The translations under genes and the position numbers were made by a program. A model generated the notes under the pieces. It was given only the letters and a program-made list of their open reading frames with translations, made no database searches and had not been told where the DNA came from. This document shows, one piece after another, positions 1-64,000 of a stretch of DNA of 64,000 bases. Position 1 is the stretch's first letter, and each line of letters starts with the position of its first letter. This DNA is from Armatimonadota bacterium (lineage in GTDB: Bacteria; Sysuimicrobiota; Sysuimicrobiia; Sysuimicrobiales; Humicultoraceae), in NCBI GenBank assembly GCA_031081585.1, contig JAVHLY010000013.1:1-64000 (forward strand), read 5' to 3'.

Positions 1-185
1 ACGCGGCTCGACCAGATCTCGGCCAGCGCCGCGCCCAGCGGGAAGTAGACCCCGGCCGTCCCGCCGGTGGCGACGGCGATGAAGGTGCGGGGCTGCGCCG
101 CCGCCGGCCAGCCCACCGCGGCGACCAGCAGGAGTGCGAGCCCGATGCGCCGGATGGCGCGGCGACGGGATGTGACGACTGCCAT
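1..185 (-). CDS. TAXI-family TRAP transporter solute-binding protein (5' part only)
   Basis: Reading leftward from ATG at 185, the first 61 codons are visible before the window edge. Residues about 12-31 form a signal peptide ending near AAAQ. The mature start reads TFIAVATGGTAGVYFPLG, which matches the TAXI (TRAP-associated extracytoplasmic immunogenic) hallmark TGG(T)xGVYYPxG. TAXI proteins bind small carboxylates or amino acids outside the membrane for a TRAP permease. The permease gene would lie beyond the left edge. A purine-rich GGGAGGG lies about 11 bases before the ATG. The gene follows the Liv-type lipoprotein by about 55 bases on the same strand, so the two may share a transcript. 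Confidence 0.85.
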   Translation of the reverse strand, partial: MAVVTSRRRAIRRIGLALLLVAAVGWPAAAQPRTFIAVATGGTAGVYFPLGAALAEIWSSR

Positions 186-241
186 GGCGCTCTGTTCCCT
201 CCCTCGGCGACGCCCCGCCCGTGAGGACGGGGCCGTGGTCT

Positions 242-1411
242 TCAGGGTCCGACCGTGCTGAACCGTCCGCCCTCCACCCGCGTGATGACGACGTCCCGCA
301 CCGGGTCGCCCCAGCGGTCGAAGGCGAGCTCGCCTGTCACACCGGGGAACCGCCGGACGCCGGCGACGGCCTCGCGGACGCGCGTGCGGTCGGGACCGCC
401 GCGGCGCACCGCGAAGGCCACCAGGCGCACGGCGTCGTAGGCCTGCGCGGCGAACTGGTCGGGGGTCTGCCCGTACCGCTCCCGGTAGCGCGCCACGAAG
501 TCGCGCACCAGCGGCAGCGGCACGTCCGGCGCGAAGCCAGCCGGCACGTAGAGCCCCGCCGCCGCCTCGCCCGCCCAGGCCAGGGTGTCGGGAGAGTAGA
601 GCGCATCCGAGCCCGCCACCACCAGGCGCGGCGCCGCCGCGCGCAGGGCCCGCAGCACCTGCGCCCCCTCGTCGGGATAGCCGGCCAGGAAGACGGCCTG
701 CGCCCCCTCCTCCCCCGGGCCGCGGGCGTGCCGGGTGAAGTCGCGGTCCCCGTCGCGGTAGAGGCGCAGGCTGGTGATCTGCCCGCCCCGCCGCCGCACT
801 GCCTCGGCGAAGGCCATGGCCACCGTGGTGCCGTAGTCGTTGCTGTCGTGCACGACGGCGATGCGCCGCAGGCCCAGCCGCTCCACCAGGTGGGCAGCCA
901 CGGCCTGCGCCTGGGTGCGCGCGGGGAGCGCGGTGCGGAAGACGTAGTGACCGCCGTAGGGGAGCTGTCCGGTGGCCCCGGGGGAGATCAGGACGAGGCG
1001 GTGGCGCTCGGCCGCCGGGGCCGCGGCGATGGTGGTCGGGTCGGTAAGCGGGCCCACCACCGCCACGACCTCCTGGGCCGCGAACGCCGCGAACAGCCGC
1101 GTGGCTTCCTCGGGCACCCCGCGGTCGTCCACGACCGTGAGGACCAGACGGCGCCCGCCCGCACCCCGGTCGGCGTTCACCTCGTCCGCGGCGAGCTGCG
1201 CCCCCTGCACCGCCGAGCGGGCGGCGCCCGGCACGCCGCTCGTGAGCGGCACGATCACGCCGACGCGCACCGTCGTCCCGGCGCTCCCGCGCCCCGCACA
1301 GGCGGCGGCGGTCAGCGCCAGCGCCAGCAGGGCCAGCGCCCGCACGGGGCGCACCCTTCGCGCCGGGGCTGGCGGAAGGTGTCGACGGTGTCCGGAGGTC
1401 TCTGGGCTCAT
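242..1411 (-). CDS. Liv-type (LivJ/periplasmic-binding type I) substrate-binding lipoprotein
   Basis: This is an extracytoplasmic receptor of the branched-chain-amino-acid ABC family (Leu/Ile/Val-binding fold, about 390 residues). After a basic N-terminus and a hydrophobic stretch, LALTAAAC gives a lipobox with Cys at about residue 38, so the protein is probably lipid-anchored. VGVIVPLTSGVPGAA and VVGPLTDPTT are typical of the fold. No permease or ATPase genes adjoin it, so it is an orphan receptor or serves a Liv system elsewhere. The ATG at 1411 is chosen because the lipobox then sits at a normal distance. A GTG at 1441 would add ten residues and begins immediately after a strong hairpin. 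A GEMM riboswitch lies just upstream, so expression is probably controlled by cyclic di-GMP. Specificity cannot be read from sequence. Confidence 0.87.
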   Translation of the reverse strand: MSPETSGHRRHLPPAPARRVRPVRALALLALALTAAACAGRGSAGTTVRVGVIVPLTSGVPGAARSAVQGAQLAADEVNADRGAGGRRLVLTVVDDRGVPEEATRLFAAFAAQEVVAVVGPLTDPTTIAAAPAAERHRLVLISPGATGQLPYGGHYVFRTALPARTQAQAVAAHLVERLGLRRIAVVHDSNDYGTTVAMAFAEAVRRRGGQITSLRLYRDGDRDFTRHARGPGEEGAQAVFLAGYPDEGAQVLRALRAAAPRLVVAGSDALYSPDTLAWAGEAAAGLYVPAGFAPDVPLPLVRDFVARYRERYGQTPDQFAAQAYDAVRLVAFAVRRGGPDRTRVREAVAGVRRFPGVTGELAFDRWGDPVRDVVITRVEGGRFSTVGP

Positions 1412-1444
1412 GCGCGCATCGGCAGGACGCCCCGACGACACACC

Positions 1445-1478
1445 GACGGCGCCCCCAGGGACCCCGGTGGGCGCCGTC
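1445..1478 (-). promoter_or_regulatory. Strong hairpin between riboswitch and Liv-type lipoprotein gene
   Basis: GACGGCGCCC (1445-1454) is the exact reverse complement of GGGCGCCGTC (1469-1478), giving a 10-bp perfect stem with a 14-base loop. On the minus strand it lies about 40 bases downstream of the GEMM aptamer and ends 3 bases before the alternative GTG at 1441. No T-run follows, so it is not a standard intrinsic terminator. It may be the riboswitch expression platform acting on translation, or a Rho-type or transcript-stabilising element. The stem is seen directly; the role is inferred. Confidence 0.5.
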
Positions 1479-1515
1479 GTGACAGCGCCTGCACACGCGC
1501 GCCGCGCACCCCGGC

Positions 1516-1587
1516 GGCAACCCGGCGGGCCCGGGTGGGCTCCGTGGCTTTGCGTCCCCGCCTCGCGGCGGGTTTGCCCTTGTCGCC
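1516..1587 (-). promoter_or_regulatory. GEMM (c-di-GMP-I) riboswitch aptamer
   Basis: Read on the minus strand, the conserved GEMM blocks occur in order. GGGCAAACC (1571-1579) is followed by a perfect CCCGCC-GCGA-GGCGGG hairpin with a GNRA tetraloop, then GGGACGCAAAGCC (1546-1558), a second GC-rich hairpin, and a GGGTTGCC 3' end. GGCGAC (1582-1587) pairs with GTTGCC (1516-1521) to close P1, with one G-U pair. The aptamer lies between the lytic transglycosylase gene and the Liv-type lipoprotein gene. The position that separates c-di-GMP from the cGAMP-preferring subclass looks like the c-di-GMP form (G), from my manual alignment to the Vibrio aptamer. The second hairpin looks short, so the tetraloop-receptor contact may be reduced. 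Confidence 0.88.
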
Positions 1588-1672
1588 TTGCTTCCCTAAA
1601 TCACTGCCAACTCTGCCGCGTCCTTGCCGCTCATCCCCTCCGTGCCCACGTCGTTTCGGACTTAGACTTCCC

Positions 1673-2773
1673 TCAGCCGCCCCCGACCCGGCGGCTCCCC
1701 GGCACCGACCGCGGGCTTCCTTCGGGCGACGGGCGGCGGTCGCCTTCGGTCGGCGACGCCGGATAGCGGGCCAGCAGCCGGCGGTAGAGTGTCATGACGT
1801 TGTAGACGTACCAGCGGGTCTCCGCGTAGGGCGGGACGCCCCCGTACCGCGCCACCGCGCCCTTGCCCGCGTTGTAGGCCGCCAGCGCCAGGTGGAGGTT
1901 GGTCCAGCCGTACCGGTCCAGGTGGCCCCGCAACACCCGCACCGTCCCGTAGACGTTCTGCACCGGGTCGTCGGCGTCCACTCCCAGGGCGGCGGCGGTG
2001 GCCGGCATCAGCTGCCCCAGCCCCATGGCCCCCTTGGGCGACCGGGCCCGCGGCGCGAACCCGGACTCGATGGCGATCACCGAGACAATCAGGCGCGGGT
2101 CGAGGTTGTAGTGGTGGCCGTAGCCTAGGATGGCGGCGGCGATGAGCGAGGCCTCCACCTCGCTCAACGCCGGGTTGTAGGCGCGGGCGAGGCGGTGGTA
2201 GGTGCGCGGGTCGAGCACCGCCGGCGCCGCGGCCGGAGCGCGGCGCGCCGCCGGCGAGGTCAGCGGCTGGAGGGCCCACAGGCCGCGCCGCGCCAGCTCG
2301 GCGGCCGGGCCGGCGGGGCGCAGCCGCAGGACCTGCCGGAAGGCGTGGCGGGCTCCGGCCACATCACCCCGCTGCGCCTGCACGTACCCGAACCACAGCC
2401 ACAGGTCGGGGCTGTGGGGGGCCAGGGCGAGGGCCCGCCGCAGCACGGCGCGCGCGTCGGCGAGACGGCGCCGGTGGTAGAGGACGGCGGCCAGCCACTG
2501 GTGAGCCTGCGGGTCGCGCGGCCGCAAGACCACCGCGCGGCGGAAGGCCGCCTCGGCGGCGCGCAGGTGCCCGCGGCGATAGAGCGCTACCCCGTGCGTC
2601 AGGGCGGAGGGCGGCTCGGCCCGGGCTGGCACCGCGGCGGCGGGAGCGGGCGGGCCGGCGGACGCGGCGGCGGCCGGGGCGGCAGACGCGGCGGCGGCCG
2701 GGGCGGCCGGGCCGACGGACGTCGCCACCACCGCCCCCGCGAGCAGCAGGAGCACGGCCGCCCGGCGGGTCAC
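1673..2773 (-). CDS. TPR-containing SLT lytic transglycosylase, exported
   Basis: This is a murein lytic transglycosylase of the soluble-lytic-transglycosylase (goose-lysozyme-like) type, which cleaves the MurNAc-GlcNAc bond outside the membrane. It has a signal peptide (residues 1-30), an Ala/Pro-rich low-complexity linker (about 25-55), three or so TPR units (about 57-165) and an SLT domain (about 195-330). The domain shows the catalytic Glu in IAIESGF (about residue 236), GAMGLGQLMP, and the LALAAYNAG block. The C-terminal 30 residues are charged and low-complexity. The GTG start overlaps the Roadblock gene stop (GTGA), which suggests translational coupling. TPR units in front of SLT suggest assembly in a cell-envelope complex. 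Confidence 0.9.
   Translation of the reverse strand: MTRRAAVLLLLAGAVVATSVGPAAPAAAASAAPAAAASAGPPAPAAAVPARAEPPSALTHGVALYRRGHLRAAEAAFRRAVVLRPRDPQAHQWLAAVLYHRRRLADARAVLRRALALAPHSPDLWLWFGYVQAQRGDVAGARHAFRQVLRLRPAGPAAELARRGLWALQPLTSPAARRAPAAAPAVLDPRTYHRLARAYNPALSEVEASLIAAAILGYGHHYNLDPRLIVSVIAIESGFAPRARSPKGAMGLGQLMPATAAALGVDADDPVQNVYGTVRVLRGHLDRYGWTNLHLALAAYNAGKGAVARYGGVPPYAETRWYVYNVMTLYRRLLARYPASPTEGDRRPSPEGSPRSVPGSRRVGGG
2661..2708. repeat. Two tandem 24-bp units in the transglycosylase linker
   Basis: Two adjacent 24-base units (2661-2684 and 2685-2708) are identical except for the last base. They encode the AAPAAAAS-like low-complexity linker after the signal peptide. The repeat is in frame and probably arose by slippage. 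Confidence 0.8.
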
Positions 2774-3123
2774 GTCAACTGCTCCACCAGTTCGCTGCGA
2801 CGCCTCTTGATGGCCAGCCGCGCCCGGGCCACGTTGCCGCCGGCCCGCAACACGACGGCCACGAAGTGCTCCGGGGTGAGGGCCATGACCAGCAGGGCCA
2901 GGCGGTCCATGGTGACGGAGACCGCGTCGAGGTCGCCGCCGTCGAGCTTGCGGGCGCAGAATGCCCCCAGTTTCATCAGAGTGGCCAGGTCGGCGGCCAT
3001 CCGCCCCAGGTCCACCCCGCCCTCCTTCACCACGACCTCCACGACGGTGCCGTCCATCCCGCCCACCGCGGCGGCGCGGGCGTCGTCGAGGATGAGTTCC
3101 TGCAGGAGGGGGCGGAGGCCCAT
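2770..3123 (-). CDS. Roadblock/LC7 domain protein
   Basis: A 117-residue single-domain protein. Its pattern (an N-terminal helix, a GMDGTVVEVVV strand, a central helix with DLATLMK, then MDRLALLVMALTPEHFVAVVL) fits the Roadblock/LC7 fold. Bacterial members (MglB-like) regulate small Ras-like GTPases or cell polarity, usually beside the GTPase gene. No MglA-like GTPase gene is seen here, so the partner is unknown. The gene sits between the HD-GYP protein and the lytic transglycosylase, overlapping the latter by 4 bases, so an envelope or polarity role is possible but inferred. Confidence 0.75.
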   Translation of the reverse strand: MGLRPLLQELILDDARAAAVGGMDGTVVEVVVKEGGVDLGRMAADLATLMKLGAFCARKLDGGDLDAVSVTMDRLALLVMALTPEHFVAVVLRAGGNVARARLAIKRRRSELVEQLT

Positions 3124-3197
3124 GGACTAGTCGGTGGAGCGCACAGCCGTCCCCTGGGTTCGACGGGCGGCGGGCCGGTCCTGCCGCACCAGCACGC

Positions 3198-4823
3198 TCA
3201 CGAGCCCTCCCGCCACATGCGCAGCTGGATGTCGAAGGGCGGTTTGGTGGCCAGGACGCGCAGGAAGGTCTCCACGACCGCCGGGTCGAGGGTGGTGCCC
3301 GCCATCCGCCGCACCTCCTCCACCGCCTCGGTCAGGCTCTTCCCGCGCCGGTAGGGGCGGTCGGAGATGAGGGCGTCGAAGGTGTCGGCCACGCGGATGA
3401 TGCGCGCGCCGAGCGGGATCGCCTCCCCGGCCAGCCCGTCGGGGTAGCCGGTGCCGTCGTAGCTCTCCTGGTGGTGGAGGACCAGGTCGACGAGGGGCCG
3501 GAAGGGCCGCATCTCCCGCAGGATGGCCGCGCCGCGCTCGGCGTGCTGGTTCACGATCAGCCGCTCCTCGGCCGAGAGGCTCCCGCGCTTGCGCAGGATG
3601 TGCTCGGGGGTGGCGATCTTCCCGATGTCGTGCAACAGGCTGGCCAGGCGGATCTGCTCCACCTGCTCGGGCGGCAGGCCCATCTCCGCGGCGATGGCCG
3701 CCGCGCTGGTGGCCACCCGCTGGGAGTGGCCGCGGGTGTAGGGATCCTTCGCCTCCAGCGCGGCGGTGAGCGTGTTCACGGCGCTGTAGAGGAGGTCGCG
3801 CAGCTGCTCCTGCACGCGCGCGTCGTGGATGACCACAGTGGCCTGGTCGGCCAGCACGCGCAGCGCTTCCACCTCGTTCCGGGAGAAGCGCCGCCCGTTG
3901 GAGCGCCCGGCCAGGGCGAAGCCGAGGGTCCGCCCCTCGATCTGGAGGGGCACCGCCAGCGCGGCCGCCGCCTCCAACCCGGCGAAGGACTCGGTCCACT
4001 CCGGGTCGAGGTCCATCCGCTCCGTCACCGCCACCTCACCCGCCCCCAGCACCCGCGCCACGACCCCGCTGTCCGGCAGCACCCGCCGGCCGCGCCACTC
4101 CCGCAGCTCCAGGTTGCGCACGCCGGCCACCGTCGGCACCCCGTCCTCGTCCAGCAGGGCCACCAGGCCGACGTCGGCGCGCCCCACCTCCAGGAGGTCC
4201 GTGAGGAAGCGCTCCACCCGCGTCTCCAGGGGGAGGGCCGCCATCTGGCGCATCGTCGAGGCGGCGCGGTCGAGCCGCTGCCACTGCGCCCGCGCGGCGC
4301 GGGCCGCCTCCAGCCGGGCGAGGAGGCTGCGGCGGTGGAGGAGGCGGGCCGAGCCCAGCACGCCGCCGAGGAGGGGGAGGAGGACGGCGGTCTGCACGAC
4401 CGCCCGCAGGCCGCTCTGCGCACCGGCCAGCAGGCCGAAGACGGCCGCCGCGGCCAGCCCGGCCAGCGCCCCGCTGAGCGGGCCGGTCCCGACCGCCGAC
4501 CAGGCCAGGACGACCGGGAAGTACAGGTAGAAGACGCTGTCCGCCCCCGCGGTCAGGCGGGTGAGCCCGCCGACGAGGAGCAGGTCGGTGGCCAGCCAGG
4601 CGGCCTCCGCCCGGGCGCGGTGCCGGGTGCGGGCGAGCAGGAGGGGCCCGAGCACAGTGCTGACCGCCAGCAGCCCCAACAGGAGGAGGGGCCCGAGCGG
4701 AGAGCGGTGGGGCAGGGCGCCGGCCAGGCCGGCCGAAGGGTCGACGAGGACGAAGAGGACGCCCACCGCGACGGCGGCGAGCCGCAGGATGAGCACGCTC
4801 CGGGTGTTGTCGGTGAGCCGCAC
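3198..4823 (-). CDS. Membrane GAF-HD-GYP protein (putative c-di-GMP phosphodiesterase)
   Basis: 541 residues. About five hydrophobic segments (residues 10-165) are followed by a coiled region, a GAF domain (about 200-335) and an HD-GYP domain (about 345-530). HD-GYP metal ligands are visible: LLHDIGKI (HD about 398-399) and the HHQESYDGTGYP block (about 450-461), close to the consensus. HD-GYP enzymes hydrolyse cyclic di-GMP to pGpG or GMP; GAF domains sense small ligands. The GTG start at 4823 precedes the first membrane segment. The gene heads a same-strand run (Roadblock, transglycosylase, riboswitch, Liv-type lipoprotein), so a c-di-GMP degrading enzyme lies upstream of a c-di-GMP riboswitch. 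Confidence 0.9.
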   Translation of the reverse strand: MRLTDNTRSVLILRLAAVAVGVLFVLVDPSAGLAGALPHRSPLGPLLLLGLLAVSTVLGPLLLARTRHRARAEAAWLATDLLLVGGLTRLTAGADSVFYLYFPVVLAWSAVGTGPLSGALAGLAAAAVFGLLAGAQSGLRAVVQTAVLLPLLGGVLGSARLLHRRSLLARLEAARAARAQWQRLDRAASTMRQMAALPLETRVERFLTDLLEVGRADVGLVALLDEDGVPTVAGVRNLELREWRGRRVLPDSGVVARVLGAGEVAVTERMDLDPEWTESFAGLEAAAALAVPLQIEGRTLGFALAGRSNGRRFSRNEVEALRVLADQATVVIHDARVQEQLRDLLYSAVNTLTAALEAKDPYTRGHSQRVATSAAAIAAEMGLPPEQVEQIRLASLLHDIGKIATPEHILRKRGSLSAEERLIVNQHAERGAAILREMRPFRPLVDLVLHHQESYDGTGYPDGLAGEAIPLGARIIRVADTFDALISDRPYRRGKSLTEAVEEVRRMAGTTLDPAVVETFLRVLATKPPFDIQLRMWREGS

Positions 4824-4935
4824 CTGCCGCGCCTCCGCGCCTCCTGCGTCCGACCGTGACCGGGTGCTGCGCCGGGCCGTGACAGGAGGAGATATGCCCG
4901 CGCGTCGACGTGCTGAGACCGCCCGTGCGGGGTCC

Positions 4936-5457
4936 CTAGCGCTCCGATTCGGCGGGGGGCAGGTCCAGCAGGCGGAGCAGCCACCGCTCGACGCGGCGGC
5001 TCAGGTAGCGGGTCGTGGGCAGCTCGCGGGGGCTGAGCGGGGTCACCAGGATGGTGTAGAGCCCCAGGCGGTTGCCGGCCAGCATGTCGGTGAGGAGCTG
5101 GTCGCCGATCATGGCGGTCTCCGCGGGGCCCGTCCCCATGAGCGCCATCGCCTGGCGCAGCATCGAGACCGCCGGCTTGATGAAGCCCCGCGCCACCGGG
5201 ATGCCGAGGCGCTCGGCCACCGTGGTCACGCGGCGGGCGCGGCTGTTCGTCACCAGCACGGCGCCCAAGCCCGCCTCGCGCACCCGGCGCATCCAGACCA
5301 GGACCGCGTCGGTGACCTCGCGGCTGCCGTGGGGCAGGAGGGTGTTGTCCAGGTCGAGGATGAGGCCGCGGATGCCCTGGGCGCGCAGCGCTTCGAGGTC
5401 GATGTCGAAGACCGAGCGCCGGCGCAGCCGGGGCCGGAAGAGGTCGAGCAGCCTCAC
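4936..5457 (-). CDS. yqeG: YqeG-family HAD-IIIA phosphatase
   Basis: 173 residues, the usual size for YqeG. HAD motifs are in order: motif I LILDLDNTLLP with the nucleophile Asp, motif II VTNS, a conserved Lys in GFIKPAV, and motif III/IV MIGDQLLTDMLAGN. The biochemical substrate of YqeG is not firmly known; the family is grouped with phosphatidylglycerophosphatase-like HAD enzymes. The GTG start overlaps the mltG stop (GTGA), giving a coupled mltG-yqeG pair. A longer upstream reading is only the antisense-like extension through mltG in another frame. Confidence 0.88.
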   Translation of the reverse strand: MRLLDLFRPRLRRRSVFDIDLEALRAQGIRGLILDLDNTLLPHGSREVTDAVLVWMRRVREAGLGAVLVTNSRARRVTTVAERLGIPVARGFIKPAVSMLRQAMALMGTGPAETAMIGDQLLTDMLAGNRLGLYTILVTPLSPRELPTTRYLSRRVERWLLRLLDLPPAESER

Positions 5458-6446
5458 CGTCGGTAGCGCCGCACGTTGGCCAGGTGCTCCTCGAAGGTGC
5501 GGCTGAAGGCGTGGCGGCCGTCGGGGCGGAGGACGTAGAAGAGGTAGGGCACGCGCGCCGGCGCGAGCGCGGCCCGCAGCGCCCCCCACCCCGGGTTGGC
5601 GATCGGCCCCGGGGGGAGCCCGGCATGCCGGTAGGTGTTGTAGGGCGAGTCCACCTGCAGGTCGCGTTCGGTGACCACCGGCCGGTGCTGGCCCAGGGCG
5701 TAGAGGACGGTGGCGTCGATCTCCAGGCGCATCCCCCGGCGCAGCCGGTTGTAGATGACCCCGGCGATCACCGGCTGCTCGTCGGGGATCCGGGCCTCCC
5801 GCTCCACCAGCGAGGCGATGATGACGGCCTCGTGGAAGGAGACGCCCTGGGCGCGGGCGAGGGCGCGCCACGCCTGGGGCACCCGCTCCCCGAAGCGGTC
5901 GAGCATGCGGGCGACCACCTGCCGCGCGGGCAGCCCCCGCGGCAGGTGGTAGGTGTCGGGGAAGAGGTAGCCTTCCAGATTAGGGCGGCCCGGGAGGAAC
6001 GGGTGGGGGAAGGTCGCCCCCTCCTCCGTGGCCACGCGCAGGAAGGCCGTCCGGTCCCCCAGCCCCCGGGCGGCCAGCAGGTCGGCGATCTGCACCAGGG
6101 TGGACCCCTCGGGGATCGTGAGCGGGTGGAGGAGCACCTGACCCCGGGCCAGGCGGTCGAGGATCTCGAGCGTGGACATGGCCGGGGAGAGCGCGTACTC
6201 CCCGGACTGCAGCCGGCCCTCCAGCCGCCGCACCCGGGCCGCCACCTCGAACGCGGCGGGTGAGCGCAGGAGCCCGGCCTGGGCCAGCCGACGGGCGATC
6301 TGGCGGACGGTGGCTCCGGGGGGGATCTGCACCACCCGGACGGGGCCGGCGGGGTCGCGCGGAGCGACCGCCGCCGCGCCCACGGCAAAGGCCCCGGCCG
6401 CACCGGCCAGGGCCCCCAGGATCAGGACCGCTGCGACCAGCCGCAG
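5454..6446 (-). CDS. mltG: Endolytic murein transglycosylase MltG (YceG-like), probable CTG start
   Basis: MltG cleaves nascent peptidoglycan strands at the membrane and sets glycan length. The LysM-like N-domain (VRVVQIPPGATVRQIARRL), LEGYLFPDTY, the catalytic region AVIIASLVEREAR, GVIYNRL and SPYNTYRHAGLPPGPI are all present. The first canonical start (GTG at 6383) would omit the membrane anchor. In frame directly upstream lies RLVAAVLILGALAGAAGAF, a good transmembrane helix, and the frame is bounded by the TAG of the DUF1292 gene at 6450-6452. The only start-like codon before the helix is CTG at 6444-6446, six bases after a GAGGAG ribosome site, so it is chosen. A conservative annotation would be 5454-6383. 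Confidence 0.9.
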   Translation of the reverse strand: MRLVAAVLILGALAGAAGAFAVGAAAVAPRDPAGPVRVVQIPPGATVRQIARRLAQAGLLRSPAAFEVAARVRRLEGRLQSGEYALSPAMSTLEILDRLARGQVLLHPLTIPEGSTLVQIADLLAARGLGDRTAFLRVATEEGATFPHPFLPGRPNLEGYLFPDTYHLPRGLPARQVVARMLDRFGERVPQAWRALARAQGVSFHEAVIIASLVEREARIPDEQPVIAGVIYNRLRRGMRLEIDATVLYALGQHRPVVTERDLQVDSPYNTYRHAGLPPGPIANPGWGALRAALAPARVPYLFYVLRPDGRHAFSRTFEEHLANVRRYRR

Positions 6447-6449
6447 CGG

Positions 6450-6842
6450 CTACTCCTCCTCGTCCTCCGGGTCCTCGTCCTCCTCGTCGAACGCCTCCTC
6501 GTCTTCGTCTTCGAGGTCTTCCAGGTCGTCCTCCAGGTCCTCGTCCTCGAGGTCTTCCTCGTCCTCGAGGTCTTCGTCGTCTTCGTCCTCGAGGTCGACG
6601 ATGTCCTCGTCCTCTTCGAGGTCCTCGAGGGCGGCGGCCACGCGGTTGAACTCCTCCTCGTCCTCGAGGACGGAGAGGGTCTCGTCGTCCTCCACCCGGA
6701 AGATCACCGCCTCGTCGCCCCCCTCGGTGGGCTGGAGGACCGCGTAGCGACGCGACTCGACCTCGATGACGTCCACGACGTTGAACTCGTGCTCGTTGCC
6801 CTGGTCGTCGACCAGGCTGATCGTCTCCCGCTTCGTGCCCAC
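6450..6842 (-). CDS. DUF1292 (YrzB-like) protein with long acidic tail, internal start in the ruvX frame
   Basis: 130 residues from GTG at 6842, with a perfect GGAGGT at 6850-6855 seven bases upstream. The DUF1292 core (ETISLVDDQGNEHEF, VESRRYAVLQP, EAVIFRVEDDE) is followed by a tail of about 60 residues made almost only of Asp, Glu and Leu. YrzB-family proteins lie between ruvX and mltG in Bacillota; their function is unknown. Here the frame is continuous with ruvX upstream with no stop, so the domain may also be made as a RuvX fusion. The acidic tail is encoded by near-repetitive CTC/GTC codons and could vary in length by slippage. Confidence 0.8.
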   Translation of the reverse strand: MGTKRETISLVDDQGNEHEFNVVDVIEVESRRYAVLQPTEGGDEAVIFRVEDDETLSVLEDEEEFNRVAAALEDLEEDEDIVDLEDEDDEDLEDEEDLEDEDLEDDLEDLEDEDEEAFDEEDEDPEDEEE

Positions 6843-7430
6843 TCCCGCCACCTCCGGCCTCGCACGGCCAACGGAGTCTAGCACAGTTTCTTTCCCACCG
6901 ACAAGGAAGGCGCTGGGGCCCACCGACGAGGAACGCCCCGGGGACGACCGCGTGGCCGGGCCGGGCGGGTCGGCCCCCGGCGCCCCCGCGGCGCGGCGGC
7001 GGTCCAGGTAGGTCTGCAGGATGAGGGCCGCCGCCACCGCGTCGCGCGTGGCCCGGCGGCGGGCGCGCGACGCCCCGCCGGCCAGGAGGGCGCGCTCCGC
7101 CGCGGCGGTGCTGAGGCGCTCGTCCACCCGCTCCACCGGCACCGGCACCCGGGCCTGCAGCGCGCGCACGAAGCGTGCGGCTGCTGCGGCCTGCCGGCCG
7201 GCGCGTCCCGCCAGCGTCCGCGGCTCGCCGACCACCACGCGCGCCACCCCGTGGGCGGCCACCAGGGCGGCCACGTGCTCCAGCGTCTCCCGCAGCCCGC
7301 GCCGCTCGATGACCCCGTGCGGTTGCGCAATCACGCCGCCGGGGTCGCTGAGGGCGACGCCGATGCGGCGCGTCCCCAGGTCCAGCGCGAGCACACGGCC
7401 GGTCGGCGCCTCCCGCTGCCCACGCCCCAC
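6450..7430 (-). CDS. ruvX: RuvX/YqgF Holliday-junction resolvase-like protein in one open frame with DUF1292
   Basis: The RuvX (YqgF) domain covers about residues 12-148: VLALDLGTRRIGVALSDP, VVGEPRTLAG, VERVDERLSTAAAE and RDAVAAALILQTYLDRR. Its conserved acidic residues (D of ALDLG, E of DERLST, D of RDAVAA) are those of the RNase H-like fold. RuvX/YqgF acts in pre-16S rRNA 5' processing and has been proposed as a Holliday-junction resolvase. After the domain no stop occurs. A Pro/Ser/Gly-rich linker of about 45 residues, containing an imperfect repeat near 6893-6936, runs in frame into DUF1292. The product is therefore a 326-residue fusion unless translation reinitiates. The GTG at 7430 lies 6 bases after the alaS stop; a GTG at 7394 is an alternative. 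Confidence 0.85.
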   Translation of the reverse strand: MGRGQREAPTGRVLALDLGTRRIGVALSDPGGVIAQPHGVIERRGLRETLEHVAALVAAHGVARVVVGEPRTLAGRAGRQAAAAARFVRALQARVPVPVERVDERLSTAAAERALLAGGASRARRRATRDAVAAALILQTYLDRRRAAGAPGADPPGPATRSSPGRSSSVGPSAFLVGGKETVLDSVGRARPEVAGVGTKRETISLVDDQGNEHEFNVVDVIEVESRRYAVLQPTEGGDEAVIFRVEDDETLSVLEDEEEFNRVAAALEDLEEDEDIVDLEDEDDEDLEDEEDLEDEDLEDDLEDLEDEDEEAFDEEDEDPEDEEE

Positions 7431-7436
7431 GGGCGC

Positions 7437-10076
7437 CTACCGCCCCGCCGGGGCGAGGGCGGCGCGCACCGCGTCGGGAACGCTCCCGAGCGCCGCCTCC
7501 ACCCGCGCCACGTCCCGCCCGCCGGCCTGGGCCAGCTCGGCCCGGCCGCCGCCGCTCCCGCCGAGGACTGCCGCGGCGTGGCGGGCCAGCGCGTCCGCCT
7601 GCAGCCCGCGGGCCACCAGGTCCGGCGTGACCATGGCCACCATGGCCACCTTCTCGTTCACCACCGAGGCCAGCACGACCACCCCCGACCCCAACCGGGC
7701 CCGCACCTCGTCGCCGACGCGGCGCAGGGCGTCGTGCCCCAACCCGTCCACGCGTGCGGTCAGGACGCGCACGCCCTCCACCTCCCGCACCGCCCCGAGC
7801 AGCCGCTCCACGTCGGCGGCCGGGCGCGCGCCCCGTTCCTGCTCGAGCTGGCGGACCTGCTCCAGCAGCCGGCGCACCCGGGCGGGGACTTCGGCCGGCG
7901 CCACCCGCAGCGCCTCGGCGGCCTCGCGCAGCTGCGCCTCCAGCCGCTCCACGTAGGCGTGCGCACCGCGCCCGGTGACCGCCTCGATGCGTCGGATCCC
8001 CGCAGCGGCACTCCCCTCGGCCACGATCTTGAAGAGCCCGATGTCGCTCGTCAGCGGGACGTGGGTGCCGCCGCACAGCTCGCGGCTGTACCCGGCGATC
8101 TCCACCATGCGGACGCGCTCGCCGTACTTCTCCCCGAAGAGCGCCATCGCCCCGCGCGCCAGGGCCTCGTCATAGGGCAGCCAGCGCGCCCGCACGGGAA
8201 GGGCCTCCAGGATCTTCTCGTTCACGCGCCGCTCCACCGCCGCCCGCTCCTCCGGGGTCAGGGCGGCCAGGTGGGTGAAGTCGAAGCGCAGGCGGTCGGG
8301 AGCCACCAGGGAGCCGGCCTGGCGGGCGTGCTCCCCCACGATCTCGTGGAGGGCACGGTGGAGCAGATGGGTGGCGGTGTGGTTGCGCATGGTGTCGCGG
8401 CGGGCCACGGCGTCGACCGCCGCGCGCACCTGCTGCCCCACGCGCACCGTCCCCCGCCCCACCCGGCCGCGGTGGAGGATGACGCTGCCGACCCGCTGGG
8501 TGTCCTCGAGGACGACCTCCACCCCCTGCGCCTGCAGGCGGCCACGGTCCCCCACCTGGCCGCCACCCTCGGGGTAGAAAGGCGTGCGGTCCAGGACCAC
8601 GTCCACCGCCGCGCCCTCGCCGGCCGCCTCGACCCGCCGCCCCTCCTGCAGGACGGCGAGGACGGTGGCCCGGCCGACCAGCCGGGCGTACCCGGTGAAG
8701 GTGGTGGGCGGCAGGTCGGCCAGGTCCGCGGCCCGCACCTCCTCCCCGGCGGCGGTGCCGGCCGCGGCGCGAGCCCGCTCCCGCTGGCGCGCCATCGCCG
8801 CCTGGAAGCCGGCCTCGTCCACCTGGAGGCCGTGCTCGCGGGCCACGTCGCGCGTCATCTCCAGGGGGAAGCCGAAGGTGTCGTAGAGGCGGAAGGCCGC
8901 CTCGCCGGGGATGACCCGCTCGCCGCGGCGGCGCACCTCGGCCATCGTCTCCGCCAGCCGGGCCAGCCCCGCCGCCAGCGTCTGCCCGAAGCGCTCCTCC
9001 TCGGCCAGGATGGTGCGGCGGATGAGGGCGCGCCGCTCGACCAGCTCGGGGTAGACCTCGCCCATGGCCTCCACCACGGTGTCGGCGACCTCGTGCAGGA
9101 AGGGCCGCTCGAGCCCCGCGCGCCGCCCGAAGCGGATGGCCCGGCGCATGATCATCCGCAGCACATAGGGGCGGCCCTCGTTCCCCGGCATCACCCCGTC
9201 GGCGATGAGGAAGGCCGCGGCGCGGGCGTGGTCGGCGATGACCCGGTAGGCCACGATCTCCCGGGCGCGGGCGGCGTCGTCGTGGCCCAGCAGCGCCTGG
9301 ATGCGGGCCATGAGCGGGGTGAAGAGGTCGGTGTCGAAGTTGGTGGGGGCCTGCTGCAGCACCGCCACCATGCGCTCCAGCCCCATGCCCGTATCCACCC
9401 CGGGCCGGGGCAGGGGCGTCCGGGTGCCGTCAGCGGCCTGGTCGTACTGCATGAAGACCAGGTTCCAGATCTCCAGCCAGCGGCCGCAGTCGTTGTCCAG
9501 GGCCACGCTGCAGTCGGGGCGCCGGCAGGTGCAGGCCTGGGGCCCCCAGTCGTAGTGGACCTCGGAGGTGGGGCCCACCGGGCCGACCGGGCCCATCATC
9601 CAGAAGTTGGTCTTCTCCCCCATGCGCAGGACGCGCTCCGGCGGCACGCCGAGCGCCCGCCAGGCCTGGTAGGCCTCCTCGTCGGTGGCGAAGACGGTGA
9701 AGACCAGGCGGTCGGGGCTCACCCCGTACCCCTCGGTCATCAGCTCCCAGGCGTAGCGGATCGCCTCCCGCTTGAAGTAGGCGCCAAAGGCGAAGTTGCC
9801 GAGCATCTGGAAGAAGGTGTGGTGGCGCGGGGAGGGCCCGACCGTCTCCAGGTCGTTGTGGTGGCCGGAGACGCGCAGGACCTTCTGCAGGGTCACCGCC
9901 CGGTCGTACGGACGGCGCTCCAGCCCCAGGAAGACGTTCTTGAACTGCACCATCCCGGCGTTGGTGAAGAGCAGCGTGGGGTCCTCCGCCGGGACCAGCG
10001 ACGAGCTCGGGACCACGGTGTGCCCGCGGGCGGCGAAGAAGTCGAGGAAGGTGCGGGCGACCTCTGTCCACCTCAT
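7437..10076 (-). CDS. alaS: Alanyl-tRNA synthetase
   Basis: Class II AlaRS of 879 residues, full length. It charges tRNA-Ala in the cytoplasm. The aminoacylation core shows FFAARGHTVVPSSSLVP, LLFTNAGMVQFKNVFLG, the motif 2 region RVSGHHNDLETVG, and GxGLERM as MGLERMVAVLQ. The editing domain has HTATHLLHRALHEIVG and the zinc-binding CGGTH (SRELCGGTHV), and a C-Ala region follows. ATG at 10076 overlaps the upstream aminotransferase stop (ATGA); a longer reading to 10127 adds only low-complexity residues. alaS is followed by ruvX as in Bacillota. A tRNA-Ala(GGC) gene lies at 41.7 kb. Confidence 0.97.
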   Translation of the reverse strand: MRWTEVARTFLDFFAARGHTVVPSSSLVPAEDPTLLFTNAGMVQFKNVFLGLERRPYDRAVTLQKVLRVSGHHNDLETVGPSPRHHTFFQMLGNFAFGAYFKREAIRYAWELMTEGYGVSPDRLVFTVFATDEEAYQAWRALGVPPERVLRMGEKTNFWMMGPVGPVGPTSEVHYDWGPQACTCRRPDCSVALDNDCGRWLEIWNLVFMQYDQAADGTRTPLPRPGVDTGMGLERMVAVLQQAPTNFDTDLFTPLMARIQALLGHDDAARAREIVAYRVIADHARAAAFLIADGVMPGNEGRPYVLRMIMRRAIRFGRRAGLERPFLHEVADTVVEAMGEVYPELVERRALIRRTILAEEERFGQTLAAGLARLAETMAEVRRRGERVIPGEAAFRLYDTFGFPLEMTRDVAREHGLQVDEAGFQAAMARQRERARAAAGTAAGEEVRAADLADLPPTTFTGYARLVGRATVLAVLQEGRRVEAAGEGAAVDVVLDRTPFYPEGGGQVGDRGRLQAQGVEVVLEDTQRVGSVILHRGRVGRGTVRVGQQVRAAVDAVARRDTMRNHTATHLLHRALHEIVGEHARQAGSLVAPDRLRFDFTHLAALTPEERAAVERRVNEKILEALPVRARWLPYDEALARGAMALFGEKYGERVRMVEIAGYSRELCGGTHVPLTSDIGLFKIVAEGSAAAGIRRIEAVTGRGAHAYVERLEAQLREAAEALRVAPAEVPARVRRLLEQVRQLEQERGARPAADVERLLGAVREVEGVRVLTARVDGLGHDALRRVGDEVRARLGSGVVVLASVVNEKVAMVAMVTPDLVARGLQADALARHAAAVLGGSGGGRAELAQAGGRDVARVEAALGSVPDAVRAALAPAGR

Positions 10077-11353
10077 GACGCCGCGCCCTCCAGCACCTCG
10101 CCGAGCAGCCCCTCCGCCGCCGCGCACGCCTCGCCCATGGCCTCCACGGCCCGGTCCACCTGGGCGTCGGTGACGATGAGCGGCGGGGCGAAGCGGATCA
10201 CCTCCTGGCGGTTGAGGGCGAAGACGCCCAGCACCTGCCGCTCCACCAGCCCCATGTTCACCAGCAACCCGACGTCGCTGTGGACGAACTCCACCCCCAC
10301 GAGCGCCCCGCGCCCGCGCACCTCGCGGATGAGCCGGGGGTGGCGGTGCTGCACCTCACGCAGCCCGCCGAGCAACCGCTCCCCGATGGCCAGCGCCCGC
10401 TCCAGCAACCCCTCCGCCTGGATGGTGCGGATGGTGGCGATGGCCGCCGCCCAGGCCAGGCGGTTCATGATCGTCGTGGAGTGCAGTACCGGGTTGGGGT
10501 GGCGGGCCAGCGCGTCGAAGGCCCGGGGCCGCGCGATGAAGGCCCCCAGTGGCGCCACGCCGCCGCCGAGGCCCTTGGCCGCGGTGAGGATGTCCGGCGT
10601 CACCCCCTCCCACTCGCACGCCCACAGCCGCCCGGTGTGCCCCATCCCCGTCTGGACCTCGTCCAGGATGAGGAGGGCCCCGTGCCGGTCACACGCCGCG
10701 CGGGCGCCGCGCAGGTAGCCGTCCGGCGGCACCACGATGCCATTCTCCCCCTGGATGGGTTCCAGGATGACCGCGGCCGTGGTGTCGTCCACCGCCGCCT
10801 CCAGCGCCGCCAGGTCTCCGAAGGGGACGTGCCGCACCTCGGGCAGCAGCGGCCGGAACGGGTCGCGGAAGACGTCGCGGCCGGAGACACTGAGCGAGCC
10901 GAAGGTCTTCCCGTGGAAGGCGCCTTCGGCGGCCACGAAGCCCGGCCGGCCGGTGGCCAGGCGCGCCAGCTTGAGCGCCCCCTCGTTGGCCTCGGTGCCG
11001 CTGTGACAGAAGAAGGTGTACTGCAGGTCGCCCGGGGTGACCTGGGCCAGCAGTTCGGCCAGCTCTCCGGCGAGGCCGTCCAGCGGGACGCGCGGCGACA
11101 GCGGCAGGCGGTGCAGCTCCCGCTCCACGGCCGCCACCACCGCGGGGTGGCGGTGCCCCAGGACGAAGACGGCGATGCCTGCGGCGAAGTCCAGGTACTC
11201 GCGGCCGTAGATGTCGCGCACCACCGCCCCGTCGGCCTCCACGGCCAACGTCTCCAGGCCGGCCAGGCGGATCAGCCGGGCGAAACTGGGGTGGATGTAG
11301 CGCTCGTAGCGCTCGAAGGCCCGCAGGACCTCGGCCTCACGCGGGTCGGTCAC
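10073..11353 (-). CDS. Class III PLP-dependent aminotransferase (putrescine/ornithine/GABA type)
   Basis: 426 residues with fold-type I features: YLDFAAGIAVFVLGHRHP, FCHSGTEANEGALKLAR, the PLP-contacting LILDEVQTGMGHTG, and the Schiff-base Lys in ILTAAKGLGGGVAPLGAF. Class III enzymes move amino groups from omega-amines (ornithine, putrescine, 4-aminobutyrate) to 2-oxoacids. The FCHSGTEANEGALKLARL block resembles putrescine aminotransferase/acetylornithine groups, but the substrate is not certain. GTG at 11353 has a GGGAG eight bases upstream; the open frame extends further without protein-like content. It overlaps alaS by 4 bases. The polyamine operon 15 kb away makes a putrescine-related role possible. 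Confidence 0.85.
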   Translation of the reverse strand: MTDPREAEVLRAFERYERYIHPSFARLIRLAGLETLAVEADGAVVRDIYGREYLDFAAGIAVFVLGHRHPAVVAAVERELHRLPLSPRVPLDGLAGELAELLAQVTPGDLQYTFFCHSGTEANEGALKLARLATGRPGFVAAEGAFHGKTFGSLSVSGRDVFRDPFRPLLPEVRHVPFGDLAALEAAVDDTTAAVILEPIQGENGIVVPPDGYLRGARAACDRHGALLILDEVQTGMGHTGRLWACEWEGVTPDILTAAKGLGGGVAPLGAFIARPRAFDALARHPNPVLHSTTIMNRLAWAAAIATIRTIQAEGLLERALAIGERLLGGLREVQHRHPRLIREVRGRGALVGVEFVHSDVGLLVNMGLVERQVLGVFALNRQEVIRFAPPLIVTDAQVDRAVEAMGEACAAAEGLLGEVLEGAAS

Positions 11354-11367
11354 CGCTCCCACTCCCT

Positions 11368-11916
11368 TCAGGCCACCTGCCCGGCCGCCAGGCGGTCGCG
11401 GGCCCGCCGCACGATCTCCCGCGTCTCCTTGTAGCGGATGCGCGCCATCGCCTCGTCGACCGGCACCCACTCCGCGGCCACGAACCCCTCCTCGCGCTGC
11501 GGGCGCGGCTCCTCCCCGCCGAGGAACTCGAGCAGGTAGTAGTGCACGGTCTTCTGGTAGAGGACCCCTTCGGCCCGCCAGTAGAAGGTATAGCGCTCTT
11601 CGCCCAGGTCCGCAGCCACGCGCACGTTCCCCAGGCCAGTCTCCTCGCGCACCTCCCGCAGCGCCACCGCCTCCGGGGTCTCCCCCCGCTCGATGGTCCC
11701 CTTGGGGAGCATCCACTTGCCGCTCTCGTGGCGCAGGAGCAGGACCTCGGGACCGGCGGGACCGCGACGGAAGACGACACCGCCGGCGCTGCGGGCGTAC
11801 TTGACCGGCCGGCCGCGGCCCGGCGGCCGGGAGGGTGCGGAGGGGCGGGCCGGCCGCCCCCGCGGACGTCCCTCCGGCCCTGCGCCCTCGGAGGGTCGGC
11901 CCTGGCGCGACGCCAT
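11368..11916 (-). CDS. Nudix hydrolase
   Basis: The Nudix box is complete: GTIERGETPEAVALREVREETGL matches GX5EX7REUXEEXGU, within a domain starting near VKYARSAGGVVFRRG (about residue 38). The N-terminal 37 residues are Arg/Pro/Gly-rich and may not be translated; a GTG at the V of VKYARS is a plausible alternative start. Such small Nudix proteins hydrolyse nucleoside diphosphates linked to another moiety (dinucleoside polyphosphates, oxidised nucleotides). The WMLPKGTIE sequence is like diadenosine-polyphosphate hydrolases. It lies 14 bases upstream of the aminotransferase. Confidence 0.88.
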   Translation of the reverse strand: MASRQGRPSEGAGPEGRPRGRPARPSAPSRPPGRGRPVKYARSAGGVVFRRGPAGPEVLLLRHESGKWMLPKGTIERGETPEAVALREVREETGLGNVRVAADLGEERYTFYWRAEGVLYQKTVHYYLLEFLGGEEPRPQREEGFVAAEWVPVDEAMARIRYKETREIVRRARDRLAAGQVA

Positions 11917-11992
11917 GGTCGGGTCGGCGCTCCTCGTCGCCGCGGTGGGGGCGATGGCCGCTCAGCGGGCCCGGGCGGCGCTCCCGGCGGCT

Positions 11993-12160
11993 CTAGCGCC
12001 GCTTCCGCCGGGCCAGCTTCCGCCGGCGCTTCTGGCTGGGCTTCTCGTAGTGTTCGTGCCGCTTCGCCTCGGTGAGGATGCCCGACCGCTTGACCTGCCG
12101 CTTGAACCGCCGGAGGGCGCTGTCCAGGGTCTCATCCTTGCCCACGCGCACTTCCGCCAT
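11993..12160 (-). CDS. rpsU: 30S ribosomal protein S21
   Basis: 55 residues: [20 protein letters not shown], then a basic helical tail ending [11 protein letters not shown]. This is the standard bS21 sequence and length. S21 binds the 3' domain of 16S rRNA near the Shine-Dalgarno duplex. ATG at 12160 follows GGGGGTGG. The open frame continues upstream to 12307 but is not protein-like. The gene stands alone, followed at 76 bases by the Nudix gene. Confidence 0.95.
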
Positions 12161-12316
12161 CCTGTCCACCCCCTTTCCAGCACCCCGCCCGGCCGCGCAG
12201 GCATCGCAGCGGTCCTGATGACGCCCGGCCGGCCCGGGTCGATGCCGCCGGCGTCGCGGCGCCGGCGGGCGTCGGCAGCCCCTGCCGGGCGCCGTGCCTG
12301 TCCTCATGATACACGA

Positions 12317-13558
12317 CTACTCCCAGCGACGCTCGTCCGCCACCAGCGGGGCGTCCGCCGGCAGCGAGCGCGGGGGCAGCACCTCCACCTCGACGCGCAG
12401 GCGGACCGCCTCGCGCAGCACAGCGGCGACCCGCCCGGGGTCCACCGGCGTCCCCGCGGGTTCCACGCGCGCGGTGAGCCGGTCCTGGTGCCCTTCCCGC
12501 GTGACGCGCAGCTGCAGGCGGGCCACCTCGGGCAGGCGCTCGAGCGCCCGCCGCACGTCGTTGGGGTGGACGAACATACCGCGCACCTTCACCGCCTCAC
12601 CCACCCGTCCCAGCACGCCCCGCAGCCGCGGGCTGCCCCGCCCGCAAGGACACGGTGCGGGCTCCAGGACGGAGAGGTCGCCCGTGGCCAACCGCAGCAA
12701 CGGGTAGGTCTCGCTGAGGAAGGTCACGACCACCTCGCCGGCGCTGCCGGCCGGCAGCGGCGTCCCCGTGTGCGGGTCGACGACTTCGACGTAGACCCGC
12801 GGGGAGAGGTGCAGGCCCCGGGCGGCTTCGCACTCGTAGGCGATCAGGCCCACGTCGGCGGTGGCGTAGGCCTGGCTCACCCGCACCCCCTGCCCGCCGA
12901 GCTCCCGCCGCAGCCCGTCTGCCAGCACCTCGCCCGAGACCAGGGCCACGCGGAAGGGCGGACGGTGGCGCTGCGCCAGCAGTGTCGCCAGGAAAGAGGG
13001 TGTGCCGACATAGCCCCGCGCCCCCAGCCGGGCGGCCACCTGCGCCTGCAGCTCGCTCTGGCCGCCCCCTCCGGGGACGACCACGCACCCGAGCGCCTCC
13101 AGCCCCTCGTCGACCATGTGGCCGGCGGGCGTCAGGTGGTAGGCGAAGGTGTTGAGGACCACGTCCCCGCGGCGGAACCCGGCGGCGTGCAGCGCCCGGG
13201 CGAACCCCCAGGCATCCGGTCCGTGGGGCTGGGGATCGTAGATGGGCCCGGGGGAGACGAAGACGCGGCGCAACGCCGCCAGCGGCACCGCCGTCCAGCC
13301 GCCGAAGGGCGGGCGGTCGGCCTGCAGGGTGGGCAGCGCCTCCTTGCGCAGCAGCGGGAGGCGGGCCAGGTCCTCCGGCCAGCGGCGTCCCGCCAGCCCC
13401 CCCGCAGCCTCCACCGCCGCCCGCCCGGCCGGCGTGGCCTCCCAGGCGCGCCGCACCGTCTCCTCCACGCGCGCCGCCGCCCAGCGGGCCCAGGCCTCGG
13501 GGGAGAGCGCCTCCCAGGCGTCGTACCGCTCCTCCACGCCAGCACCTATTCGCGCCAC
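12317..13558 (-). CDS. Phenylacetate-CoA ligase-like (PaaK family) AMP-forming ligase
   Basis: 413 residues with the PaaK architecture: an N-terminal region with LLRKEALPTLQA, ALVSGEVLADGLRRELG, VSQAYATADVGLIAYEC (adenylate-binding A5-like motif), TGDLSVLEPAPCPCGR, and the C-terminal hinge GVLGRVGEAVKVRGMFVHP. The family activates aryl or other carboxylic acids to CoA thioesters. It is divergent from, and 78 bases from, a livG-acyl-CoA synthetase-livHM cluster, which suggests a function in activating the imported acid. GTG at 13558 is used; a GTG at 13537 is possible. Confidence 0.85.
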   Translation of the reverse strand: MARIGAGVEERYDAWEALSPEAWARWAAARVEETVRRAWEATPAGRAAVEAAGGLAGRRWPEDLARLPLLRKEALPTLQADRPPFGGWTAVPLAALRRVFVSPGPIYDPQPHGPDAWGFARALHAAGFRRGDVVLNTFAYHLTPAGHMVDEGLEALGCVVVPGGGGQSELQAQVAARLGARGYVGTPSFLATLLAQRHRPPFRVALVSGEVLADGLRRELGGQGVRVSQAYATADVGLIAYECEAARGLHLSPRVYVEVVDPHTGTPLPAGSAGEVVVTFLSETYPLLRLATGDLSVLEPAPCPCGRGSPRLRGVLGRVGEAVKVRGMFVHPNDVRRALERLPEVARLQLRVTREGHQDRLTARVEPAGTPVDPGRVAAVLREAVRLRVEVEVLPPRSLPADAPLVADERRWE

Positions 13559-13636
13559 GCCGCCGCGGCCCTACGCGCCGCCGCCCTCCGCGTCGGGCGG
13601 GAGGAGCACCTCCGCCGGGGGCCGTATCTTGTGCCC

Positions 13637-14494
13637 GTGGGCCTCCCCGAGCCCCGCCAACCCGCGGTGACCGCGGCACCGCTCGTCGAGCCGGTGCTGG
13701 CTGTAGAGCGCCTCAGCCTGCGCTTCGCCGGGGTGGCCGCCATCGACGACCTCTCCTTCGTCCTGCACACGGGGGAGCTCTTGGGGATCATCGGCCCGAA
13801 CGGCGCCGGCAAGACCAGCGTGCTCAACTGCATCAACGGCTTCTACCGGCCCGAGACCGGGCGCATCCTCCTGGCCGCCCCGCCGGCCGCCCCCGGCGCG
13901 GCCCCGGGGCCGCTCGAGGAGATCACCCACCTGGCGCCCCACCTGCGGGCGCGGCGGGGGATCGCCCGCACCTTCCAGAACATCGCCCTCTACCCCGGGA
14001 TGAGCGTGCTGGCCAACATCCTCTCCGGCCGCCTGGCCCACATGCGCGCCTCGCTGCTGGCCGGCGGCCTCCACTGGGGGCCGGGGGAGCGCGAGCTGCT
14101 GGCGCACCGGGCGCGGGTGGAGGAGATCATCGACTTCCTCGAGCTCGAAGAGCACCGCGACCACCGCGTCGCCGACCTGCCCTACGGCATCCAGAAGAAG
14201 GTGGAGCTGGGACGGGCGCTGGCCATGGAGCCGCGCGTCCTGCTGCTCGACGAGCCCATGGCCGGGATGAGCGCCGACGAGAAGGCGGACATGGCCCGCT
14301 ACATCCTGGAGCTGCGGGAGGTGGGCGGCCTGCCCATGATCCTCATCGAGCACGACATGGGGGTGGTCATGGACCTCTGCGACCGCCTCATCGCCATGGA
14401 CTACGGGCGCAAGATCGCCGAAGGGCTCCCCGCCGACGTGCAGCACCACCCCGAGGTCCTGCGCGCCTACCTCGGCGAAGCGGTGGTCGGATGA
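13637..14494 (+). CDS. livG: Liv-type ABC transporter ATP-binding protein (LivG)
   Basis: Walker A GPNGAGKTSVLNCINGFY, RTFQNIALYPGMSVLANI (Q-loop region), ADLPYGIQKKVELGRAL in the signature position (LPYG-type, usual for LivG), Walker B LLLDEPMAGMSADE, and the switch His in ILIEHDMGVVMDL. It energises uptake as a heterodimer with LivF. GTG codons occur at 13631, 13637 and 13667 and none has a clear ribosome site, so the start is approximate. It overlaps the acyl-CoA synthetase ATG by 4 bases. The matching LivF and binding protein lie at 22.5-24.6 kb on the other strand. Confidence 0.9.
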   Translation: MGLPEPRQPAVTAAPLVEPVLAVERLSLRFAGVAAIDDLSFVLHTGELLGIIGPNGAGKTSVLNCINGFYRPETGRILLAAPPAAPGAAPGPLEEITHLAPHLRARRGIARTFQNIALYPGMSVLANILSGRLAHMRASLLAGGLHWGPGERELLAHRARVEEIIDFLELEEHRDHRVADLPYGIQKKVELGRALAMEPRVLLLDEPMAGMSADEKADMARYILELREVGGLPMILIEHDMGVVMDLCDRLIAMDYGRKIAEGLPADVQHHPEVLRAYLGEAVVG

Positions 14495-16509
14495 GTCAGG
14501 CCGTCCTGGAGCGGGTGGCCCCGGCGGCGGCGCCGGCGGCGCTGGTTCCAGACACCTTCCCGCGCCGCCTGGTCCACAACGCCGCCCGTTTCGGCGACCG
14601 CGTCGCCTTCCGGGAGAAGGCCTTCGGCGTCTGGCGGGAGATCACGTGGCGGGAGTACCTGGAGCACGCCTGCGCCTGCGCCCTGGGGCTGCGGGCGCTG
14701 GGCCTGCGGCGGGGCGACGTCGTGGCCCTGGTCGGCGACAACCGCCCGGAGCTGTACTACCTGGCTATGGGGGCGCAGGCCCTGGGGGCCATCTCCTGCG
14801 GGATGTACCAGGACAGCCTGGCCGAGCAGCTGGCCGAGCTGGTCGACTTCGCCGAGGCCCGCGTGGTCTTCTGCGAGGACCAGGAGCAGACCGACAAGGT
14901 CCTGGCCATGGAGGCGCGCCTGCCGCGCGTCGAGCGCATCATCGTGGAGGACTGGCGGGGCATGTGGCGCTACCGCCACCCCAAGCTGCTGGCCTTCACC
15001 GAGCTGGAACGGCTCGGCCGCGAGGCGGCCCGGGCAGACCCCGCCGCCTTCGACGCCCTGGTGGCCGAGGGCCGGGCGGACGACGTGGCCATCTTCTGCC
15101 TGACCTCGGGCACGACCACGCTGCCCAAGCTGGCCATGCTCTCCCACCGCAACCTGCTCAGCCAGGGGGAGAACTTCCTGGCAGTGGAGCCGCACATCTC
15201 CCCCAGCGACGAGTTCGTCAGCTACCTGCCGTTCGCCTGGATCGGGGAGCAGATGATCTCCTTCACGCTGCACCAGCTGGTGGGCTTCACGGTGAACTTC
15301 CCCGAGGAACCCCACACCAGCCAGCGGGACTTCCGGGAGATCGCCCCGCACTTCACCTTCGCCCCGGCCCGCATCTACGAGGGGCTGCACTCGATGGTGA
15401 CGGTGCGCATGCTCGACGCCGGGTGGCTGCGCCGCACCCTCTACGCCTGGGGGATGGGGGTGGGCAGCCGCATCGTCGACCTGGAGGCCGCCGGCCGCCC
15501 CGTGCCGTGGTGGCTGCGTCTGCTGCGCGTGGCCGCCTACTGGCTGGTGCACCGCCCGGTGCTGGACAAGCTGGGGATGACGCGCATGCGCGTGGCCTGG
15601 AACGGCGGGGCCTCGCTGGGCCCGGACTACTTCCGCTTCTTCCGGGCGCTCGGGCTCAACCTGAAGCAGATCTACGGGCAGACGGAGATCGCCGGGATCT
15701 CCTGCGTCCACCGCGACGGGCAGGTGCGCTTCTGGACCATGGGGGCGCCCATCGCCCACACGGAAGTGCGCCTCTCCGAGGAGGGGGAGATCCTCAGCCG
15801 CAGCCCCTCGGTCTTCCTGGGCTACTTCAAGAACCCCGAGGACACCCGCCGCGCCCTGCGCGACGGGTGGCTCCACTCCGGGGACTACGGGACCCTCGAC
15901 CCCAGCGGCGACATCATCCTCTTCGACCGCATGGGCGACGTCATCGTCACCGCGGACGGCACCCGCGTGGCCCCGCGGGTCATCGAGGACATGCTGAAGT
16001 TCACCCCCTACATCCAGCAGGCCATGGTCGTGGGAGACGGCCGCCCCTACCTGGCCGCCATCCTGAACATCGACCTGGGGAACGTGGGCAAGTGGGCGGA
16101 GGACCGCGGGCTGGCCTACACCTCCTACGCCGACCTCTCCCAGCGCCCCGAGGTCCTGGACCTCCTGGAGGGGCTGGTGCGGGAGACCAACGCCCGACTG
16201 CAGCCGGAGTGGCGCCTGGCCGCCTTCGTCTCCCTCTACAAGGAGTTCCACCCCGACGACGACGAGCTCACCCGCACGCGCAAGCTGCGCCGCCGCCACA
16301 TCCTGGCACGCTACCGCGACCTGGTCGAGGCCATCTACGCTGGGGCGGACCATTTCCAGACGGTGGTGACGGTGCGCTACGAGGACGGCCGCGTGGCCGA
16401 GCTGCGCCCGGTCATGGCGATCCGTCGGGTGGAGTTGTCGCCGGTGGCTGCGCCACCGGCGGCTTCGTCAGGCGCGCCACCGGCCGGCGCCCCGCCCTCC
16501 TCCCCATGA
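14491..16509 (+). CDS. Long-chain-type acyl-CoA synthetase (AMP-binding)
   Basis: 672 residues. Adenylate-forming motifs: LTSGTTTLPKLAMLSHRNL (A3, P-loop-like), QIYGQTEIAG (A5), LHSGDYGTLDPSGDIILFDR (A7/A8), followed by RVAPRVIEDMLKFTPYI. It forms acyl-CoA from a fatty or aryl-alkyl acid, ATP and CoA, and is like FadD15/long-chain types. It sits inside a Liv cassette between livG and livH with 4-base overlaps at both ends, an arrangement seen in several uncultured soil and sediment lineages. It implies that the transported substrate is an acid activated on entry. The Pro/Ala-rich C-terminal 25 residues are unremarkable. Confidence 0.92.
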   Translation: MSQAVLERVAPAAAPAALVPDTFPRRLVHNAARFGDRVAFREKAFGVWREITWREYLEHACACALGLRALGLRRGDVVALVGDNRPELYYLAMGAQALGAISCGMYQDSLAEQLAELVDFAEARVVFCEDQEQTDKVLAMEARLPRVERIIVEDWRGMWRYRHPKLLAFTELERLGREAARADPAAFDALVAEGRADDVAIFCLTSGTTTLPKLAMLSHRNLLSQGENFLAVEPHISPSDEFVSYLPFAWIGEQMISFTLHQLVGFTVNFPEEPHTSQRDFREIAPHFTFAPARIYEGLHSMVTVRMLDAGWLRRTLYAWGMGVGSRIVDLEAAGRPVPWWLRLLRVAAYWLVHRPVLDKLGMTRMRVAWNGGASLGPDYFRFFRALGLNLKQIYGQTEIAGISCVHRDGQVRFWTMGAPIAHTEVRLSEEGEILSRSPSVFLGYFKNPEDTRRALRDGWLHSGDYGTLDPSGDIILFDRMGDVIVTADGTRVAPRVIEDMLKFTPYIQQAMVVGDGRPYLAAILNIDLGNVGKWAEDRGLAYTSYADLSQRPEVLDLLEGLVRETNARLQPEWRLAAFVSLYKEFHPDDDELTRTRKLRRRHILARYRDLVEAIYAGADHFQTVVTVRYEDGRVAELRPVMAIRRVELSPVAAPPAASSGAPPAGAPPSSP

Positions 16510-17441
16510 CCTGGCACTTCATCGCCGAAGGCACCCTCATCGGGCTGGCCGTCGGGGCCATCTACGCCCTCATCGCGCTGGGCTTCGCTCTCCTGTACAA
16601 GTCCACGAAGATCCTCAACCTGGCTCACGGGGAGCTCGTCCTCTTCGGCGGCTACCTGGCCATCGCGCTGAGCACGGCCCTGCCCGGCCCGCCCGTCCTG
16701 GCCTTCGTCCTGGCCGTGCTGGCCACGCTGGCCGCCGCGGCGCTGCTCGGCTTCGCCGTGGAGCGGGCGGTGATGCGCCCGCTGTTCGGGCAGCCGCTCC
16801 TCTCGGTCATCATCGTCACCCTGGCCCTGGGCTACGTCGTGCGCGGCGTCATGGTGGGGCTGTGGGGCGGGGACACCCGCCTCTTCCCACCCGTGGTGCC
16901 CACCGGCGTCTTCCGCCTCCCCCTGCCGCGCCTCGAGGCGCTGGCCGTCCCCCAGGTGGGCGTGTGGGCGGCGCTGGTGGCCGCGGTGCTGCTCGTGGTC
17001 TTCTCGCTCTTCTTCCGCTACTCCCTGTGGGGGATCGCCATGCGGGCGGCGGCCAACGAGCAGCTCACCGCCTCCGCCCTGGGCGTGAGCCTGAAGCGGG
17101 TCTTCGCCGTGGCCTGGGCCTTCGCCGCCGCCGCGGCCTCCGTGGGCGGCATCCTGCTGGGCCTGTGGCTGGGGGTGAACTTCGCGCTCGGCTTCGTCGG
17201 GCTCAAGGCCCTGGCCGCGGTCATCCTGGGCGGGCTGGACAGCATCGCCGGCGCCATCCTGGGCGGGGTCATCATCGGCGTGACCGAGAACCTGCTCGGC
17301 GCCTACATCGACGCCCGCGTCCGGCTCTTCGGCGTGCCGCTGCACGGCTTCAAGGAGATCACGCCTTTCCTGATCATCCTGCTGGTGCTGCTGGTCCGCC
17401 CCTACGGCCTGTTTGGCACCGAGCACGTGGAGCGGCTCTGA
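16506..17441 (+). CDS. livH: Liv-type ABC transporter permease LivH
   Basis: 311 residues and about eight membrane helices. LivH marks: GAIYALIALGFALLYKSTKILNLAHG, MRPLFGQPLLSVIIVTLALGY, MRAAANEQLTASALGV (cytoplasmic coupling loop), and LKALAAVILGGLDSIAGAILGG. It forms the inner-membrane channel with LivM. ATG overlaps the synthetase stop (ATGA), and its own TGA overlaps the livM ATG (TGATG), so translation is coupled across livG-acs-livH-livM. Confidence 0.95.
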   Translation: MTWHFIAEGTLIGLAVGAIYALIALGFALLYKSTKILNLAHGELVLFGGYLAIALSTALPGPPVLAFVLAVLATLAAAALLGFAVERAVMRPLFGQPLLSVIIVTLALGYVVRGVMVGLWGGDTRLFPPVVPTGVFRLPLPRLEALAVPQVGVWAALVAAVLLVVFSLFFRYSLWGIAMRAAANEQLTASALGVSLKRVFAVAWAFAAAAASVGGILLGLWLGVNFALGFVGLKALAAVILGGLDSIAGAILGGVIIGVTENLLGAYIDARVRLFGVPLHGFKEITPFLIILLVLLVRPYGLFGTEHVERL

Positions 17442-18478
17442 TGGCGGTCCGGCCGGCCGGCACCTTCAAGACCACCTATGCGGCCGACATGGCCCTGCTG
17501 GACACGCGCTTCGACCAGGTGGGCTTCGCCCTGCTCCTCCTGGCGCTGCTGCTGGCGCCCTGGTGGCTGGGGCGCTACCTCTTCCTGTTGAACGCCATCG
17601 GCATCTTCGCCATCGGGGCGGTGGGGCTGTCGCTGCTCACGGGCTTCGGCGGGCAGATCTCGCTGGGGCACGCCGCCTTCATGGCGGTGGGGGCCTACAC
17701 CTCCTGGCTGCTCACCCAGCACGGGATCCCCTTCCTCCTGGCCCTGCCCCTGGCCGGGGGAACCGCCTTCGCCTTCGGGGCGGTGGTGGGGCTGCCCTCG
17801 CTGCGCATCAAGGGGCTCTACCTGGCCATCGCCACGCTGGCCTTCCAGTTCGTCCTTGACTACGTCATCGTGCACGCCTGGGGAGCCGGCGGGGGCAACG
17901 TCGTCATCGGCCCGAGCCTCTTCGGCTACGCGGTCCGCACCGAGCGCCAGTTCTACTACCTGCTCCTGCCGCTGTGGCTGGGGGCGGGGATCTTCGCCGC
18001 CAACCTGGTGCGCGGCCGCGTGGGGCTGGCCCTCATGGCCATCCGCGACCGCGACTACGCCGCCCAGGTCCTGGGGGTGCCGCTACTCTACTATAAGACG
18101 CTGGCGTTTGCGCTGGCCGCCTTCTACGCCGGCGTGGCCGGCAGCCTCTTCGCCCACTACAACCGGGTCATCACCAACGAGCACTTCACCATCGGCCAGT
18201 CCATCGACTACATCGCCATGGTCGTCCTGGGGGGCCTGGGGAGCGTCTGGGGGCCGCACCTGGGGGCGGCGCTGGTCATCTCCCTCACCCAGGTCCTGAA
18301 GATCCTCACCCCGGCGCTGGTGAACCTCCTCCCGGCCTTCGGGCGTGTGGCCACGCCGCTGCGCGAGGTGGTCTTCGGGGCGCTCCTCATCGGGCTGCTC
18401 ATCTGGGAGCCGGGAGGCCTGGCCATGCTCTGCCGCAAGCTCAAGCGCTACCTCGACCTCTGGCCCTTCCCGTATTAA
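17441..18478 (+). CDS. livM: Liv-type ABC transporter permease LivM
   Basis: 345 residues. LivM marks: LSLLTGFGGQISLGHAAFMAVGAY, LRIKGLYLAIATLAFQF, LMAIRDRDYAAQVLGV (coupling loop) and YIAMVVLGGLGSVWGPHLGAAL. It is the partner of LivH. The N-terminal 35 residues before the first helix are cytoplasmic. The run ends at 18478. A weak GC hairpin without a T-run follows before the glycosyltransferase at 18558. Confidence 0.95.
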   Translation: MAVRPAGTFKTTYAADMALLDTRFDQVGFALLLLALLLAPWWLGRYLFLLNAIGIFAIGAVGLSLLTGFGGQISLGHAAFMAVGAYTSWLLTQHGIPFLLALPLAGGTAFAFGAVVGLPSLRIKGLYLAIATLAFQFVLDYVIVHAWGAGGGNVVIGPSLFGYAVRTERQFYYLLLPLWLGAGIFAANLVRGRVGLALMAIRDRDYAAQVLGVPLLYYKTLAFALAAFYAGVAGSLFAHYNRVITNEHFTIGQSIDYIAMVVLGGLGSVWGPHLGAALVISLTQVLKILTPALVNLLPAFGRVATPLREVVFGALLIGLLIWEPGGLAMLCRKLKRYLDLWPFPY

Positions 18479-18557
18479 CGTTTCATAACGGTCCCGGAGT
18501 CTGCCGGGCCCGACCCGTAGAATCACAGTATCCGAAGCCCAAGGTAGGGGAGCATCC

Positions 18558-19607
18558 ATGCGCATCGCCCAGATCGCCCCGTTGTACGAGAGCGTCCCGC
18601 CGAGGATGTACGGCGGAACGGAGCGCGTCGTCTACGGCCTGACCGAGGAGCTGGTCCGTCGCGGGCACGAGGTCGTCCTCTTCGCCTCGGGGGACAGCCA
18701 GACCTCGGCCACCCTCGTCCCCTGCGCCGATCGCGGACTGCGCCTGGACGGCACGGTGCGAGACTACCACGCCTACACCATGATCCAGCTCGGCATGGTC
18801 TACGAGCGGGCGGAGGCGTTCGACCTCATCCACAACCACGTGGACTACTTCGCCTTCCCCTTCACCCGGCTCACCCGCGTCCCCACGGTGACGACGCTCC
18901 ACGGCCGGCTGGACCTGCCGGAGGTGGAGCGCGTGCACGCCCACTTCCCCGACCTTCCCATGGTCTCCATCAGCTACGCCCAGCGCGTGCACCTGCCGCG
19001 GGCGCGCTGGGTGGCCAACGTCTACAACGGCATCACCCCGGAGCACTTCACCCTGCGCCGGGAGCCGGGGACCTACCTGGCCTTCCTGGGGCGGGTGAGC
19101 CTGGAGAAGCGGCTGGACCGGGCCATCGAGATCGCCCGCGCCGTGGACATGCCGCTCAAGGTAGCGGCCAAGATCGACCCGGCCGACCGGGAGTACTACG
19201 AGTACGCCATCAAGCCCCTGCTCCGCCACCCGCTGGTGGAGTTCATCGGGGAAATCGACGAGGTGCAGAAGGACGACTTCCTCGGCAACGCCTACGCCTA
19301 CCTCTTCCCCATCGACTGGCCCGAGCCGTTCGGCATCACCATGATCGAGGCGATGGCCACGGGTACCCCGGTCATCGCCATGGCCTGCGGCTCGGTGCCC
19401 GAGGTGGTGGCGCACGGGGTGACCGGCTTCGTCTGCCGGAGCATCGACGAGATGGTCGCCGCGGTGCGGCGCGTCCCGGAGCTCTCCCGGGAGGCCTGCC
19501 GCCGCCACGTGGAGGAGCATTTCACCGTCCGCCACATGGCCGACGGGTACGAGGCCGTCTACCGCGCGCTGGTGGAGACCCCTGTGGAGCCGCGGCTGAT
19601 CGCCTGA
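18558..19607 (+). CDS. GT4-type glycosyltransferase
   Basis: 349 residues, two Rossmann lobes (GT-B fold). APLYESVPPRMYGGTERVVYGL gives the donor-lobe glycine loop; YNGITPEHF and FLGRVSLEKRLDRAIEIA start the C-lobe; the EX7E motif is in EPFGITMIEAMATGTPVI. These enzymes transfer a sugar from a nucleotide donor with retention. It is one base before, and probably co-transcribed with, a glycogen-debranching-type glucosidase, suggesting storage or stress glucan metabolism. ATG at 18558 has GGGGAG eight bases upstream. TAGAAT at about 18516-18521 may be a -10, but no clear -35 is seen. Confidence 0.88.
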   Translation: MRIAQIAPLYESVPPRMYGGTERVVYGLTEELVRRGHEVVLFASGDSQTSATLVPCADRGLRLDGTVRDYHAYTMIQLGMVYERAEAFDLIHNHVDYFAFPFTRLTRVPTVTTLHGRLDLPEVERVHAHFPDLPMVSISYAQRVHLPRARWVANVYNGITPEHFTLRREPGTYLAFLGRVSLEKRLDRAIEIARAVDMPLKVAAKIDPADREYYEYAIKPLLRHPLVEFIGEIDEVQKDDFLGNAYAYLFPIDWPEPFGITMIEAMATGTPVIAMACGSVPEVVAHGVTGFVCRSIDEMVAAVRRVPELSREACRRHVEEHFTVRHMADGYEAVYRALVETPVEPRLIA

Positions 19608-19608
19608 G

Positions 19609-21765
19609 ATGCCGGTCCGCATCCAGCTCGGCCCGCCGCACATCGCGCTGGCGGAAGGGAGCAGCCTCTTCGTCACCGCCCCCGACGGCTCCATCGAGCC
19701 GGGCAAGGAGCAGGGCTTCTTCGTCCAGGACACCCGCCTGCTCTCCCGCTACCGGCTCCGCATCGGCCGGCGCAACTGGCTCCTCGTCTCCTCGGCCCCC
19801 GTCACCCACTACTCGGCCCAGCTCTTCTTCGTGAACCCGGGGCTGGAGACGCCGCAGGGCATCGTCCGACAGCAGACGCTGGCCCTCACCGTGGAGCGGA
19901 CCCTGCGCGGCGGCGTGCACGAGGACCTGGAGCTGCTGAACTACGGGGCCCGGCCGGTGACGATCCCCTTCGCCGTGGAGGCGGCCTGCGACTTCGCCGA
20001 CCTCTTCGAGGTGCGCGGGCTGCACGTCCCCTACCGGCGGACGGTGCACGCCACCGTGGCCGCCGACGGCGGCCGCCCCGAGCTGCGCTGGACCTACGAG
20101 CGGGAGGACTTCCGCCGGGGGCTGCGCCTGGTGGTGGCGCGCAGCGACACCCCGCCCCGCCCCGCGCCGGGGCGCCTGGCCTGGGAGGTGACCCTGGCCC
20201 CCCGGGAGCGGTGGCAGGCCTGCCTCCACCTCATCCCCGTCCTGGGGACGGAGGCCATCCCCGGCCCGGAGACCTGCCACGGCACGCTGCTGGACGAGCT
20301 GGAGGAGCGCCGCTCCCGCTGGTACCGCTCGGTGGCGGGCTGCGAGACCCCCAACGACGACGTGCGCCACGCCTACCGGCAGGCGGTGGACGACATCACC
20401 GTCCTGCGCCTGACCGCGGCCGACTCCCCGGTGGAGCACTCCGTGGTGGCGGCCGGCATCCCCTGGTTCGCCACGCTGTTTGGCCGGGACAGCCTGATCA
20501 TCAGCCTGCAGACCCTGCCGGTCACCCGCCAGTTCGCGCCGGCGGTGCTGCGGCAGCTCGGGGCGCTCCAGGCCACCACGGTGGACGACTGGCGCGACGC
20601 CCAGCCCGGCAAGATCCTGCACGAGGTGCGCCACGGGGAGCTGGCCCACTTCCACGAGATCCCCCACACCCCCTACTACGGCACGGCCGACGCCACGCCG
20701 CTGTACCTGATCACTCTGCACGAGACCTACCGCTGGCTCGGCGACCTCGACCTGGTCCGGGAGCTGCTGCCGGTGGCGGAGCGGGCGCTGGCCTGGGTGG
20801 ACCGCTACGGCGACCTGGACGGCGACGGGTTCCAGGAGTACAAACGGCGCTCCCCGCGCGGCATCCGCCACCAGGGGTGGAAGGACTCCGGGCAGGGGGT
20901 GGTCCACGCCGACGGGAGCAACGTCGAGCCGCCGGTGGCGCTCGTGGAGCTGCAGGGCTACGTCTACGACGCCAAGCGGCGGATGGCGGAGCTGTACGAG
21001 GCCCTGGAGCGCCCGGACGACGCCGAGCGGCTGCGGCAGGAGGCGGCGGCGCTGCGCGAGCGCTTCGCCAAGTTCTACTGGTGGCCGGAGGAGGAGACCT
21101 TCTACTTCGCCCTGGACGGGGAGAAGCGCCCCGTGCGCAGCGTGGTGAGCAACGCCGGGCACGCGCTCTGGTCGGCCATCGCCCGCCCCGACCACGCCCG
21201 CGGGGTGGTGCGGCGGCTGATGGCCCCGGACATGTTCAGCGGTTGGGGACTCCGCACCCTCAGCGCCCTCCACCCCGCCTTCAACCCCTTCGCCTACCAG
21301 GTGGGGGCCATCTGGCCGCACGACAACAGCCTGATCGCCCTGGGGTTCAAGCGGTATGGGTTCGTCGCTGAGGCGCTGCAGGTGGCGCAGGGGATCTTCG
21401 ACGCCGCTGCGTTCTTCCAGTCGCACCAGCTGCCCGAGCTGTTCGCCGGGCTGCCGCGCGGCCCGCGCTCCTTCCCCGTGCAGTACCTGGAGGCGAACAT
21501 CCCGCAGGGGTGGGCGGCGGGGTCGGTCTTCCTGCTGCTGCGGATGATCCTGGGGCTGCGCGCCGACGCCCCGCGCCAGCGCCTCCTCCTCCACCCCACC
21601 CTGCCCCCCTGGCTGCCGCGCCTGCGCCTGACCCGCCTGCGCCTGGGGCGGGCGCGCTTCGACCTGGAGGCCTGGCGGGACGGGGAGGCGACGCGCTGGG
21701 CCCTGGAGGTCCACGAAGGCACCGTGGAGGCGGTGGAGGTGCCCTGGTCGCCAGAGGAAGTTTGA
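19609..21765 (+). CDS. Amylo-alpha-1,6-glucosidase / glycogen-debranching-type protein
   Basis: 718 residues. The N-terminal domain (about 15-250) resembles the bacterial glycogen debranching N-terminal fold with EQGFFVQDTRLLSRYRL. The (alpha/alpha)6 barrel (about 270-690) contains GIPWFATLFGRDSLIISLQTL, GWKDSG(Q)GVVHADGS and WPHDNSLIALGFKRYG, typical of this GH family, with acidic residues in FGRDS and KDSG. Members remove alpha-1,6 branches or act on related oligosaccharides; the natural substrate is uncertain. No signal peptide is seen, so it acts in the cytoplasm. It is separated by one base from the glycosyltransferase. Confidence 0.87.
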   Translation: MPVRIQLGPPHIALAEGSSLFVTAPDGSIEPGKEQGFFVQDTRLLSRYRLRIGRRNWLLVSSAPVTHYSAQLFFVNPGLETPQGIVRQQTLALTVERTLRGGVHEDLELLNYGARPVTIPFAVEAACDFADLFEVRGLHVPYRRTVHATVAADGGRPELRWTYEREDFRRGLRLVVARSDTPPRPAPGRLAWEVTLAPRERWQACLHLIPVLGTEAIPGPETCHGTLLDELEERRSRWYRSVAGCETPNDDVRHAYRQAVDDITVLRLTAADSPVEHSVVAAGIPWFATLFGRDSLIISLQTLPVTRQFAPAVLRQLGALQATTVDDWRDAQPGKILHEVRHGELAHFHEIPHTPYYGTADATPLYLITLHETYRWLGDLDLVRELLPVAERALAWVDRYGDLDGDGFQEYKRRSPRGIRHQGWKDSGQGVVHADGSNVEPPVALVELQGYVYDAKRRMAELYEALERPDDAERLRQEAAALRERFAKFYWWPEEETFYFALDGEKRPVRSVVSNAGHALWSAIARPDHARGVVRRLMAPDMFSGWGLRTLSALHPAFNPFAYQVGAIWPHDNSLIALGFKRYGFVAEALQVAQGIFDAAAFFQSHQLPELFAGLPRGPRSFPVQYLEANIPQGWAAGSVFLLLRMILGLRADAPRQRLLLHPTLPPWLPRLRLTRLRLGRARFDLEAWRDGEATRWALEVHEGTVEAVEVPWSPEEV

Positions 21766-21779
21766 TGCTTCTGCACTTA

Positions 21780-21817
21780 GGCATCTTGACATCAAGATGC
21801 TCATATGAGAAGATGCC
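21780..21817 (+). promoter_or_regulatory. Operator/promoter of the toxin-antitoxin module
   Basis: GCATCTTGA-CA-TCAAGATGC (21781-21800) is a perfect inverted repeat with 9-bp arms. The same half-site recurs as AAGATGCC at 21810-21817, which mirrors GGCATCTT at 21780-21787. The palindrome overlaps TTGACA (21786-21791), a consensus -35. A GAAGAT at 21809-21814 gives 17-bp spacing but is a weak -10. Placement just before the RHH antitoxin ATG at 21824 fits autorepression by the antitoxin or its complex with the toxin. Confidence 0.7.
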
Positions 21818-21823
21818 TTCACG

Positions 21824-22096
21824 ATGAGAACCACCATGGACCTGCCCGAAGACCTCTACAGGACGCTGAAGGCCAGGGCCGCCATCCAGGGATTGACGGT
21901 ACGGGAGCTCGTCAGGCGGTTGATCGAGCAGGGGCTACGCCAGGCTTCTGTGGACGAGACCTCAGTCAGACACGGGCCGCCTCCGGTGATCATCCCTCCT
22001 CGGGGCGTTCCCATCCCCGCACTGCCTCGAGCCAAGCTCCACCGGCTGGAGGAAGAGGAAGACGAAGAGCGTCATGGCCGATTTGCTGGACGTTAG
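21824..22096 (+). CDS. Ribbon-helix-helix antitoxin (VapB-like)
   Basis: 90 residues. MRTTMDLPEDLYRTLKARAA starts with the beta-strand and helix of a CopG/RHH DNA-binding domain (residues 1-42). The Pro-rich middle and acidic LEEEEDEERHG tail would wrap the toxin. It represses its own promoter and neutralises the downstream PIN protein. Its stop lies 23 bases inside the toxin gene, giving tight coupling. The base composition is less GC-rich than its neighbours, which fits acquired DNA. Confidence 0.85.
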   Translation: MRTTMDLPEDLYRTLKARAAIQGLTVRELVRRLIEQGLRQASVDETSVRHGPPPVIIPPRGVPIPALPRAKLHRLEEEEDEERHGRFAGR

Positions 22097-22502
22097 CGTC
22101 TGGCTCCCGCTGACGGCCCCCGACCATGTCCACCACGCCCGGGCCAGGCGCTATTGGGAGGTGGAGGCGGCCGATCAGGTTGCCTTCTGCCGCTCGACCG
22201 CCCTCGCGCTGCTCCGACTGCTCACGAACGCTCGACTCCTGGGAGACGCAGCCCTGGACGGTGCGACGGCCTGGCAGGCGCTGACCACACTGCTGGCCCT
22301 CCCCCGGGTGACCTTCCTCCCGGAGCCCGCCCAGGTGGACGTCTGGCTGGCCGAGTGGAGCGGATCCCTGGATGTGCGCGGAGGGCAGTGGACGGACGCC
22401 TACCTGGCGGCCTTCGCCGCCGCGGGGGGCCATCGCCTGGTGGCCTTTGACGCCGACTTCCACCGCTACCCGGGGCTGGCCTTCCTCCACCTGACGCCCT
22501 GA
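22074..22502 (+). CDS. PIN-domain ribonuclease toxin (VapC-like)
   Basis: 142 residues. PIN motifs: LLDVSVWLPL with the first Asp, CRSTALALLRLLTN (second region; the acidic residue common here is replaced by Ala/Leu, as in the subgroup with TQLGFLRLLTN-like sequences), WTDAYLAAFAAAGG with the third Asp, and LVAFDADF with the last. VapC toxins cleave tRNA or rRNA with Mg2+. The gene ends 5 bases from the convergent livF stop. Confidence 0.88.
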   Translation: MADLLDVSVWLPLTAPDHVHHARARRYWEVEAADQVAFCRSTALALLRLLTNARLLGDAALDGATAWQALTTLLALPRVTFLPEPAQVDVWLAEWSGSLDVRGGQWTDAYLAAFAAAGGHRLVAFDADFHRYPGLAFLHLTP

Positions 22503-22507
22503 GGGCC

Positions 22508-23296
22508 TCAAGCCAGCCAGCGCTTCCGCCGCTTGTAGCTCTTCACCTCCGTGTAGCGGCGCCGGCCGGCGTGGCTCATCCCCAGGTAGAACTCCTTGAC
22601 GTCGGCGTCCTCGCGCAGCCGCTCGGCCGCCCCGTCCAGCACGATCTTGCCGTTCTCCATCACGTAGCCGTAGGTGGCGAGCTGCAGGGCCATGTGGGCG
22701 TTCTGCTCGACCAGGAGGATCGTCACGCCTTCCTGCGCGTTGAGGCGGCGCACCAGCTCGAAGATCTCCCGGGCCACGATGGGCGCCAGACCCAGGCTGG
22801 GCTCGTCGAGGAGGAGCAGGCGCGGGCGGGCCATCATGGCGCAGCCGATGGCCAGCATCTGCTGCTCCCCGCCGGAGAGGTAGCCCGCGCGCACGCGCCG
22901 GCGCTCGCGCAGGCGCGGGAAGTACGTGTAGACGAGCTCGAGGCCCTCGCGTGCCCGCGCGCCGCGGTGCAGGGCCGCGCCCACCAGCAGGTTCTCCTCC
23001 GCGCTCAGCTCCTCGAAGAGGCGGCGCCCCTCGCGCACCATGACGATGCCCAGGCGGGCCACCTCCTCGGGCAGGCGGTTCTCGATGCGCCGCCCCTCGA
23101 ACTCGATCGCCCCGCGGGTCACCTCACCCCGCTCCAGCCGGACGAGCCCCGAGATGGCCTTGAGGGTCGTGGTCTTGCCGGCGCCGTTCGCCCCGATGAG
23201 GGCGGTGATCCGGCCGGCGGGGACGGTCAGGGAGACCCCCTTGAGGACGAGGATGGTCCCCCAGTAGACGACCTCGATGTTGTTCACCGCGAGCAT
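22508..23296 (-). CDS. livF: Liv-type ABC transporter ATP-binding protein LivF
   Basis: 262 residues. Walker A GANGAGKTTTLKAISGLV, VREGRRLFEELSAEENLL (Q-loop region), signature YLSGGEQQMLAIG, Walker B RLLLLDEPSLGLAP, switch VEQNAHMAL. It has a basic C-terminal extension (YTEVKSYKRRKRWLA) that the other LivF in this window lacks. It pairs with the binding protein upstream. With the divergently placed livG-acs-livH-livM run (13.6-18.5 kb), it makes one complete uptake system split by other genes. ATG at 23296 is the conserved start; an open frame reaching 25009 is spurious. Confidence 0.92.
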   Translation of the reverse strand: MLAVNNIEVVYWGTILVLKGVSLTVPAGRITALIGANGAGKTTTLKAISGLVRLERGEVTRGAIEFEGRRIENRLPEEVARLGIVMVREGRRLFEELSAEENLLVGAALHRGARAREGLELVYTYFPRLRERRRVRAGYLSGGEQQMLAIGCAMMARPRLLLLDEPSLGLAPIVAREIFELVRRLNAQEGVTILLVEQNAHMALQLATYGYVMENGKIVLDGAAERLREDADVKEFYLGMSHAGRRRYTEVKSYKRRKRWLA

Positions 23297-23376
23297 GGCG
23301 GAGGGTGGGTCGGGCACGGCACCGGTCAGCCGCCACGCCGCGGCGGATCGCGACGCCGCGCCCGACGCCGACGCGG

Positions 23377-24645
23377 TCAGTAGCCCAGCCAGTCCTTGCG
23401 GCGCTCCACGGTGACCGTCTCCACCACCCGGATACGCCCCTGCTGCACCTGGACGATGCGCGTGGTGGTGGACGGCCGGTGGTCGTCCCGCTTGAGGGTG
23501 ATGGGCGGCGCCAGGCCGTCGGGGTCCCAGTTGGTCAGGGTCTCCATGGCCGAGCGGATGGCCGGGCCGTCGAAGCCGCCCAGGCGCGCGTAGGTGGCCC
23601 AGTTGTCGACGATGATCTCCAGGCCGCGCCGCAGCAGGTAGACGTTCAGCCAGCCTCGGATGTAGGAGGCGATGTAGGGCGTCTGGGTGGTGCCCCACTC
23701 GAAGCGCGGCACCTCCCGGCCCTGGAAGCGGCGGTAGGCGTCGAAGATGGTGCGCATCCCCGCGGCGGGCTCCCCGAAGTAGACGTGCGGCGTGCTCCCG
23801 TAGGTGCCCTCGGCGGCGGGCCCGATGAGCTTGATCATGTTCTCGTCGAAGCCCCAGACGTTCACGAACCACCGCGTGCGCAGCCCCGCCTGCTTCGCGT
23901 CGCGCACGGTGACCGAGGCGGAGTTGGTCGTGCCGCCGAACCAGGCGAAGTCCGCCCCGGCGGCGCGGATGGCGCTCACCTGGGCCCGGGCCTCCAGCGC
24001 CGTGAGGGCGACGATCTGGTCCGGCAGCACCTCGAAGCCCAGCTCCCGCGCGTAGTCCTTGCCCGCGGGGATGGGGGCGCGCCCGTAGGGGTGGTCGGGG
24101 TAGACGAAGACGAACTTCGGCCGGGCGAGGCCCTCCCGGCGAGCCAGCTCGCGGGCGAACTTCAGGACGGCGCGCAGCTGGTCGGAGTAGGAGGAGACCG
24201 GGTAGAAGTTGTAGGGCGTCTTGGACGGGTCGTTCAGGTGCGAGGAGTAGGAGGCGGAGATGAAGGGGATCTGGTCGGCGGCCACCTGCTCCTTGAGGGC
24301 CTCGGTGTCGTTGGTCCCCCAACCGATGATCGCCTGGACCCGGTCCACGTCCCGGTACTTCCGGTACAGGGCGATGCCGTCCGCCGTGCGGTAGCCGTAG
24401 TCGGACCAGACCAGGTCGATCTTCACCCGCCCGCGGATGCCCCCCAGGACCTCGTTGATGTAGCGGACGTGGTCGAGGACGCCCTTGGAGTAGTCCACCC
24501 CCACGTCGGAGGTGGGGCCGGTGGTGTCGAAGAGCGCTCCCACCTTGATGGTCGCGGGAATCGCGGGAACCTGGGCGGCGACCGGCAGGATCCAGCCGGC
24601 CAGCAGGACAGCCAGGACGGCCGTCCCCAGACGCGCTCGGCTCAT
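23377..24645 (-). CDS. Liv-type ABC transporter substrate-binding protein (type I)
   Basis: 422 residues with a signal peptide (SRARLGTAVLAVLLAGWILPVAAQ). The two-lobed binding fold begins IKVGALFDTTGPTSDVGVDYSKG; later AIIGWGTNDTEALKEQVAADQIPFISASYS is typical of receptors found with acyl-CoA synthetase-linked Liv cassettes. No lipobox is evident. ATG at 24645 has GGGGGGAG 8-10 bases upstream; ORF extension to 24720 is ignored. It is followed at 80 bases by livF. The ligand is probably a carboxylic or aromatic acid rather than Leu/Ile/Val, inferred from the ligases in the cassette. Confidence 0.9.
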   Translation of the reverse strand: MSRARLGTAVLAVLLAGWILPVAAQVPAIPATIKVGALFDTTGPTSDVGVDYSKGVLDHVRYINEVLGGIRGRVKIDLVWSDYGYRTADGIALYRKYRDVDRVQAIIGWGTNDTEALKEQVAADQIPFISASYSSHLNDPSKTPYNFYPVSSYSDQLRAVLKFARELARREGLARPKFVFVYPDHPYGRAPIPAGKDYARELGFEVLPDQIVALTALEARAQVSAIRAAGADFAWFGGTTNSASVTVRDAKQAGLRTRWFVNVWGFDENMIKLIGPAAEGTYGSTPHVYFGEPAAGMRTIFDAYRRFQGREVPRFEWGTTQTPYIASYIRGWLNVYLLRRGLEIIVDNWATYARLGGFDGPAIRSAMETLTNWDPDGLAPPITLKRDDHRPSTTTRIVQVQQGRIRVVETVTVERRKDWLGY

Positions 24646-24837
24646 GCCCTCTCCCCCCTCGTCGGCGCGGCCAGCACGCGCCCCCTCGGCCGTCATCGAC
24701 GCGCGTCCAAGGGAGCCCAAACTCCTCCCTCGTGAGCGGCCGCCGGCCGGGCACCTCCGGCTTCGACGGGTGGCGGGGACCTCCCTGCCGGAGTCCGCGA
24801 GCAGCGGTCCCGCGGCGGGACGGGGCGGCCGCGCGTC

Positions 24838-26538
24838 TCAGCGGCCGGTGCCGCCCGGCACCTTCCGTACCACGACGCTGCGCAGCGTCAGCTCTTCCAT
24901 CCGGTTGCCGCCCCCGTTCACCGCCAGGTCCCATCCAGCCGTGTTGGCGAAGGCGGCGTCGGTCAGCCGGAGGGTGTAGGCGACCCAGCCGTCGCGGGCC
25001 TCCACCCACTGCCAGGGGGTGAAGCGGTAGCCGCTGTCGGAGTCGTAGAGGAGGTTGAACCCGACGGTGCGGTCGCGCCGCGCCCCCAGGACCTCCACGG
25101 TCACCTCCACGACGAAGTGGCCGTCGTTGAAGAAGAGGAAGGTGTCGTCCACGTCGAGGTAGAGGAAGACGGCCTCACGCCGCCCGTTGGTGCGCAGCGC
25201 CGCCTCCCCGAGCACCTCCACCGGCTCGAGGGCGGTCTCGGGACGCCGCGGCGGGACCAGCAGGAGCCCCTCCTCGACCGGCCGGGGGCCGAGGCGAATG
25301 CGCACCTCCCCGGCCGCACTGTAGTCGCGCCCGCCGGCGGGCGGCGGCAGGAGCGGTCCGCGCTGCGCCAGCGTGGCCTGCGCCTCCTGCACCAGGGCGG
25401 GGTCGAGCCCGTCCACCACGAGGGGACGCGCGGAGAGCCCCAGGCGCGTGCGGCCCTCGTAGGCCGGCGGCAGCGGGCCGGCAGGGGAGAGGAGGCGGGC
25501 GGACGGGAGGAGCGGGACCTCCACCGCCGCCTCGCCCTGGGACCGCCACGCCACCAGCACCGACCGGTCGCCCGATCCAAACACCAGCAGGAAGGTCCCG
25601 GGGTCGCGCACGAGGTAGCCGGCAAACGGCAGGGCCTCCAGCGACGCCGCGGCCTCCGCCTCCGCGGGCTCCAGCCGCTGCAGCCGATCGGGGGGCAGGA
25701 AGAGGCGCTCCACGCCGGAGGCCCGGAGCACGGCGACGGCGCGCAGGAACGCCCCCGCCGCCGGCGCGCCCGACCACTCCAGCCATAGCGGACGGGGCCT
25801 GCCCTGCAGGACCCGAGTGCGCAGGGTGGCCAGCGGCCGCAGCCACGTCTCCGGCGCACGTCCGTCGCCGCGCACCTCCACCACGCCCACAGCCTCCCCC
25901 GCCTCCTGCACCAGCCGGCGAGCGTGGACCAGGTCGATGCCCCCGGGGGACGGCAGGACGAGACGGTGTTGCCGGTCCACGGCCGCCAGCACCCGCCAGG
26001 CGGCGCGCACGAGGGCCACGTACTCCCCCGCCGTCCCGCGGAAGTGCGGGAGGTTCGGGACCGTCCAGACCTGCCAGGACGAGACCGCGGCGCGGTAGCG
26101 GGTGGCGGCGGCGCGCACGAAGCGTTCCCAGTCGGCCAGGCGCCGGGGCGGCATGCGCGTGTAGACGGCGGGCTGCTGGAGGTCGGCCCCGGTGGCTAGT
26201 GTGGCCCAGCGCGGGGTGAAGGCCAGCACCCCCACGGGACTCAGCCCCTGCTCGCGCGCGGCGGCCACGGCGCGGTCGAGGGCGCCCCACTCAAACCGGC
26301 CCTGCACCGGCTCGACGGCGCTCCAGTCGGCGAGCACCTTCACCGACCGCACCGCCCGGCGCACCGCCGGCGGGAGTCCTTCCCGCGGGAGCTCGGTGAG
26401 GCCCAGCGCGAACCCCGCCGGGCCCGCCGCCTGGCCCGCGAGCGGCCGGTGGGGGAACCCGAGCGCGAGGAGTCCGGCGGCGAAGCACGCCGCTAGGAGG
26501 CGGACCTGGGTCGACTGCCGCCGCGCCGGCCGGGTCAC
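24838..26538 (-). CDS. Exported protein with glycoside-hydrolase-like TIM-barrel N-domain
   Basis: 566 residues. A hydrophobic N-terminus (LLAACFAAGLLALGF) acts as signal or anchor. Residues about 55-330 look like a clan-A glycosidase barrel (VKVLADWSAVEPVQGRFEWGALDRAVAAAREQGL resembles the start of GH39/GH5-type domains), but the usual Asn-Glu acid/base is not evident (WTVPNLPHF at that place), so it may be inactive. A C-terminal beta-sandwich-like region (about 420-560; LYLDVDDTFLFFNDGHFVVEVTVEV, FTPWQWVEARDGWVAYTLRL) suggests a carbohydrate-binding module. GTG start overlaps the VanZ-like stop (GTGA). Confidence 0.65.
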   Translation of the reverse strand: MTRPARRQSTQVRLLAACFAAGLLALGFPHRPLAGQAAGPAGFALGLTELPREGLPPAVRRAVRSVKVLADWSAVEPVQGRFEWGALDRAVAAAREQGLSPVGVLAFTPRWATLATGADLQQPAVYTRMPPRRLADWERFVRAAATRYRAAVSSWQVWTVPNLPHFRGTAGEYVALVRAAWRVLAAVDRQHRLVLPSPGGIDLVHARRLVQEAGEAVGVVEVRGDGRAPETWLRPLATLRTRVLQGRPRPLWLEWSGAPAAGAFLRAVAVLRASGVERLFLPPDRLQRLEPAEAEAAASLEALPFAGYLVRDPGTFLLVFGSGDRSVLVAWRSQGEAAVEVPLLPSARLLSPAGPLPPAYEGRTRLGLSARPLVVDGLDPALVQEAQATLAQRGPLLPPPAGGRDYSAAGEVRIRLGPRPVEEGLLLVPPRRPETALEPVEVLGEAALRTNGRREAVFLYLDVDDTFLFFNDGHFVVEVTVEVLGARRDRTVGFNLLYDSDSGYRFTPWQWVEARDGWVAYTLRLTDAAFANTAGWDLAVNGGGNRMEELTLRSVVVRKVPGGTGR

Positions 26539-26888
26539 GGCCCGCCCTCCCCGCGGCCGGTGCGGGTGAGCGGTGAGGCGACCACGGTGGCCACGCCCGC
26601 CCCGGCGGTGTTGGCGACGAGATCGGTCCACTCCGCCGTCCGCCAGGGGAGGAACCCCTGCAGCAGCTCGAGGCCGGCCCCGTAGAGCACCGCCAGGAGC
26701 AGCGCCACCAGGCCTGCGCGCCGAGTGCGCCCCAGGGGCGGCCGCAGGAGCCACGCCAGGACCGCGTAGGCCAGCGCGTGGAGCCACTTGTCGCTGAGCG
26801 CCCCCAGCTCCGGCGGCCGCGGTCGCACCGACATCAGGAAGATCCCGGCTGCCCACACCAGGGCGGGCGCCCAGCCCACACGACGCAT
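26535..26888 (-). CDS. VanZ-like family membrane protein
   Basis: 117 residues with about four hydrophobic segments. SDKWLHALAYAVLAWLL and GAGLELLQGFLPWRTAEWTDLVANTAGAGV are the VanZ/phosphotransbutyrylase-like family signatures (DKxxHxxxY and E-Q-x-R-xxxxxDxxxNxxG). VanZ gives low-level teicoplanin resistance in enterococci; the general role is unknown, possibly envelope-related. ATG at 26888 is preceded by GAAGGGG. It is coupled by overlap to the glycosidase-like gene. Confidence 0.85.
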   Translation of the reverse strand: MRRVGWAPALVWAAGIFLMSVRPRPPELGALSDKWLHALAYAVLAWLLRPPLGRTRRAGLVALLLAVLYGAGLELLQGFLPWRTAEWTDLVANTAGAGVATVVASPLTRTGRGEGGP

Positions 26889-26961
26889 CCCCTTCCCTGC
26901 TTCGCCCTGCCCGCCCCGCTGCCCTTGACGGCACACAGACCCATCCGCTTGACTGGGGGGC

Positions 26962-27444
26962 GTGTGGCAGCTGCCCCGAGCCGTCAGTCTGGCCGCCGGT
27001 GCCGGTGAGGGCATCACTGCGCTGAATGCCTTCGACCAGGCCCTGGCCGCCGCCGGCGTGGCCGACCTGAACTTCATCCGCGTCACCAGCATTCTCCCCG
27101 CGGGCGCGCGCCTCATCACCACCCCGCCGTTCCCGCCGGGGCTGCTCGTCCCGGCGGTCTACGCGCGCATCATCAGCCACACGGCCGGCGAGCGCATCGC
27201 CGCCGCTATCGGGGTGGGCATCAGCCGGGGGGACGGGCACGGCGTCATCATGGAGCACTCCCACACCGGTACCGCCGAGAACGCTGAGGCGGTGGTGCGC
27301 CGCATGGTGCGGGAAGCCTTCCACCAGCGCGGGCTGGAGCTCGAAGAGGTGGCCGTCGCCGCGAGCGAGCACACCGTGGAGCGGGTGGGCTGCGTGGTGG
27401 CCCTGGCGCTCTTCTGGCCCACGCCCACCGGACCGGCGCCGTGA
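26962..27444 (+). CDS. Pyruvoyl-dependent arginine decarboxylase
   Basis: 160 residues of the PvlArgDC family, common in archaea and patchy in bacteria. It converts arginine to agmatine and CO2. The proenzyme cleaves itself at a Ser to form the pyruvoyl group; ADLNFIRVTSILPAGARL holds the site (Ser about residue 43). IGVGISRGDGHGVIMEHSHT and the C-terminal ERVGCVVALALF complete the fold. The GTG at 26962 is the only nearby start. It overlaps speE by 4 bases and heads a three-gene polyamine operon. Confidence 0.92.
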   Translation: MWQLPRAVSLAAGAGEGITALNAFDQALAAAGVADLNFIRVTSILPAGARLITTPPFPPGLLVPAVYARIISHTAGERIAAAIGVGISRGDGHGVIMEHSHTGTAENAEAVVRRMVREAFHQRGLELEEVAVAASEHTVERVGCVVALALFWPTPTGPAP

Positions 27445-28304
27445 CCGCCTGGCTCACCGACCCCGGGGGCGAGAGCTTCGCCCACACCTACCGCATCGAC
27501 GCCGAGCTCTACCGGGGCCGCTCGCCCTACCAGGAGATCCGCGTCGTCCAGAACGCCGACTTCGGCCGCATGCTCATCCTGGACGAGGCGGTGCAGACCA
27601 CCGAGCGGGACGAGTTCATCTACCACGAGATGCTGGCCCACCCGCCGCTCGTGACCCACCCCGCCCCGCGCCGCCTGCTCATCATCGGCGGCGGGGACGG
27701 GGGGCTGCTGGAGGAGGCGCTGAAACACCCGCTGGAGGCGGCGGTGATGGTGGAGATCGACCGGGAGGTCGTCGAGGTCACGCGCCGCTTCCTGCCGGCC
27801 ATCCCGGGGGGCGCCTTCGACGACCCGCGCACGCGCGTAGTGATCGGCGACGGGGTGGCCTTCCTGCGGGAGACCGAGGAGCGCTTCGACGTCATCCTGG
27901 TGGACTCCACCGACCCCAAGGGCCCGGCGGTGGGGCTCTTCAGCCGCGCCTTCTACGCCGACGCGGCGCGGGCGCTCACCCCGCGGGGGATCATCGCCGT
28001 GCAGAGCGGCTCCCCGCTCTACCAGCAGCAGGTGATCCGGGACGTGCGGACGCACCTGGCCGCCCTCTTCCCCACGGTGGCCACCTACCTGGCCCCCGTC
28101 CCCACCTACCCGGGCGTGCTGTGGACCTTCACCATGGGCTCGCGCGCCGGCGACCCGGCCGCCGTCCCCGCGGAGACCGTGGCCCGCCGCACGGCCGGCT
28201 TTGGCCTGCAGTACTACACGCCCCACGGCCACGCCGCCGCCTTCCGCCTGCCCCCCTTTCTGGCCCGGGACCTCGGCATTCCGCAGGAGGGGCCGTCCGC
28301 CTGA
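27441..28304 (+). CDS. speE: Spermidine synthase (polyamine aminopropyltransferase)
   Basis: 287 residues. SYQEI-like RSPYQEIRVVQN, MLILDEAVQTTERDEFIYHEML, the decarboxy-SAM-binding LLIIGGGDGGLLEEAL, VEIDREVVEVTRRFL, and the catalytic-Asp block VILVDSTDPKGPA. It transfers an aminopropyl group from decarboxylated SAM to putrescine, or to agmatine in the thermophile-type route. No SAM decarboxylase gene is in the window. GTG overlaps the arginine decarboxylase stop, and the agmatinase follows. Confidence 0.94.
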   Translation: MTAWLTDPGGESFAHTYRIDAELYRGRSPYQEIRVVQNADFGRMLILDEAVQTTERDEFIYHEMLAHPPLVTHPAPRRLLIIGGGDGGLLEEALKHPLEAAVMVEIDREVVEVTRRFLPAIPGGAFDDPRTRVVIGDGVAFLRETEERFDVILVDSTDPKGPAVGLFSRAFYADAARALTPRGIIAVQSGSPLYQQQVIRDVRTHLAALFPTVATYLAPVPTYPGVLWTFTMGSRAGDPAAVPAETVARRTAGFGLQYYTPHGHAAAFRLPPFLARDLGIPQEGPSA

Positions 28305-28305
28305 G

Positions 28306-29193
28306 GTGTTCCTGGCGGCCCGACCGGCAGGGCAGCCCGACACGCCTCGCCCCGGGCTCGCCCCGACAGGGCCGACCGGCGCCTCAGACCACGCACGCCC
28401 GCCTGCGGCGACGCTGCTCGGCGTCCCGTACGACCGCACCGCCAGCTTCCGCCGTGGGGCCCGCGACGGCCCCGCCGCGGTGCGGTGGGCGTCACAGTCC
28501 ATCGAGTCGTACAGTCCCGTGCTGGGACGCGACCTCGAGGAGCTGGCGCTTCTCGACGCCGGAGACCTCGACGTGGCGCTGCGCTCCCCTGAGGCCATGG
28601 TGGAGGCGGTGGCTGCGGCGGTGGCGGCGGCGCAGGGGCTGCCGGTGCTGCTGGGCGGCGACCACACGGTGAGCGTGGGGGCGGTCCGGGCCCTGGCCGC
28701 CCGCCACCCGGACCTGGGCGTGGTGGTCCTGGACGCCCACCTGGACCTGCGCGACGCCTACGAGGGGGAGCGCTGGTCCCACGCCACCACGGTGCGCCGG
28801 CTGGCGGAGACGGTGGGGTGGAGCCGCCTGGGGGTGCTGGGCGTGCGCGCGGGGACCCGGCAGGAGTTCGCGGACGCGGCGGGGCTGGCGTTCGCAGAGC
28901 GGCGGCTGCACCTGCCCCCGGGGGCGTGGGCACGTCTGGAGGGGCATCCCCTCTACCTCTCCGTCGACATCGACGTGCTCGACCCTGCCGACGCCCCGGG
29001 GACGGCCAACCCCGAACCCGCGGGCCCGCGCACGCAGGCATTGCTGGACCTCCTCCGGGTGATGGCCCCGCTCCGCGTGGTGGGGTTGGACGTGGTGGAG
29101 GTCGCGCCCGCCTATGATCCGTCGGCTCGGACGGCGGTAGTCGCGGCCTCGATCGTGCGGGAGGCGGTCCTCACCTGGGCCGGCCGGGCCTAA
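28306..29193 (+). CDS. speB: Agmatinase / ureohydrolase
   Basis: 295 residues of the arginase/agmatinase family. Mn-ligand motifs: LLGGDHTVSVG, VVVLDAHLDLRDAY, SVDIDVLDPADAPGT, and the late DVVEVAPAYDPS. It hydrolyses agmatine to putrescine and urea, or N1-aminopropylagmatine to spermidine. The first 40 residues (Pro/Gly-rich) are unlike the family; GTG at 28306 directly after the speE stop is the assumed start, but translation could begin later. The stop overlaps the convergent dipeptidase stop by 4 bases. Confidence 0.9.
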   Translation: MFLAARPAGQPDTPRPGLAPTGPTGASDHARPPAATLLGVPYDRTASFRRGARDGPAAVRWASQSIESYSPVLGRDLEELALLDAGDLDVALRSPEAMVEAVAAAVAAAQGLPVLLGGDHTVSVGAVRALAARHPDLGVVVLDAHLDLRDAYEGERWSHATTVRRLAETVGWSRLGVLGVRAGTRQEFADAAGLAFAERRLHLPPGAWARLEGHPLYLSVDIDVLDPADAPGTANPEPAGPRTQALLDLLRVMAPLRVVGLDVVEVAPAYDPSARTAVVAASIVREAVLTWAGRA

Positions 29194-30116
29194 CGGCCCC
29201 ACACCCTCCGGAAGACGCGGAGGGCGTTTTGCCCCAGGATCCGCGCCACCGCCTCGCCCGCGTAGCCCCGGTCCACCAGCGCCCTGGTCAGGTTGGGCAG
29301 GCGGCTCACCTCCTCCAGCCCTGCCGGGACCTGCGTGATCCCGTCGAAATCTGAGCCCAGGGCGACGTGGCGCACCCCCATCACCTCCGCCATGTGGTCG
29401 ATGTGCGCCACGACGCGCTCCAGAGTGGGCGCCCCCAGGAAGGGCGGGTAGAAGTTCACGCCCACCACCCCGTCCCGCGCGGCGATGGCCCGCAGCTGCG
29501 CGTCGGTGAGGTTGCGGCGGTGGGGGTGGACGGCCGCGGCATTGGAGTGGCTGGCCACGACCGGCCCCGTCGTCACCTCCAGCACCTGCCAGAAGGCCGC
29601 CTCGGAGAGGTGGGAGACGTCGACGACGATCCCCTCGCGCTCCAGGCGGCGGACCACCCGACGGCCCAGCGCCGTGAGGCCGCCGTGGCGCTGCTCGAGC
29701 GCCCCGTCGGCGAGCGGGTTCGGGAAGTTCCAGGTGAGGCCGGCCATGCGCACGCCCGCGCGCACCAGGTCCGCCACTGCCTCCTCCCGGCCCGCCAGCG
29801 CGTCGCCGAGGTTCTCCACGCTCACCACCGCCGCCACCCGACCGGCACCCACCGCCGCCTCCAGGTCCGCCATCGTGCGCACGTGCGCCACCGCTGGGGC
29901 GTGACGGCGCAGCGCTGCCTGGAAGGCTGTGAGGAGCTCGGCCAGGCGGGCGGGGCCGTGGAGGGCCTCGCGGGGGTGGACGAATGCGGCGAAGACCTGC
30001 ACGGTCACGCCCCCCTGGTGCAGCCGCGGGAGGTCGACGTGTCCCAGGCCGCCGCCCGCCAGGTCGCGCCGCCCGGCGGCCAGGTCGAGCAGCGTGTCGG
30101 CGTGCAGGTCGACCAC
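29190..30116 (-). CDS. Membrane (renal) dipeptidase family, peptidase M19
   Basis: 308 residues. VVDLHADTLLDLA gives the first zinc ligands (HxD). Further motifs: ENLGDALAGRE (bridging Glu), VDVSHLSEAAFWQVLEVT, VVASHSNAAAVHPHRRNLTD and ALGSDFDGIT. M19 enzymes hydrolyse dipeptides, including some with D-residues. No signal peptide is seen. GTG at 30116 is chosen to begin at VVDLH; a CTG overlapping the upstream TGA is also possible. It is the last gene of the sigma-factor cluster (2-base gap to the DUF5666-like gene), so the cluster may deal with envelope peptides. Confidence 0.9.
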   Translation of the reverse strand: MVDLHADTLLDLAAGRRDLAGGGLGHVDLPRLHQGGVTVQVFAAFVHPREALHGPARLAELLTAFQAALRRHAPAVAHVRTMADLEAAVGAGRVAAVVSVENLGDALAGREEAVADLVRAGVRMAGLTWNFPNPLADGALEQRHGGLTALGRRVVRRLEREGIVVDVSHLSEAAFWQVLEVTTGPVVASHSNAAAVHPHRRNLTDAQLRAIAARDGVVGVNFYPPFLGAPTLERVVAHIDHMAEVMGVRHVALGSDFDGITQVPAGLEEVSRLPNLTRALVDRGYAGEAVARILGQNALRVFRRVWGR

Positions 30117-30118
30117 GA

Positions 30119-30931
30119 TCAGGGGGCCAGCTGGACGACCCGCGCGGCGACCACGGGCGGACGCCCCTCCCCCCACACCGTCGCCCGCATCCCCGGCGCG
30201 ATGAACGCCATGGGGCGCAGCGCCGCGCCCCACAATACCCAGGTCTCCTCGTCCACGGTGACGATCGCCCCGCCGGAGAGGACGAACCCCGTGCCGTCCC
30301 AGGCCACGGCCACGCGGCCGCTCACCTGGGTGGCGCGGCGGGGGTCGAAGCGCACCGTCACGGTGCGCGCGCTGACGGAGCCGTCGGCGTTCGCCGTCCC
30401 CACCACCTCCACGACGGCCAGCCGGGGGACCGACGGCGCCCCCCGGAGCTGCGTGGTCCCGGTGAGGAGGACGGTGAGCAGCGTGTTGTCGGCCCGCAGC
30501 ACCGAGAGCGTCCGCTCCCCTACGGCGATGGCCACGCCCTCGACGGCGCCCGTCGCACTGAAAAGACGGGCGGTGCGGGCCGGACCGCGTGCCTCGGGAA
30601 CTCCCACGACGAGGGCCACCAGGCCTCCGGCGACCCGCACCGCCCGCACCTCCACGACCAGCCCCGGGACCAGCCGCGTCCGCCCGCCGATGCGCGTCCC
30701 CTCCACGAGGCGGCAGGTCACGGTCCCCCCCTCGGCCAGGCGGAGGGTGAGGACCGACGGGCTGACCGCCACCACCACGCCGCGCAGACGCACGAGCCCC
30801 AGCGGTTCCTCCGCCCCGCGCCCCTTCCCCCGGTGGGGCGCCGCGTGCAGGGAGAGCGCTGGCACCGTCCCCGCCGCGAGCAGGACCACCAGTACCAGAG
30901 CCAGGGCCGGGGCACCCGGGCGCATCCTCAT
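30119..30931 (-). CDS. Exported DUF5666-like protein
   Basis: 270 residues. Signal peptide (ALALVLVVLLAAGTVPALS), then three repeated beta-rich units of about 70 residues, each with a pattern G-x-V-x-x-V, L-x-V, T-x-L/W (LRGVVVAVSPSVLTLRL, ATGAVEGVAIAVGERTLSVL, QVSGRVAVAWDGTGFVLSG). This fits DUF5666-type OB-like repeats of unknown function. ATG overlaps the RseB-like stop. The position between the RseB-like gene and a dipeptidase points to the envelope. Confidence 0.6.
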   Translation of the reverse strand: MRMRPGAPALALVLVVLLAAGTVPALSLHAAPHRGKGRGAEEPLGLVRLRGVVVAVSPSVLTLRLAEGGTVTCRLVEGTRIGGRTRLVPGLVVEVRAVRVAGGLVALVVGVPEARGPARTARLFSATGAVEGVAIAVGERTLSVLRADNTLLTVLLTGTTQLRGAPSVPRLAVVEVVGTANADGSVSARTVTVRFDPRRATQVSGRVAVAWDGTGFVLSGGAIVTVDEETWVLWGAALRPMAFIAPGMRATVWGEGRPPVVAARVVQLAP

Positions 30932-32022
30932 CCGCCCACCCGCGCGGCCAGGTCGAGGAGGATCCCCAGCGGGGCGCTCCCGGCCACGACCAGCCGCACC
31001 CCGCGCGCTTCCCAGGTGACCAGCAGGAACGGCCCCACCTCCAGCACCCGGTAGGTCCGGGCGCCGTGTACGACCGCCCGGCCGGCCTGGAAGTCGTGCG
31101 CGGCCAGGCGGCGGGCGGGCACCTGGAAGAGCGAGACCGGTCCCGCCCCGCCCTCGTAGCGCAGGTGGACGCCGCTCACCGAGCCGTAGCGCACCAGCGC
31201 GGCGCCGCGCAGGCGCCAGCCCGCCGGCGGCGGCCCGGGGCGCAGGATGGCGAATCCGGCCTGCCGCTCGACCACGCCCAGCGGCGCCAGCCGCTCCTCT
31301 TCAGGGAAGAGCGGGAAGATGCGCGCGCCGGCGGGCGCCCGGAAGCGGAAGAGCGCCTCGGGCAGGTTGAGGCTGAAGGAGATACGCGTGAAGTAGGCCA
31401 GGTAGACGACCTCGCCGGCGCGGCGCTCCTCGACGCGCAGGGGCGTCCCGGTGGCCTGGTCGACCCACAGCCGTCGCACCATCCCGCCGCGCCGGTGGGC
31501 CAGCGCCACGACGAAGGTCGGACGGCCGAGCACCTCCTCCGTCCCCTCGACGGTCATCCTGTAGCCGGCGCGCAGGTCGCGCAGGGCCCGCTCGGGGTCG
31601 TGCGGCTGCCGGGTCAGGCTGGGGCCCTGGAAGGCGGTGTGCAGCGCCGGTTCGTAGTGCCAGGCTTCGACGCCGTTGTCCACCACCAGCCGCCCGGCAG
31701 CCTCGTCCGGGGTGAGGAACTGCAGCCGCAGCTTGTTCGGCCGCTTGTGCAGCTCCTGGAGGGTGATCGTCTCCGCCACACCGCCTCGTGACGTGGAGAT
31801 GACCTTCGTCCCCTCGTAGTCGATCACGCTGGGCGCCAGGATGACGCTGCGGACGATGGCCTCGGCCGACAGCGGCGCCTCTCGCCCCTGCACTGCCGCG
31901 ACGCCCGCCGCTGCCGCGAGGACCAGGACCGTCAGCGCGGCCGCCGTCACCGCCGCCAGGCCGACGCGACCCCTCAGGGCTTCGCCCGCCACCCGGCATC
32001 GCCTCCGGACGCCGCCGCTCAC
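30928..32022 (-). CDS. RseB/MucB-like regulatory protein (LolA-fold), exported
   Basis: 364 residues. One N-terminal hydrophobic helix (VGLAAVTAAALTVLVLAAAAGV) anchors or exports it. Residues about 50-220 resemble the LolA/RseB lipid-binding half-barrel (VIDYEGTKVISTSRGGVAETITLQELHKRP, RRLWVDQATGTPLRVEERRAGEVVYLAYFTRISFSLNL). A C-terminal domain follows (about 235-360). RseB binds anti-sigma RseA and senses mislocalised envelope lipids and proteins; an equivalent role is likely here since the gene directly follows sigma and anti-sigma genes with 4-base overlaps. Confidence 0.8.
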   Translation of the reverse strand: MSGGVRRRCRVAGEALRGRVGLAAVTAAALTVLVLAAAAGVAAVQGREAPLSAEAIVRSVILAPSVIDYEGTKVISTSRGGVAETITLQELHKRPNKLRLQFLTPDEAAGRLVVDNGVEAWHYEPALHTAFQGPSLTRQPHDPERALRDLRAGYRMTVEGTEEVLGRPTFVVALAHRRGGMVRRLWVDQATGTPLRVEERRAGEVVYLAYFTRISFSLNLPEALFRFRAPAGARIFPLFPEEERLAPLGVVERQAGFAILRPGPPPAGWRLRGAALVRYGSVSGVHLRYEGGAGPVSLFQVPARRLAAHDFQAGRAVVHGARTYRVLEVGPFLLVTWEARGVRLVVAGSAPLGILLDLAARVGG

Positions 32023-32531
32023 CGGCGGGCCTCCTCCGTCGCGCCCACCAGGGCCAGGTTGGCCTGGGTGACGACGAAGCCCAGGTAGGCCGGGTCGGCC
32101 AGCGGGTCGTCCGCGGCCACGGTGATCGCGTGCTCGCGCACCAGCAGGTCGAGCCCGAACTCGGCGGCCCGCAGGCGGTCGAGCTGCCCGCGCACCAGCG
32201 TCACCGCGAGCAGCAGCACGACGGCGACCACGGCCAGCGCCGGGGCCGGGCGCGCGCGGATGGCGTCGAGCCACGCCCGCACCGCCGGCAGGCCCCGGGT
32301 CCGGGGTGCGGCCTCCCGCTGGAGCGTCCGCCGCAGCTCCGGCCAGAAGTCCTCCGGCAGCGGCCGCTCGGGGAGAGCGCGCAGCAAGGCCCTGGTCTGG
32401 CGCAACGCCTCCAGCTCCTCCCGGCAGGCAGGGCAGCCGTCCAGGTGGCGCTCCACGGCCCTGGCCTCCTCCGGGGTGAGCTCCCGGTCGAGGTAGGCCG
32501 AGAGCTGTCGGCCGATGCGATCGTGGGTCAT
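32019..32531 (-). CDS. Membrane anti-sigma factor with zinc-finger (ZAS) domain
   Basis: 170 residues. The N-terminal DRIGRQLSAYLDRELTPEEARAVERHLDGCPAC contains the HxxxCxxC zinc motif of anti-ECF sigma factors. One membrane helix (ALAVVAVVLLLAVTLV, about 96-112) separates it from an outer C-terminal part of about 55 residues. It holds the ECF sigma factor inactive until proteolysis or a conformational signal. It overlaps both the sigma gene and the RseB-like gene by 4 bases. Confidence 0.88.
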   Translation of the reverse strand: MTHDRIGRQLSAYLDRELTPEEARAVERHLDGCPACREELEALRQTRALLRALPERPLPEDFWPELRRTLQREAAPRTRGLPAVRAWLDAIRARPAPALAVVAVVLLLAVTLVRGQLDRLRAAEFGLDLLVREHAITVAADDPLADPAYLGFVVTQANLALVGATEEARR

Positions 32532-33277
32532 TCCCTCCTCGACCCCTCCTCCGTCCGCCCGCGGTCGTCCGTCCGCCCGCGGTCGTTCTGGACGCCCCCG
32601 GTGCCCGGCGCGCGGCCTCCTGGCTCCGCGGGGTCGGGACGCCCTGGCGGCGCCACACCCCGCCGCCGCTCCTCCATCACCGGACGGAGGCGCGCCTGGA
32701 GGATCTTCCGCGCGCGGTGCAGCCGCGACTTCACCGTCCCGAGCGGCAACCGCAGCATCGTGGCGATCTCCTCGTAGGCGTGCCCCTCGATGTCGCTCAG
32801 GATGACCACCATGCGTAGCTCGACCGGCAGCGCCAGCAGCGCCGCCTGGATGCGCGCGTCCAGCGTCCGGTCGATCACCGCGTCCGGGACGTCCCCCCAG
32901 GGGTCGGGGAGCTCGCGGGCGACCTCCTCCCCCTGCGGGGTGAGCGCCGGGGCGTCCAGCGACTCGACGCGCACCCGCGGCCGCTTGCGCAGGAGGTCGA
33001 TGTGGAGGTTGCTGACGATGCGGTAGAGCCAGCCCTCCAGCGGCTGTTCCGGGTCGATGCGCCGGAAGGCCCGGAAGACCCGGATGAAGGCCTCCTGGGC
33101 CAGGTCCTTCGCGTCCGCCTCGCTGCCGGTCATGCGGTAGGCGATGTTGTAGACGAGGCGGCCGTACCGCTCGACCAACGCCTCGTACGCCGCCAGCTCC
33201 TCAGGCGTATAGGGCCCGCTCCTCCCCCCAGGGGCGTCAGGGCGCCCGCGGTCGTCGTTCGTCTTTGGTATACGCAA
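32528..33277 (-). CDS. ECF RNA polymerase sigma factor (sigma-70 family)
   Basis: Region 2 (YGRLVYNIAYRMTGSEADAKDLAQEAFIRVFRAF, about 38-71; -10 recognition) and region 4 (LLALPVELRMVVILSDIEGHAYEEIATMLRLPLGTVKSRLHRAR, about 145-190; -35 recognition) are complete. It directs transcription of envelope-stress-type regulons and is released from the adjacent membrane anti-sigma factor. The C-terminal 45 residues are a charged tail containing a duplicated six-residue unit. The start is uncertain: TTG at 33277 begins the frame, but a possible promoter lies over it, so translation may begin further in (for example TTG in ALVERY). Confidence 0.9.
   Translation of the reverse strand: MRIPKTNDDRGRPDAPGGRSGPYTPEELAAYEALVERYGRLVYNIAYRMTGSEADAKDLAQEAFIRVFRAFRRIDPEQPLEGWLYRIVSNLHIDLLRKRPRVRVESLDAPALTPQGEEVARELPDPWGDVPDAVIDRTLDARIQAALLALPVELRMVVILSDIEGHAYEEIATMLRLPLGTVKSRLHRARKILQARLRPVMEERRRGVAPPGRPDPAEPGGRAPGTGGVQNDRGRTDDRGRTEEGSRRE
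32551..32586. repeat. Exact tandem 18-bp duplication in the sigma-factor tail
   Basis: CCGTCCGCCCGCGGTCGT occurs twice head-to-tail (32551-32568 and 32569-32586). It encodes a duplicated six-residue DRGRT-type unit at the C-terminus of the ECF sigma factor. The copies are identical, which points to a recent event. Confidence 0.9.
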
Positions 33278-33297
33278 CGGCCACTCGTCGAGGTTTC
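33269..33297 (-). promoter_or_regulatory. Possible ECF-type promoter of the sigma-factor cluster
   Basis: On the minus strand GAAACC (33292-33297) is followed after 17 bases by CGTATA (33269-33274). This resembles the envelope-stress ECF consensus GGAACC/16-17/CGTCTA (one mismatch in each box). It would start transcription near 33261, directing autoregulation of sigma-anti-sigma-rseB-like genes, but it conflicts with the TTG start at 33277. Short motifs of this kind occur by chance, so this is tentative. Confidence 0.35.
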
Positions 33298-33895
33298 ACG
33301 GCACGCGCAGGTGCGGACGCAGGCGCGCCAGGAGGCGCGGACCCACCCCGGGGACCTCCAGGAGGTCTTCCAGGGTTTGGAACGGGCCGCGCGTGCGGCG
33401 GTGTTCGATGATGCGCGCCGCCAGGACCGGGCCGATCCCGGGAAGGGCCTCGAGCTGGGCGGCCGTGGCCTGGTTCAGGGAGACCGGGGTCCCGCCCCCC
33501 GCGGGATCTTGGGGCCCCCCACGCCTCGCCGCCCCGGCTTCTGCCGCAGGCGGCGCCGGGTCGGGGCGCGACGGGACGTAGACCCGCTCTCCGTCGCGCA
33601 CTGGCTGCGCCAGGTTCACGGCGTCGAGGTCGGCGCGGAACGTGGGACCGCGGGCCGCCCGGATCGCATCGCTCCAGCGCGCCCCCGGCGGCAGGCGGTA
33701 CACGCCGGGCAGGACCACCTCCCCGGCCACGTGCACCAGCACGTGCGGCGCCGGCGCGGGGGTGCCCAGCACGACCGGCTCACCTGCGGGCCTGGCCACC
33801 ATCGCCCGCCCCACCAGGAGGAGGCCGGCCGCACCCACGAGGAGGAGCGCCGCCTGGCCGGCCCGCGTGGCGCGTGGCTGCGCATCGCTTTCCAA
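33296..33895 (-). CDS. comEA: ComEA-like DNA-binding competence protein
   Basis: 199 residues. An N-terminal membrane helix ([19 protein letters not shown]), an SLBB domain (about 50-105; [27 protein letters not shown]), a flexible linker, and two helix-hairpin-helix motifs (about 137-197; [43 protein letters not shown]). ComEA binds incoming double-stranded DNA at the cell surface during transformation. ComEB/ComEC genes are not adjacent here. The stop abuts the proposed sigma-cluster promoter. Confidence 0.92.
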
Positions 33896-33953
33896 GGGAT
33901 TCGCCCCGCCTCCCCCGATCTCCCATCTCCTTGATCGGCGCGGGGCCGGCGCT

Positions 33954-34541
33954 TTACCCCCCGGTCACGATGTTCACCAAGCCGGGGCGAGGGTGGATCA
34001 GGCGCCGCACCCGCCGTCCCGCCATGTTCCCGGGCCAGCGAGGTGCGGCAGCGCGGGCACCAGTCCACGGGCCCCGGCGCCCGGTACGCCAGACCCCGCG
34101 CGAACATCTGCAGGAAGAACCACTGCGTCCAGCGGTAGTAGCGCGGCTCGCAGGTCACCCCCTCGCGCGACCAGTCCCACATCGCCCCCATGGTGCGGAA
34201 CTGCCGGCGCATGGCCTCGATGTTCCGCATCGTCCAGGTGGAGGGGTGGAGGCCGTGGCGGATCGCGGCGTTCTCCGCCGGCAGCCCGACGGCGTCGAAG
34301 CCGACGGGGAAGAGGACCCTGGCACCGCGCATGCGCTCGTAGCGCGCCCGTGCGTCCGCCGGGACGTAGGCGAACCAGCGGCCCACGTGCAGCAGCTCCC
34401 CTGAGGGATAGGGGAACATCGTCAGGATGTAGCGCTTGGGGCCGGGATCGCCCTCCGAGGCCCGATCGAGCCCTTCGGCCTCCCACCGGGCTCGCCAGCG
34501 GGCCTCGATGGTGTGGGCGTCGTAGGGCGGGATGCGCTGGG
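33954..34541 (-). pseudogene. leuS relic: leucyl-tRNA synthetase with deleted middle
   Basis: Starting about 11 codons after the intact leuS stop and in the same frame, the minus strand encodes a LeuRS N-terminus of about 165 residues ([82 protein letters not shown]). Near 34010 the frame loses homology. In the +1 frame, [20 protein letters not shown] then TAA (33954) matches the LeuRS C-terminal end (compare VADVIVVPGRLVNIV in leuS). So both ends are retained and about 650 codons are gone. The HIGH motif has decayed to HVGR with one inserted residue, and no start codon lies near the N-terminus (first ATG at 34419). It is roughly 60% identical to the neighbouring LeuRS by eye. Confidence 0.85.
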
Positions 34542-34575
34542 CGGTCGGGACGGCTAGGACGCGGCGAGCCCCACC

Positions 34576-37098
34576 TCACCCACCCCCTTCAGATGGGGAA
34601 GCCTTTCGGGTGGCGACTGCGCCCGCAGGACGGTCCTCCCCCCGGGACCGGTCGAGGACGATGTTCACCAGGCGGCCCGGCACGACGATCACGTCGGCCA
34701 CCTCGTGCCCGTCCACGAACTTGCGGACGCGGGGGCTGGCCAGGGCCAGCCGGCGCGCCTCCTCCGCCGGCAGGTCGGCCGGCACCCGGAGGCGGTCCCG
34801 CACCCGGCCGTCGACCTGCACCACCAGCGTGACCGTCTCCGCCCGCGCCAGCTCGGGGTCGTAGGCCGGCCAGACCTGCTGGTGCACGGAGTAGGGCTGG
34901 CCCAGGCGCTCCCACAGCTCCTCGGCGATGTGCGGGGTGAGCGGGGCCAGCATCAGGACCAGCGACCGCAGCGCCTCCGTCCAGGCCGCCCCGGCGGCCG
35001 CCCGCGTGCCGCGCACGTCCTGCAGGAAGTTCACGAACTCCATGAGCGCGGCGATGGCCGTGTTGAAGCGGAACTGCTCCAGGTCCTCCGTGACCCGCTT
35101 GATGGTGGCGTGCGTCCGGTGGCGCACCTCCCGCTCGCCGGGGCCCGCCGGTGCGTCCGGTCCGGGCGCGGCGGGCTCCACCACCAGGCCCCAGACGCGG
35201 TGCAGGAAGCGGTGCACCCCCTCGATGCCCCGGCTGCTCCAGGGGCCGCCGTTCTCCCACGGCCCGATGAACATCAGGTAGGCCCGCACCGTGTCGGCGC
35301 CCAGCGTAGCCACGAACTCGTCGGGGTTGACGACATTGCCCCGCGACTTGCTCATCTTCTCCCCGTCCTCCCCCAGGATCACCCCCTGGTTAAAGAGGCG
35401 GCGCATCGGCTCGCGGAAGGGCACCAGCCCCAGGTCGGCCATGACCTTGGTCCAGAAGCGCGTGTAGAGCAGGTGCATGACGGCGTGTTCGATCCCGCCG
35501 GTGTACTGGTCCACCGGCAGCCAGTAGCGGCCGCGCTCCGGGTCGAAGGGGCCCGCCTGGTAGTCGGGGCTGACGTAGCGGTACTGGTACCAGGAGGAGT
35601 CGACGAAGGTGTCCATGGTGTCGGTCTCCCGCTCCGCCTCGCCCCCGCAGCGCGGGCAGCGCGTGCGGCGGAAGGCCTCATGGTAGCGGAGGGGGGACTC
35701 GCCGGTGGGCAGGAATTCGGCGTCGTGGGGCAGCACCACCGGCAGGTCCTCGTCGGGCACCGGGACGGTGCCGCAGGCCGGGCAGTAGACGATGGGGATG
35801 GGGGTCCCCCAGTAGCGCTGCCGGCTGATCAGCCAGTCGTGCAGGCGGTAGTGCACGGCGCGCCGCCCGATCCCCTCCCGCTCCATGTAGTCCGCGATGC
35901 GCTCCCATCCCTCGGGGCTCGGCAGGCCGTCGAAGGGGCCGGAGTTGACCATCGTTCCCTCGCCCAGATGGGCCTGCGGGAGGGGCTGGCCGTCCCACCC
36001 GGGCGGGGCGATGACGACGGGAATAGGCAGCCCGTAGCGCCGGGCGAAGTCGAAGTCCCGCTCGTCGTGGGCCGGCACCCCCATGATGGCGCCGGTCCCG
36101 TAGGAGAGCAGGACGTAGTCGGCGATGTAGATGGGCACCGGAGCGCCGTTCATCGGGTTGACGGCGTAGGCGCCGGTGAAGACGCCGTCGCGCGCTTTCT
36201 CGGTGGAGAGGCGCTCGATGTCGCTGGCCCGCGCCGCCTTGAACTTGTAGGCCTCCACCTCGGCTCGGCGGTCCGGGGTGGCGATCCGGTCCACCAGGGG
36301 GTGCTCGGGCGCGAGCACCGCAAAGGTCATCCCGTACACCGTATCCGGCCGCGTCGTGAAGACCTCGAAGCTCACCCCCGGGTGCCCCTGGACCGGGATC
36401 CGGAACTCCACCCCCCGGCTGCGCCCGATCCAGTGCTCCTGCAGCGTGCGCACCCGCTCGGGCCACTCCAGGCCGCTGAAGTCCAGTAGCTCCTCGGCGT
36501 AGGCGGTGATGCGCAGGAACCACTGCTCCAGGTTCTTCTTCACCACCGGCGTGCCGCACCGTTCGCACACCCGCTCCTCGCCCACCACCTGCTCGCGCGC
36601 CAGCACGGTGTGGTCGCGGGGGCACCAGTCCACCGGGGCCAGCTTCCGGTAGGCCAGCCCGCGCTCGTACATGCGCAGGAAGAACCACTGGTTCCACTTG
36701 TAGTAGGACGGGTCGCAGGTGACGATCTCCCGCTCCCAGTCCCACATCGCCCCCATGGAGCGCAGCTGGCGGCGCATGCGCTCGATGTTGGCCATGGTCC
36801 AGGTGTAGGGGTGGATGTTGTGCTGGATGGCGGCGTTCTCCGCCGGCAGCCCGAAGGCGTCGAAGCCGATGGGGAACATCACGTTGTACCCCTGCATGCG
36901 CTTGAAGCGGGCGGCCGCGTCGGACGGGGCCATGGCGTACCAGTGCCCGATGTGCAGGTCGCCCGACGGGTAGGGGTACATGGTCAGGAAGTACCACTTG
37001 GGGCGCGGGTCGAAGTCGGGAGCGTGGTAGAGGCGGTCCTGCTCCCACCTGGCCTGCCAGCGCATCTCGATGGCCCGCGGATCGTAGCGGTCCGTCAT
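34576..37098 (-). CDS. leuS: Leucyl-tRNA synthetase
   Basis: 840 residues, full length. Class I signatures: FLTMYPYPSGDLHIGHWYAM (HIGH) and KMSKSRGNVVNPDE (KMSKS). The CP1 editing domain (about 215-410) has SFEVFTTRPDTVYGMTFAVLAPEHPL and the YGTGAIMGVPAHDERDFDFA block with the editing Asp. The anticodon domain and C-terminal VVPGRLVNIV follow. It charges tRNA-Leu and hydrolyses misacylated products. ATG at 37098 is used; another in-frame ATG lies at 37107. It is 44 bases after ilvE and shares the leucine T-box leader. Confidence 0.97.
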   Translation of the reverse strand: MTDRYDPRAIEMRWQARWEQDRLYHAPDFDPRPKWYFLTMYPYPSGDLHIGHWYAMAPSDAAARFKRMQGYNVMFPIGFDAFGLPAENAAIQHNIHPYTWTMANIERMRRQLRSMGAMWDWEREIVTCDPSYYKWNQWFFLRMYERGLAYRKLAPVDWCPRDHTVLAREQVVGEERVCERCGTPVVKKNLEQWFLRITAYAEELLDFSGLEWPERVRTLQEHWIGRSRGVEFRIPVQGHPGVSFEVFTTRPDTVYGMTFAVLAPEHPLVDRIATPDRRAEVEAYKFKAARASDIERLSTEKARDGVFTGAYAVNPMNGAPVPIYIADYVLLSYGTGAIMGVPAHDERDFDFARRYGLPIPVVIAPPGWDGQPLPQAHLGEGTMVNSGPFDGLPSPEGWERIADYMEREGIGRRAVHYRLHDWLISRQRYWGTPIPIVYCPACGTVPVPDEDLPVVLPHDAEFLPTGESPLRYHEAFRRTRCPRCGGEAERETDTMDTFVDSSWYQYRYVSPDYQAGPFDPERGRYWLPVDQYTGGIEHAVMHLLYTRFWTKVMADLGLVPFREPMRRLFNQGVILGEDGEKMSKSRGNVVNPDEFVATLGADTVRAYLMFIGPWENGGPWSSRGIEGVHRFLHRVWGLVVEPAAPGPDAPAGPGEREVRHRTHATIKRVTEDLEQFRFNTAIAALMEFVNFLQDVRGTRAAAGAAWTEALRSLVLMLAPLTPHIAEELWERLGQPYSVHQQVWPAYDPELARAETVTLVVQVDGRVRDRLRVPADLPAEEARRLALASPRVRKFVDGHEVADVIVVPGRLVNIVLDRSRGEDRPAGAVATRKASPSEGGG

Positions 37099-37142
37099 GG
37101 TTGGCATCCTCGCCCTCTGCATACCGGTCTCGCGCCCGCGGC

Positions 37143-38084
37143 TCACGTGGCGGCGGCCCGGTGGGCGGCCGCCACGGGCGTCCGCCACCCGTGGCGGTCG
37201 GGCAGGTGGCCCTCGGCGATCCCGAAGAACTCCGCCATCAGCCGCTCGGTGATCGGCCCGCGGCGGCCCGTGCCGACGGGGACCCGGTCCACCGAGCGCA
37301 CCGGGGTGATCTCCGCCGCCGTCCCCGTGAAGAAGACCTCGTCGGCGACGTAGAGCATCTCCCGCGGGATGAGGCTCTCCCGCACCGGGATGCCCAGGTC
37401 GGCGCACAGGGTCATCACCACCTGGCGGGTGACGCCCGGCAGGATCCCGCTGCTGAGCGGCGGGGTGTGCACGACGCCCTGGCGCACGACGAAGATGTTC
37501 TCCCCGCTCCCCTCGCTGACGTAGCCATGCACGTCCAGGGCGATCCCCTCGGCGAAGCCGTGGTCCGCCGCCTCCATGGCCACGAAGGAGGAGTTCACGT
37601 AGTTCCCGCCCATCTTCGCCATCGTCGCCACGGTGTCGGTGGCGACCCGCCGCCAGGAGGAGACCATCACGTCCACCCCCTGCTCGAGCGCCTCCTCCCC
37701 CAGGTAGCGACCCCACTCGAAGGTGGCGATGGCCACCTCCAGGGACGCCTTGCGCGCGTCCAGGCTGAGCGACCCCACGCCGCGGAAGACCACGGGCCGG
37801 ATGTAGCAGCTCTGGTGCCCGTTCCGGCGGATGAGGGTGGCGATGGCCTCGGCCAGCTCCGCCCGGGTGTAGGGCAGCTCCATGCGGGCGATCCGGCAGG
37901 AGTCGATCAGGCGCTGCAGGTGCGCGTCCAGGCAGAAGACCGCCGGCCCCTCCGGCGTGGCGTAGGCCCGGATCCCCTCGAAGACGCTGCTGCCGTAGTG
38001 GAGCGCGTGGGCCAGCACGTGCACCCGCGCCTCCTCCCAGGGGACGATGCGTCCGTTGAACCAGATCACCTCTGCCGTCTGCAC
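37143..38084 (-). CDS. ilvE: Branched-chain amino acid aminotransferase
   Basis: 313 residues, fold-type IV PLP enzyme. IWFNGRIVPWEEARVHVLAHALHYGSSVFEGIRAY, CYIRPVVFRG, the Lys/Tyr region AKMGGNYVNSSFVAMEAADHGFAEGIALD, GSGENIFVV, and EVFFTGTAAEITPVRSVD. It interconverts Leu, Ile and Val with their 2-oxoacids. GTG at 38084 has GGGAGG seven bases upstream; the open frame to 38114 adds ten unlikely residues. It is the first gene under a leucine-type T-box, followed by leuS. Confidence 0.95.
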   Translation of the reverse strand: MQTAEVIWFNGRIVPWEEARVHVLAHALHYGSSVFEGIRAYATPEGPAVFCLDAHLQRLIDSCRIARMELPYTRAELAEAIATLIRRNGHQSCYIRPVVFRGVGSLSLDARKASLEVAIATFEWGRYLGEEALEQGVDVMVSSWRRVATDTVATMAKMGGNYVNSSFVAMEAADHGFAEGIALDVHGYVSEGSGENIFVVRQGVVHTPPLSSGILPGVTRQVVMTLCADLGIPVRESLIPREMLYVADEVFFTGTAAEITPVRSVDRVPVGTGRRGPITERLMAEFFGIAEGHLPDRHGWRTPVAAAHRAAAT

Positions 38085-38129
38085 CCCTCTTCCCTCCCGG
38101 CCGGGCCGCCGCACCCGGCATCGCCTCTG

Positions 38130-38167
38130 AAAACAGCACAGCCGCCTCCGTCAGGGACGAAGGCGGC
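38130..38167 (-). terminator. T-box terminator hairpin before ilvE
   Basis: GCCGCCT (38141-38147) pairs with AGGCGGC (38161-38167). On the minus strand the stem is followed by TGTGCTGTTTTC (TTTT at 38130-38133). It overlaps the end of the antiterminator region, so it forms when tRNA-Leu is charged and stops transcription before ilvE-leuS. Confidence 0.85.
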
Positions 38168-38373
38168 CTCCGCGGTACCACCCTGCTTGGCGGCGCCCGA
38201 GGGCACCACCCGCTCAACCCCGGTCACGTCGGGTGGACGGCACAGGCTCGGCGTCGCCTCGCCTGTGCGGCTCCCGGGCGAGTTCGGCCCCGGCGCGACC
38301 GGACTCGCAACCTGCCGTCCGGCTCTCTGACGCGGCCGTGAACCTACTGCTCCCGGTCCTCGCCTTGCGTTCA
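38130..38373 (-). promoter_or_regulatory. T-box leader, probably leucine-specific, upstream of ilvE-leuS
   Basis: Minus-strand landmarks in order: AGAGAGCCGG (38319-38328) and the distal-loop block GGTTGCGAG of Stem I; a specifier-loop sequence GAACTCGCC in which CTC (38280-38282) is a Leu codon; the T-box sequence AGGGTGGTACCGCGG (38170-38184), which pairs with the uncharged tRNA NCCA end; and the intrinsic terminator. Uncharged tRNA-Leu should favour antitermination and raise ilvE and leuS expression. The Leu assignment fits the downstream genes. This class is typical of Bacillota and rarer elsewhere. Confidence 0.93.
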
Positions 38374-38379
38374 GCCTCT

Positions 38380-38408
38380 AGTATCCGCCCCGCCTTCCCA
38401 ACGGTCAA
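38380..38408 (-). promoter_or_regulatory. Sigma-70-type promoter for the T-box transcript
   Basis: TTGACC (38403-38408) and GATACT (38380-38385) are separated by 17 bases on the minus strand, just upstream of the first conserved T-box elements. The expected transcription start is near 38373. Confidence 0.7.
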
Positions 38409-38420
38409 GATCACGCCGCG

Positions 38421-38722
38421 TTGGCCGTCCGCGCGGGCCGGGCCGCCACGGGCGCCCGGCGAGGCCTGGGTCGATCACTGGCGAGCCGTGTCGGCGACAC
38501 CCGGTCCTCCCGGAGCTCGGCGAGCCTCCCCCCGGCGCGTGGTGGGCGAGGCGGCGAGCGCGTGCGGCCGTTCCCCCCTGCCCCGGAACTGTCCGATAAA
38601 CCTGCTGCTGACCCGCACGGTTTGATGGGACAGATAGAGCGCCCTCTGCCCATCGGCCCCAGGGGAGGGGCGGCCGCCATTTTCACACGACCTGTTCGCG
38701 GGGCCGCAAGAGGAGCAGGCTG
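38421..38722. other. Intergenic region between the T-box promoter and an exported-protein gene
   Basis: About 300 bases with no gene or RNA I recognise. The right end carries AAGAGGAGCAGGCTG before ATG 38723, a good ribosome site. Short GC palindromes (for example around 38650-38680) have no T-run. No clear rightward promoter is visible. Confidence 0.5.
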
Positions 38723-39727
38723 ATGGGAAGGATCGCCATGCCGTTCATGGTTGTCGTGGGCGTCGTGGTGGCCGCCGGAGGCGTTTCGCTGGCACGGGCT
38801 GCCGCCACGTCGGCGCAGATCACTGCGCCCCTGCCCACAGGCCGGAACCCCTTCGGGCTGATGCTGCCGTCTCAGCTGGTCCGCTCGCCTCAGGGGATGC
38901 GGATCGCCCAAGCCCTGGGGGCCGTCTATTTCCGGCCCTCCTCAGTCTTCCTGAACCGATGGCACGGGACCTGCCAGGAGTGCGACATCGCCCTGAGAAC
39001 TGGGTTGAAACTGGTGCTCACTGTGCGAAACAGCGGCCCGCTGCCCACCGCCCCGCCCGGCGACTTGGCCGCTTATCAACGCAGACTCTCCCAGGTCCTC
39101 GACAGGTATCGCCCGGTGGCCCTGGCGGTGGAGAACGAGGAGAACTCGGCCCTGTTTTACACGGGAACGCCCGAAGACTACAGCGCTCAACTGCGAGCCG
39201 CCTGCCAGGTGGCGCACCGACAGGGGATCCTCTGCACCAACGGCGGGCTGGTCAGCACGCTGGTGGCCCTCCTGGTCTATGACCACTACCAGGCCAGCGG
39301 GCGATCAGCCATGGCCCGAGACTTCGCCGCCAGGGCCTTGACGGCGGATGTGCAACGGCAGTGGCACTCGCCCCAGGCTCAGGAGCAACTCCGCAGGGGC
39401 AAAGCGCTCCTCTCGGCCTACCGCGCTGCCGGGGTGGACCAGGTGAACTTCCACTGGTACATCGCCGATACTCGCGCGCTGGAGGAAGCTGTGGCTTATC
39501 TGAGGGCGCAGACGGGTCTGCCCGTCATCACCAACGAAGTCGGCCAGCTCACCGACGACCCCAACCAGACGACAGCCGTCATGGGCAAGATCGTGGAGCT
39601 GGGGGTGCCCATCGCGGTGTGGTTCGGCCTGGATGGGCCGAAAGCACGGGGATTGGTCAATGCTGACGGCACACTGCGACCCACCGGCGAAGCATTCAAG
39701 CGCTTCATTGACGAGCATTTCAAATAG
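38723..39727 (+). CDS. Exported glycoside-hydrolase-like (clan A TIM-barrel) protein
   Basis: 334 residues. Signal peptide (FMVVVGVVVAAGGVSLARAAA), then a barrel-like domain with two Asn-Glu pairs in the places expected for a retaining clan-A glycosidase: VENEENSAL (Glu about 139, acid/base) and ITNEVGQL (Glu about 272, nucleophile). FHWYIADT and VWFGLDG add aromatic lining. The family is not recognised precisely. ATG 38723 has AGGAG seven bases upstream. Composition is less GC-extreme than the core genes around it, suggesting later acquisition. Confidence 0.65.
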   Translation: MGRIAMPFMVVVGVVVAAGGVSLARAAATSAQITAPLPTGRNPFGLMLPSQLVRSPQGMRIAQALGAVYFRPSSVFLNRWHGTCQECDIALRTGLKLVLTVRNSGPLPTAPPGDLAAYQRRLSQVLDRYRPVALAVENEENSALFYTGTPEDYSAQLRAACQVAHRQGILCTNGGLVSTLVALLVYDHYQASGRSAMARDFAARALTADVQRQWHSPQAQEQLRRGKALLSAYRAAGVDQVNFHWYIADTRALEEAVAYLRAQTGLPVITNEVGQLTDDPNQTTAVMGKIVELGVPIAVWFGLDGPKARGLVNADGTLRPTGEAFKRFIDEHFK

Positions 39728-39787
39728 CCACGGCTGCCTGTCAGCCCGCCATCCCCTGGCGCAGGGCACATCGTCAGCGAGGGTCCC

Positions 39788-39994
39788 GTGAAACGCTTTC
39801 CGCTCCGCCTGCTCCCCTTCGTTGTGCTGGTATCTACTCCGGCTGCATCGGTGGTGTCCTCTTCCGCTGCGCCGACCGGCATTCCGCCCACGATCGCGCC
39901 TGCGGCCGTGTCGCCCATCTTTGGCGTGCACGTCGTCTTCGCACGGAATGCGACGCCGGACGCCGCGCTCATCCGCTCGCTCGGGCCAGGGTGA
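39788..39994 (+). CDS. Short exported ORF, possibly the 5' part of a broken gene
   Basis: 68 residues: signal peptide (FPLRLLPFVVLVSTPAASVVSSSAA) followed by PIFGVHVVFARNATPDAALIRSLGPG, then TGA inside a GTGA overlap with the next short ORF. Its mature part is too short to be a domain and reads like the beginning of a larger exported protein, perhaps a glycosidase. It may be half of a frameshifted gene. No function is assigned. Confidence 0.45.
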   Translation: MKRFPLRLLPFVVLVSTPAASVVSSSAAPTGIPPTIAPAAVSPIFGVHVVFARNATPDAALIRSLGPG

Positions 39995-40275
39995 CCACCC
40001 TCTGGCTGTACCCGGCCCCCGGCGGCCGGTTCAACGGGCATCAGGCGAGCCAACTGGTCAACCTGGTCAAGGAGCGGACGGGCGGGCTGGACGTCTACGT
40101 CCATCTCATGCCCAACGCCAGGTCGGAGGCGGTTGGCGCCGGCGGTAGGGGCGACCCCGACCTGCCTGAGAGGCGCGGGGGCTTTACCTTGCCCGGCGAT
40201 ATGGACAGCTACCTGGCCGCCAGCCCAGCCGCCCTGCCCGTAGGAGTGGATCCCGTCTTCGTGGAGGCGAAGTGA
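39991..40275 (+). CDS. Short ORF, possibly the 3' part of the preceding broken gene
   Basis: 94 residues from GTG at 39991: TTLWLYPAPGGRFNGHQASQ, VYVHLMPN, then a low-confidence C-terminus. It starts inside the stop of the previous ORF in another frame, so the two could be one gene with a frameshift near 39990 or a coupled pair. No known domain is recognised. It converges with the ThiF-like gene 43 bases further on. Confidence 0.4.
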   Translation: MTTLWLYPAPGGRFNGHQASQLVNLVKERTGGLDVYVHLMPNARSEAVGAGGRGDPDLPERRGGFTLPGDMDSYLAASPAALPVGVDPVFVEAK

Positions 40276-40318
40276 AGGCGCCATCTGCCATGCCCCGCCT
40301 GAACGCGTTGAAGCCGAA

Positions 40319-41236
40319 CTACGAGCCTCCCTGCGGCGCAGGCCGGCTGCGGAGCCTGGCCCCCTTCAGCAGGAACCGCTTGACGTACCAGCGCTTGAGC
40401 CGCTGGAGGGGGTGGCGGTTGCCCCACCACAGCCGCCCGCGTTGGTACTGCATGGTGTAGGCGTCGAACTGCGAGAAGTAGGGTACGGGTCTGACGGGCC
40501 CGCGCCCCAGCAGGATCTTCACGATCTCCGCCGCCGCCATGCCGCTCGCAATCTGGCAGGCCACGCCGAGCGACGGGCCGTATCCTCTCTGGAAGTCTAC
40601 GCTCTTGGGGTCCATGTACCTCAGATGGATCCCGGCGGGTGCTGTCCCGACCGCGAAGGCGATCAGCTGCTCTTCCAGACTCAACCCGTCTCGGAGATCA
40701 TAGTACTCCTCGAAGCTCATCCCGGTGGGCGAGAATACGAGCAGGACGCCGCTGAACCCGAGCGGGCCCGCGGAGACCACGTACAGTCCTCTGTCGCGCG
40801 CCCGGGAACAGATCAGCCGGCGGGCTTCGAGGGCGAAGTAGTCCAGGGCGTCCTGCACCACGTCGGCCCCGGCGAGGAACTCGTCCACGTTGTGCTTGCC
40901 GATGGGCTCCGTGAACACCGTCACGTCCGCCTCAGGGTTGATGGTGCGGATGATCTCCGCCATGACCTCCGCTTTGTTCTGCCTCAACGTGTGAACAGTT
41001 GCGCCGTACTGCCGGTTCATGTTCACGACCTCGAACACGTCGGCGTCAGCGATGCGGAAGCGGCCGATGCCCGTACGGGCGAGCGTGGCCGCGGCCACCC
41101 CGCCCATTCCTCCCATCCCCGGGATGGCGACGCAGACGTGCCGCAACCGCTCCTGTTCCGCCGGGGTGACGAGTCCGATGTTGCGCGAGAAGGCTTGCGA
41201 ATAATAGTCAGCCAGCGATGACGCTGCCGTACTCAT
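40319..41236 (-). CDS. ThiF/MoeB/HesA-family adenylyltransferase-like (E1-like) protein
   Basis: 305 residues. The nucleotide-binding Rossmann motif is IPGMGGMGGVAAATLARTGIGRFRIADADVFEVVNMNRQ, followed by NKAEVMAEIIRTINPEADVTVF and VVQDALDYFALEARRLI (Asp region). The family adenylates the C-terminus of a ubiquitin-like or sulfur-carrier protein (ThiS/MoaD) or a peptide. The usual CxxC zinc pairs of MoeB/ThiF are not seen, so it belongs to the HesA/YgdL-like side. No carrier gene adjoins. ATG at 41236 has GGGAGGAG before it; the frame extends to 41488 without protein-like content. Confidence 0.85.
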   Translation of the reverse strand: MSTAASSLADYYSQAFSRNIGLVTPAEQERLRHVCVAIPGMGGMGGVAAATLARTGIGRFRIADADVFEVVNMNRQYGATVHTLRQNKAEVMAEIIRTINPEADVTVFTEPIGKHNVDEFLAGADVVQDALDYFALEARRLICSRARDRGLYVVSAGPLGFSGVLLVFSPTGMSFEEYYDLRDGLSLEEQLIAFAVGTAPAGIHLRYMDPKSVDFQRGYGPSLGVACQIASGMAAAEIVKILLGRGPVRPVPYFSQFDAYTMQYQRGRLWWGNRHPLQRLKRWYVKRFLLKGARLRSRPAPQGGS

Positions 41237-41666
41237 GGCTCCTCCCTTCGATGGCAGCCACCTGCACGACTGGCCGCGGAAGCAGATGGACGGCAGGCCA
41301 AGTCCCCCCTGTGGCCCTAGCCTCTGAGCTCCCCACGCAGCGGGGTAAAGTCCCCACCGCCGCCTTCGGGTGCGGGAGGAGGATCCGGGCCGTGCGGCAA
41401 GCCTTCCGTCGCCCGTCCGAGGCCACGGGTCGCGGGGTCGAGGCTCCCGCAGCGGAGGTCGACCGTCGGTTTGGGGCTGGTAGGACACCGCGCGTCAGAT
41501 GGCGGTGATCACCGCGTGGGCCCACCTGCCCAACGGCAGCGGTGCACTGTGGTTCACCGCGCATCCGCTGACGATGGTCAATCCAATCGTCCCGATCGGA
41601 CTCGGGTTCTGGATGTGCTATGGAGCTACACCCTTCCGGGGAAGCGGAAAAGACGGGTGGTGTGTG
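41237..41666. other. 430-base gap between the ThiF-like gene and tRNA-Ala
   Basis: No gene or known RNA is recognised. The stretch has several GC-rich inverted repeats (around 41330-41380 and 41400-41450), which could be leader structure for the ThiF-like gene on the minus strand. A plus-strand open frame at 41499-41714 runs into the tRNA and is not trusted. Confidence 0.4.
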
Positions 41667-41742
41667 TGGTGGACCGGAGGGGATTCGAACCCCCGACCTC
41701 CTCAATGCCATTGAGGCGCGCTCCCAACTGCGCCACCGGCCC
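41667..41742 (-). tRNA. tRNA-Ala (anticodon GGC), CCA encoded
   Basis: Acceptor GGGCCGG pairs with CCGGTCC and includes the G3-U70 pair that identifies alanine tRNAs. The anticodon stem CCTCA/TGAGG encloses loop ATGGCAT, anticodon GGC. The T arm reads GGGGGTTCGAATCCCC. Discriminator A is followed by genomic CCA. Length is 76 bases with CCA. Confidence 0.96.
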
Positions 41743-41781
41743 GGAATCCTCTTCGATTATAGGTGTGCACGTGCAGGAGCG

Positions 41782-43095
41782 TCAACGAACGCGGGCCGGC
41801 GTGGCGCGGCGCTCGAGCGCCGTGAGGCTGACCGCGTCGCGCAGGGTTGCCGCGCGCTGCGGCGGTCGAGCCTCCGCGGCCTCCCGGTCGAAGGCGTCGA
41901 TGATCCGCCCGAAGGCCTCCACCACCGCCGGGTCGAACTGCGAGCCCGAGCCGGCGGCGATGCGCGCCCGGGCCTCCGCCGGGGTGAGGGCGCGACGGTA
42001 GGGGCGGTCGTGGGTCATGGCCTCATAGGCGTCGGCCACCGCCAGCACGCGCGCGCCCACCGGGATGGCCTCGCCGGCCAGCCCGCGCGGGTAGCCGCGG
42101 CCGTCCCACCGCTCGTGGCTGTGCAGCACCGCCCGCTTCACCCCTTCCGGCAGCGGCGCCGACTGGAGGATCTGGTAGCCGGCCTCGGCGTGGCGGCGGA
42201 TCAACCGGTGCTCCTCGGGCGTGAGGCGTCCGGGCTTGCCCAGGACGGCGTCGGGCACGGCGATCTTCCCCACGTCGTGCAGGCGCGCGGCCATGACGAT
42301 CTCCTCAACCGTGCCAGGATCCAGCTCCATGGCCCGCGCCAGGGCCTCAGCCAGGCGAGCCACGCGGCTGGAATGATCGCCGGTGTAGGCGTCGCGCGCG
42401 TCGATGGCACTGGCCAGTGCCTGGTAGGTCCCCAGGTGGGCGGCGATCAGGTCGGCCTGCTGCTGCAGCAGCTGGCGCGAGGCGCGCCGCACCAGCACGA
42501 AGACGGAGAGGTAGAGGAGCAGCAGACCGCCGGTTACGGCGTTCCAGATGATGCGGCGGAGCACGGCAAACCGCTCGTACAGCGGCGTCAGGTCGTAGGA
42601 GATCTCGTAGGCTCCCAGCGGCGGCGAGGCCGCCCGCGCCTGCACGGGCACGAAGACCAGTGCCGCGTCCGGGGAGAGGCGCTCCAGGCGCTGCCGGTCG
42701 CGGACGAAGCGGCGGAAGCCCTCGGGTGTGCGCAAGTCCGCGGCCACCGGCGCCACGCCGACCGGCTCGTCGGCGTTGCTGTAGAGGAGCAGCCCGTCGG
42801 CCCGCCACAGGCGCACGCGCAGCAGGTCAGGGGAGTGGGTGCTGGTGCGGAAGAGAGCGTCGAGGACGGCCTGGCGGTCAGCTGCCAGCGGCCCGCGCAG
42901 GTCCTCGGGGGTCAGCGTCGGCCCGAAGGCGCGCACGATGCTCTCCGCGGCGACGTGCGCCTCCCGGTCGACCAGGATCGCGGTCACCAGCCGGGTGGTG
43001 GCGACGGAGAGTCCCACGGCCAGCGCCACGGCGATGAGGGCGCTGGCCAGGGTGAAGCGCTGGAGCAGCGTCAGCCGGGCCCAGAGGCGGAGCAT
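41782..43095 (-). CDS. Membrane sensor HD-GYP protein (putative c-di-GMP phosphodiesterase)
   Basis: 437 residues. Two membrane helices (about 15-35 and 180-205) enclose an extracytoplasmic sensor of about 145 residues. The cytoplasmic HD-GYP domain (about 225-400) shows YTGDHSSRVARLAEALA, ARLHDVGKIAVPD (HD pair) and HSHERWDGRGYPRGLAGEAIP (complete GYP motif). It likely degrades cyclic di-GMP in response to an outside signal. It is the second HD-GYP protein of the window. It starts 84 bases downstream of mog on the same strand, followed by tRNA-Ala. Confidence 0.92.
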   Translation of the reverse strand: MLRLWARLTLLQRFTLASALIAVALAVGLSVATTRLVTAILVDREAHVAAESIVRAFGPTLTPEDLRGPLAADRQAVLDALFRTSTHSPDLLRVRLWRADGLLLYSNADEPVGVAPVAADLRTPEGFRRFVRDRQRLERLSPDAALVFVPVQARAASPPLGAYEISYDLTPLYERFAVLRRIIWNAVTGGLLLLYLSVFVLVRRASRQLLQQQADLIAAHLGTYQALASAIDARDAYTGDHSSRVARLAEALARAMELDPGTVEEIVMAARLHDVGKIAVPDAVLGKPGRLTPEEHRLIRRHAEAGYQILQSAPLPEGVKRAVLHSHERWDGRGYPRGLAGEAIPVGARVLAVADAYEAMTHDRPYRRALTPAEARARIAAGSGSQFDPAVVEAFGRIIDAFDREAAEARPPQRAATLRDAVSLTALERRATPARVR

Positions 43096-43179
43096 CCTGT
43101 TGCCTTCTTGCCCGTGCGGGAAGGCGTCTATACCCGCCGATCACGCCGCCACGGCGCACCTGTCGCGCGCGGCCTGGGT

Positions 43180-43692
43180 TCAGGCGTGGGGGCGGCCCCA
43201 CGGCGGGCCCTCCCCGGCCAGCAGGTCGAGGGCGTGGGGCAGGACTCCTTCCAGGACCGCGAGCCACTCCTCCACGCCGCGCGGGCTCCCCGGGAGGTTC
43301 ACGATGAGGGTGCGCCCCCGCACGCCAGCCACGCCGCGGGAGAGGACGGCCAGCGGGGTCGCGGCGGCGGTGCGGGCGCGGGCCCACTCGGGCAGTCCGG
43401 GGACCAGGCGCTCGACGACGTCGAGCGTCGCCTCCGGGGTGACGTCGCGCGGCGCCACGCCGCTCCCCCCGGTCGTCAGCACGAGGGCGGCGCCCACCTC
43501 GTCGGCCAGGTGGCGCAGGCGCGCGGCCACCGCCGCCCGGTCGTCCGCCACCGCCTCGCGCGCCACTACCTCGGCGCCGTGGTGCGTGGCCCACGCCATG
43601 ATGCGGTCGCCGCTGGTATCCGGCCCGCGCCCGGCGGCCACTGTGTCGCTCACGGTGAGGACGGCGACGCGCCGCCCGGCCAGGCCGGCCAC
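43180..43692 (-). CDS. mog: Molybdopterin adenylyltransferase (Mog/MoaB family)
   Basis: 170 residues. VAVLTVSDTVAAGRGPDTSGD, LVLTTGGSGVAPRDVTPEATLDV (TTGGSG/D motif that binds molybdopterin) and LIVNLPGSPRGVEEWLAVL. It adenylates molybdopterin before metal insertion by MoeA. GTG at 43692 follows the moaC stop by 3 bases. It forms a moeA-moaC-mog set for molybdenum-cofactor synthesis. Confidence 0.92.
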   Translation of the reverse strand: MAGLAGRRVAVLTVSDTVAAGRGPDTSGDRIMAWATHHGAEVVAREAVADDRAAVAARLRHLADEVGAALVLTTGGSGVAPRDVTPEATLDVVERLVPGLPEWARARTAAATPLAVLSRGVAGVRGRTLIVNLPGSPRGVEEWLAVLEGVLPHALDLLAGEGPPWGRPHA

Positions 43693-43695
43693 GGC

Positions 43696-44211
43696 CTATC
43701 CCGCCTCCCCCGGTCGCCGGTAGTCGCCGCTGCGGCCGCCGCGCTTGCGCACTAGCCGGATGCGGTCGATGGTCATCCCCCGGTCCGCCGCCTTGCACAT
43801 GTCGTAGACGGTCAACGCCGCGGCCGCCACGGCCACGAGCGCCTCCATCTCCACGCCGGTGCGCCCGACCGTGCGCGCCACCGCCTCGATGGCCACGCGG
43901 TCCGGCGGCGCGGGGCGGCAGGTCACCCGCACCTCGGTGAGCGGCAGAGTGTGGGCGAGGGGAATCCACTCGTCGGTGCGCTTGGCCGCCATCACCCCGG
44001 CGGTCTCGGCCAGCGTCAGGACGTCACCCTTGGCTACGCCCCCGGCCGCGATGAGCTGCAGCGTGGCGGGCTGCATCACCACCTCGCCGCGCGCCACCGC
44101 CTCGCGCCGGGTCTCGGGTTTGGCGGCCACGTCCACCATGCGCGCCCGACCCGTCCCGTCGACGTGGCTGAGACGCGGGGCCGCGCCGCCCTTCGCCCGC
44201 GCCTTAGCCAA
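43696..44211 (-). CDS. moaC: Cyclic pyranopterin monophosphate synthase MoaC
   Basis: 171 residues. RLSHVDGTGRARMVDVAAKPETRREAVA, KRTDEWIPLAHTLPLTEVRV (MoaC H-L-P-L region), GVEMEALVAVAAAALTVYDMCKAADRGM, and the catalytic Lys tail LVRKRGGRSG. It converts the MoaA product to cyclic pyranopterin monophosphate. The TTG at 44211 is chosen because it follows GGAG at short distance and overlaps the moeA stop; GTG at 44229 is an alternative. Confidence 0.94.
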   Translation of the reverse strand: MAKARAKGGAAPRLSHVDGTGRARMVDVAAKPETRREAVARGEVVMQPATLQLIAAGGVAKGDVLTLAETAGVMAAKRTDEWIPLAHTLPLTEVRVTCRPAPPDRVAIEAVARTVGRTGVEMEALVAVAAAALTVYDMCKAADRGMTIDRIRLVRKRGGRSGDYRRPGEAG

Positions 44212-45457
44212 GGAGCTCCACCTCCACAACCGACCCCTCCGCCGCCTCCCGGCCAGGGGGCAGGACGACGAAGCCGTCTGCGCGGACCATCGAGGTGAGC
44301 ACCCCCGAGGCCGCCGGCAGCGGCACGGCCCAGTGTTCCCCTCCCCGCACCTCCAGCCGCACCCGCACGTGCTCCTCCCGCTCGGCCGGCGCGCGCAGGG
44401 TGCGGGCCAGACGGGCGGTGGTGTAGCGCGCCGGCTCCTCCGCCGTCCCGAGCAGCGCGGCCAGCAGCGGCCGGACGAAACGGGCGAAGATCACCATCGC
44501 CGAGACCGGGTTGCCGGGCAGCCCCACCACCGGCGTGGCGCCGGCCAGGGCCAGCACCGTGGGCTTGCCGGGCTTGATGGCGATCCCGTGCACCACGATG
44601 CCGGGCGGGCCCAGCGCCGCGATGGCGTCCACGACCACGTCTCGCTCACCCACCGAGCTCCCCCCCGAGACCAGCACCAGGTCACAGGCGGCCACGGCCT
44701 GGCGCAGGCGGGCCTCGACCACCGGGCGGTCGTCGGGCAGGATCTCCTCGACTGCGGGCTCGCCGCCGGCCTCGCGCACGAGCGCGGCGAGGGTCGGGGC
44801 GTTCATGTCGCGCACCTGCCCTGGAGCCGGCACCGCCTCGGGCGGCACCACCTCGTCGCCGCTGGAGAAGATGGCCACGCGCGGGGGCCGGCGTACCGCC
44901 ACCCGGGTGATTCCAAGACCGGCCAGGATGCCCAGGTCGGCGGGACGGAGGCGACGGCCGGCGGGGAGCACCACCTGGCCCGCGCGCACGTCGGCGCCGC
45001 GGCGCAGGACGTTCTCCCCGGGGGCGGGGAGGCGCGAGAGCACCAGGAGGTCGCCCTCGCGCACCACCTCCTCCTGCATCACCACCGCGTCGGCCCCCGG
45101 CGGGAGCATCCCCCCGGTGGGGACCTGGACGGCCTCACCCACGCCCACCGGGACAGCCGCCGCCTCGCCCATGCGCACCGCGCCGACGAGGCGCAGCCGG
45201 ACGCCTCCACCAGAGGCTGCGTCGCCCGCCGGGAGCGGCGCTGCCGCGGCGACGGTGTCCGTGCGCAGCGCGTAGCCGTCCACGGTCGACCGGTCGAACG
45301 GCGGGAGGTCCTCGGCAGCGGTTACGTCGTCGGCCAGGACGCGCCCCAGGGCCGAGGTGAGCGGCACCGTCTCCGCCGGGGTGGGCCTCGGGTGCCACTG
45401 CGCCCGGTAGCGCGCCCGGGCGTCGTCGGGCGTGAGGAGCCGGGTGAAGACGCGCAT
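44204..45457 (-). CDS. moeA: Molybdopterin molybdenumtransferase MoeA
   Basis: 417 residues. DLPPFDRSTVDGYALRT (substrate-binding Ser/Asp block), VPTGGMLPPGADAVVMQEE, VAIFSSGDEVV, LVLVSGGSSVGERDVV, KPGKPTVLALAGATPVVGLPGNPVSAM. It inserts molybdate into adenylated molybdopterin. ATG at 45457 is 8 bases after the kbl stop. A longer open frame to 45754 is antisense-like read-through into kbl territory. Confidence 0.95.
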   Translation of the reverse strand: MRVFTRLLTPDDARARYRAQWHPRPTPAETVPLTSALGRVLADDVTAAEDLPPFDRSTVDGYALRTDTVAAAAPLPAGDAASGGGVRLRLVGAVRMGEAAAVPVGVGEAVQVPTGGMLPPGADAVVMQEEVVREGDLLVLSRLPAPGENVLRRGADVRAGQVVLPAGRRLRPADLGILAGLGITRVAVRRPPRVAIFSSGDEVVPPEAVPAPGQVRDMNAPTLAALVREAGGEPAVEEILPDDRPVVEARLRQAVAACDLVLVSGGSSVGERDVVVDAIAALGPPGIVVHGIAIKPGKPTVLALAGATPVVGLPGNPVSAMVIFARFVRPLLAALLGTAEEPARYTTARLARTLRAPAEREEHVRVRLEVRGGEHWAVPLPAASGVLTSMVRADGFVVLPPGREAAEGSVVEVELLG

Positions 45458-45465
45458 GCCGCGGC

Positions 45466-46662
45466 TCAGATCAACCCGAGCTCCCGCCCCGCCCGCTCGA
45501 AGGCGTCCAGCGCGCGGCGCAGCAGCTCGGGCGTGTGCCCTGCCGTCACGATGGTGCGCACGCGGGCCTTGCCCCGCGGCACCGTGGGGTAGGCGATCCC
45601 CAGCGCGAAGACCCCCAGCTCGAAGAGGCGGTCGGAGAGGCGCATCGCCAGGGTTTCCTCGCCCACGAGGATGGGCGTGATCGGCGTCTCGCTGCGCCCG
45701 GTGTCGAAGCCCAGCTGGCGCAGCCCCTCTTTGAAGAGGCGCGTGTGCTCCCACAGGCGGGCGATGCGCTCCTCCCCCTCCGGCTCCTGGACGTAGCGCA
45801 CCGCCTCCAGCGCCGCCGCCGCCACCGCCGGCGGATGCGACGTGGAGAAGAGCAGCGGCCGCGCCCGGTGCACGAGGAAGTCGATGAGCGCCCGGCTCCC
45901 CGCGACGTAGCCGCCCAGCCCGCCAAAGGCCTTGGAGAGCGTCCCCACCTGGATGTGCACCCGGCCGTGCAGCCCGAAGTGGTCGACCGTGCCGCGCCCC
46001 TGCCGCCCGACGACGCCGCTGGCGTGGGCGTCGTCGACCATCATGATGGCCCCGTGGGCCTCGGCGGCCTCCACCAGCGCCGGCAGCGGGGCGATGTCCC
46101 CGTCCATGCTGAAGACGCCGTCGGTGATGAGGAGCACGCGCCGGGCGCCGCGGGACTCGGCCAGCAGCCGGCGCGCCGCCTCCACGTCCCCGTGCGGGTA
46201 GATCTTCTTGGTGGCGCCGCTCAGGCGCGCGCCGTCGATGATGCTGGCGTGGTTCAGCTCGTCGCTGACGATGACGTCCTCCCGGCCCAGCAGGGCCGCC
46301 ACCGTGCCGGCGTTGGCGGTGAAGCCCGACTGGTAGAGCAGGGTGGCCTCGGTGTGCTTGAAGGCGGCCAGTTCCGCCTCCAGGAGGCGGTGGATCTCCA
46401 GGTTGCCGGCGATGGTGCGCACCGCGCCGGGCCCCACCCCCAGCGCCTCCACGGCCCGCACCGCCGCCGCCTTCAGGCGGGGGTGGTTGGCCAGGGCCAG
46501 GTAGTTGTTGGAGCAGAGGTTGATGACCTGGCGCCCGTCGTAGGTCGCCACCGGCTCCTGCGGGCCGCTGAGCACGCGCGGCCAGCGGAAGAGCCCCTGG
46601 CGGCGCAGCGCCTCCAGCTCGTCGTCGAGGAAGGCCAGCGGATTGGTCACCTGGGTGGCCAT
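45466..46662 (-). CDS. kbl: Glycine C-acetyltransferase (2-amino-3-ketobutyrate CoA ligase)
   Basis: 398 residues of the alpha-oxoamine synthase family. INLCSNNYLALANHP, YQSGFTANAGTVAALLG, DELNHASIIDGARLS, VDDAHASGVVGRQGRGTVDHFGL, and the PLP Lys in GTLSKAFGGLGGYVAG. It cleaves 2-amino-3-oxobutyrate with CoA to glycine and acetyl-CoA. tdh (48.4-49.5 kb) supplies that intermediate from threonine, so Kbl is preferred over BioF or KBL-like alternatives. AGGAGG lies 11 bases before the ATG. Confidence 0.9.
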   Translation of the reverse strand: MATQVTNPLAFLDDELEALRRQGLFRWPRVLSGPQEPVATYDGRQVINLCSNNYLALANHPRLKAAAVRAVEALGVGPGAVRTIAGNLEIHRLLEAELAAFKHTEATLLYQSGFTANAGTVAALLGREDVIVSDELNHASIIDGARLSGATKKIYPHGDVEAARRLLAESRGARRVLLITDGVFSMDGDIAPLPALVEAAEAHGAIMMVDDAHASGVVGRQGRGTVDHFGLHGRVHIQVGTLSKAFGGLGGYVAGSRALIDFLVHRARPLLFSTSHPPAVAAAALEAVRYVQEPEGEERIARLWEHTRLFKEGLRQLGFDTGRSETPITPILVGEETLAMRLSDRLFELGVFALGIAYPTVPRGKARVRTIVTAGHTPELLRRALDAFERAGRELGLI

Positions 46663-46844
46663 GGTGTCATCGCCTCCTGCCGGTGTGCGACGCGGGCACC
46701 GCACGCCCCCCGGGGGTCTCAGGCGCCGCAGGGGTCGCCCCCTCACGAGGCTCTCGGACCTGGCGCACGCGGTCAAGGGCTGCCTGGTGAACCCGGGCAC
46801 GTACGCCCCGACCGGCCCGGGACGTGCCCGATCGGGTCGAAGGG

Positions 46845-48443
46845 CTACAGCTCGGGCCCGGCCGCGGCCACCTCCGCCGGGACCTGGTCGCGGAAGGCGG
46901 CGAAGTTCTCCCGGAACATCCCCGCCAGGCGCCGCGCCTGGTGGTCGTAGGCCTCCGGGTCCGGCCAGGTGCTGCGGGGGTCGAGTACCTCCGGCGGGAC
47001 CCCCGGGCACGTCTGCGGCACCGCCAGCCCGAAGACCGGGTCGGTCCGGAACGCCACGCCCTCGAGGGCCCCGGTGAGGGCTGCCCGCACCATCGCCCGC
47101 GTGTAGGCGATGGGTATGCGCCGCCCCTGCCCGTAGGGGCCGCCGGTCCACCCCGTGTTCACCAGCCAGGCGGTAGCGCGGTGCCGGACCATGCGCTCGC
47201 CGAGCATGGTCGCGTAGACCGTGGGCGAGAGCACCATGAAGGGCGCCCCGAAGCAGGTGCTGAAGGTGGCCTCCGGCTCGGTCACCCCCTTCTCCGTCCC
47301 CGCCACCTTGGCCGTGTACCCCGAGAGGAAGTGGTACATCGCCTGGGCCGGGGCGAGCCGGGCGATGGGGGGGAGCACGCCGAAGGCGTCGGCGGTGAGC
47401 ATGACGATGGTCCGGGGGTGGCCGCCCACCCCGTCGAGCTTCGCTCCGGGGATGTGCCCGAGCGGGAAGGCGGCGCGGGTGTTCTCCGTGAGCGAGTCGT
47501 CGTCCAGGTCCACGGCCCCGGTGAGGCTGTCGTACCCGACGTTCTCCAGGATCGTCCCGAAGCTGTGGGTGGCCGCGTAGATCTGCGGCTCCGCCTCGGC
47601 GGAGAGGTGGATGACCTTGGCGTAGACGCCGCCTTCGAAGTTGAAGACGCCGCGCTCGCTCCAGCCGTGCTCGTCGTCGCCAATCAGCCGCCGCTCCGGG
47701 TCCGCGGAGAGCGTGGTCTTGCCGGTGCCGGACAGGCCGAAGAAGATGGCCACGTCACCCGCCGGGCCCTCGTTGGCCGAGCAGTGCATGGAGAGGACCC
47801 CCTGGCGCGGCAGCAGGTAGTTGAGCACGCTGAAGATGGACTTCTTGATCTCGCCCGCGTACTCGGTCCCGCCGATGAGGACGAGGCGCTCCTGGAAGTT
47901 CATCACGATGAAGACCTCCGAGCGCGTCCCGTCCTCCTCGGGGACGGCGTGGCAGCGCGGGGCGTGGAGGACGGTGAAGGCCGGCACGTGCCCGGGGAGC
48001 TCCTCCGGCTGCGGGCGGATGAACATGGTCCGGGCGAAGAGGGCGTGCCAGGCGCTCTCGCTGATCACGCGGATGGGCAGGCGGTACTCGGCGTCGGCCC
48101 CGACGAAGCAGTCCTGGACGAAGAGATCCCGCCCCTCCAGGTAGGCCCGCATGCGCCGGTGCAGGCTGTCGAAGTGCGCCACCTCCAGCGGCCGGTTCAC
48201 CTTCCCCCACCAGATGTGCGCCTCGCTGGTGGGCTCGCGGACGATGAAGCGGTCGTTGGGGGAGCGGCCGGTGTGGTGGCCGGTGCGCACCACCAGCGGG
48301 CCCCCCTGGGCCAGCCGCCCCTCGCGGCGGCGAATCGCCTCCTCGTAGAGCAGCGGGGTGGTGAGGTTCCAGTAGACGTTGGCGTTGCGGATGCCGTGCC
48401 GCTCCAGCCCGTAGGCGCTGCGGCGGGCGCCCAGCGTCTCCAT
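46845..48443 (-). CDS. pckA: Phosphoenolpyruvate carboxykinase (ATP)
   Basis: 532 residues. PEPCK motifs: [33 protein letters not shown] (substrate region), the kinase-1a P-loop [33 protein letters not shown] (metal ligands) and [16 protein letters not shown]. It converts oxaloacetate and ATP to PEP, CO2 and ADP, the entry to gluconeogenesis. ATG at 48443 is 3 bases after the tdh stop. Placement between tdh and kbl links amino-acid breakdown to carbon-backbone synthesis. A 180-base gap with a 9-bp inverted repeat follows before kbl. Confidence 0.97.
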
Positions 48444-48446
48444 TCC

Positions 48447-49481
48447 CTATCCCTCCACGGTCAGGATCACCTTGCCGGCGCGCCCCTCGGCCAGGAGGGC
48501 GAAGGCCTCGGCGAAGCGCGCCAGCGGCAGGCGGTGGGTGACCACCGGGCGGATCTCCAGGCCGCGGGCCAGCAGGGCGGTGGCCTGCTCCCACGTCTCC
48601 CAGATCCGGCGCCCGTAGATGCCGTGCAGCCGTGCCGCCTTGGCGATGACGTCCCTGGCCAGGTCGACTTCCACGGGGCCGGCGGGCAGGCCCAGGAGGG
48701 CGACGAACCCGCCCGGCCGCAGAGCGTGCAGGCCGTCGCGCAGCCCGGCCGGGTGTCCCGACATCTCCAGGACGATGTCGACGCCGTGGCCGCCTGTGGC
48801 GGCGCGCAGCCGTGCGGGGACGTCGTCGGCCGCCGGGTCCAGCACCAGATCGGCCCCCAGCTGCCGGGCCAGCGCCCGCCGCTCCGGTCGGACGTCGGAG
48901 GCCGCCACAAGGGCGGCACCGGCCAGGCGCAACACGGCGATGGCCATGAGGCCGATCGGCCCGCACCCGATTACCGCCACGGCGCGCCCCACGGGATCCG
49001 CCGCCAGCGCGCTATGCACGGCGTTTCCCAGCGGGTCCATCACCGCCGCCACCTCCACCGGCACGCGCTGCGGGTCGAGCCGCCAGGCGTTCCGGGCGGG
49101 CAGGACCACGTACTCGGCGAAAGCCCCGTCCCGGTCCACCCCCAGCACCTGGAGGCGCTCGCAGATGTGCTCCCTCCCGCCCCGGCACTCCCGGCAGGCG
49201 CCGCAGGCCAGGTGGGACTCTCCGGCGATGAAGTCGCCCACGGCCGGGGACGTCACCCCTTCCCCCGTGGCGACGACCGTGCCGCAGAACTCGTGCCCGA
49301 CGATGACCGGGGGGCGCAGCCGCCCCGCCGCCCAGGCGTCCCAGGTGTAGATGTGCAGGTCGGTCCCGCAGATTCCCCCGGCCGCCACCCGTACCAGTAC
49401 CTCCCCCGGGCCGACCGGAGGGACCGGGACCGTGCGCAGAGCCAGCCCGGGCTCGGGGGCTTCCTTGACCAGGGCGCGCAT
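48447..49481 (-). CDS. tdh: L-threonine 3-dehydrogenase (zinc-type alcohol dehydrogenase family)
   Basis: 344 residues. Catalytic zinc site GGICGTDLHIYTWDAW and VGHEFCGTVV; structural zinc CGACRECRGGREHIC; NAD-binding VIGCGPIGLMAIAVLRLAGA. The ICGTDLHIYTWDAW block is characteristic of Tdh rather than other sorbitol- or alcohol-type enzymes. It oxidises threonine to 2-amino-3-oxobutyrate, used by Kbl. ATG at 49481 is supported by alignment length with E. coli Tdh (341 aa); the frame extends to a GTG at 49574. Confidence 0.9.
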   Translation of the reverse strand: MRALVKEAPEPGLALRTVPVPPVGPGEVLVRVAAGGICGTDLHIYTWDAWAAGRLRPPVIVGHEFCGTVVATGEGVTSPAVGDFIAGESHLACGACRECRGGREHICERLQVLGVDRDGAFAEYVVLPARNAWRLDPQRVPVEVAAVMDPLGNAVHSALAADPVGRAVAVIGCGPIGLMAIAVLRLAGAALVAASDVRPERRALARQLGADLVLDPAADDVPARLRAATGGHGVDIVLEMSGHPAGLRDGLHALRPGGFVALLGLPAGPVEVDLARDVIAKAARLHGIYGRRIWETWEQATALLARGLEIRPVVTHRLPLARFAEAFALLAEGRAGKVILTVEG

Positions 49482-49712
49482 GCTCGTGGGCAGGGCAGCG
49501 GAGACGGTGGTCCCGGCGCGCGGCTCCGGCTGCAGCGGCATCGTGGGACGTGCCGCGGAGCGGATCACGGGCACCCTCCCCCAGGCCGCGGCGTAGGCCG
49601 GCGGGGTGTTACGCGGCCGTTACCTCCTCGTGACGGACACGCGACGCGGCGGCAGGATGCTAATGCTACGGGCGCCAACTGCACTATGGGGGCCCGGGAA
49701 AGGGGTGTCAAG

Positions 49713-50153
49713 ATGCGTATCGTGATGCTTCTGGTGGCCGTCGCAGGCCTCCTGTGGCTCGTTCCCGCCGCCTCCGCAGATTACCACACCGGGGGCGCCC
49801 CGGCAGGCGGGGGCGCGGAGGCCCAGCTGCGCACCGCCATCCAGCACTCCAAGGAGCTGGCCGCGGGGGCGGCGGCGCTCTCGGGGATCCAGACCCACCT
49901 GCAGCACGTCGTCAACTGCCTGGAGGGCAGCGGCGGGCGCAACTTCAAGGCGGCCGCGGGCCATCCCTGCCAGGGGATGGGCAACGGCTTCCTCACTGAC
50001 GCCCGGGACAAGCCCGGCGCGGTGCTGCTCGCCCGCCACGCCAACGAGCTCGCCGTCGACCTGGTGACGGGGCGGATCGACGTGGCCACCGGGCAGGCCG
50101 GGGCCCGAGCGGTGGCGGCCACGCTGGAGGAGGCGATGAAGCTCCTGCGGTGA
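49713..50153 (+). CDS. Small exported protein of unknown function with two conserved-looking Cys
   Basis: 146 residues. Signal peptide (MRIVMLLVAVAGLLWLVPAASA) then a mature, mostly helical protein with HLQHVVNCLEGSGGRNF and GHPCQGMGNGFLTDA, so two Cys and several His could bind metal or form a disulfide. No named family is recognised. AAGGGG precedes the ATG by about 9 bases. It overlaps the DUF2231-like membrane protein and shares its strand with the downstream two-component genes. Confidence 0.7.
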   Translation: MRIVMLLVAVAGLLWLVPAASADYHTGGAPAGGGAEAQLRTAIQHSKELAAGAAALSGIQTHLQHVVNCLEGSGGRNFKAAAGHPCQGMGNGFLTDARDKPGAVLLARHANELAVDLVTGRIDVATGQAGARAVAATLEEAMKLLR

Positions 50154-50551
50154 TGGTCTTCGTCCACCCGCAGGTCGTCCACTTCCCCATCGCCCTGTGG
50201 GTCGTGGCCACGGTCTTCGACCTGGTGGCCCTGCGGAGCCGGCGCGACCTCTTCCCGGCGATGGCTTTCTGGCTGATCGGGCTGGGGCTGGTGGGGGCGG
50301 TCCTGAGCGTGCTCTCCGGCTGGCGGGACCTGCTCGCCGCCGAGGCCTCGGGGGTGGGCACCGCCCTGCGGCAGCAGCACGCCCTCCACCAGGCCCTGGC
50401 CTACGGCGCCACCGCCGCCTACCTCGTCGCCTTCCTGGTCCGGTGGCGCCGTCCGGGGCGGGCCCGCTGGACGGTCCTGCTCACCGTCCTGGGGGCGGTG
50501 CTGGTCGGCATCGCCGGCTTCGTCGGCGGCGAGCTGCGGCGTGTCATGTAG
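50153..50551 (+). CDS. DUF2231-like membrane protein
   Basis: About 132 residues, four membrane helices. MVFVHPQVVHFPIALWVVATVFDLV is the DUF2231 hallmark (HPxxVHFPIAL), and SGWRDLLAAEA follows the second helix. The function is unknown; some members occur with haem or copper proteins. It begins at ATG overlapping the previous stop (TGATG), or at GTG 50150. A 20-base gap leads to the response regulator. Confidence 0.85.
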   Translation: MVFVHPQVVHFPIALWVVATVFDLVALRSRRDLFPAMAFWLIGLGLVGAVLSVLSGWRDLLAAEASGVGTALRQQHALHQALAYGATAAYLVAFLVRWRRPGRARWTVLLTVLGAVLVGIAGFVGGELRRVM

Positions 50552-50571
50552 ACCGGGCTGGGGGGCCGGGC

Positions 50572-51270
50572 GTGGCCAGGATCCTGGTCGTCGACGACGA
50601 GCCGCACATCGTCGAGCTCGTCCGCTACAACCTGGAGCGGGAGGGCTTCGAGGTCCTCACCGCCGGGGACGGCCGCGAGGCCCTCCGCCAGGTGGGCGAG
50701 GGCGCCCCCGACCTCGTCATCCTCGACCTGATGCTGCCGGAGGTCGACGGCTTCGAGGTGTGCCGCCAGATCCGGGGCACCTCCGCTGTCCCCATCCTGA
50801 TGCTCACCGCCCGGGGGCGGGAACTCGACCGCATCGCCGGGTTCGAGCTGGGGGCGGACGACTACGTCACCAAACCCTTCAGTCCGCGCGAGCTGGTGGC
50901 CCGGGTGCGCGCCATCCTGCGCCGGGCCGGGCGTGAGCTGCTGGGAGCGCAGGCGCCGCTGCAGGCCGACGGGCTGCGCCTGGACCCGGCCACGCGGGAG
51001 GTCTCCCTGCACGGGCGCCCGGTGGAGCTGACCGCCAAGGAGTTCGACCTGCTGGCGCTGCTGATGCGCCACCCCAACCGCGTCTTCACCCGCGACTTCC
51101 TCCTGGAGCACCTCTGGGGGCACGATTACTTCGGCAGCACCCGCACGGTGGACATGCACATCAGCCGGCTGCGGGAGAAGATCGAGGACGACCCCGCCGC
51201 CCCCACCTTCATCCAGACGGTGCGCGGGGTCGGCTACAAGTTCAAGGCGCCCGTGCGTCCCGGCCGGTGA
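50572..51270 (+). CDS. PhoB/OmpR-family response regulator
   Basis: 232 residues. Receiver domain (1-118): VVDDEPHI acidic pair, phospho-Asp in LVILDLMLPEVDGFEV, MLTARGRELD (Thr), DYVTKPFSPREL (Lys). Winged-helix DNA-binding domain (about 130-228): LTAKEFDLLALLMRHPNRVFTRDFLLEHLWG, RTVDMHISRLREKIE, IQTVRGVGYKF. The GTG at 50572 follows GGGGGG. The closest family sense is PhoP/PhoB of phosphate control, but no pst genes are in view. It overlaps the kinase start by 4 bases. Confidence 0.95.
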   Translation: MARILVVDDEPHIVELVRYNLEREGFEVLTAGDGREALRQVGEGAPDLVILDLMLPEVDGFEVCRQIRGTSAVPILMLTARGRELDRIAGFELGADDYVTKPFSPRELVARVRAILRRAGRELLGAQAPLQADGLRLDPATREVSLHGRPVELTAKEFDLLALLMRHPNRVFTRDFLLEHLWGHDYFGSTRTVDMHISRLREKIEDDPAAPTFIQTVRGVGYKFKAPVRPGR

Positions 51271-53126
51271 GGCGCGCCATCCGCTTCAAGCTCATCGCCA
51301 CCTACGTGGGGCTGGCGGCGGTGACGCTGGCCCTGGTCCTGGTAGTGGTGCTCGCCGTCCTGCAGCGCCGCTACCTGGAGACCTACGCCTACGTCGTCTC
51401 CACCCAGGCCCGCCTCATCGCCACCATGCTCACCGAGGGGGCCGGGGCCATCCCCCCCGACCAGCAGGAGGCGCTGGCGCAGCAGTTCCGCTGGCGCCCC
51501 GACGTGGTCATCGCCCTGCTGGACGCCCACGGCCGCGGGCCCACCGTCCCGCCGGGGGCACCGCCTCCCCCCGAGGTCGGCCAGGCCCTGGCCCGCCCCG
51601 ACCAGCCGGCGTACGCGGTACGGGACGACCCGCGCACCGGGCAGCGCCGCGTCTTTGCCGCGGCGGCCATCGGTCCGCGCGCCCGCCCCACCGGGGTCGT
51701 CCACGTCTCCGCGCCGGCGGTATGGGTCCAGCGCCAGCTGCGGCGCCTGCTGCCGGCGTTCGGTGGGGCGCTGCTCTTGGGGCTCGGGGCGGCGTGGGTG
51801 GTGGGGGCGCGGCTGGCCCGCAGCCTGACCGACCCCATCGAGCGCCTCACCCGCGCCGCCGAGCGCCTGCGCGAGGGGGACCTCGACGCCCAGGTGGCCA
51901 TCGACAGCGACGACGAGATCGGCCGGCTGGGCCGGGCCTTCTCGGCCATGGCGGCCCGCCTGCGGGAGACCATCGAGGGGCTGCGGGCGGAGCGGACGAC
52001 GCTGGCGGCCATCCTCACCAGCATGCAGGACGGGGTGATCGCCACCGACCGCCAGGGGCGGCTGCTCCTGGTGAACCGCGCCGCCGAGGAGCTGCTGGGC
52101 CTGCCGTCCGGCGCGGCGGTGGGTGCGGCGGCGGCCGACCTGCTGCCCGCGCCGCTGGTGGCCATGCTGGCCGAGGCGGCCACGGCGGCGCGGGTGGGCG
52201 CGACGGAGCTGCAGCGCGAGGACCGGGTGATGGAGGTCCACTGCGCGCCCATCTGGCGGGGGGATGGCGGCACCGGGGAGGCCGCCAGCGGGTCCCCCGG
52301 GGCCGGGACCGCCGGCGGGCGCACGGGAGCGGAGGCGGCCACGGCGGAGGCGGTCACGGGCGCCGTGGCCGTGGTGCGCGACGTCACCGAGCTGCGGCGC
52401 AGCGAGCGGCTGCGCCGCGAGCTCACGGCCAACGTCTCTCACGAGCTGCGCACGCCGCTCACCTCCATCAAGGGGTTCGCCGAGACCCTGCTGGCCGGGG
52501 CGATGCGCGACGAGGCCACCGCCCGGCGCTTCCTGGAGATCATTGATGCCGAGGCCAACCGGCTGGTCAAGCTGGTCGACGACCTGATGGACCTCAGCCG
52601 CCTGGAGGCCAGGGGGGCGGCCCTCGAACTCGCGCCGGTAGACCTCCCCGCGCTCGTGGAGGAGACGGTCACCCGCCTGCGGCCGCTGGCCGGGTCGCGG
52701 CGCCTGGAGGTCCACCCCGGCACCGGGTCGGTCACGGTGCTGGGCGACCGCGACCGCCTGGCGCAAGTGCTGACCAACCTGATCGACAACGCCATCAAGT
52801 TCACACCGGAGCCGGGTCGGGTGGAGGTGGCCTGGCGGCGGCAGGACGGGACCGTCGTCCTGACGGTGCGGGACACCGGCCAGGGCATTCCCCCCGCCGA
52901 CCTCCCCCACATCTTCGAGCGCTTCTACAAGGCCAACCGCTCGCGGAGCGCCGCCACCGGCAGCGGGTTGGGGCTGGCCATCGCGCGCCACATTGTGGAG
53001 GCGCACGGCGGCCGCATCACCGTGCAGAGTCGCGAGGGCGCCGGAACCACCTTCACCGTCGTTCTCCCCCGCGTGCCGGAGGAGGAGCGGGCAGCGGCCG
53101 AGGAACAACGGACGCGTCCCACCTGA
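51267..53126 (+). CDS. PhoR-like sensor histidine kinase
   Basis: 619 residues. Two membrane helices (about 10-32 and 160-180) around an extracytoplasmic region; HAMP (about 182-235, LARSLTDPIERLTRAAERLREGDLD); PAS (about 245-375) with an Ala/Gly-rich insert (about 333-360); HisKA with ANVSHELRTPLTSIKGFAETL (His about 392); HATPase with NLIDNAIKF, DTGQGIP and GSGLGLAIARHIVEAHGG. It phosphorylates the partner regulator. The GTG start overlaps the regulator stop. Confidence 0.95.
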   Translation: MRRAIRFKLIATYVGLAAVTLALVLVVVLAVLQRRYLETYAYVVSTQARLIATMLTEGAGAIPPDQQEALAQQFRWRPDVVIALLDAHGRGPTVPPGAPPPPEVGQALARPDQPAYAVRDDPRTGQRRVFAAAAIGPRARPTGVVHVSAPAVWVQRQLRRLLPAFGGALLLGLGAAWVVGARLARSLTDPIERLTRAAERLREGDLDAQVAIDSDDEIGRLGRAFSAMAARLRETIEGLRAERTTLAAILTSMQDGVIATDRQGRLLLVNRAAEELLGLPSGAAVGAAAADLLPAPLVAMLAEAATAARVGATELQREDRVMEVHCAPIWRGDGGTGEAASGSPGAGTAGGRTGAEAATAEAVTGAVAVVRDVTELRRSERLRRELTANVSHELRTPLTSIKGFAETLLAGAMRDEATARRFLEIIDAEANRLVKLVDDLMDLSRLEARGAALELAPVDLPALVEETVTRLRPLAGSRRLEVHPGTGSVTVLGDRDRLAQVLTNLIDNAIKFTPEPGRVEVAWRRQDGTVVLTVRDTGQGIPPADLPHIFERFYKANRSRSAATGSGLGLAIARHIVEAHGGRITVQSREGAGTTFTVVLPRVPEEERAAAEEQRTRPT

Positions 53127-53181
53127 CGGCCGCCCGGTCGGCGGCACGGCTCGTGGTGGGGCGGCGGCGCGGGACTCCCCC

Positions 53182-53892
53182 CTACCCGCCCAGGTAGGCC
53201 CGGCGCACGTCCTCGTTTTCCTGCAGGGCACGGGCCTCCCCGGCCAGGACGATCTCTCCCGTCTGCAGCACGTAGCCGCGGTGGGCGATGGTCAGGGCCA
53301 TGAAGGCGTTCTGCTCCACCAGGAGGATCGTGGTCCCCTGGGCGTTGATGTCCCGGATCGTTTCGAAGATTTGCTCCACGAGGATCGGCGCGAGCCCCAT
53401 GGAGGGTTCGTCGAGGAGGAGGATGCGCGGCCGGGCCATCAGGGCGCGGCCAATGGCCAGCATCTGCTGCTCGCCCCCCGAGAGGGTGCCGGCGACCTGG
53501 TTGATCCGCTCCCGCAGGCGCGGGAAGAGGGCGAAGACGCGTTCCATGTCCTCCCGGATGGCCGCCCCGTTGGCGCGAGCGTAGGCGCCCATCTCCAGGT
53601 TCTCCCGCACCGTCAGCCGGGCGAAGATGCGCCGCCCCTCGGGCGCGTGGGCCACGCCCCGGTAGACGATCTCGTGCGGGGGCAGGTAGTCGATGCCTTT
53701 CCCTTCCAGCAGCACCCGCCCCCGCCGCGGCCGCAACAACCCCGAGATCGTCCGCAACGTCGTGGTCTTCCCGGCCCCGTTGCTGCCGAGCAGTGCGACG
53801 ATCTCGCCCGCGTCCACGCTCAGGGAGACCCCCTTCAGGGCATGAATGTGGCCGTAGTAGACATGCAGGTCCTGCAGCTCCAGCAAGGCCAT
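53182..53892 (-). CDS. livF: Liv-type ABC transporter ATP-binding protein LivF (second system)
   Basis: 236 residues, the standard LivF size. Walker A GSNGAGKTTTLRTISGLL, HAPEGRRIFARLTVRENLEMGAY, signature LSGGEQQMLAIGRALM, Walker B RILLLDEPSMGLAP, switch VEQNAFMAL. Last gene of the livJ, livH-livM-livG-livF operon. ATG overlaps the livG stop (TGATG). Converges with the histidine kinase gene across 55 bases. Confidence 0.96.
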   Translation of the reverse strand: MALLELQDLHVYYGHIHALKGVSLSVDAGEIVALLGSNGAGKTTTLRTISGLLRPRRGRVLLEGKGIDYLPPHEIVYRGVAHAPEGRRIFARLTVRENLEMGAYARANGAAIREDMERVFALFPRLRERINQVAGTLSGGEQQMLAIGRALMARPRILLLDEPSMGLAPILVEQIFETIRDINAQGTTILLVEQNAFMALTIAHRGYVLQTGEIVLAGEARALQENEDVRRAYLGG

Positions 53893-54686
53893 CAGCCCAC
53901 CGCCGGCCGCTCCGCCAGCCGTTGCCGCGTCCCCAGGTAGGCCTCGATCACCCGGGGGTCACGCTGCACCTGCTCGGGGGATCCTTCGGCGATCTTCTGG
54001 CCGTAGTCCAGCACCGTGACCCGCTCGGAGATGCCCATCACCACCCGCATGTTGTGCTCGATGAGGAGGATGGTCAGGCCCAGCTCCCGGCGCAGGGTGC
54101 GGAGGAACGTCATCAGCCCCTGGGCTTCGGCCGGGTTCATCCCCGCCGTGGGCTCGTCGAGCAGCAGCAGGCGGGGCTCGGAGGCCAACGCCCGCCCGAT
54201 CTCCAGCCGCCGCTGGTCCCCGTAGGGGAGGTTCTTGGCCAGCTCATCCCCCCGGCCCTGCAGCCCCACGAGCCCCAGGAGCTCCTGCGCCCGGGCCAGC
54301 GCCTGGGCCTCTACGCGATGGAAGCGGGGCGTGCGCAGGAGCACGTCCACCGTGGAGAGGTGGAGCCGGCTGTGCATCCCCACCAGGATGTTCTCCAGCA
54401 CCGTCATGTTCCCGAAGAGGCGGATGTTCTGGAACGTCCGACACATCCCCAGCCGGGTGATCTGGTCCGGGCGCAGGCCCACGAGCTCCCGGCCCCGGAA
54501 GCGGACCGACCCCTCTTCCGGCCGGTAGACGCCGGTGAAGACGTTGAACAGCGTCGTCTTCCCTGCCCCGTTGGGCCCGATGATGGAGACGATCCGGCCT
54601 TCCTCCAGGACGAAGTCCACCTCGTTGAGGGCCACGAGGCCGCCAAAGCGTTTCGTCACCCCGCGGCACTCCAGGATGACGCCCAT
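53892..54686 (-). CDS. livG: Liv-type ABC transporter ATP-binding protein LivG (second system)
   Basis: 264 residues. Walker A GPNGAGKTTLFNVFTGVY, RTFQNIRLFGNMTVLENILVGMH, LPYGDQRRLEIGRALA in the signature position, Walker B RLLLLDEPTAGMNPAE, LIEHNMRVVMGI. These are textbook LivG sequences. ATG overlaps the livM stop. A longer open frame up to 55568 is a shadow of livM. Confidence 0.96.
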   Translation of the reverse strand: MGVILECRGVTKRFGGLVALNEVDFVLEEGRIVSIIGPNGAGKTTLFNVFTGVYRPEEGSVRFRGRELVGLRPDQITRLGMCRTFQNIRLFGNMTVLENILVGMHSRLHLSTVDVLLRTPRFHRVEAQALARAQELLGLVGLQGRGDELAKNLPYGDQRRLEIGRALASEPRLLLLDEPTAGMNPAEAQGLMTFLRTLRRELGLTILLIEHNMRVVMGISERVTVLDYGQKIAEGSPEQVQRDPRVIEAYLGTRQRLAERPAVG

Positions 54687-56041
54687 CAGCCCACTCCAGC
54701 CTCCACGGTCGTCTCGGCGGCGCGCCGCTGAGCCTCCTCCAGTTCCATTCGCCGTCGCCGAGACGGGATGATGCCCTGCGGGCGGAAGATCATCATCAGG
54801 ATGAGGATGATCCCGAAGACCATGCGCTCGTACTTGGCCGGTTCCAGCTGCGGCGGGAGGTTGGCCAGGTTGTAGCCCAGGATGGTCACGCCCGCGTTCT
54901 TCCAGGCGTTGAGCGTCAGCGAGAACTGCTTGAGCACCTGCAGGTTCAGAATGGTGACCGTCGTGGCGCCCAGGATGGCGCCCGGGATGCTGCCCATGCC
55001 GCCCAGGATCACCATGGCCAGCACCCCGATGGACTCCAGGAACGTGAAGGACTCGGGGTTGATGAAGTACTGCTTGGAGGCGAAGATCACGCCCATGGCC
55101 CCGGCAAAGGAGGCGCCGGCGGCGAAGGCCAGCAGCTTCATCCGCACCAGCGGCACGCCCATGGCGATGGCGGCCTCCTCGTCCTCCCGGATGGCCTCCC
55201 AGGCCCGGCCGATGTGGGAGTCCTTGAACCGCTGCGTGACCAGGATGACCAGCAGCACCACTACCAGGACGAGGAAGTAGAAGTAAACGGGGTAGACCGC
55301 TGCCGGGGAGGCCTGCACCCCCGCCAGCCGCAGGACCCACATCACCGGTTCGATGGCCGGACGGGTGATGGGGGTGATCCCGATGGGCCCGTTGGTCAGG
55401 TTGATGGGCTTGTCCAGGTTGTTGGCCAGCACGCGGATGACCTCGCCGAAGCCTAGCGTGACGATGGCCAGGTAGTCGCCGCGGAGCCGCAGGACGGGCA
55501 GGCCCAGCAGGACCCCCGTGATCGCGGCGAGCACGACGGCGAGGAGGAGGAAGACGAAGAACCACCACCCGCCCAACGGCAGGATGGCGTCCAGGGCCGG
55601 CCAGGTCTTCAGCAGCTGTGGCGACCCCAGGATGGCCCAGGAGTAGGCCCCCACGGCGTAGAAGGCCACATATCCCAGGTCCAGGAGACCGGCCAGCCCG
55701 ACGACGATGTTCAGGCCCAGCGCCAGGGCCACGAAGATGCCCACCTGCGTGGCCACCTCCAGGTAGAAGCCGTTGCGCAACCCCAGCAGCGGCATCAGGA
55801 GCCCCAGAGTGACCAGCACGGCGGCCCCCTTAAACCAGCGCGGCACCTCGGCGGCGAAGATGAGCAGCAGCGAGACGAGGAAGAGCAGGAAGAAGAGCAG
55901 CGAGCGCGGCGTGTTGGCCACCAGCAGGCTCGTGCCCAGGATGTAGCCCGTGAGCAGGCCCATGGCCAGCGGCGGCCGCTGCAGGAGGGCGCGCAGCCCG
56001 GTGGGGGCGGCGGAGAGGGCCTCGTTCCTCATGGTCGGCAC
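54686..56041 (-). CDS. livM: Liv-type ABC transporter permease LivM (second system)
   Basis: 451 residues, longer than LivM of the first system because of extra N-terminal helices (about 25-95), as in many true branched-chain amino-acid LivM proteins. NIVVGLAGLLDLGYVAFYAVGAY, LRLRGDYLAIVTLGFGEVIRVLANNL, WEAIREDEEAAIAMGV and AMVILGGMGSIPGAILGA are typical. GTG at 56041 or ATG at 56032 could start it. It follows livH by 16 bases. Confidence 0.95.
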   Translation of the reverse strand: MPTMRNEALSAAPTGLRALLQRPPLAMGLLTGYILGTSLLVANTPRSLLFFLLFLVSLLLIFAAEVPRWFKGAAVLVTLGLLMPLLGLRNGFYLEVATQVGIFVALALGLNIVVGLAGLLDLGYVAFYAVGAYSWAILGSPQLLKTWPALDAILPLGGWWFFVFLLLAVVLAAITGVLLGLPVLRLRGDYLAIVTLGFGEVIRVLANNLDKPINLTNGPIGITPITRPAIEPVMWVLRLAGVQASPAAVYPVYFYFLVLVVVLLVILVTQRFKDSHIGRAWEAIREDEEAAIAMGVPLVRMKLLAFAAGASFAGAMGVIFASKQYFINPESFTFLESIGVLAMVILGGMGSIPGAILGATTVTILNLQVLKQFSLTLNAWKNAGVTILGYNLANLPPQLEPAKYERMVFGIILILMMIFRPQGIIPSRRRRMELEEAQRRAAETTVEAGVG

Positions 56042-56057
56042 GCGCCCACGGTCACCC

Positions 56058-57029
56058 TCAGGCCTTCTCCCGCACGACCTCGCCCAGCAGGCCCCGCGGG
56101 CGGAAGACGAGGATCAGGATCAGCACGCTGAACGCGAAGATGTCCTTATACTCGGCCCCGAAGGCTCCGCCCGTGAGCAACGACATGTAGGAGGCGGCGA
56201 AGGTCTCCAGCAGGCCCAGGACGACTCCGCCCAGCATGGCCCCGGGCAGGTTCCCGATGCCGCCCAGCACGGCGGCGGTGAAGGCCTTGATGCCGGGGAT
56301 GAAGCCCGTGTAGGGGTTGATGGTGCCGAACTGCACGCCGAACAGCGCTCCCGCCGCCCCGCCCATCATGCCGCCGATCAGGAAGGTCAGGGAGATCATG
56401 CGGTTTACGTTGATGCCCATCAGCTCCGCAGTGGCCTGGTCCTCCGCCACGGCCCGGATGGCCGTCCCCAGCTTTGTCCGGGTAACGAAGAGGTTCAGGC
56501 CGACCAGCATGAGGAGCGAGGCCAGGATGATGACGAGCGACTTCACCGAGATCTCGACGCCACCCGTCAGCCCCACCCGCAGGTCGAAGAAGGCGATGGT
56601 CGGGTAGGTGCGGTAGAAGGCGTTGTGCCAGAGGGACTCGATCAGGCGGATGAAGTCCTGGAGGAAGAATGAGACGCCGATGGCCGAGATCAGTGGGACC
56701 AGCCGGGGAGCGCCGCGCAGGGGGCGGTAGGCCGCCCGCTCCACCACCACCGCCAGCCCGCCGCTGATGACCATGGCCATGGCGATGACCAGCAGGAGGA
56801 GCATCACGGGCGGGATGGCCGTCAAGGCCCCGACCGCCTGCAGACTCAAGAGGACCTCCGCTCCCACGAAGGCGCCGGTGACGAAGATCTCGCTGTGGGC
56901 GAAGTTGATCATCTGCAGGACGCCGTAGACCATGGTGTAGCCCAGGGCGATCAGGGCGTAGACGAACCCCAGCGTGAGCCCGTCTACGAGGACCTGGGGG
57001 AAGATACCGATGAGGATATCCCATTCCAT
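56058..57029 (-). CDS. livH: Liv-type ABC transporter permease LivH (second system)
   Basis: 323 residues with about eight helices. LTLGFVYALIALGYTMVYGVLQMINFAHSEIF, YRPLRGAPRLVPLISAIGVSFFLQ, RAVAEDQATAELMGINVNRMI (coupling loop), IKAFTAAVLGGIGNLPGAMLGG. Close to authentic branched-chain amino-acid LivH. It is separated from the binding-protein gene by an intrinsic terminator, so it may be read at lower level by read-through. Confidence 0.96.
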   Translation of the reverse strand: MEWDILIGIFPQVLVDGLTLGFVYALIALGYTMVYGVLQMINFAHSEIFVTGAFVGAEVLLSLQAVGALTAIPPVMLLLLVIAMAMVISGGLAVVVERAAYRPLRGAPRLVPLISAIGVSFFLQDFIRLIESLWHNAFYRTYPTIAFFDLRVGLTGGVEISVKSLVIILASLLMLVGLNLFVTRTKLGTAIRAVAEDQATAELMGINVNRMISLTFLIGGMMGGAAGALFGVQFGTINPYTGFIPGIKAFTAAVLGGIGNLPGAMLGGVVLGLLETFAASYMSLLTGGAFGAEYKDIFAFSVLILILVFRPRGLLGEVVREKA

Positions 57030-57056
57030 GTCCCGTCGCCCCGCTCGCGGTGTCGG

Positions 57057-57088
57057 CCTACGTCCTCATGGTCCTACGTCCTCATGGT
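57057..57088. repeat. Exact tandem 16-bp duplication upstream of livH
   Basis: CCTACGTCCTCATGGT occurs twice head-to-tail (57057-57072, 57073-57088) in the leader between the terminator and livH. It could be a recent slippage event or a duplicated protein or RNA binding site. Confidence 0.9.
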
Positions 57089-57142
57089 AGCGAAGATCGC
57101 CCCGGGCACCAGAGGCCGGGGTGGTCGGAGGGGCCGGGCGAC

Positions 57143-57173
57143 AAAACGGGGAGCGGGACGTGCCCGCTCCCCG
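57143..57173 (-). terminator. Intrinsic terminator between binding-protein gene and livH
   Basis: CGGGGAGCGGG (57147-57157) pairs perfectly with CCCGCTCCCCG (57163-57173) around a 5-base loop. On the minus strand TTTT (57143-57146) follows. It lies about 46 bases after the binding-protein stop. Such an attenuating terminator would make more receptor than permease, common in binding-protein-dependent operons. Confidence 0.9.
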
Positions 57174-57218
57174 TCTCCTCACCACGGCATGCCCGGGACC
57201 GATCCGCGCCGCCCTCCT

Positions 57219-58424
57219 TTACTTCTTCTTCAGCGGCGGCGGGTTGATCCGGAGCGTCTTGACCAGCCGGTTCTGCCCCCACTTCGCCGGGTCGGCCGAC
57301 TCGATGCGGATGACGAAGTAGGTCGCCGGAGTCGGGTCGCCCTTCTCGTCAAAGGTGTAGGTCTGGGTGAGGCCCTTGAAGCCCCGGATCTTGCGCACCT
57401 CGTTGGTGACCTGCAGCCGCGTGGGCTTCTTCCCGCCGGCGGCCTTGACAGCGTTGGCGATGGCCGTCAGGCCGATCCAGCACGACTCGTAGGCCTGGAC
57501 GGCGAAGGGCTCGGGGTCCGCCCCGAAGCGCTTCTTGTAGTCGGCCGCAAACTTGGCCGCCCCCGGGTAGAAGGAAGCCGGGCCCGCCACCGTCGTGTAG
57601 TGCATACCGACGATGGCCTGACCGGCGATCCGCGCCAGGTCGGAGGAGTCCATGCCGTCGGGCCCCAGGAACTTGGCGGTGATACCCTTGGCGCGGGCCT
57701 GCTTGAAGAAGACTCCCGCCTGGTTGTAGATCCCGCCGAAGTAGATCAGCTCCGGCCGGCGGGCGGCGATGGGCGTGAGGATCGGGTCGAAGTTGGCCGT
57801 CTCCTCCGTCCCTTCGAAGCCCAGGATGCGGATCCCGTTCTGGGGGGCGAACTGGCGGAAGAACTCCGCCACGCCCTGGCCGTAGGCGGTCTTGTCGTGG
57901 ATGACGTAGGCGCTCTTGACCTTCAGGTCCTTGCCGGCGAACTCCGCGCCCACGCGGCCCTGGACGTCGTCACGGCCCACCACCCGGGTCACGTTGCGGT
58001 ACCCGCGGTCGGTCACCACCGGGTTGGTGTTGGCCGGCGAGATCATGGCCAGGTCGTTGTCTTTGTAGACCTCGCTGGACGGGATGGCCACGCCGGAGTT
58101 CAGATGGCCCACCACGAGCAGGATGTCGGGGTCGGTGACCAGGTTCTTGGCGTTGGCCACGCCCACGTCCGGCTTGGCCTGGTCGTCGAAGGGCACGAGC
58201 TGCACCCGCCACCCGGGCAGGATCTTGGCGGCCTGCTGCTCGATGCAGAGCTGCGCGCCGTTCTTGATGGCCGTCCCCAGCACGGACTGCCCGCCCGACA
58301 GGGGGCTCTGGGTGGCAATCTTGATGACGTTCTGCTGGGCCCCCACGGGTCCCTGTCCGGCCACCAGGAGCACCAGCATCGTCAGGACGGTCGCCAGCAC
58401 AACCGGGACTCGTCTGATCCGCAT
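57219..58424 (-). CDS. livJ: Branched-chain amino acid ABC transporter substrate-binding protein (second system)
   Basis: 401 residues. Signal peptide (VPVVLATVLTMLVLLVAGQGPVGA) then IKIATQSPLSGGQSVLGTAIKNGAQLCIEQ, VVGHLNSGVAIPSSEVYKDNDLAMISPANTNP (Ser/Thr ligand contacts of LivJ), AYVIHDKTAYGQGVAEFF, and FVQAYESCW-like AVQAYESCWIGL. The GHLNSG and SPANTNP blocks are those of Leu/Ile/Val-type receptors. ATG at 58424 has GGAGGGGAG upstream. The adjacent complete permease/ATPase set makes this the most likely true branched-chain amino-acid importer of the window. Confidence 0.95.
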   Translation of the reverse strand: MRIRRVPVVLATVLTMLVLLVAGQGPVGAQQNVIKIATQSPLSGGQSVLGTAIKNGAQLCIEQQAAKILPGWRVQLVPFDDQAKPDVGVANAKNLVTDPDILLVVGHLNSGVAIPSSEVYKDNDLAMISPANTNPVVTDRGYRNVTRVVGRDDVQGRVGAEFAGKDLKVKSAYVIHDKTAYGQGVAEFFRQFAPQNGIRILGFEGTEETANFDPILTPIAARRPELIYFGGIYNQAGVFFKQARAKGITAKFLGPDGMDSSDLARIAGQAIVGMHYTTVAGPASFYPGAAKFAADYKKRFGADPEPFAVQAYESCWIGLTAIANAVKAAGGKKPTRLQVTNEVRKIRGFKGLTQTYTFDEKGDPTPATYFVIRIESADPAKWGQNRLVKTLRINPPPLKKK

Positions 58425-58593
58425 GCAGCCTCTCCCCTCCTCTCTCCTCATCACGACGTCGTCAACACGTGAGGCTCCCTGCAGAGGCTCCGACCAACCA
58501 CCGTGGTGTGGGCCGCCCCAGCCCCGGCCTCACGGGCCTCCCTCACCTCCTCGTCCAGGGGCCAGACCCTCGGCCCGGCCCCCTGCGTGCCCT

Positions 58594-58602
58594 ACCATAG
58601 CA
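58594..58602 (-). promoter_or_regulatory. Extended -10 promoter candidate for livJ
   Basis: On the minus strand TGC-TATGGT (58594-58602) fits an extended -10 element within an AT-richer stretch (GGATTTTTGC just upstream) that stands out from the GC-rich surroundings. No good -35 is seen at 17 bases. The leader to ATG 58424 would be about 165 bases. Confidence 0.45.
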
Positions 58603-58711
58603 AAAATCCAGGGATACGCAGAACGCGCAACTGAAAGTGTTCGCCGGGTCTCCAGAGCTTCCCTGCTCTCGCCGACGCCTCGCACTGCTGCGGGGCGTGC
58701 CGGCCGGGGCG

Positions 58712-59017
58712 TCAGGAACGCAGGGCCTGGAGCTGGCTCCGGATGTCCCCCAGCTCCTCCGTGATCTCCTGCATGGAGTCCCGCAGGGTCGCCAGGGCCG
58801 GACGGTCGCTGGCCACGCGGCCGTGCGCCATGTCGTCGAGGATCTCGACAACGGCGGCTGTCCGCCGGGTGGCGAACTCCAGCTCCTCCACGATGCCGGC
58901 CAGGCTGGGGGTGGCCCCGGGAGTCCCCGGGCGCCCAGGCGTGATCCCCCGCCCCACCGCCATCCCCAGCAGGAAGGCCACGACCAGCCCCCCTGCCATC
59001 GGCTTTCTGGGATCCAT
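58712..59017 (-). CDS. Small membrane-anchored protein with helical tail, unknown function
   Basis: 101 residues. One N-terminal helix (AGGLVVAFLLGMAVGRGI), then an extracytoplasmic or cytoplasmic helical part (IVEELEFATRRTAAVVEILDDMAHG, LRDSMQEITEELGDIRSQLQAL) likely to form a coiled coil. Not recognised. ATG overlaps the stop of the ornithine-cyclodeaminase-like gene (TGATG), so it is the last gene of the amino-acid catabolic run. Confidence 0.65.
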   Translation of the reverse strand: MDPRKPMAGGLVVAFLLGMAVGRGITPGRPGTPGATPSLAGIVEELEFATRRTAAVVEILDDMAHGRVASDRPALATLRDSMQEITEELGDIRSQLQALRS

Positions 59018-60018
59018 CAGGACTCACCCCCGGAGCCCTCGAGCTCCACCTCCCACCCTACGGCATCGGAGGCGGCGCGCCGAAGGGCTTCCGCCCCCAC
59101 CACCACGTCCAGGACGGCCGTTCCCACCGATTTGAAGAGCGTGATCTCCTCCGGCCGGGTGCGCCCGGGCCGCACCCCCGTGGCGACCTCACCGAGCTCG
59201 GCGTGGATGCGCTCCGGGGCGAAGTGCCCCTCGGCGATGGCCAGGAGCAGGTCTCCCGCCTCGGCCAGGGCGGCTGCGCGCGACTCCACGACCACCGCAG
59301 CCCGCGCCACCAGCGCTCCGTCCACCTCGCGGGTCTGGGGGGTGAAGGCGCCCACCGCTGTCACGTGGCACCCGGGCGCCACCGCCCCGGTGGGGACGAC
59401 CGGCGTGGGGCTGGTGGTGGCGGTGATGACCAGGTCGGCGCCGCGCACCGCCAGCTCGGGGGACGCCGCGGCCAGGATGGTCGCCCCGCCGGTCCAGGGC
59501 TGGGCGGCCGCCCAGCGGACGAAGGCCGCCGTGCGCTCGGGGTTACGGCCGACCACGCGCACCTGGGTGAGCGGGCGGACGGCGAAGGCCGCCTCCAGCT
59601 GCGTGCGCGCCTGGGCGCCGGTGCCGAAGAGGGCGGCGATGTGACTGTCGGGCCGGGCCAGCAGGCGTGCGGCCAGGCCCCCCGCTGCGCCGGTCCGCAA
59701 CGCGGTGAGGCTCGCCCCCTCCAGGAGGCCGAGCGGCCGCCCAGTGGCGGCGTCCTGGATGAGGACCAGCGCGGTGATCGTGGGCAGCCCCCGGGAGGGG
59801 TTCTCCGGGAAGACCGTCACGGCTTTCACACCCAGAGCGCCCAGCGGCGGGACCAGGGCGGGCATGTAGAGGGCCGTCCCGCCGTCCGCGGCCAGGTGGA
59901 GCCGGGGCGGCACGAGCGCCCGCCCGGCCGAGAGGTGGATGAGGGCCTCCCGGACGAGCTCGATGGCGTCCGCCATGGGCACCAGACGCCGCAGGTCCGC
60001 AGCCGTGAGGAGGCGCAC
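59017..60018 (-). CDS. Ornithine cyclodeaminase / mu-crystallin family protein
   Basis: 333 residues. RLHLAADGGTALYMPALVP, GVKAVTVFPENPSRGLPT, EGASLTALRTGAAGGLAA, the NAD-binding FGTGAQARTQLEAAFAVRPL, DLVITATTSPTPVV, GAFTPQTREVD. Family members include ornithine cyclodeaminase (ornithine to proline), alanine dehydrogenase and Delta1-pyrroline-2-carboxylate reductase. The proline dehydrogenase gene 2 bases upstream favours a role feeding or recycling proline, but the exact reaction is inferred. GTG at 60018 starts it. Confidence 0.87.
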   Translation of the reverse strand: MRLLTAADLRRLVPMADAIELVREALIHLSAGRALVPPRLHLAADGGTALYMPALVPPLGALGVKAVTVFPENPSRGLPTITALVLIQDAATGRPLGLLEGASLTALRTGAAGGLAARLLARPDSHIAALFGTGAQARTQLEAAFAVRPLTQVRVVGRNPERTAAFVRWAAAQPWTGGATILAAASPELAVRGADLVITATTSPTPVVPTGAVAPGCHVTAVGAFTPQTREVDGALVARAAVVVESRAAALAEAGDLLLAIAEGHFAPERIHAELGEVATGVRPGRTRPEEITLFKSVGTAVLDVVVGAEALRRAASDAVGWEVELEGSGGES

Positions 60019-60020
60019 CC

Positions 60021-60977
60021 CTACCCGCCCGGCGCCGCCGCCCGGGGGCGGGGGCCGCGCTCGGCCACCAGCGCCCGCAGCAGGAAGAGGACGTTCGCCG
60101 GCCGCTCCGCCAGGCGGCGCATGAAGTAGGGGTACCACTGCTCGCCGAAGGGGACGTAGACCCGCACGTGGTAGCCCTCCTGGGCCAGGCGCCGCTGCAG
60201 GTCGCGCCGCACCCCGTAGACCATCTGGAACTCGAAGCGGTCCCGCCCGATCCCCTCGCGCGCGGCCAGCGCCTTGGCGTGGGCGATCAGGCGCTCGTCG
60301 TGGGTGGCGATGGCCGGGTAGTGGCCGCCGCGCAGCAGCGCCTCCATGAGGCGCCGGTAGTTCTCGTCCACGTCGGCCTTGCGCGGGTAGGCCACGCTGG
60401 GGGGCTCCAGGTAGGCCCCCTTCACCAGGCGCACCCGCGCCCCCAGGTCGATGAGCCGCTGGACGTCGGCGGCGCTGCGGTACAGGTAGGCCTGGATGAC
60501 CACGCCCACGTTGCGGTAGCCGGCGTCCCACAGGTGCCGCCAGAGGCGCAGCGTCGGCTCCACCAGCGGGGACTCCTCCATGTCGATGCGCACGAAGGTC
60601 TCCTGCCGCCGCGCCGCGTCCACCACGCGGCGGAGCCGCTCCTCCGCCGCGCCCTCGTCCATCGTCGCCCCGAGCTGGGAGAGCTTCACCGACAGGTTGC
60701 AGTCGAGCCCCTCCCGCCGGATCGTCTCCAGGATGGTGACGTACATGTCGGCGGCGTGCTCGGCCTCCGCCGCGCTGGTGGTCTTCTCGCCCAGGTAGTT
60801 CAGGCTGGCGTGCAGGCCGGCGAGGTTGAGTTCCCGCACCGCCGCCACCGCCTCCGCCAGCGTCTCCCCGGCCACGAAGCGGCGGGCGGCGCGGCGCGCC
60901 CAGGGGTGGTGCAGGACGAGGTCCTGGGCCCGGGCACTCTCGGAGAGGGCGATGAAGGCGCGCCGCAGCCACCCCAT
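60021..60977 (-). CDS. Proline dehydrogenase (monofunctional)
   Basis: 318 residues, the short PutB/FadM-like form. TIM-barrel FAD enzyme with NLSVKLSQLGATMDEG, FVRIDMEESPLVEPTLRLWR, VVIQAYLYRS, RLVKGAYLEPPSVAYPRKADVDENYRRLMEALL, FEFQMVYGVRRDLQRRLA and VRVYVPFGEQWYPYFMRRLAERPAN. It oxidises proline to pyrroline-5-carboxylate and passes electrons to the respiratory chain. No P5C dehydrogenase is in the window. It is 24 bases downstream of the glutamate dehydrogenase gene. Confidence 0.94.
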   Translation of the reverse strand: MGWLRRAFIALSESARAQDLVLHHPWARRAARRFVAGETLAEAVAAVRELNLAGLHASLNYLGEKTTSAAEAEHAADMYVTILETIRREGLDCNLSVKLSQLGATMDEGAAEERLRRVVDAARRQETFVRIDMEESPLVEPTLRLWRHLWDAGYRNVGVVIQAYLYRSAADVQRLIDLGARVRLVKGAYLEPPSVAYPRKADVDENYRRLMEALLRGGHYPAIATHDERLIAHAKALAAREGIGRDRFEFQMVYGVRRDLQRRLAQEGYHVRVYVPFGEQWYPYFMRRLAERPANVLFLLRALVAERGPRPRAAAPGG

Positions 60978-61001
60978 CGGGTCCCTGCCGCCGTCCGCGC
61001 C

Positions 61002-62273
61002 TCAGGGGTAGATGCCGCGCAGGTAGAGCGCGTCGGCGACCCGCCCGATGGCCCGGATGAGCGCTCCCACGCGCAGGCGCACCCGGTACTCCTCCGCGGT
61101 CTGCCAGACGCGGTGGAAGGCCCGCACCAGCGTGCGCTCGAGGTTCTGGTTGACCTCCTCCTCGGTCCAGAAGAACTGCTGCAGCCCCTGCACCCACTCG
61201 AAGTAGGAGACGATCACCCCGCCGGCGTTGGCCAGGATGTCGGGGATGACCGGAATCCCCCGCTCGGCGAAGACCTGGTCCGCGTCCGGCGTCAGCGGCC
61301 CGTTGGCCCCCTCGACGATCATGCGCGTGCGGATCCGCGGGGCGTTCTCCCCGTGGACCTGCGCCTCCAGGGCGCTGGGGATGAGGATGTCGCAGGGCAA
61401 CTCCAGCAACTCCTCGTTGGTCACGCGGTCGGCGCCGGGGAAGCCCACCACCGACCCCGTGGCCTCCTTGTGGCGCAGCACCGCGCGCGGGTCCAGGCCC
61501 TTCGGGTTGAAGATCCCCCCGCGGCTGTCGCTGACGGCGATGACGCGGCAGCCGATGTCGTGCAGCAGGTAGGCGGCGATGGAGCCCACGTTGCCGTAGC
61601 CCTGGACCACCACCGTCGCCCCCTCCAGGGGCATGCCCAGGCGCCGCGCCGTCTCGCGCACGCAGATGGTCACCCCGCGCCCCGTGGCCTCCACGCGCCC
61701 GTAGGAGCCGCCGATCTCGATGGGCTTGCCGGTGACCACCGAGGGGGCGGAGTAGCCGCGGTGCATGCTGTAGGTGTCCATGATCCAGGCCATCACCTGG
61801 GGGTTGGTGCCCACGTCGGGGGCGGGGATGTCCCCCTCCGGGCTCATGAGCACGCTGATCTCTGTGGCGTAGCGCCGCGTCAGGTGCTCCAGCTCGTCCT
61901 GGGAGAGGGCCTTGGGGTCGACGACCACCCCGCCCTTGGCGCCGCCGTAGGGCAGGCCGACCACCGCGCACTTCCAGGTCATCCACATGGCCAGCGCGCG
62001 GATCTCGTTGAGGGTGACGTCCGGGTGGTAGCGGATGCCGCCCTTGGTGGGCCCGAGCACCGTGCTGTGGTGGACGCGGTGTCCGGTGAAGACGCGCACG
62101 GAGCCGTCGTCCATCTTCACCGGGAAGTTCACAGTGAGCTCCCGCTTGGGGTAGGCCAGGAAGTCGCGGATGCCTCGCTTGAGGGGGAGGTGGTCTGCCG
62201 CCTCGTTGAACTGGCGCAGCGCCATCTGCCAGGGATCCTCTTTCGGGGCGATCACGACCGCCTGTGCGCTCAT
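61002..62273 (-). CDS. gdhA: Glutamate dehydrogenase (Glu/Leu/Phe/Val dehydrogenase family)
   Basis: 423 residues. [43 protein letters not shown] (catalytic Lys residues), [29 protein letters not shown](P)-binding [19 protein letters not shown], and [18 protein letters not shown]. It interconverts glutamate and 2-oxoglutarate with ammonia. ATG at 62273 has GAGGAGG six bases upstream. With proline dehydrogenase and the cyclodeaminase-like protein it could take ornithine and proline to 2-oxoglutarate. Confidence 0.95.
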
Positions 62274-62390
62274 AGGCCTCCTCCTCGCGCCGCCCGCCGG
62301 ACGGGACGGCAACCCGGGGTAGGGAATGGGTGTGTTCAGACCCTTCGGCCCGCTGCCGCCCGCCCCCTGCGCGCCACCCCGCACGCCGCC

Positions 62391-63392
62391 CTACCGCACC
62401 AGCCACGAGACCGGCACCAGCACCACCCCCGCCGCGTCGAAGGCGGGGAGCAGGGTGCGCACCACGTCCGCGGTGACGCGCTGGACGTGGCCGATGCCGA
62501 TGGCCTCCCCGCGCGCCAGGGCCACGTCGAGCAGGTGGCGCACCTGGGCGGCGATCGCCTCCGGGTCCTCCGCGTTGTCGAGGAAGACGGTCCGCTCCGC
62601 CGCGGGGACGCCGGCGGCCCGGGCCAGCGGGACCGCCACCGAGGCCGGGGTGGTGCGGCTGTCCACGAAGAACAGCCCCCGCGAGCGCGCCACGTGGAGC
62701 ACCGCGCGCATGACCCGCGGGTCCGCCGTCGCCCGCGACCCCATGTGCCCGCTGATCCCCACCGCGCCCGGGACGCTGGCCAGCGCCGACTCGACCTCCC
62801 GGACGATGGCCTCCTCACCCATGGCGGTGGTCACGCCGTGTGGGCCCAGCCGACGCGCGGGGTCCTCGGCTTCCAGGGGCAGGTGCAGCAGCACCTCCAG
62901 GCCCGCCGCCCGCGCCCGCTCGGCCACGGCCCTGGAGGCGGGCAGGCCCGGCAGGACCGCCACCGTCACCGGGCGCCCCAGGGCCAGGATGGGGTCGAGC
63001 TGGGCGAGCTGCCCTCCGGCGTCGTCGAAGACGATGGCCACGCGCGCCTGCGGCGGAGATCCCGTGGGCGCGGTGTCCGGGAGGGCAGGGGCGCGGCCGG
63101 GCCGGAGCCGGGCGGGCGTAGGCCGCGGCCGCTCGGGCCGTCGGGACCCAGCGGAGGGTCCGGCCCCGGGCACCCGGGGCGACGGGCGGGGCGAAGGCGA
63201 CAGCGCGGCAGGCCGGGTGCCGCCCGGCGGGTAGGGCGGCAGGGCGCCCGCCCCCAGCCCCAGCCAGTAACCCACCGCCCCGCCGACCACCAGCAGGAGC
63301 GACGCCAGCACCGCCACGGCCCAGGCGGCGCTGCCGGCGTGTGGGAGGGCATGCGGCCGGTCGGCCCTTCCGGACCGGGGGCCGGCCCTCAC
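62391..63392 (-). CDS. Divergent polysaccharide deacetylase family protein (YibQ-like)
   Basis: 333 residues. One N-terminal helix (AAWAVAVLASLLLVVGGAVGYWLGLG), a Pro/Arg-rich linker (about 50-115), then the domain (about 115-330): VAIVFDDAGGQLAQLDPILALGRPVTVAVLPGLPAS, EVLLHLPLEAED, GISGHMGSRATADPRVM, LFFVDSRTT. The FDDxG, HxPxE and GHMGSR blocks match the divergent polysaccharide deacetylase family of unknown substrate. Often found beside S41 C-terminal proteases, as here (4-base overlap). Confidence 0.9.
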   Translation of the reverse strand: MRAGPRSGRADRPHALPHAGSAAWAVAVLASLLLVVGGAVGYWLGLGAGALPPYPPGGTRPAALSPSPRPSPRVPGAGPSAGSRRPERPRPTPARLRPGRAPALPDTAPTGSPPQARVAIVFDDAGGQLAQLDPILALGRPVTVAVLPGLPASRAVAERARAAGLEVLLHLPLEAEDPARRLGPHGVTTAMGEEAIVREVESALASVPGAVGISGHMGSRATADPRVMRAVLHVARSRGLFFVDSRTTPASVAVPLARAAGVPAAERTVFLDNAEDPEAIAAQVRHLLDVALARGEAIGIGHVQRVTADVVRTLLPAFDAAGVVLVPVSWLVR

Positions 63393-64000
63393 GGCGACAG
63401 ACGCCGGCGCAGGACCTCGAAGGCGCGGGCGAACTGCTCCGCCTCAATGCGGGCCACCTCGGCCTCGCTGCGCCCTTCCTGCCGCGCGCCCGCCACCAGG
63501 GTCGGCGTGATCCCCGTCCCGTGGATGTCGTGGCCGTCCGGCGTCAGGTACTTGCCGCTCGTGATGGTGGCCCCTGCTCCCCCCGGCAGGGAGACCACGC
63601 TCTGGATGACCCCCTTGCCGAAGGTGCGCAGGCCCACGAGCGGGGCCACGTCGTGGTCCCGCAGGGCGCCGGCCAGGATCTCGCCGGCGCTGGCGGTGAA
63701 CTCGTTCACCAGGACGACCGCCGGCAGGGTGACCTTGGGCCCGCGGGTGGCCCGCTGGGTCTGTCGCCGCCCCTGCCGGTCCACGGTGTGGACGATGGGC
63801 TGCCCGGCCGGCACGAAGCGGTCGGCCACCTCGACGGCGACATCGAGCAATCCCCCGCCGTTGTTGCGCAGGTCGAGCAGCAGCCCGCGCGCGCCCGCCG
63901 CCCGGGCCGCCTCCACCGCTCGCGCGAACTCGCGGGCCGTGGTCTCGTTGAAGAGCAGGATGCGCACGTAGGCCACGCGCGTCGCCCGCAGCGCGGCGCG
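63389..64000 (-). CDS. S41-family C-terminal processing peptidase (3' part; 5' end outside the window)
   Basis: The frame stays open to the right edge, so only the C-terminal part, about 203 residues, is seen. RGLLLDLRNNGGGLLDVAVEVADRF, VLVNEFTASAGEILAGALRDH with the catalytic Ser, and the Lys in RTFGKGVIQSVVSLPGGAG, then ITSGKYLTPDGHDIHGTGITP. This is the CtpA/CtpB catalytic core; the PDZ domain and signal peptide would lie further right. These proteases trim envelope proteins and act in regulation or cell-wall turnover. A GTG at 63976 is internal and not the true start. Confidence 0.93.
   Translation of the reverse strand, partial: RAALRATRVAYVRILLFNETTAREFARAVEAARAAGARGLLLDLRNNGGGLLDVAVEVADRFVPAGQPIVHTVDRQGRRQTQRATRGPKVTLPAVVLVNEFTASAGEILAGALRDHDVAPLVGLRTFGKGVIQSVVSLPGGAGATITSGKYLTPDGHDIHGTGITPTLVAGARQEGRSEAEVARIEAEQFARAFEVLRRRLSP

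Follow-up and report, generated by a model that had tools for sequence, protein, structure and literature searches.

GEMM RNAs precede dozens of different genes (PMC7266159). In class I (c-di-GMP-I or GEMM-I; RF01051), the nucleotide at position 20 bears on ligand choice, with G20 favouring c-di-GMP and A20 (G20A) favouring cGAMP (PMC6274999), and in C. difficile the flgB operon has a transcriptional OFF switch, the Cd1 riboswitch (PMC9262584, PMC6366702). Two groups of binding protein also enter the comparison: the glutamate TAXI proteins VcGluP, whose affinity drops 213-fold on loss of Y45 and 990-fold on loss of Q93 (PMC11574862), and TtGluBP (1us4); and the Liv-type (HAAT) amino-acid binding proteins, for example 3td9. 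Here we describe a c-di-GMP-I aptamer (GEMM-A, or aptamer A) in a window made up of the first 64,000 bases of C13, one of the 66 contigs of a draft genome of 2.88 Mb (G000:C13:1-64000). The locus shares with known c-di-GMP-I riboswitches an above-threshold match, the canonical contacts, a leader position, c-di-GMP enzyme genes, and sister aptamers before pilin-like genes. It differs from the usual case in that its first gene encodes a solute-binding lipoprotein. The target had been proposed to be an uncommon one, and a search of open papers turned up no report of a GEMM target of TAXI/TRAP or Liv type, although this is not proof of novelty. We regard the sensor as ordinary and its target as uncommon and conserved.

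To establish the identity of the aptamer, we searched the 64-kb window with Rfam cmscan. RF01051 matched over its full length on the minus strand, from 1588 to 1513, with 51.0 bits, the gathering score being 35. The E value of 4.9e-07 refers to the whole 64 kb and 4,227 families, and this was the sole non-tRNA match in the window. The aptamer carries GGGCAAACC and GGGGACGCAAAGCC, its P2 is capped by a GCGA (GNRA) loop, and its P1 (GGCG/CGCC) is short. An earlier note on this DNA had named these landmarks and called a c-di-GMP-I riboswitch from them, and on both counts it was right; of the span that it gave (1445 to 1587), the aptamer stands with the corrected limits above, the rest being a 34-nt hairpin (1478 to 1445). 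GEMM-A lies 84 nt 3′ of the preceding gene's stop and approximately 70 to 160 nt before the candidate start codons of the next gene on the same strand (1441 to 1354).

The ligand type was read from an alignment of 30 aptamers of these genomes, in which Vc2 numbering was transferred from PMC6274999 and PMC9262584. At the G20 equivalent the window aptamer has G, as do nearly all of the others, and at the conserved A47 it has A. Six GGDEF matches in the genome, together with an HD-GYP gene with motifs in the window, make it likely that c-di-GMP is both made and degraded in the cell. That the aptamer senses 3′,3′-cGAMP instead is very improbable: the orthologous aptamer of G003 (L072 7879-7974), which also stands before the lipoprotein gene, has the cGAMP-favouring A at position 20 (PMC6274999), but the window aptamer has kept G, and genes of both c-di-GMP enzyme types are present. 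We conclude that GEMM-A is, judged by its sequence, a genuine and ordinary class I riboswitch aptamer of the c-di-GMP (G20) type, and it is predicted to bind c-di-GMP.

The gene order around GEMM-A was examined with a simple codon-usage caller, whose starts are approximate and which may miss short genes. Reading along the minus strand, the order is GAF-HD-GYP gene, roadblock-like gene, TPR-SLT lytic transglycosylase gene, aptamer, lipoprotein gene, TAXI gene. The first (3198 to 4823) encodes a membrane GAF-HD-GYP protein, a predicted c-di-GMP phosphodiesterase (PF13487, 157 bits; GAF_2, 48 bits) with the motifs HDIGK, HHxExxDGxGYP-like, and VADxFDA. The roadblock-like small protein (2770 to 3123) has no Pfam match in the window copy, and its orthologue matches Robl_LC7 weakly (14.2 bits, under the cut-off). 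The TPR + SLT lytic transglycosylase gene (1673 to 2773; PF01464, 74.6 bits) is the conserved upstream neighbour of the aptamer. An HD-GYP gene does lie upstream on the same strand, as the earlier note had pointed out, but the roadblock-like and TPR-SLT genes intervene before the aptamer is reached. The order reported there behind the riboswitch, a lipoprotein and then a TAXI receptor, was borne out. The Liv/ANF-type solute-binding lipoprotein gene (Peripla_BP_6) occupies 242 to 1411 of the minus strand, with an uncertain start (GTG 1441, ATG 1411, or GTG 1354), and is followed at 3 to 185 by the N-terminal 60 residues of a TAXI (NMT1_3) binding-protein gene, which is cut where the contig ends at base 1.

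The remainder of the operon could be followed onto contig C9. A matching TAXI C-terminus lies at C9:2-412 of the same genome, and we infer the C13-C9 junction from synteny with G001, G005, G006, and G007. C13 and C34 are identical over their first 99 bases, and a second TAXI copy (C34/C15) is the probable cause of the break at the start of C13. Behind the TAXI remainder, C9 encodes a protein of about 267 amino acids without a Pfam match, a 249-amino-acid seven-helix (7TM) protein, and a protein of about 350 amino acids. Further along stands a second aptamer (aptamer B, C9:3193-3270), approximately 5 kb after aptamer A and 3.6 to 3.8 kb behind the lipoprotein gene, which closes the five-gene operon and leads genes for a sigma factor, a roadblock protein, and pilin-like proteins with GspH and N_methyl matches. 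A T2SSE/MshEN ATPase gene adjoins the cluster on the opposite strand; pilin-like proteins with a methylation motif and a PilB/GspE-type ATPase, as shown by these GspH, N_methyl, and T2SSE+MshEN matches, are features of a type IV pilus-type locus. The second TAXI copy, on C34 (L108 1-3695), accompanies a broken paralogous lipoprotein gene and has no aptamer; it stands behind Liv permease/ATPase genes and, at a greater distance, the gene of a ring-cleaving dioxygenase. The window itself contains, at 57300 to 58415, one more gene of Peripla_BP_6 type, which shares about 26% identity with the lipoprotein 3′ of GEMM-A.

To determine how broadly this arrangement is conserved, we compared the locus across related genomes, which are few, related MAGs and do not count as independent events. 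Armatimonadetes CSP1-3 has the same locus, as have other MAGs of the Armatimonadota, and from these relatives we take the phylum of the window genome, which would belong to the CSP1-3 group. This group now bears the name Sysuimicrobiota, in a paper that mentions neither c-di-GMP nor riboswitches (PMC11604079). The order aptamer, lipoprotein, TAXI was found in six genomes (G000, G001, G003, G005, G006, and G007). In four genomes of one genus (G002, G008, G009, and G010), the lipoprotein and TAXI genes are absent, the 7TM gene is kept, and aptamer A is kept in place, directly preceding the operon's next genes, namely the gene without a Pfam match and that of the 7TM protein. All 10 family genomes that have the 7TM gene also have aptamer A, and 9 of the 10 have aptamer B, the contig of G002 ending near that point. 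Of 43 genomes, 20 gave a match to the 7TM protein itself, a weak one in three cases; these comprise all family members but G004 as well as family f4, in which the same cluster occurs without aptamers. In the 7TM tree, the receptor-less genus nests with G003 and G006 (support 96/98), and receptors are found in both subclades and in f4; loss of the receptors is therefore the simpler reading. Since aptamer A was retained where the receptors were lost, its constant partner is the membrane module and not the receptors. A riboswitch near distant Peripla_BP_6 loci of other phyla was also sought, and the only candidate was rejected: an Anaerolineae MAG contig (L152 881-1632), probably misassembled or misbinned, with the aptamer and a truncated lipoprotein gene very like that of G006.

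The two receptors resemble amino-acid binding proteins. The lipoprotein has a lipobox and a full-length Peripla_BP_6 match (PF13458, 206 bits versus 31.7), both shared with Liv-type proteins, and its nearest solved structure is the branched-chain amino-acid binding protein 3td9; five further genomes have orthologues of it behind this aptamer. Unlike the Liv-type systems, the operon has no Liv permease/ATPase genes, and only the broken C34 paralogue stands behind such genes. The 60-residue TAXI fragment of the window scores 20.2 bits against PF16868, under the cut-off of 27, whereas a complete orthologue reaches 281 bits. The nearest solved relative of the TAXI orthologues is Thermus thermophilus 1us4 (1.7e-59), and they keep the VcGluP/TtGluBP contact residues Y45, S75, Q93, and E125, of which the incomplete window copy spans only the Y45 region. 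The predicted TAXI ligand is accordingly glutamate or glutamine. The differences from VcGluP and TtGluBP are that the second binding-site tyrosine, Y200, is replaced by Ile, Leu, or Phe and that the operon TAXI has no adjoining permease. A TAXI with its permease inside the operon had at first been assumed from the 3.7-kb spacing; gene calling refuted this, finding no permease in the operon of any genome.

The permease may nevertheless be encoded elsewhere, in which case the TAXI protein would be the receptor of a split transporter and c-di-GMP would tune how glutamate or an amino acid like it is captured. Five of the six receptor genomes (G000, G003, G005, G006, and G007) have a fused TRAP permease that is unlinked to the operon and has no TAXI gene beside it; this permease shares 65 to 78% identity with those of G004 and G020, which adjoin the closest permease-linked TAXI. 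This matching clade of permease makes the split transporter a serious rival, and the retained contact residues and the kinship with 1us4 suit it too. However, G001 has the receptors and, among its matches, no unpaired permease of that clade; the genus without receptors keeps the riboswitch; and the 7TM, sigma factor, and pilin-like genes would go unexplained. We therefore hold this reading to be possible but, on the whole, doubtful. In G000 the permease gene is on contig C50 (L096 3171-5772), followed by DUF1850, and five family genomes have a similar neighbourhood.

The three proteins encoded behind the receptors (about 270 amino acids, 7TM, and about 350 amino acids) gave no usable Pfam match. 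The 7TM family (alignment A2; L079 1260-2009), which has no Pfam model, occurs in two families of the order, f1 and f4. The AlphaFold model of the 7TM protein has a mean pLDDT of 91, and its Foldseek matches are rhodopsin/GPCR-like, none of them significant (best E, 0.13). Foldseek returned nothing credible for the protein of about 350 amino acids, which has a winged-helix-like (wHTH) end. One scheme for these proteins is that the venus-flytrap-type lipoprotein and the TAXI protein dock from outside on the seven-helix protein as parts of a split receptor, which would signal through the two proteins flanking the seven-helix protein to a riboswitch-led sigma factor and to pilus genes, c-di-GMP thereby gating nutrient sensing; we consider this arrangement rather unlikely.

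Taking aptamer, operon, and neighbourhood together, we lean toward a broader reading, in which GEMM-A, by attenuation in the leader, would control a five-gene operon within a c-di-GMP-controlled pilus or surface locus, with the membrane module as the fixed target and the receptors as accessories. Some observations weigh against it: family f4 carries the cluster without a riboswitch, the 7TM model has no significant fold match, and the window hairpin on its own does not exceed chance. The operon comprises an amino-acid-type binding lipoprotein, a glutamate-type TAXI protein, the protein of about 270 amino acids, the seven-helix membrane protein, and the winged-helix-ended protein of about 350 amino acids. 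It is framed upstream by the HD-GYP phosphodiesterase/roadblock/lytic transglycosylase block and downstream by riboswitch B with its sigma factor, roadblock, and pilin-like genes, beside the MshEN-type ATPase. The two receptors would act as accessory inputs that pass extracellular amino-acid availability to the membrane module; what ties the receptors to the 7TM protein is gene order only. The earlier note had suggested that the c-di-GMP level sets solute capture. The G20-type aptamer, the GGDEF and HD-GYP genes, and the order kept in six genomes speak for a c-di-GMP link, whereas the missing operon permease, the continuation of the operon into the gene without a Pfam match and those of the 7TM and wHTH-ended proteins, the second riboswitch, and the genus that lost its receptors and kept the switch argue against solute capture as the whole story. 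Solute capture through the unlinked TRAP permease is possible as an accessory role. The functional reading should thus shift to a c-di-GMP-controlled membrane/pilus locus with accessory amino-acid receptors, in which what c-di-GMP controls is probably a unit for surface sensing and not the ordinary uptake of nutrients. The invariant target, a membrane module in a pilus locus, is close to the classical GEMM target class. If this reading is true, c-di-GMP decides in an uncultured phylum on the display of amino-acid receptors and a pilus-tied membrane module, the range of GEMM targets extends to orphan solute receptors, and there is a testable route to the function of a conserved, undescribed seven-helix protein family.

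The predicted attenuation was examined in the stretch between GEMM-A and the lipoprotein gene. The hairpin at 1478 to 1445 of the minus strand (−30.3 kcal/mol) is a terminator-like stem without a U-tract and the probable expression platform. Its longest uninterrupted stem, 11 pairs, was equalled in 60 of 300 shuffles and so is not beyond chance taken alone; it sits, however, at the same place as the hairpins of relatives, four of whose loci exceed all 300 shuffles. The uninterrupted stems 3′ of aptamer A reach 18 pairs in G007, 18 in G005, and 21 in G001 (0 of 300 shuffles), and 12, 14, and 10 pairs in G006, G003, and G009, respectively. The G007 hairpin has a true U-tract, and a long hairpin also follows aptamer B in all four loci tested. 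A terminator-like hairpin 3′ of the aptamer is thus beyond chance in relatives and less clearly so in the window.

The likeness to Cd1 is that a hairpin soon follows the aptamer and that the hairpin's 5′ arm could pair with the 3′ strand of P1. This possible pairing makes a Cd1-like OFF switch plausible, although the statistics do not carry the pairing itself. To the eye it seemed persuasive, but complementarity of the two strands is clearly above shuffles only in G007 and, in a difference from Cd1, not above chance in the window, where ON or OFF are both possible; a between-clade strand swap showed no preference. We keep this antiterminator as a suggestion. As with Cd1, the predicted attenuation would probably be OFF at high c-di-GMP; because the lipoprotein start codon is uncertain, GEMM-A may instead act by translational control. 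The window hairpin also bears on whether the switch is decaying in this species, the aptamer being real by descent and the expression platform no longer working. The missing U-tract, an aptamer that is the second weakest of the seven in the genome, a 7TM protein whose terminal branch is the longest in its tree, and the already broken paralogous lipoprotein gene on C34 would fit decay, but the tested contact nucleotides are intact, the lipoprotein and downstream genes are open, and relatives of the same subclade have the clean stems of 18 and 21 pairs. We judge such decay improbable.

Other aptamers of G000 precede pilin-like genes and a VWA/HD-GYP pair. The aptamer on contig C4 (L080 7618-7693) carries C at the equivalent of position 20, has RF03168 (c-di-GMP-I-UAU) as its best-scoring family, and precedes a gene for a CarboxypepD_reg/CEMIP-like surface protein.
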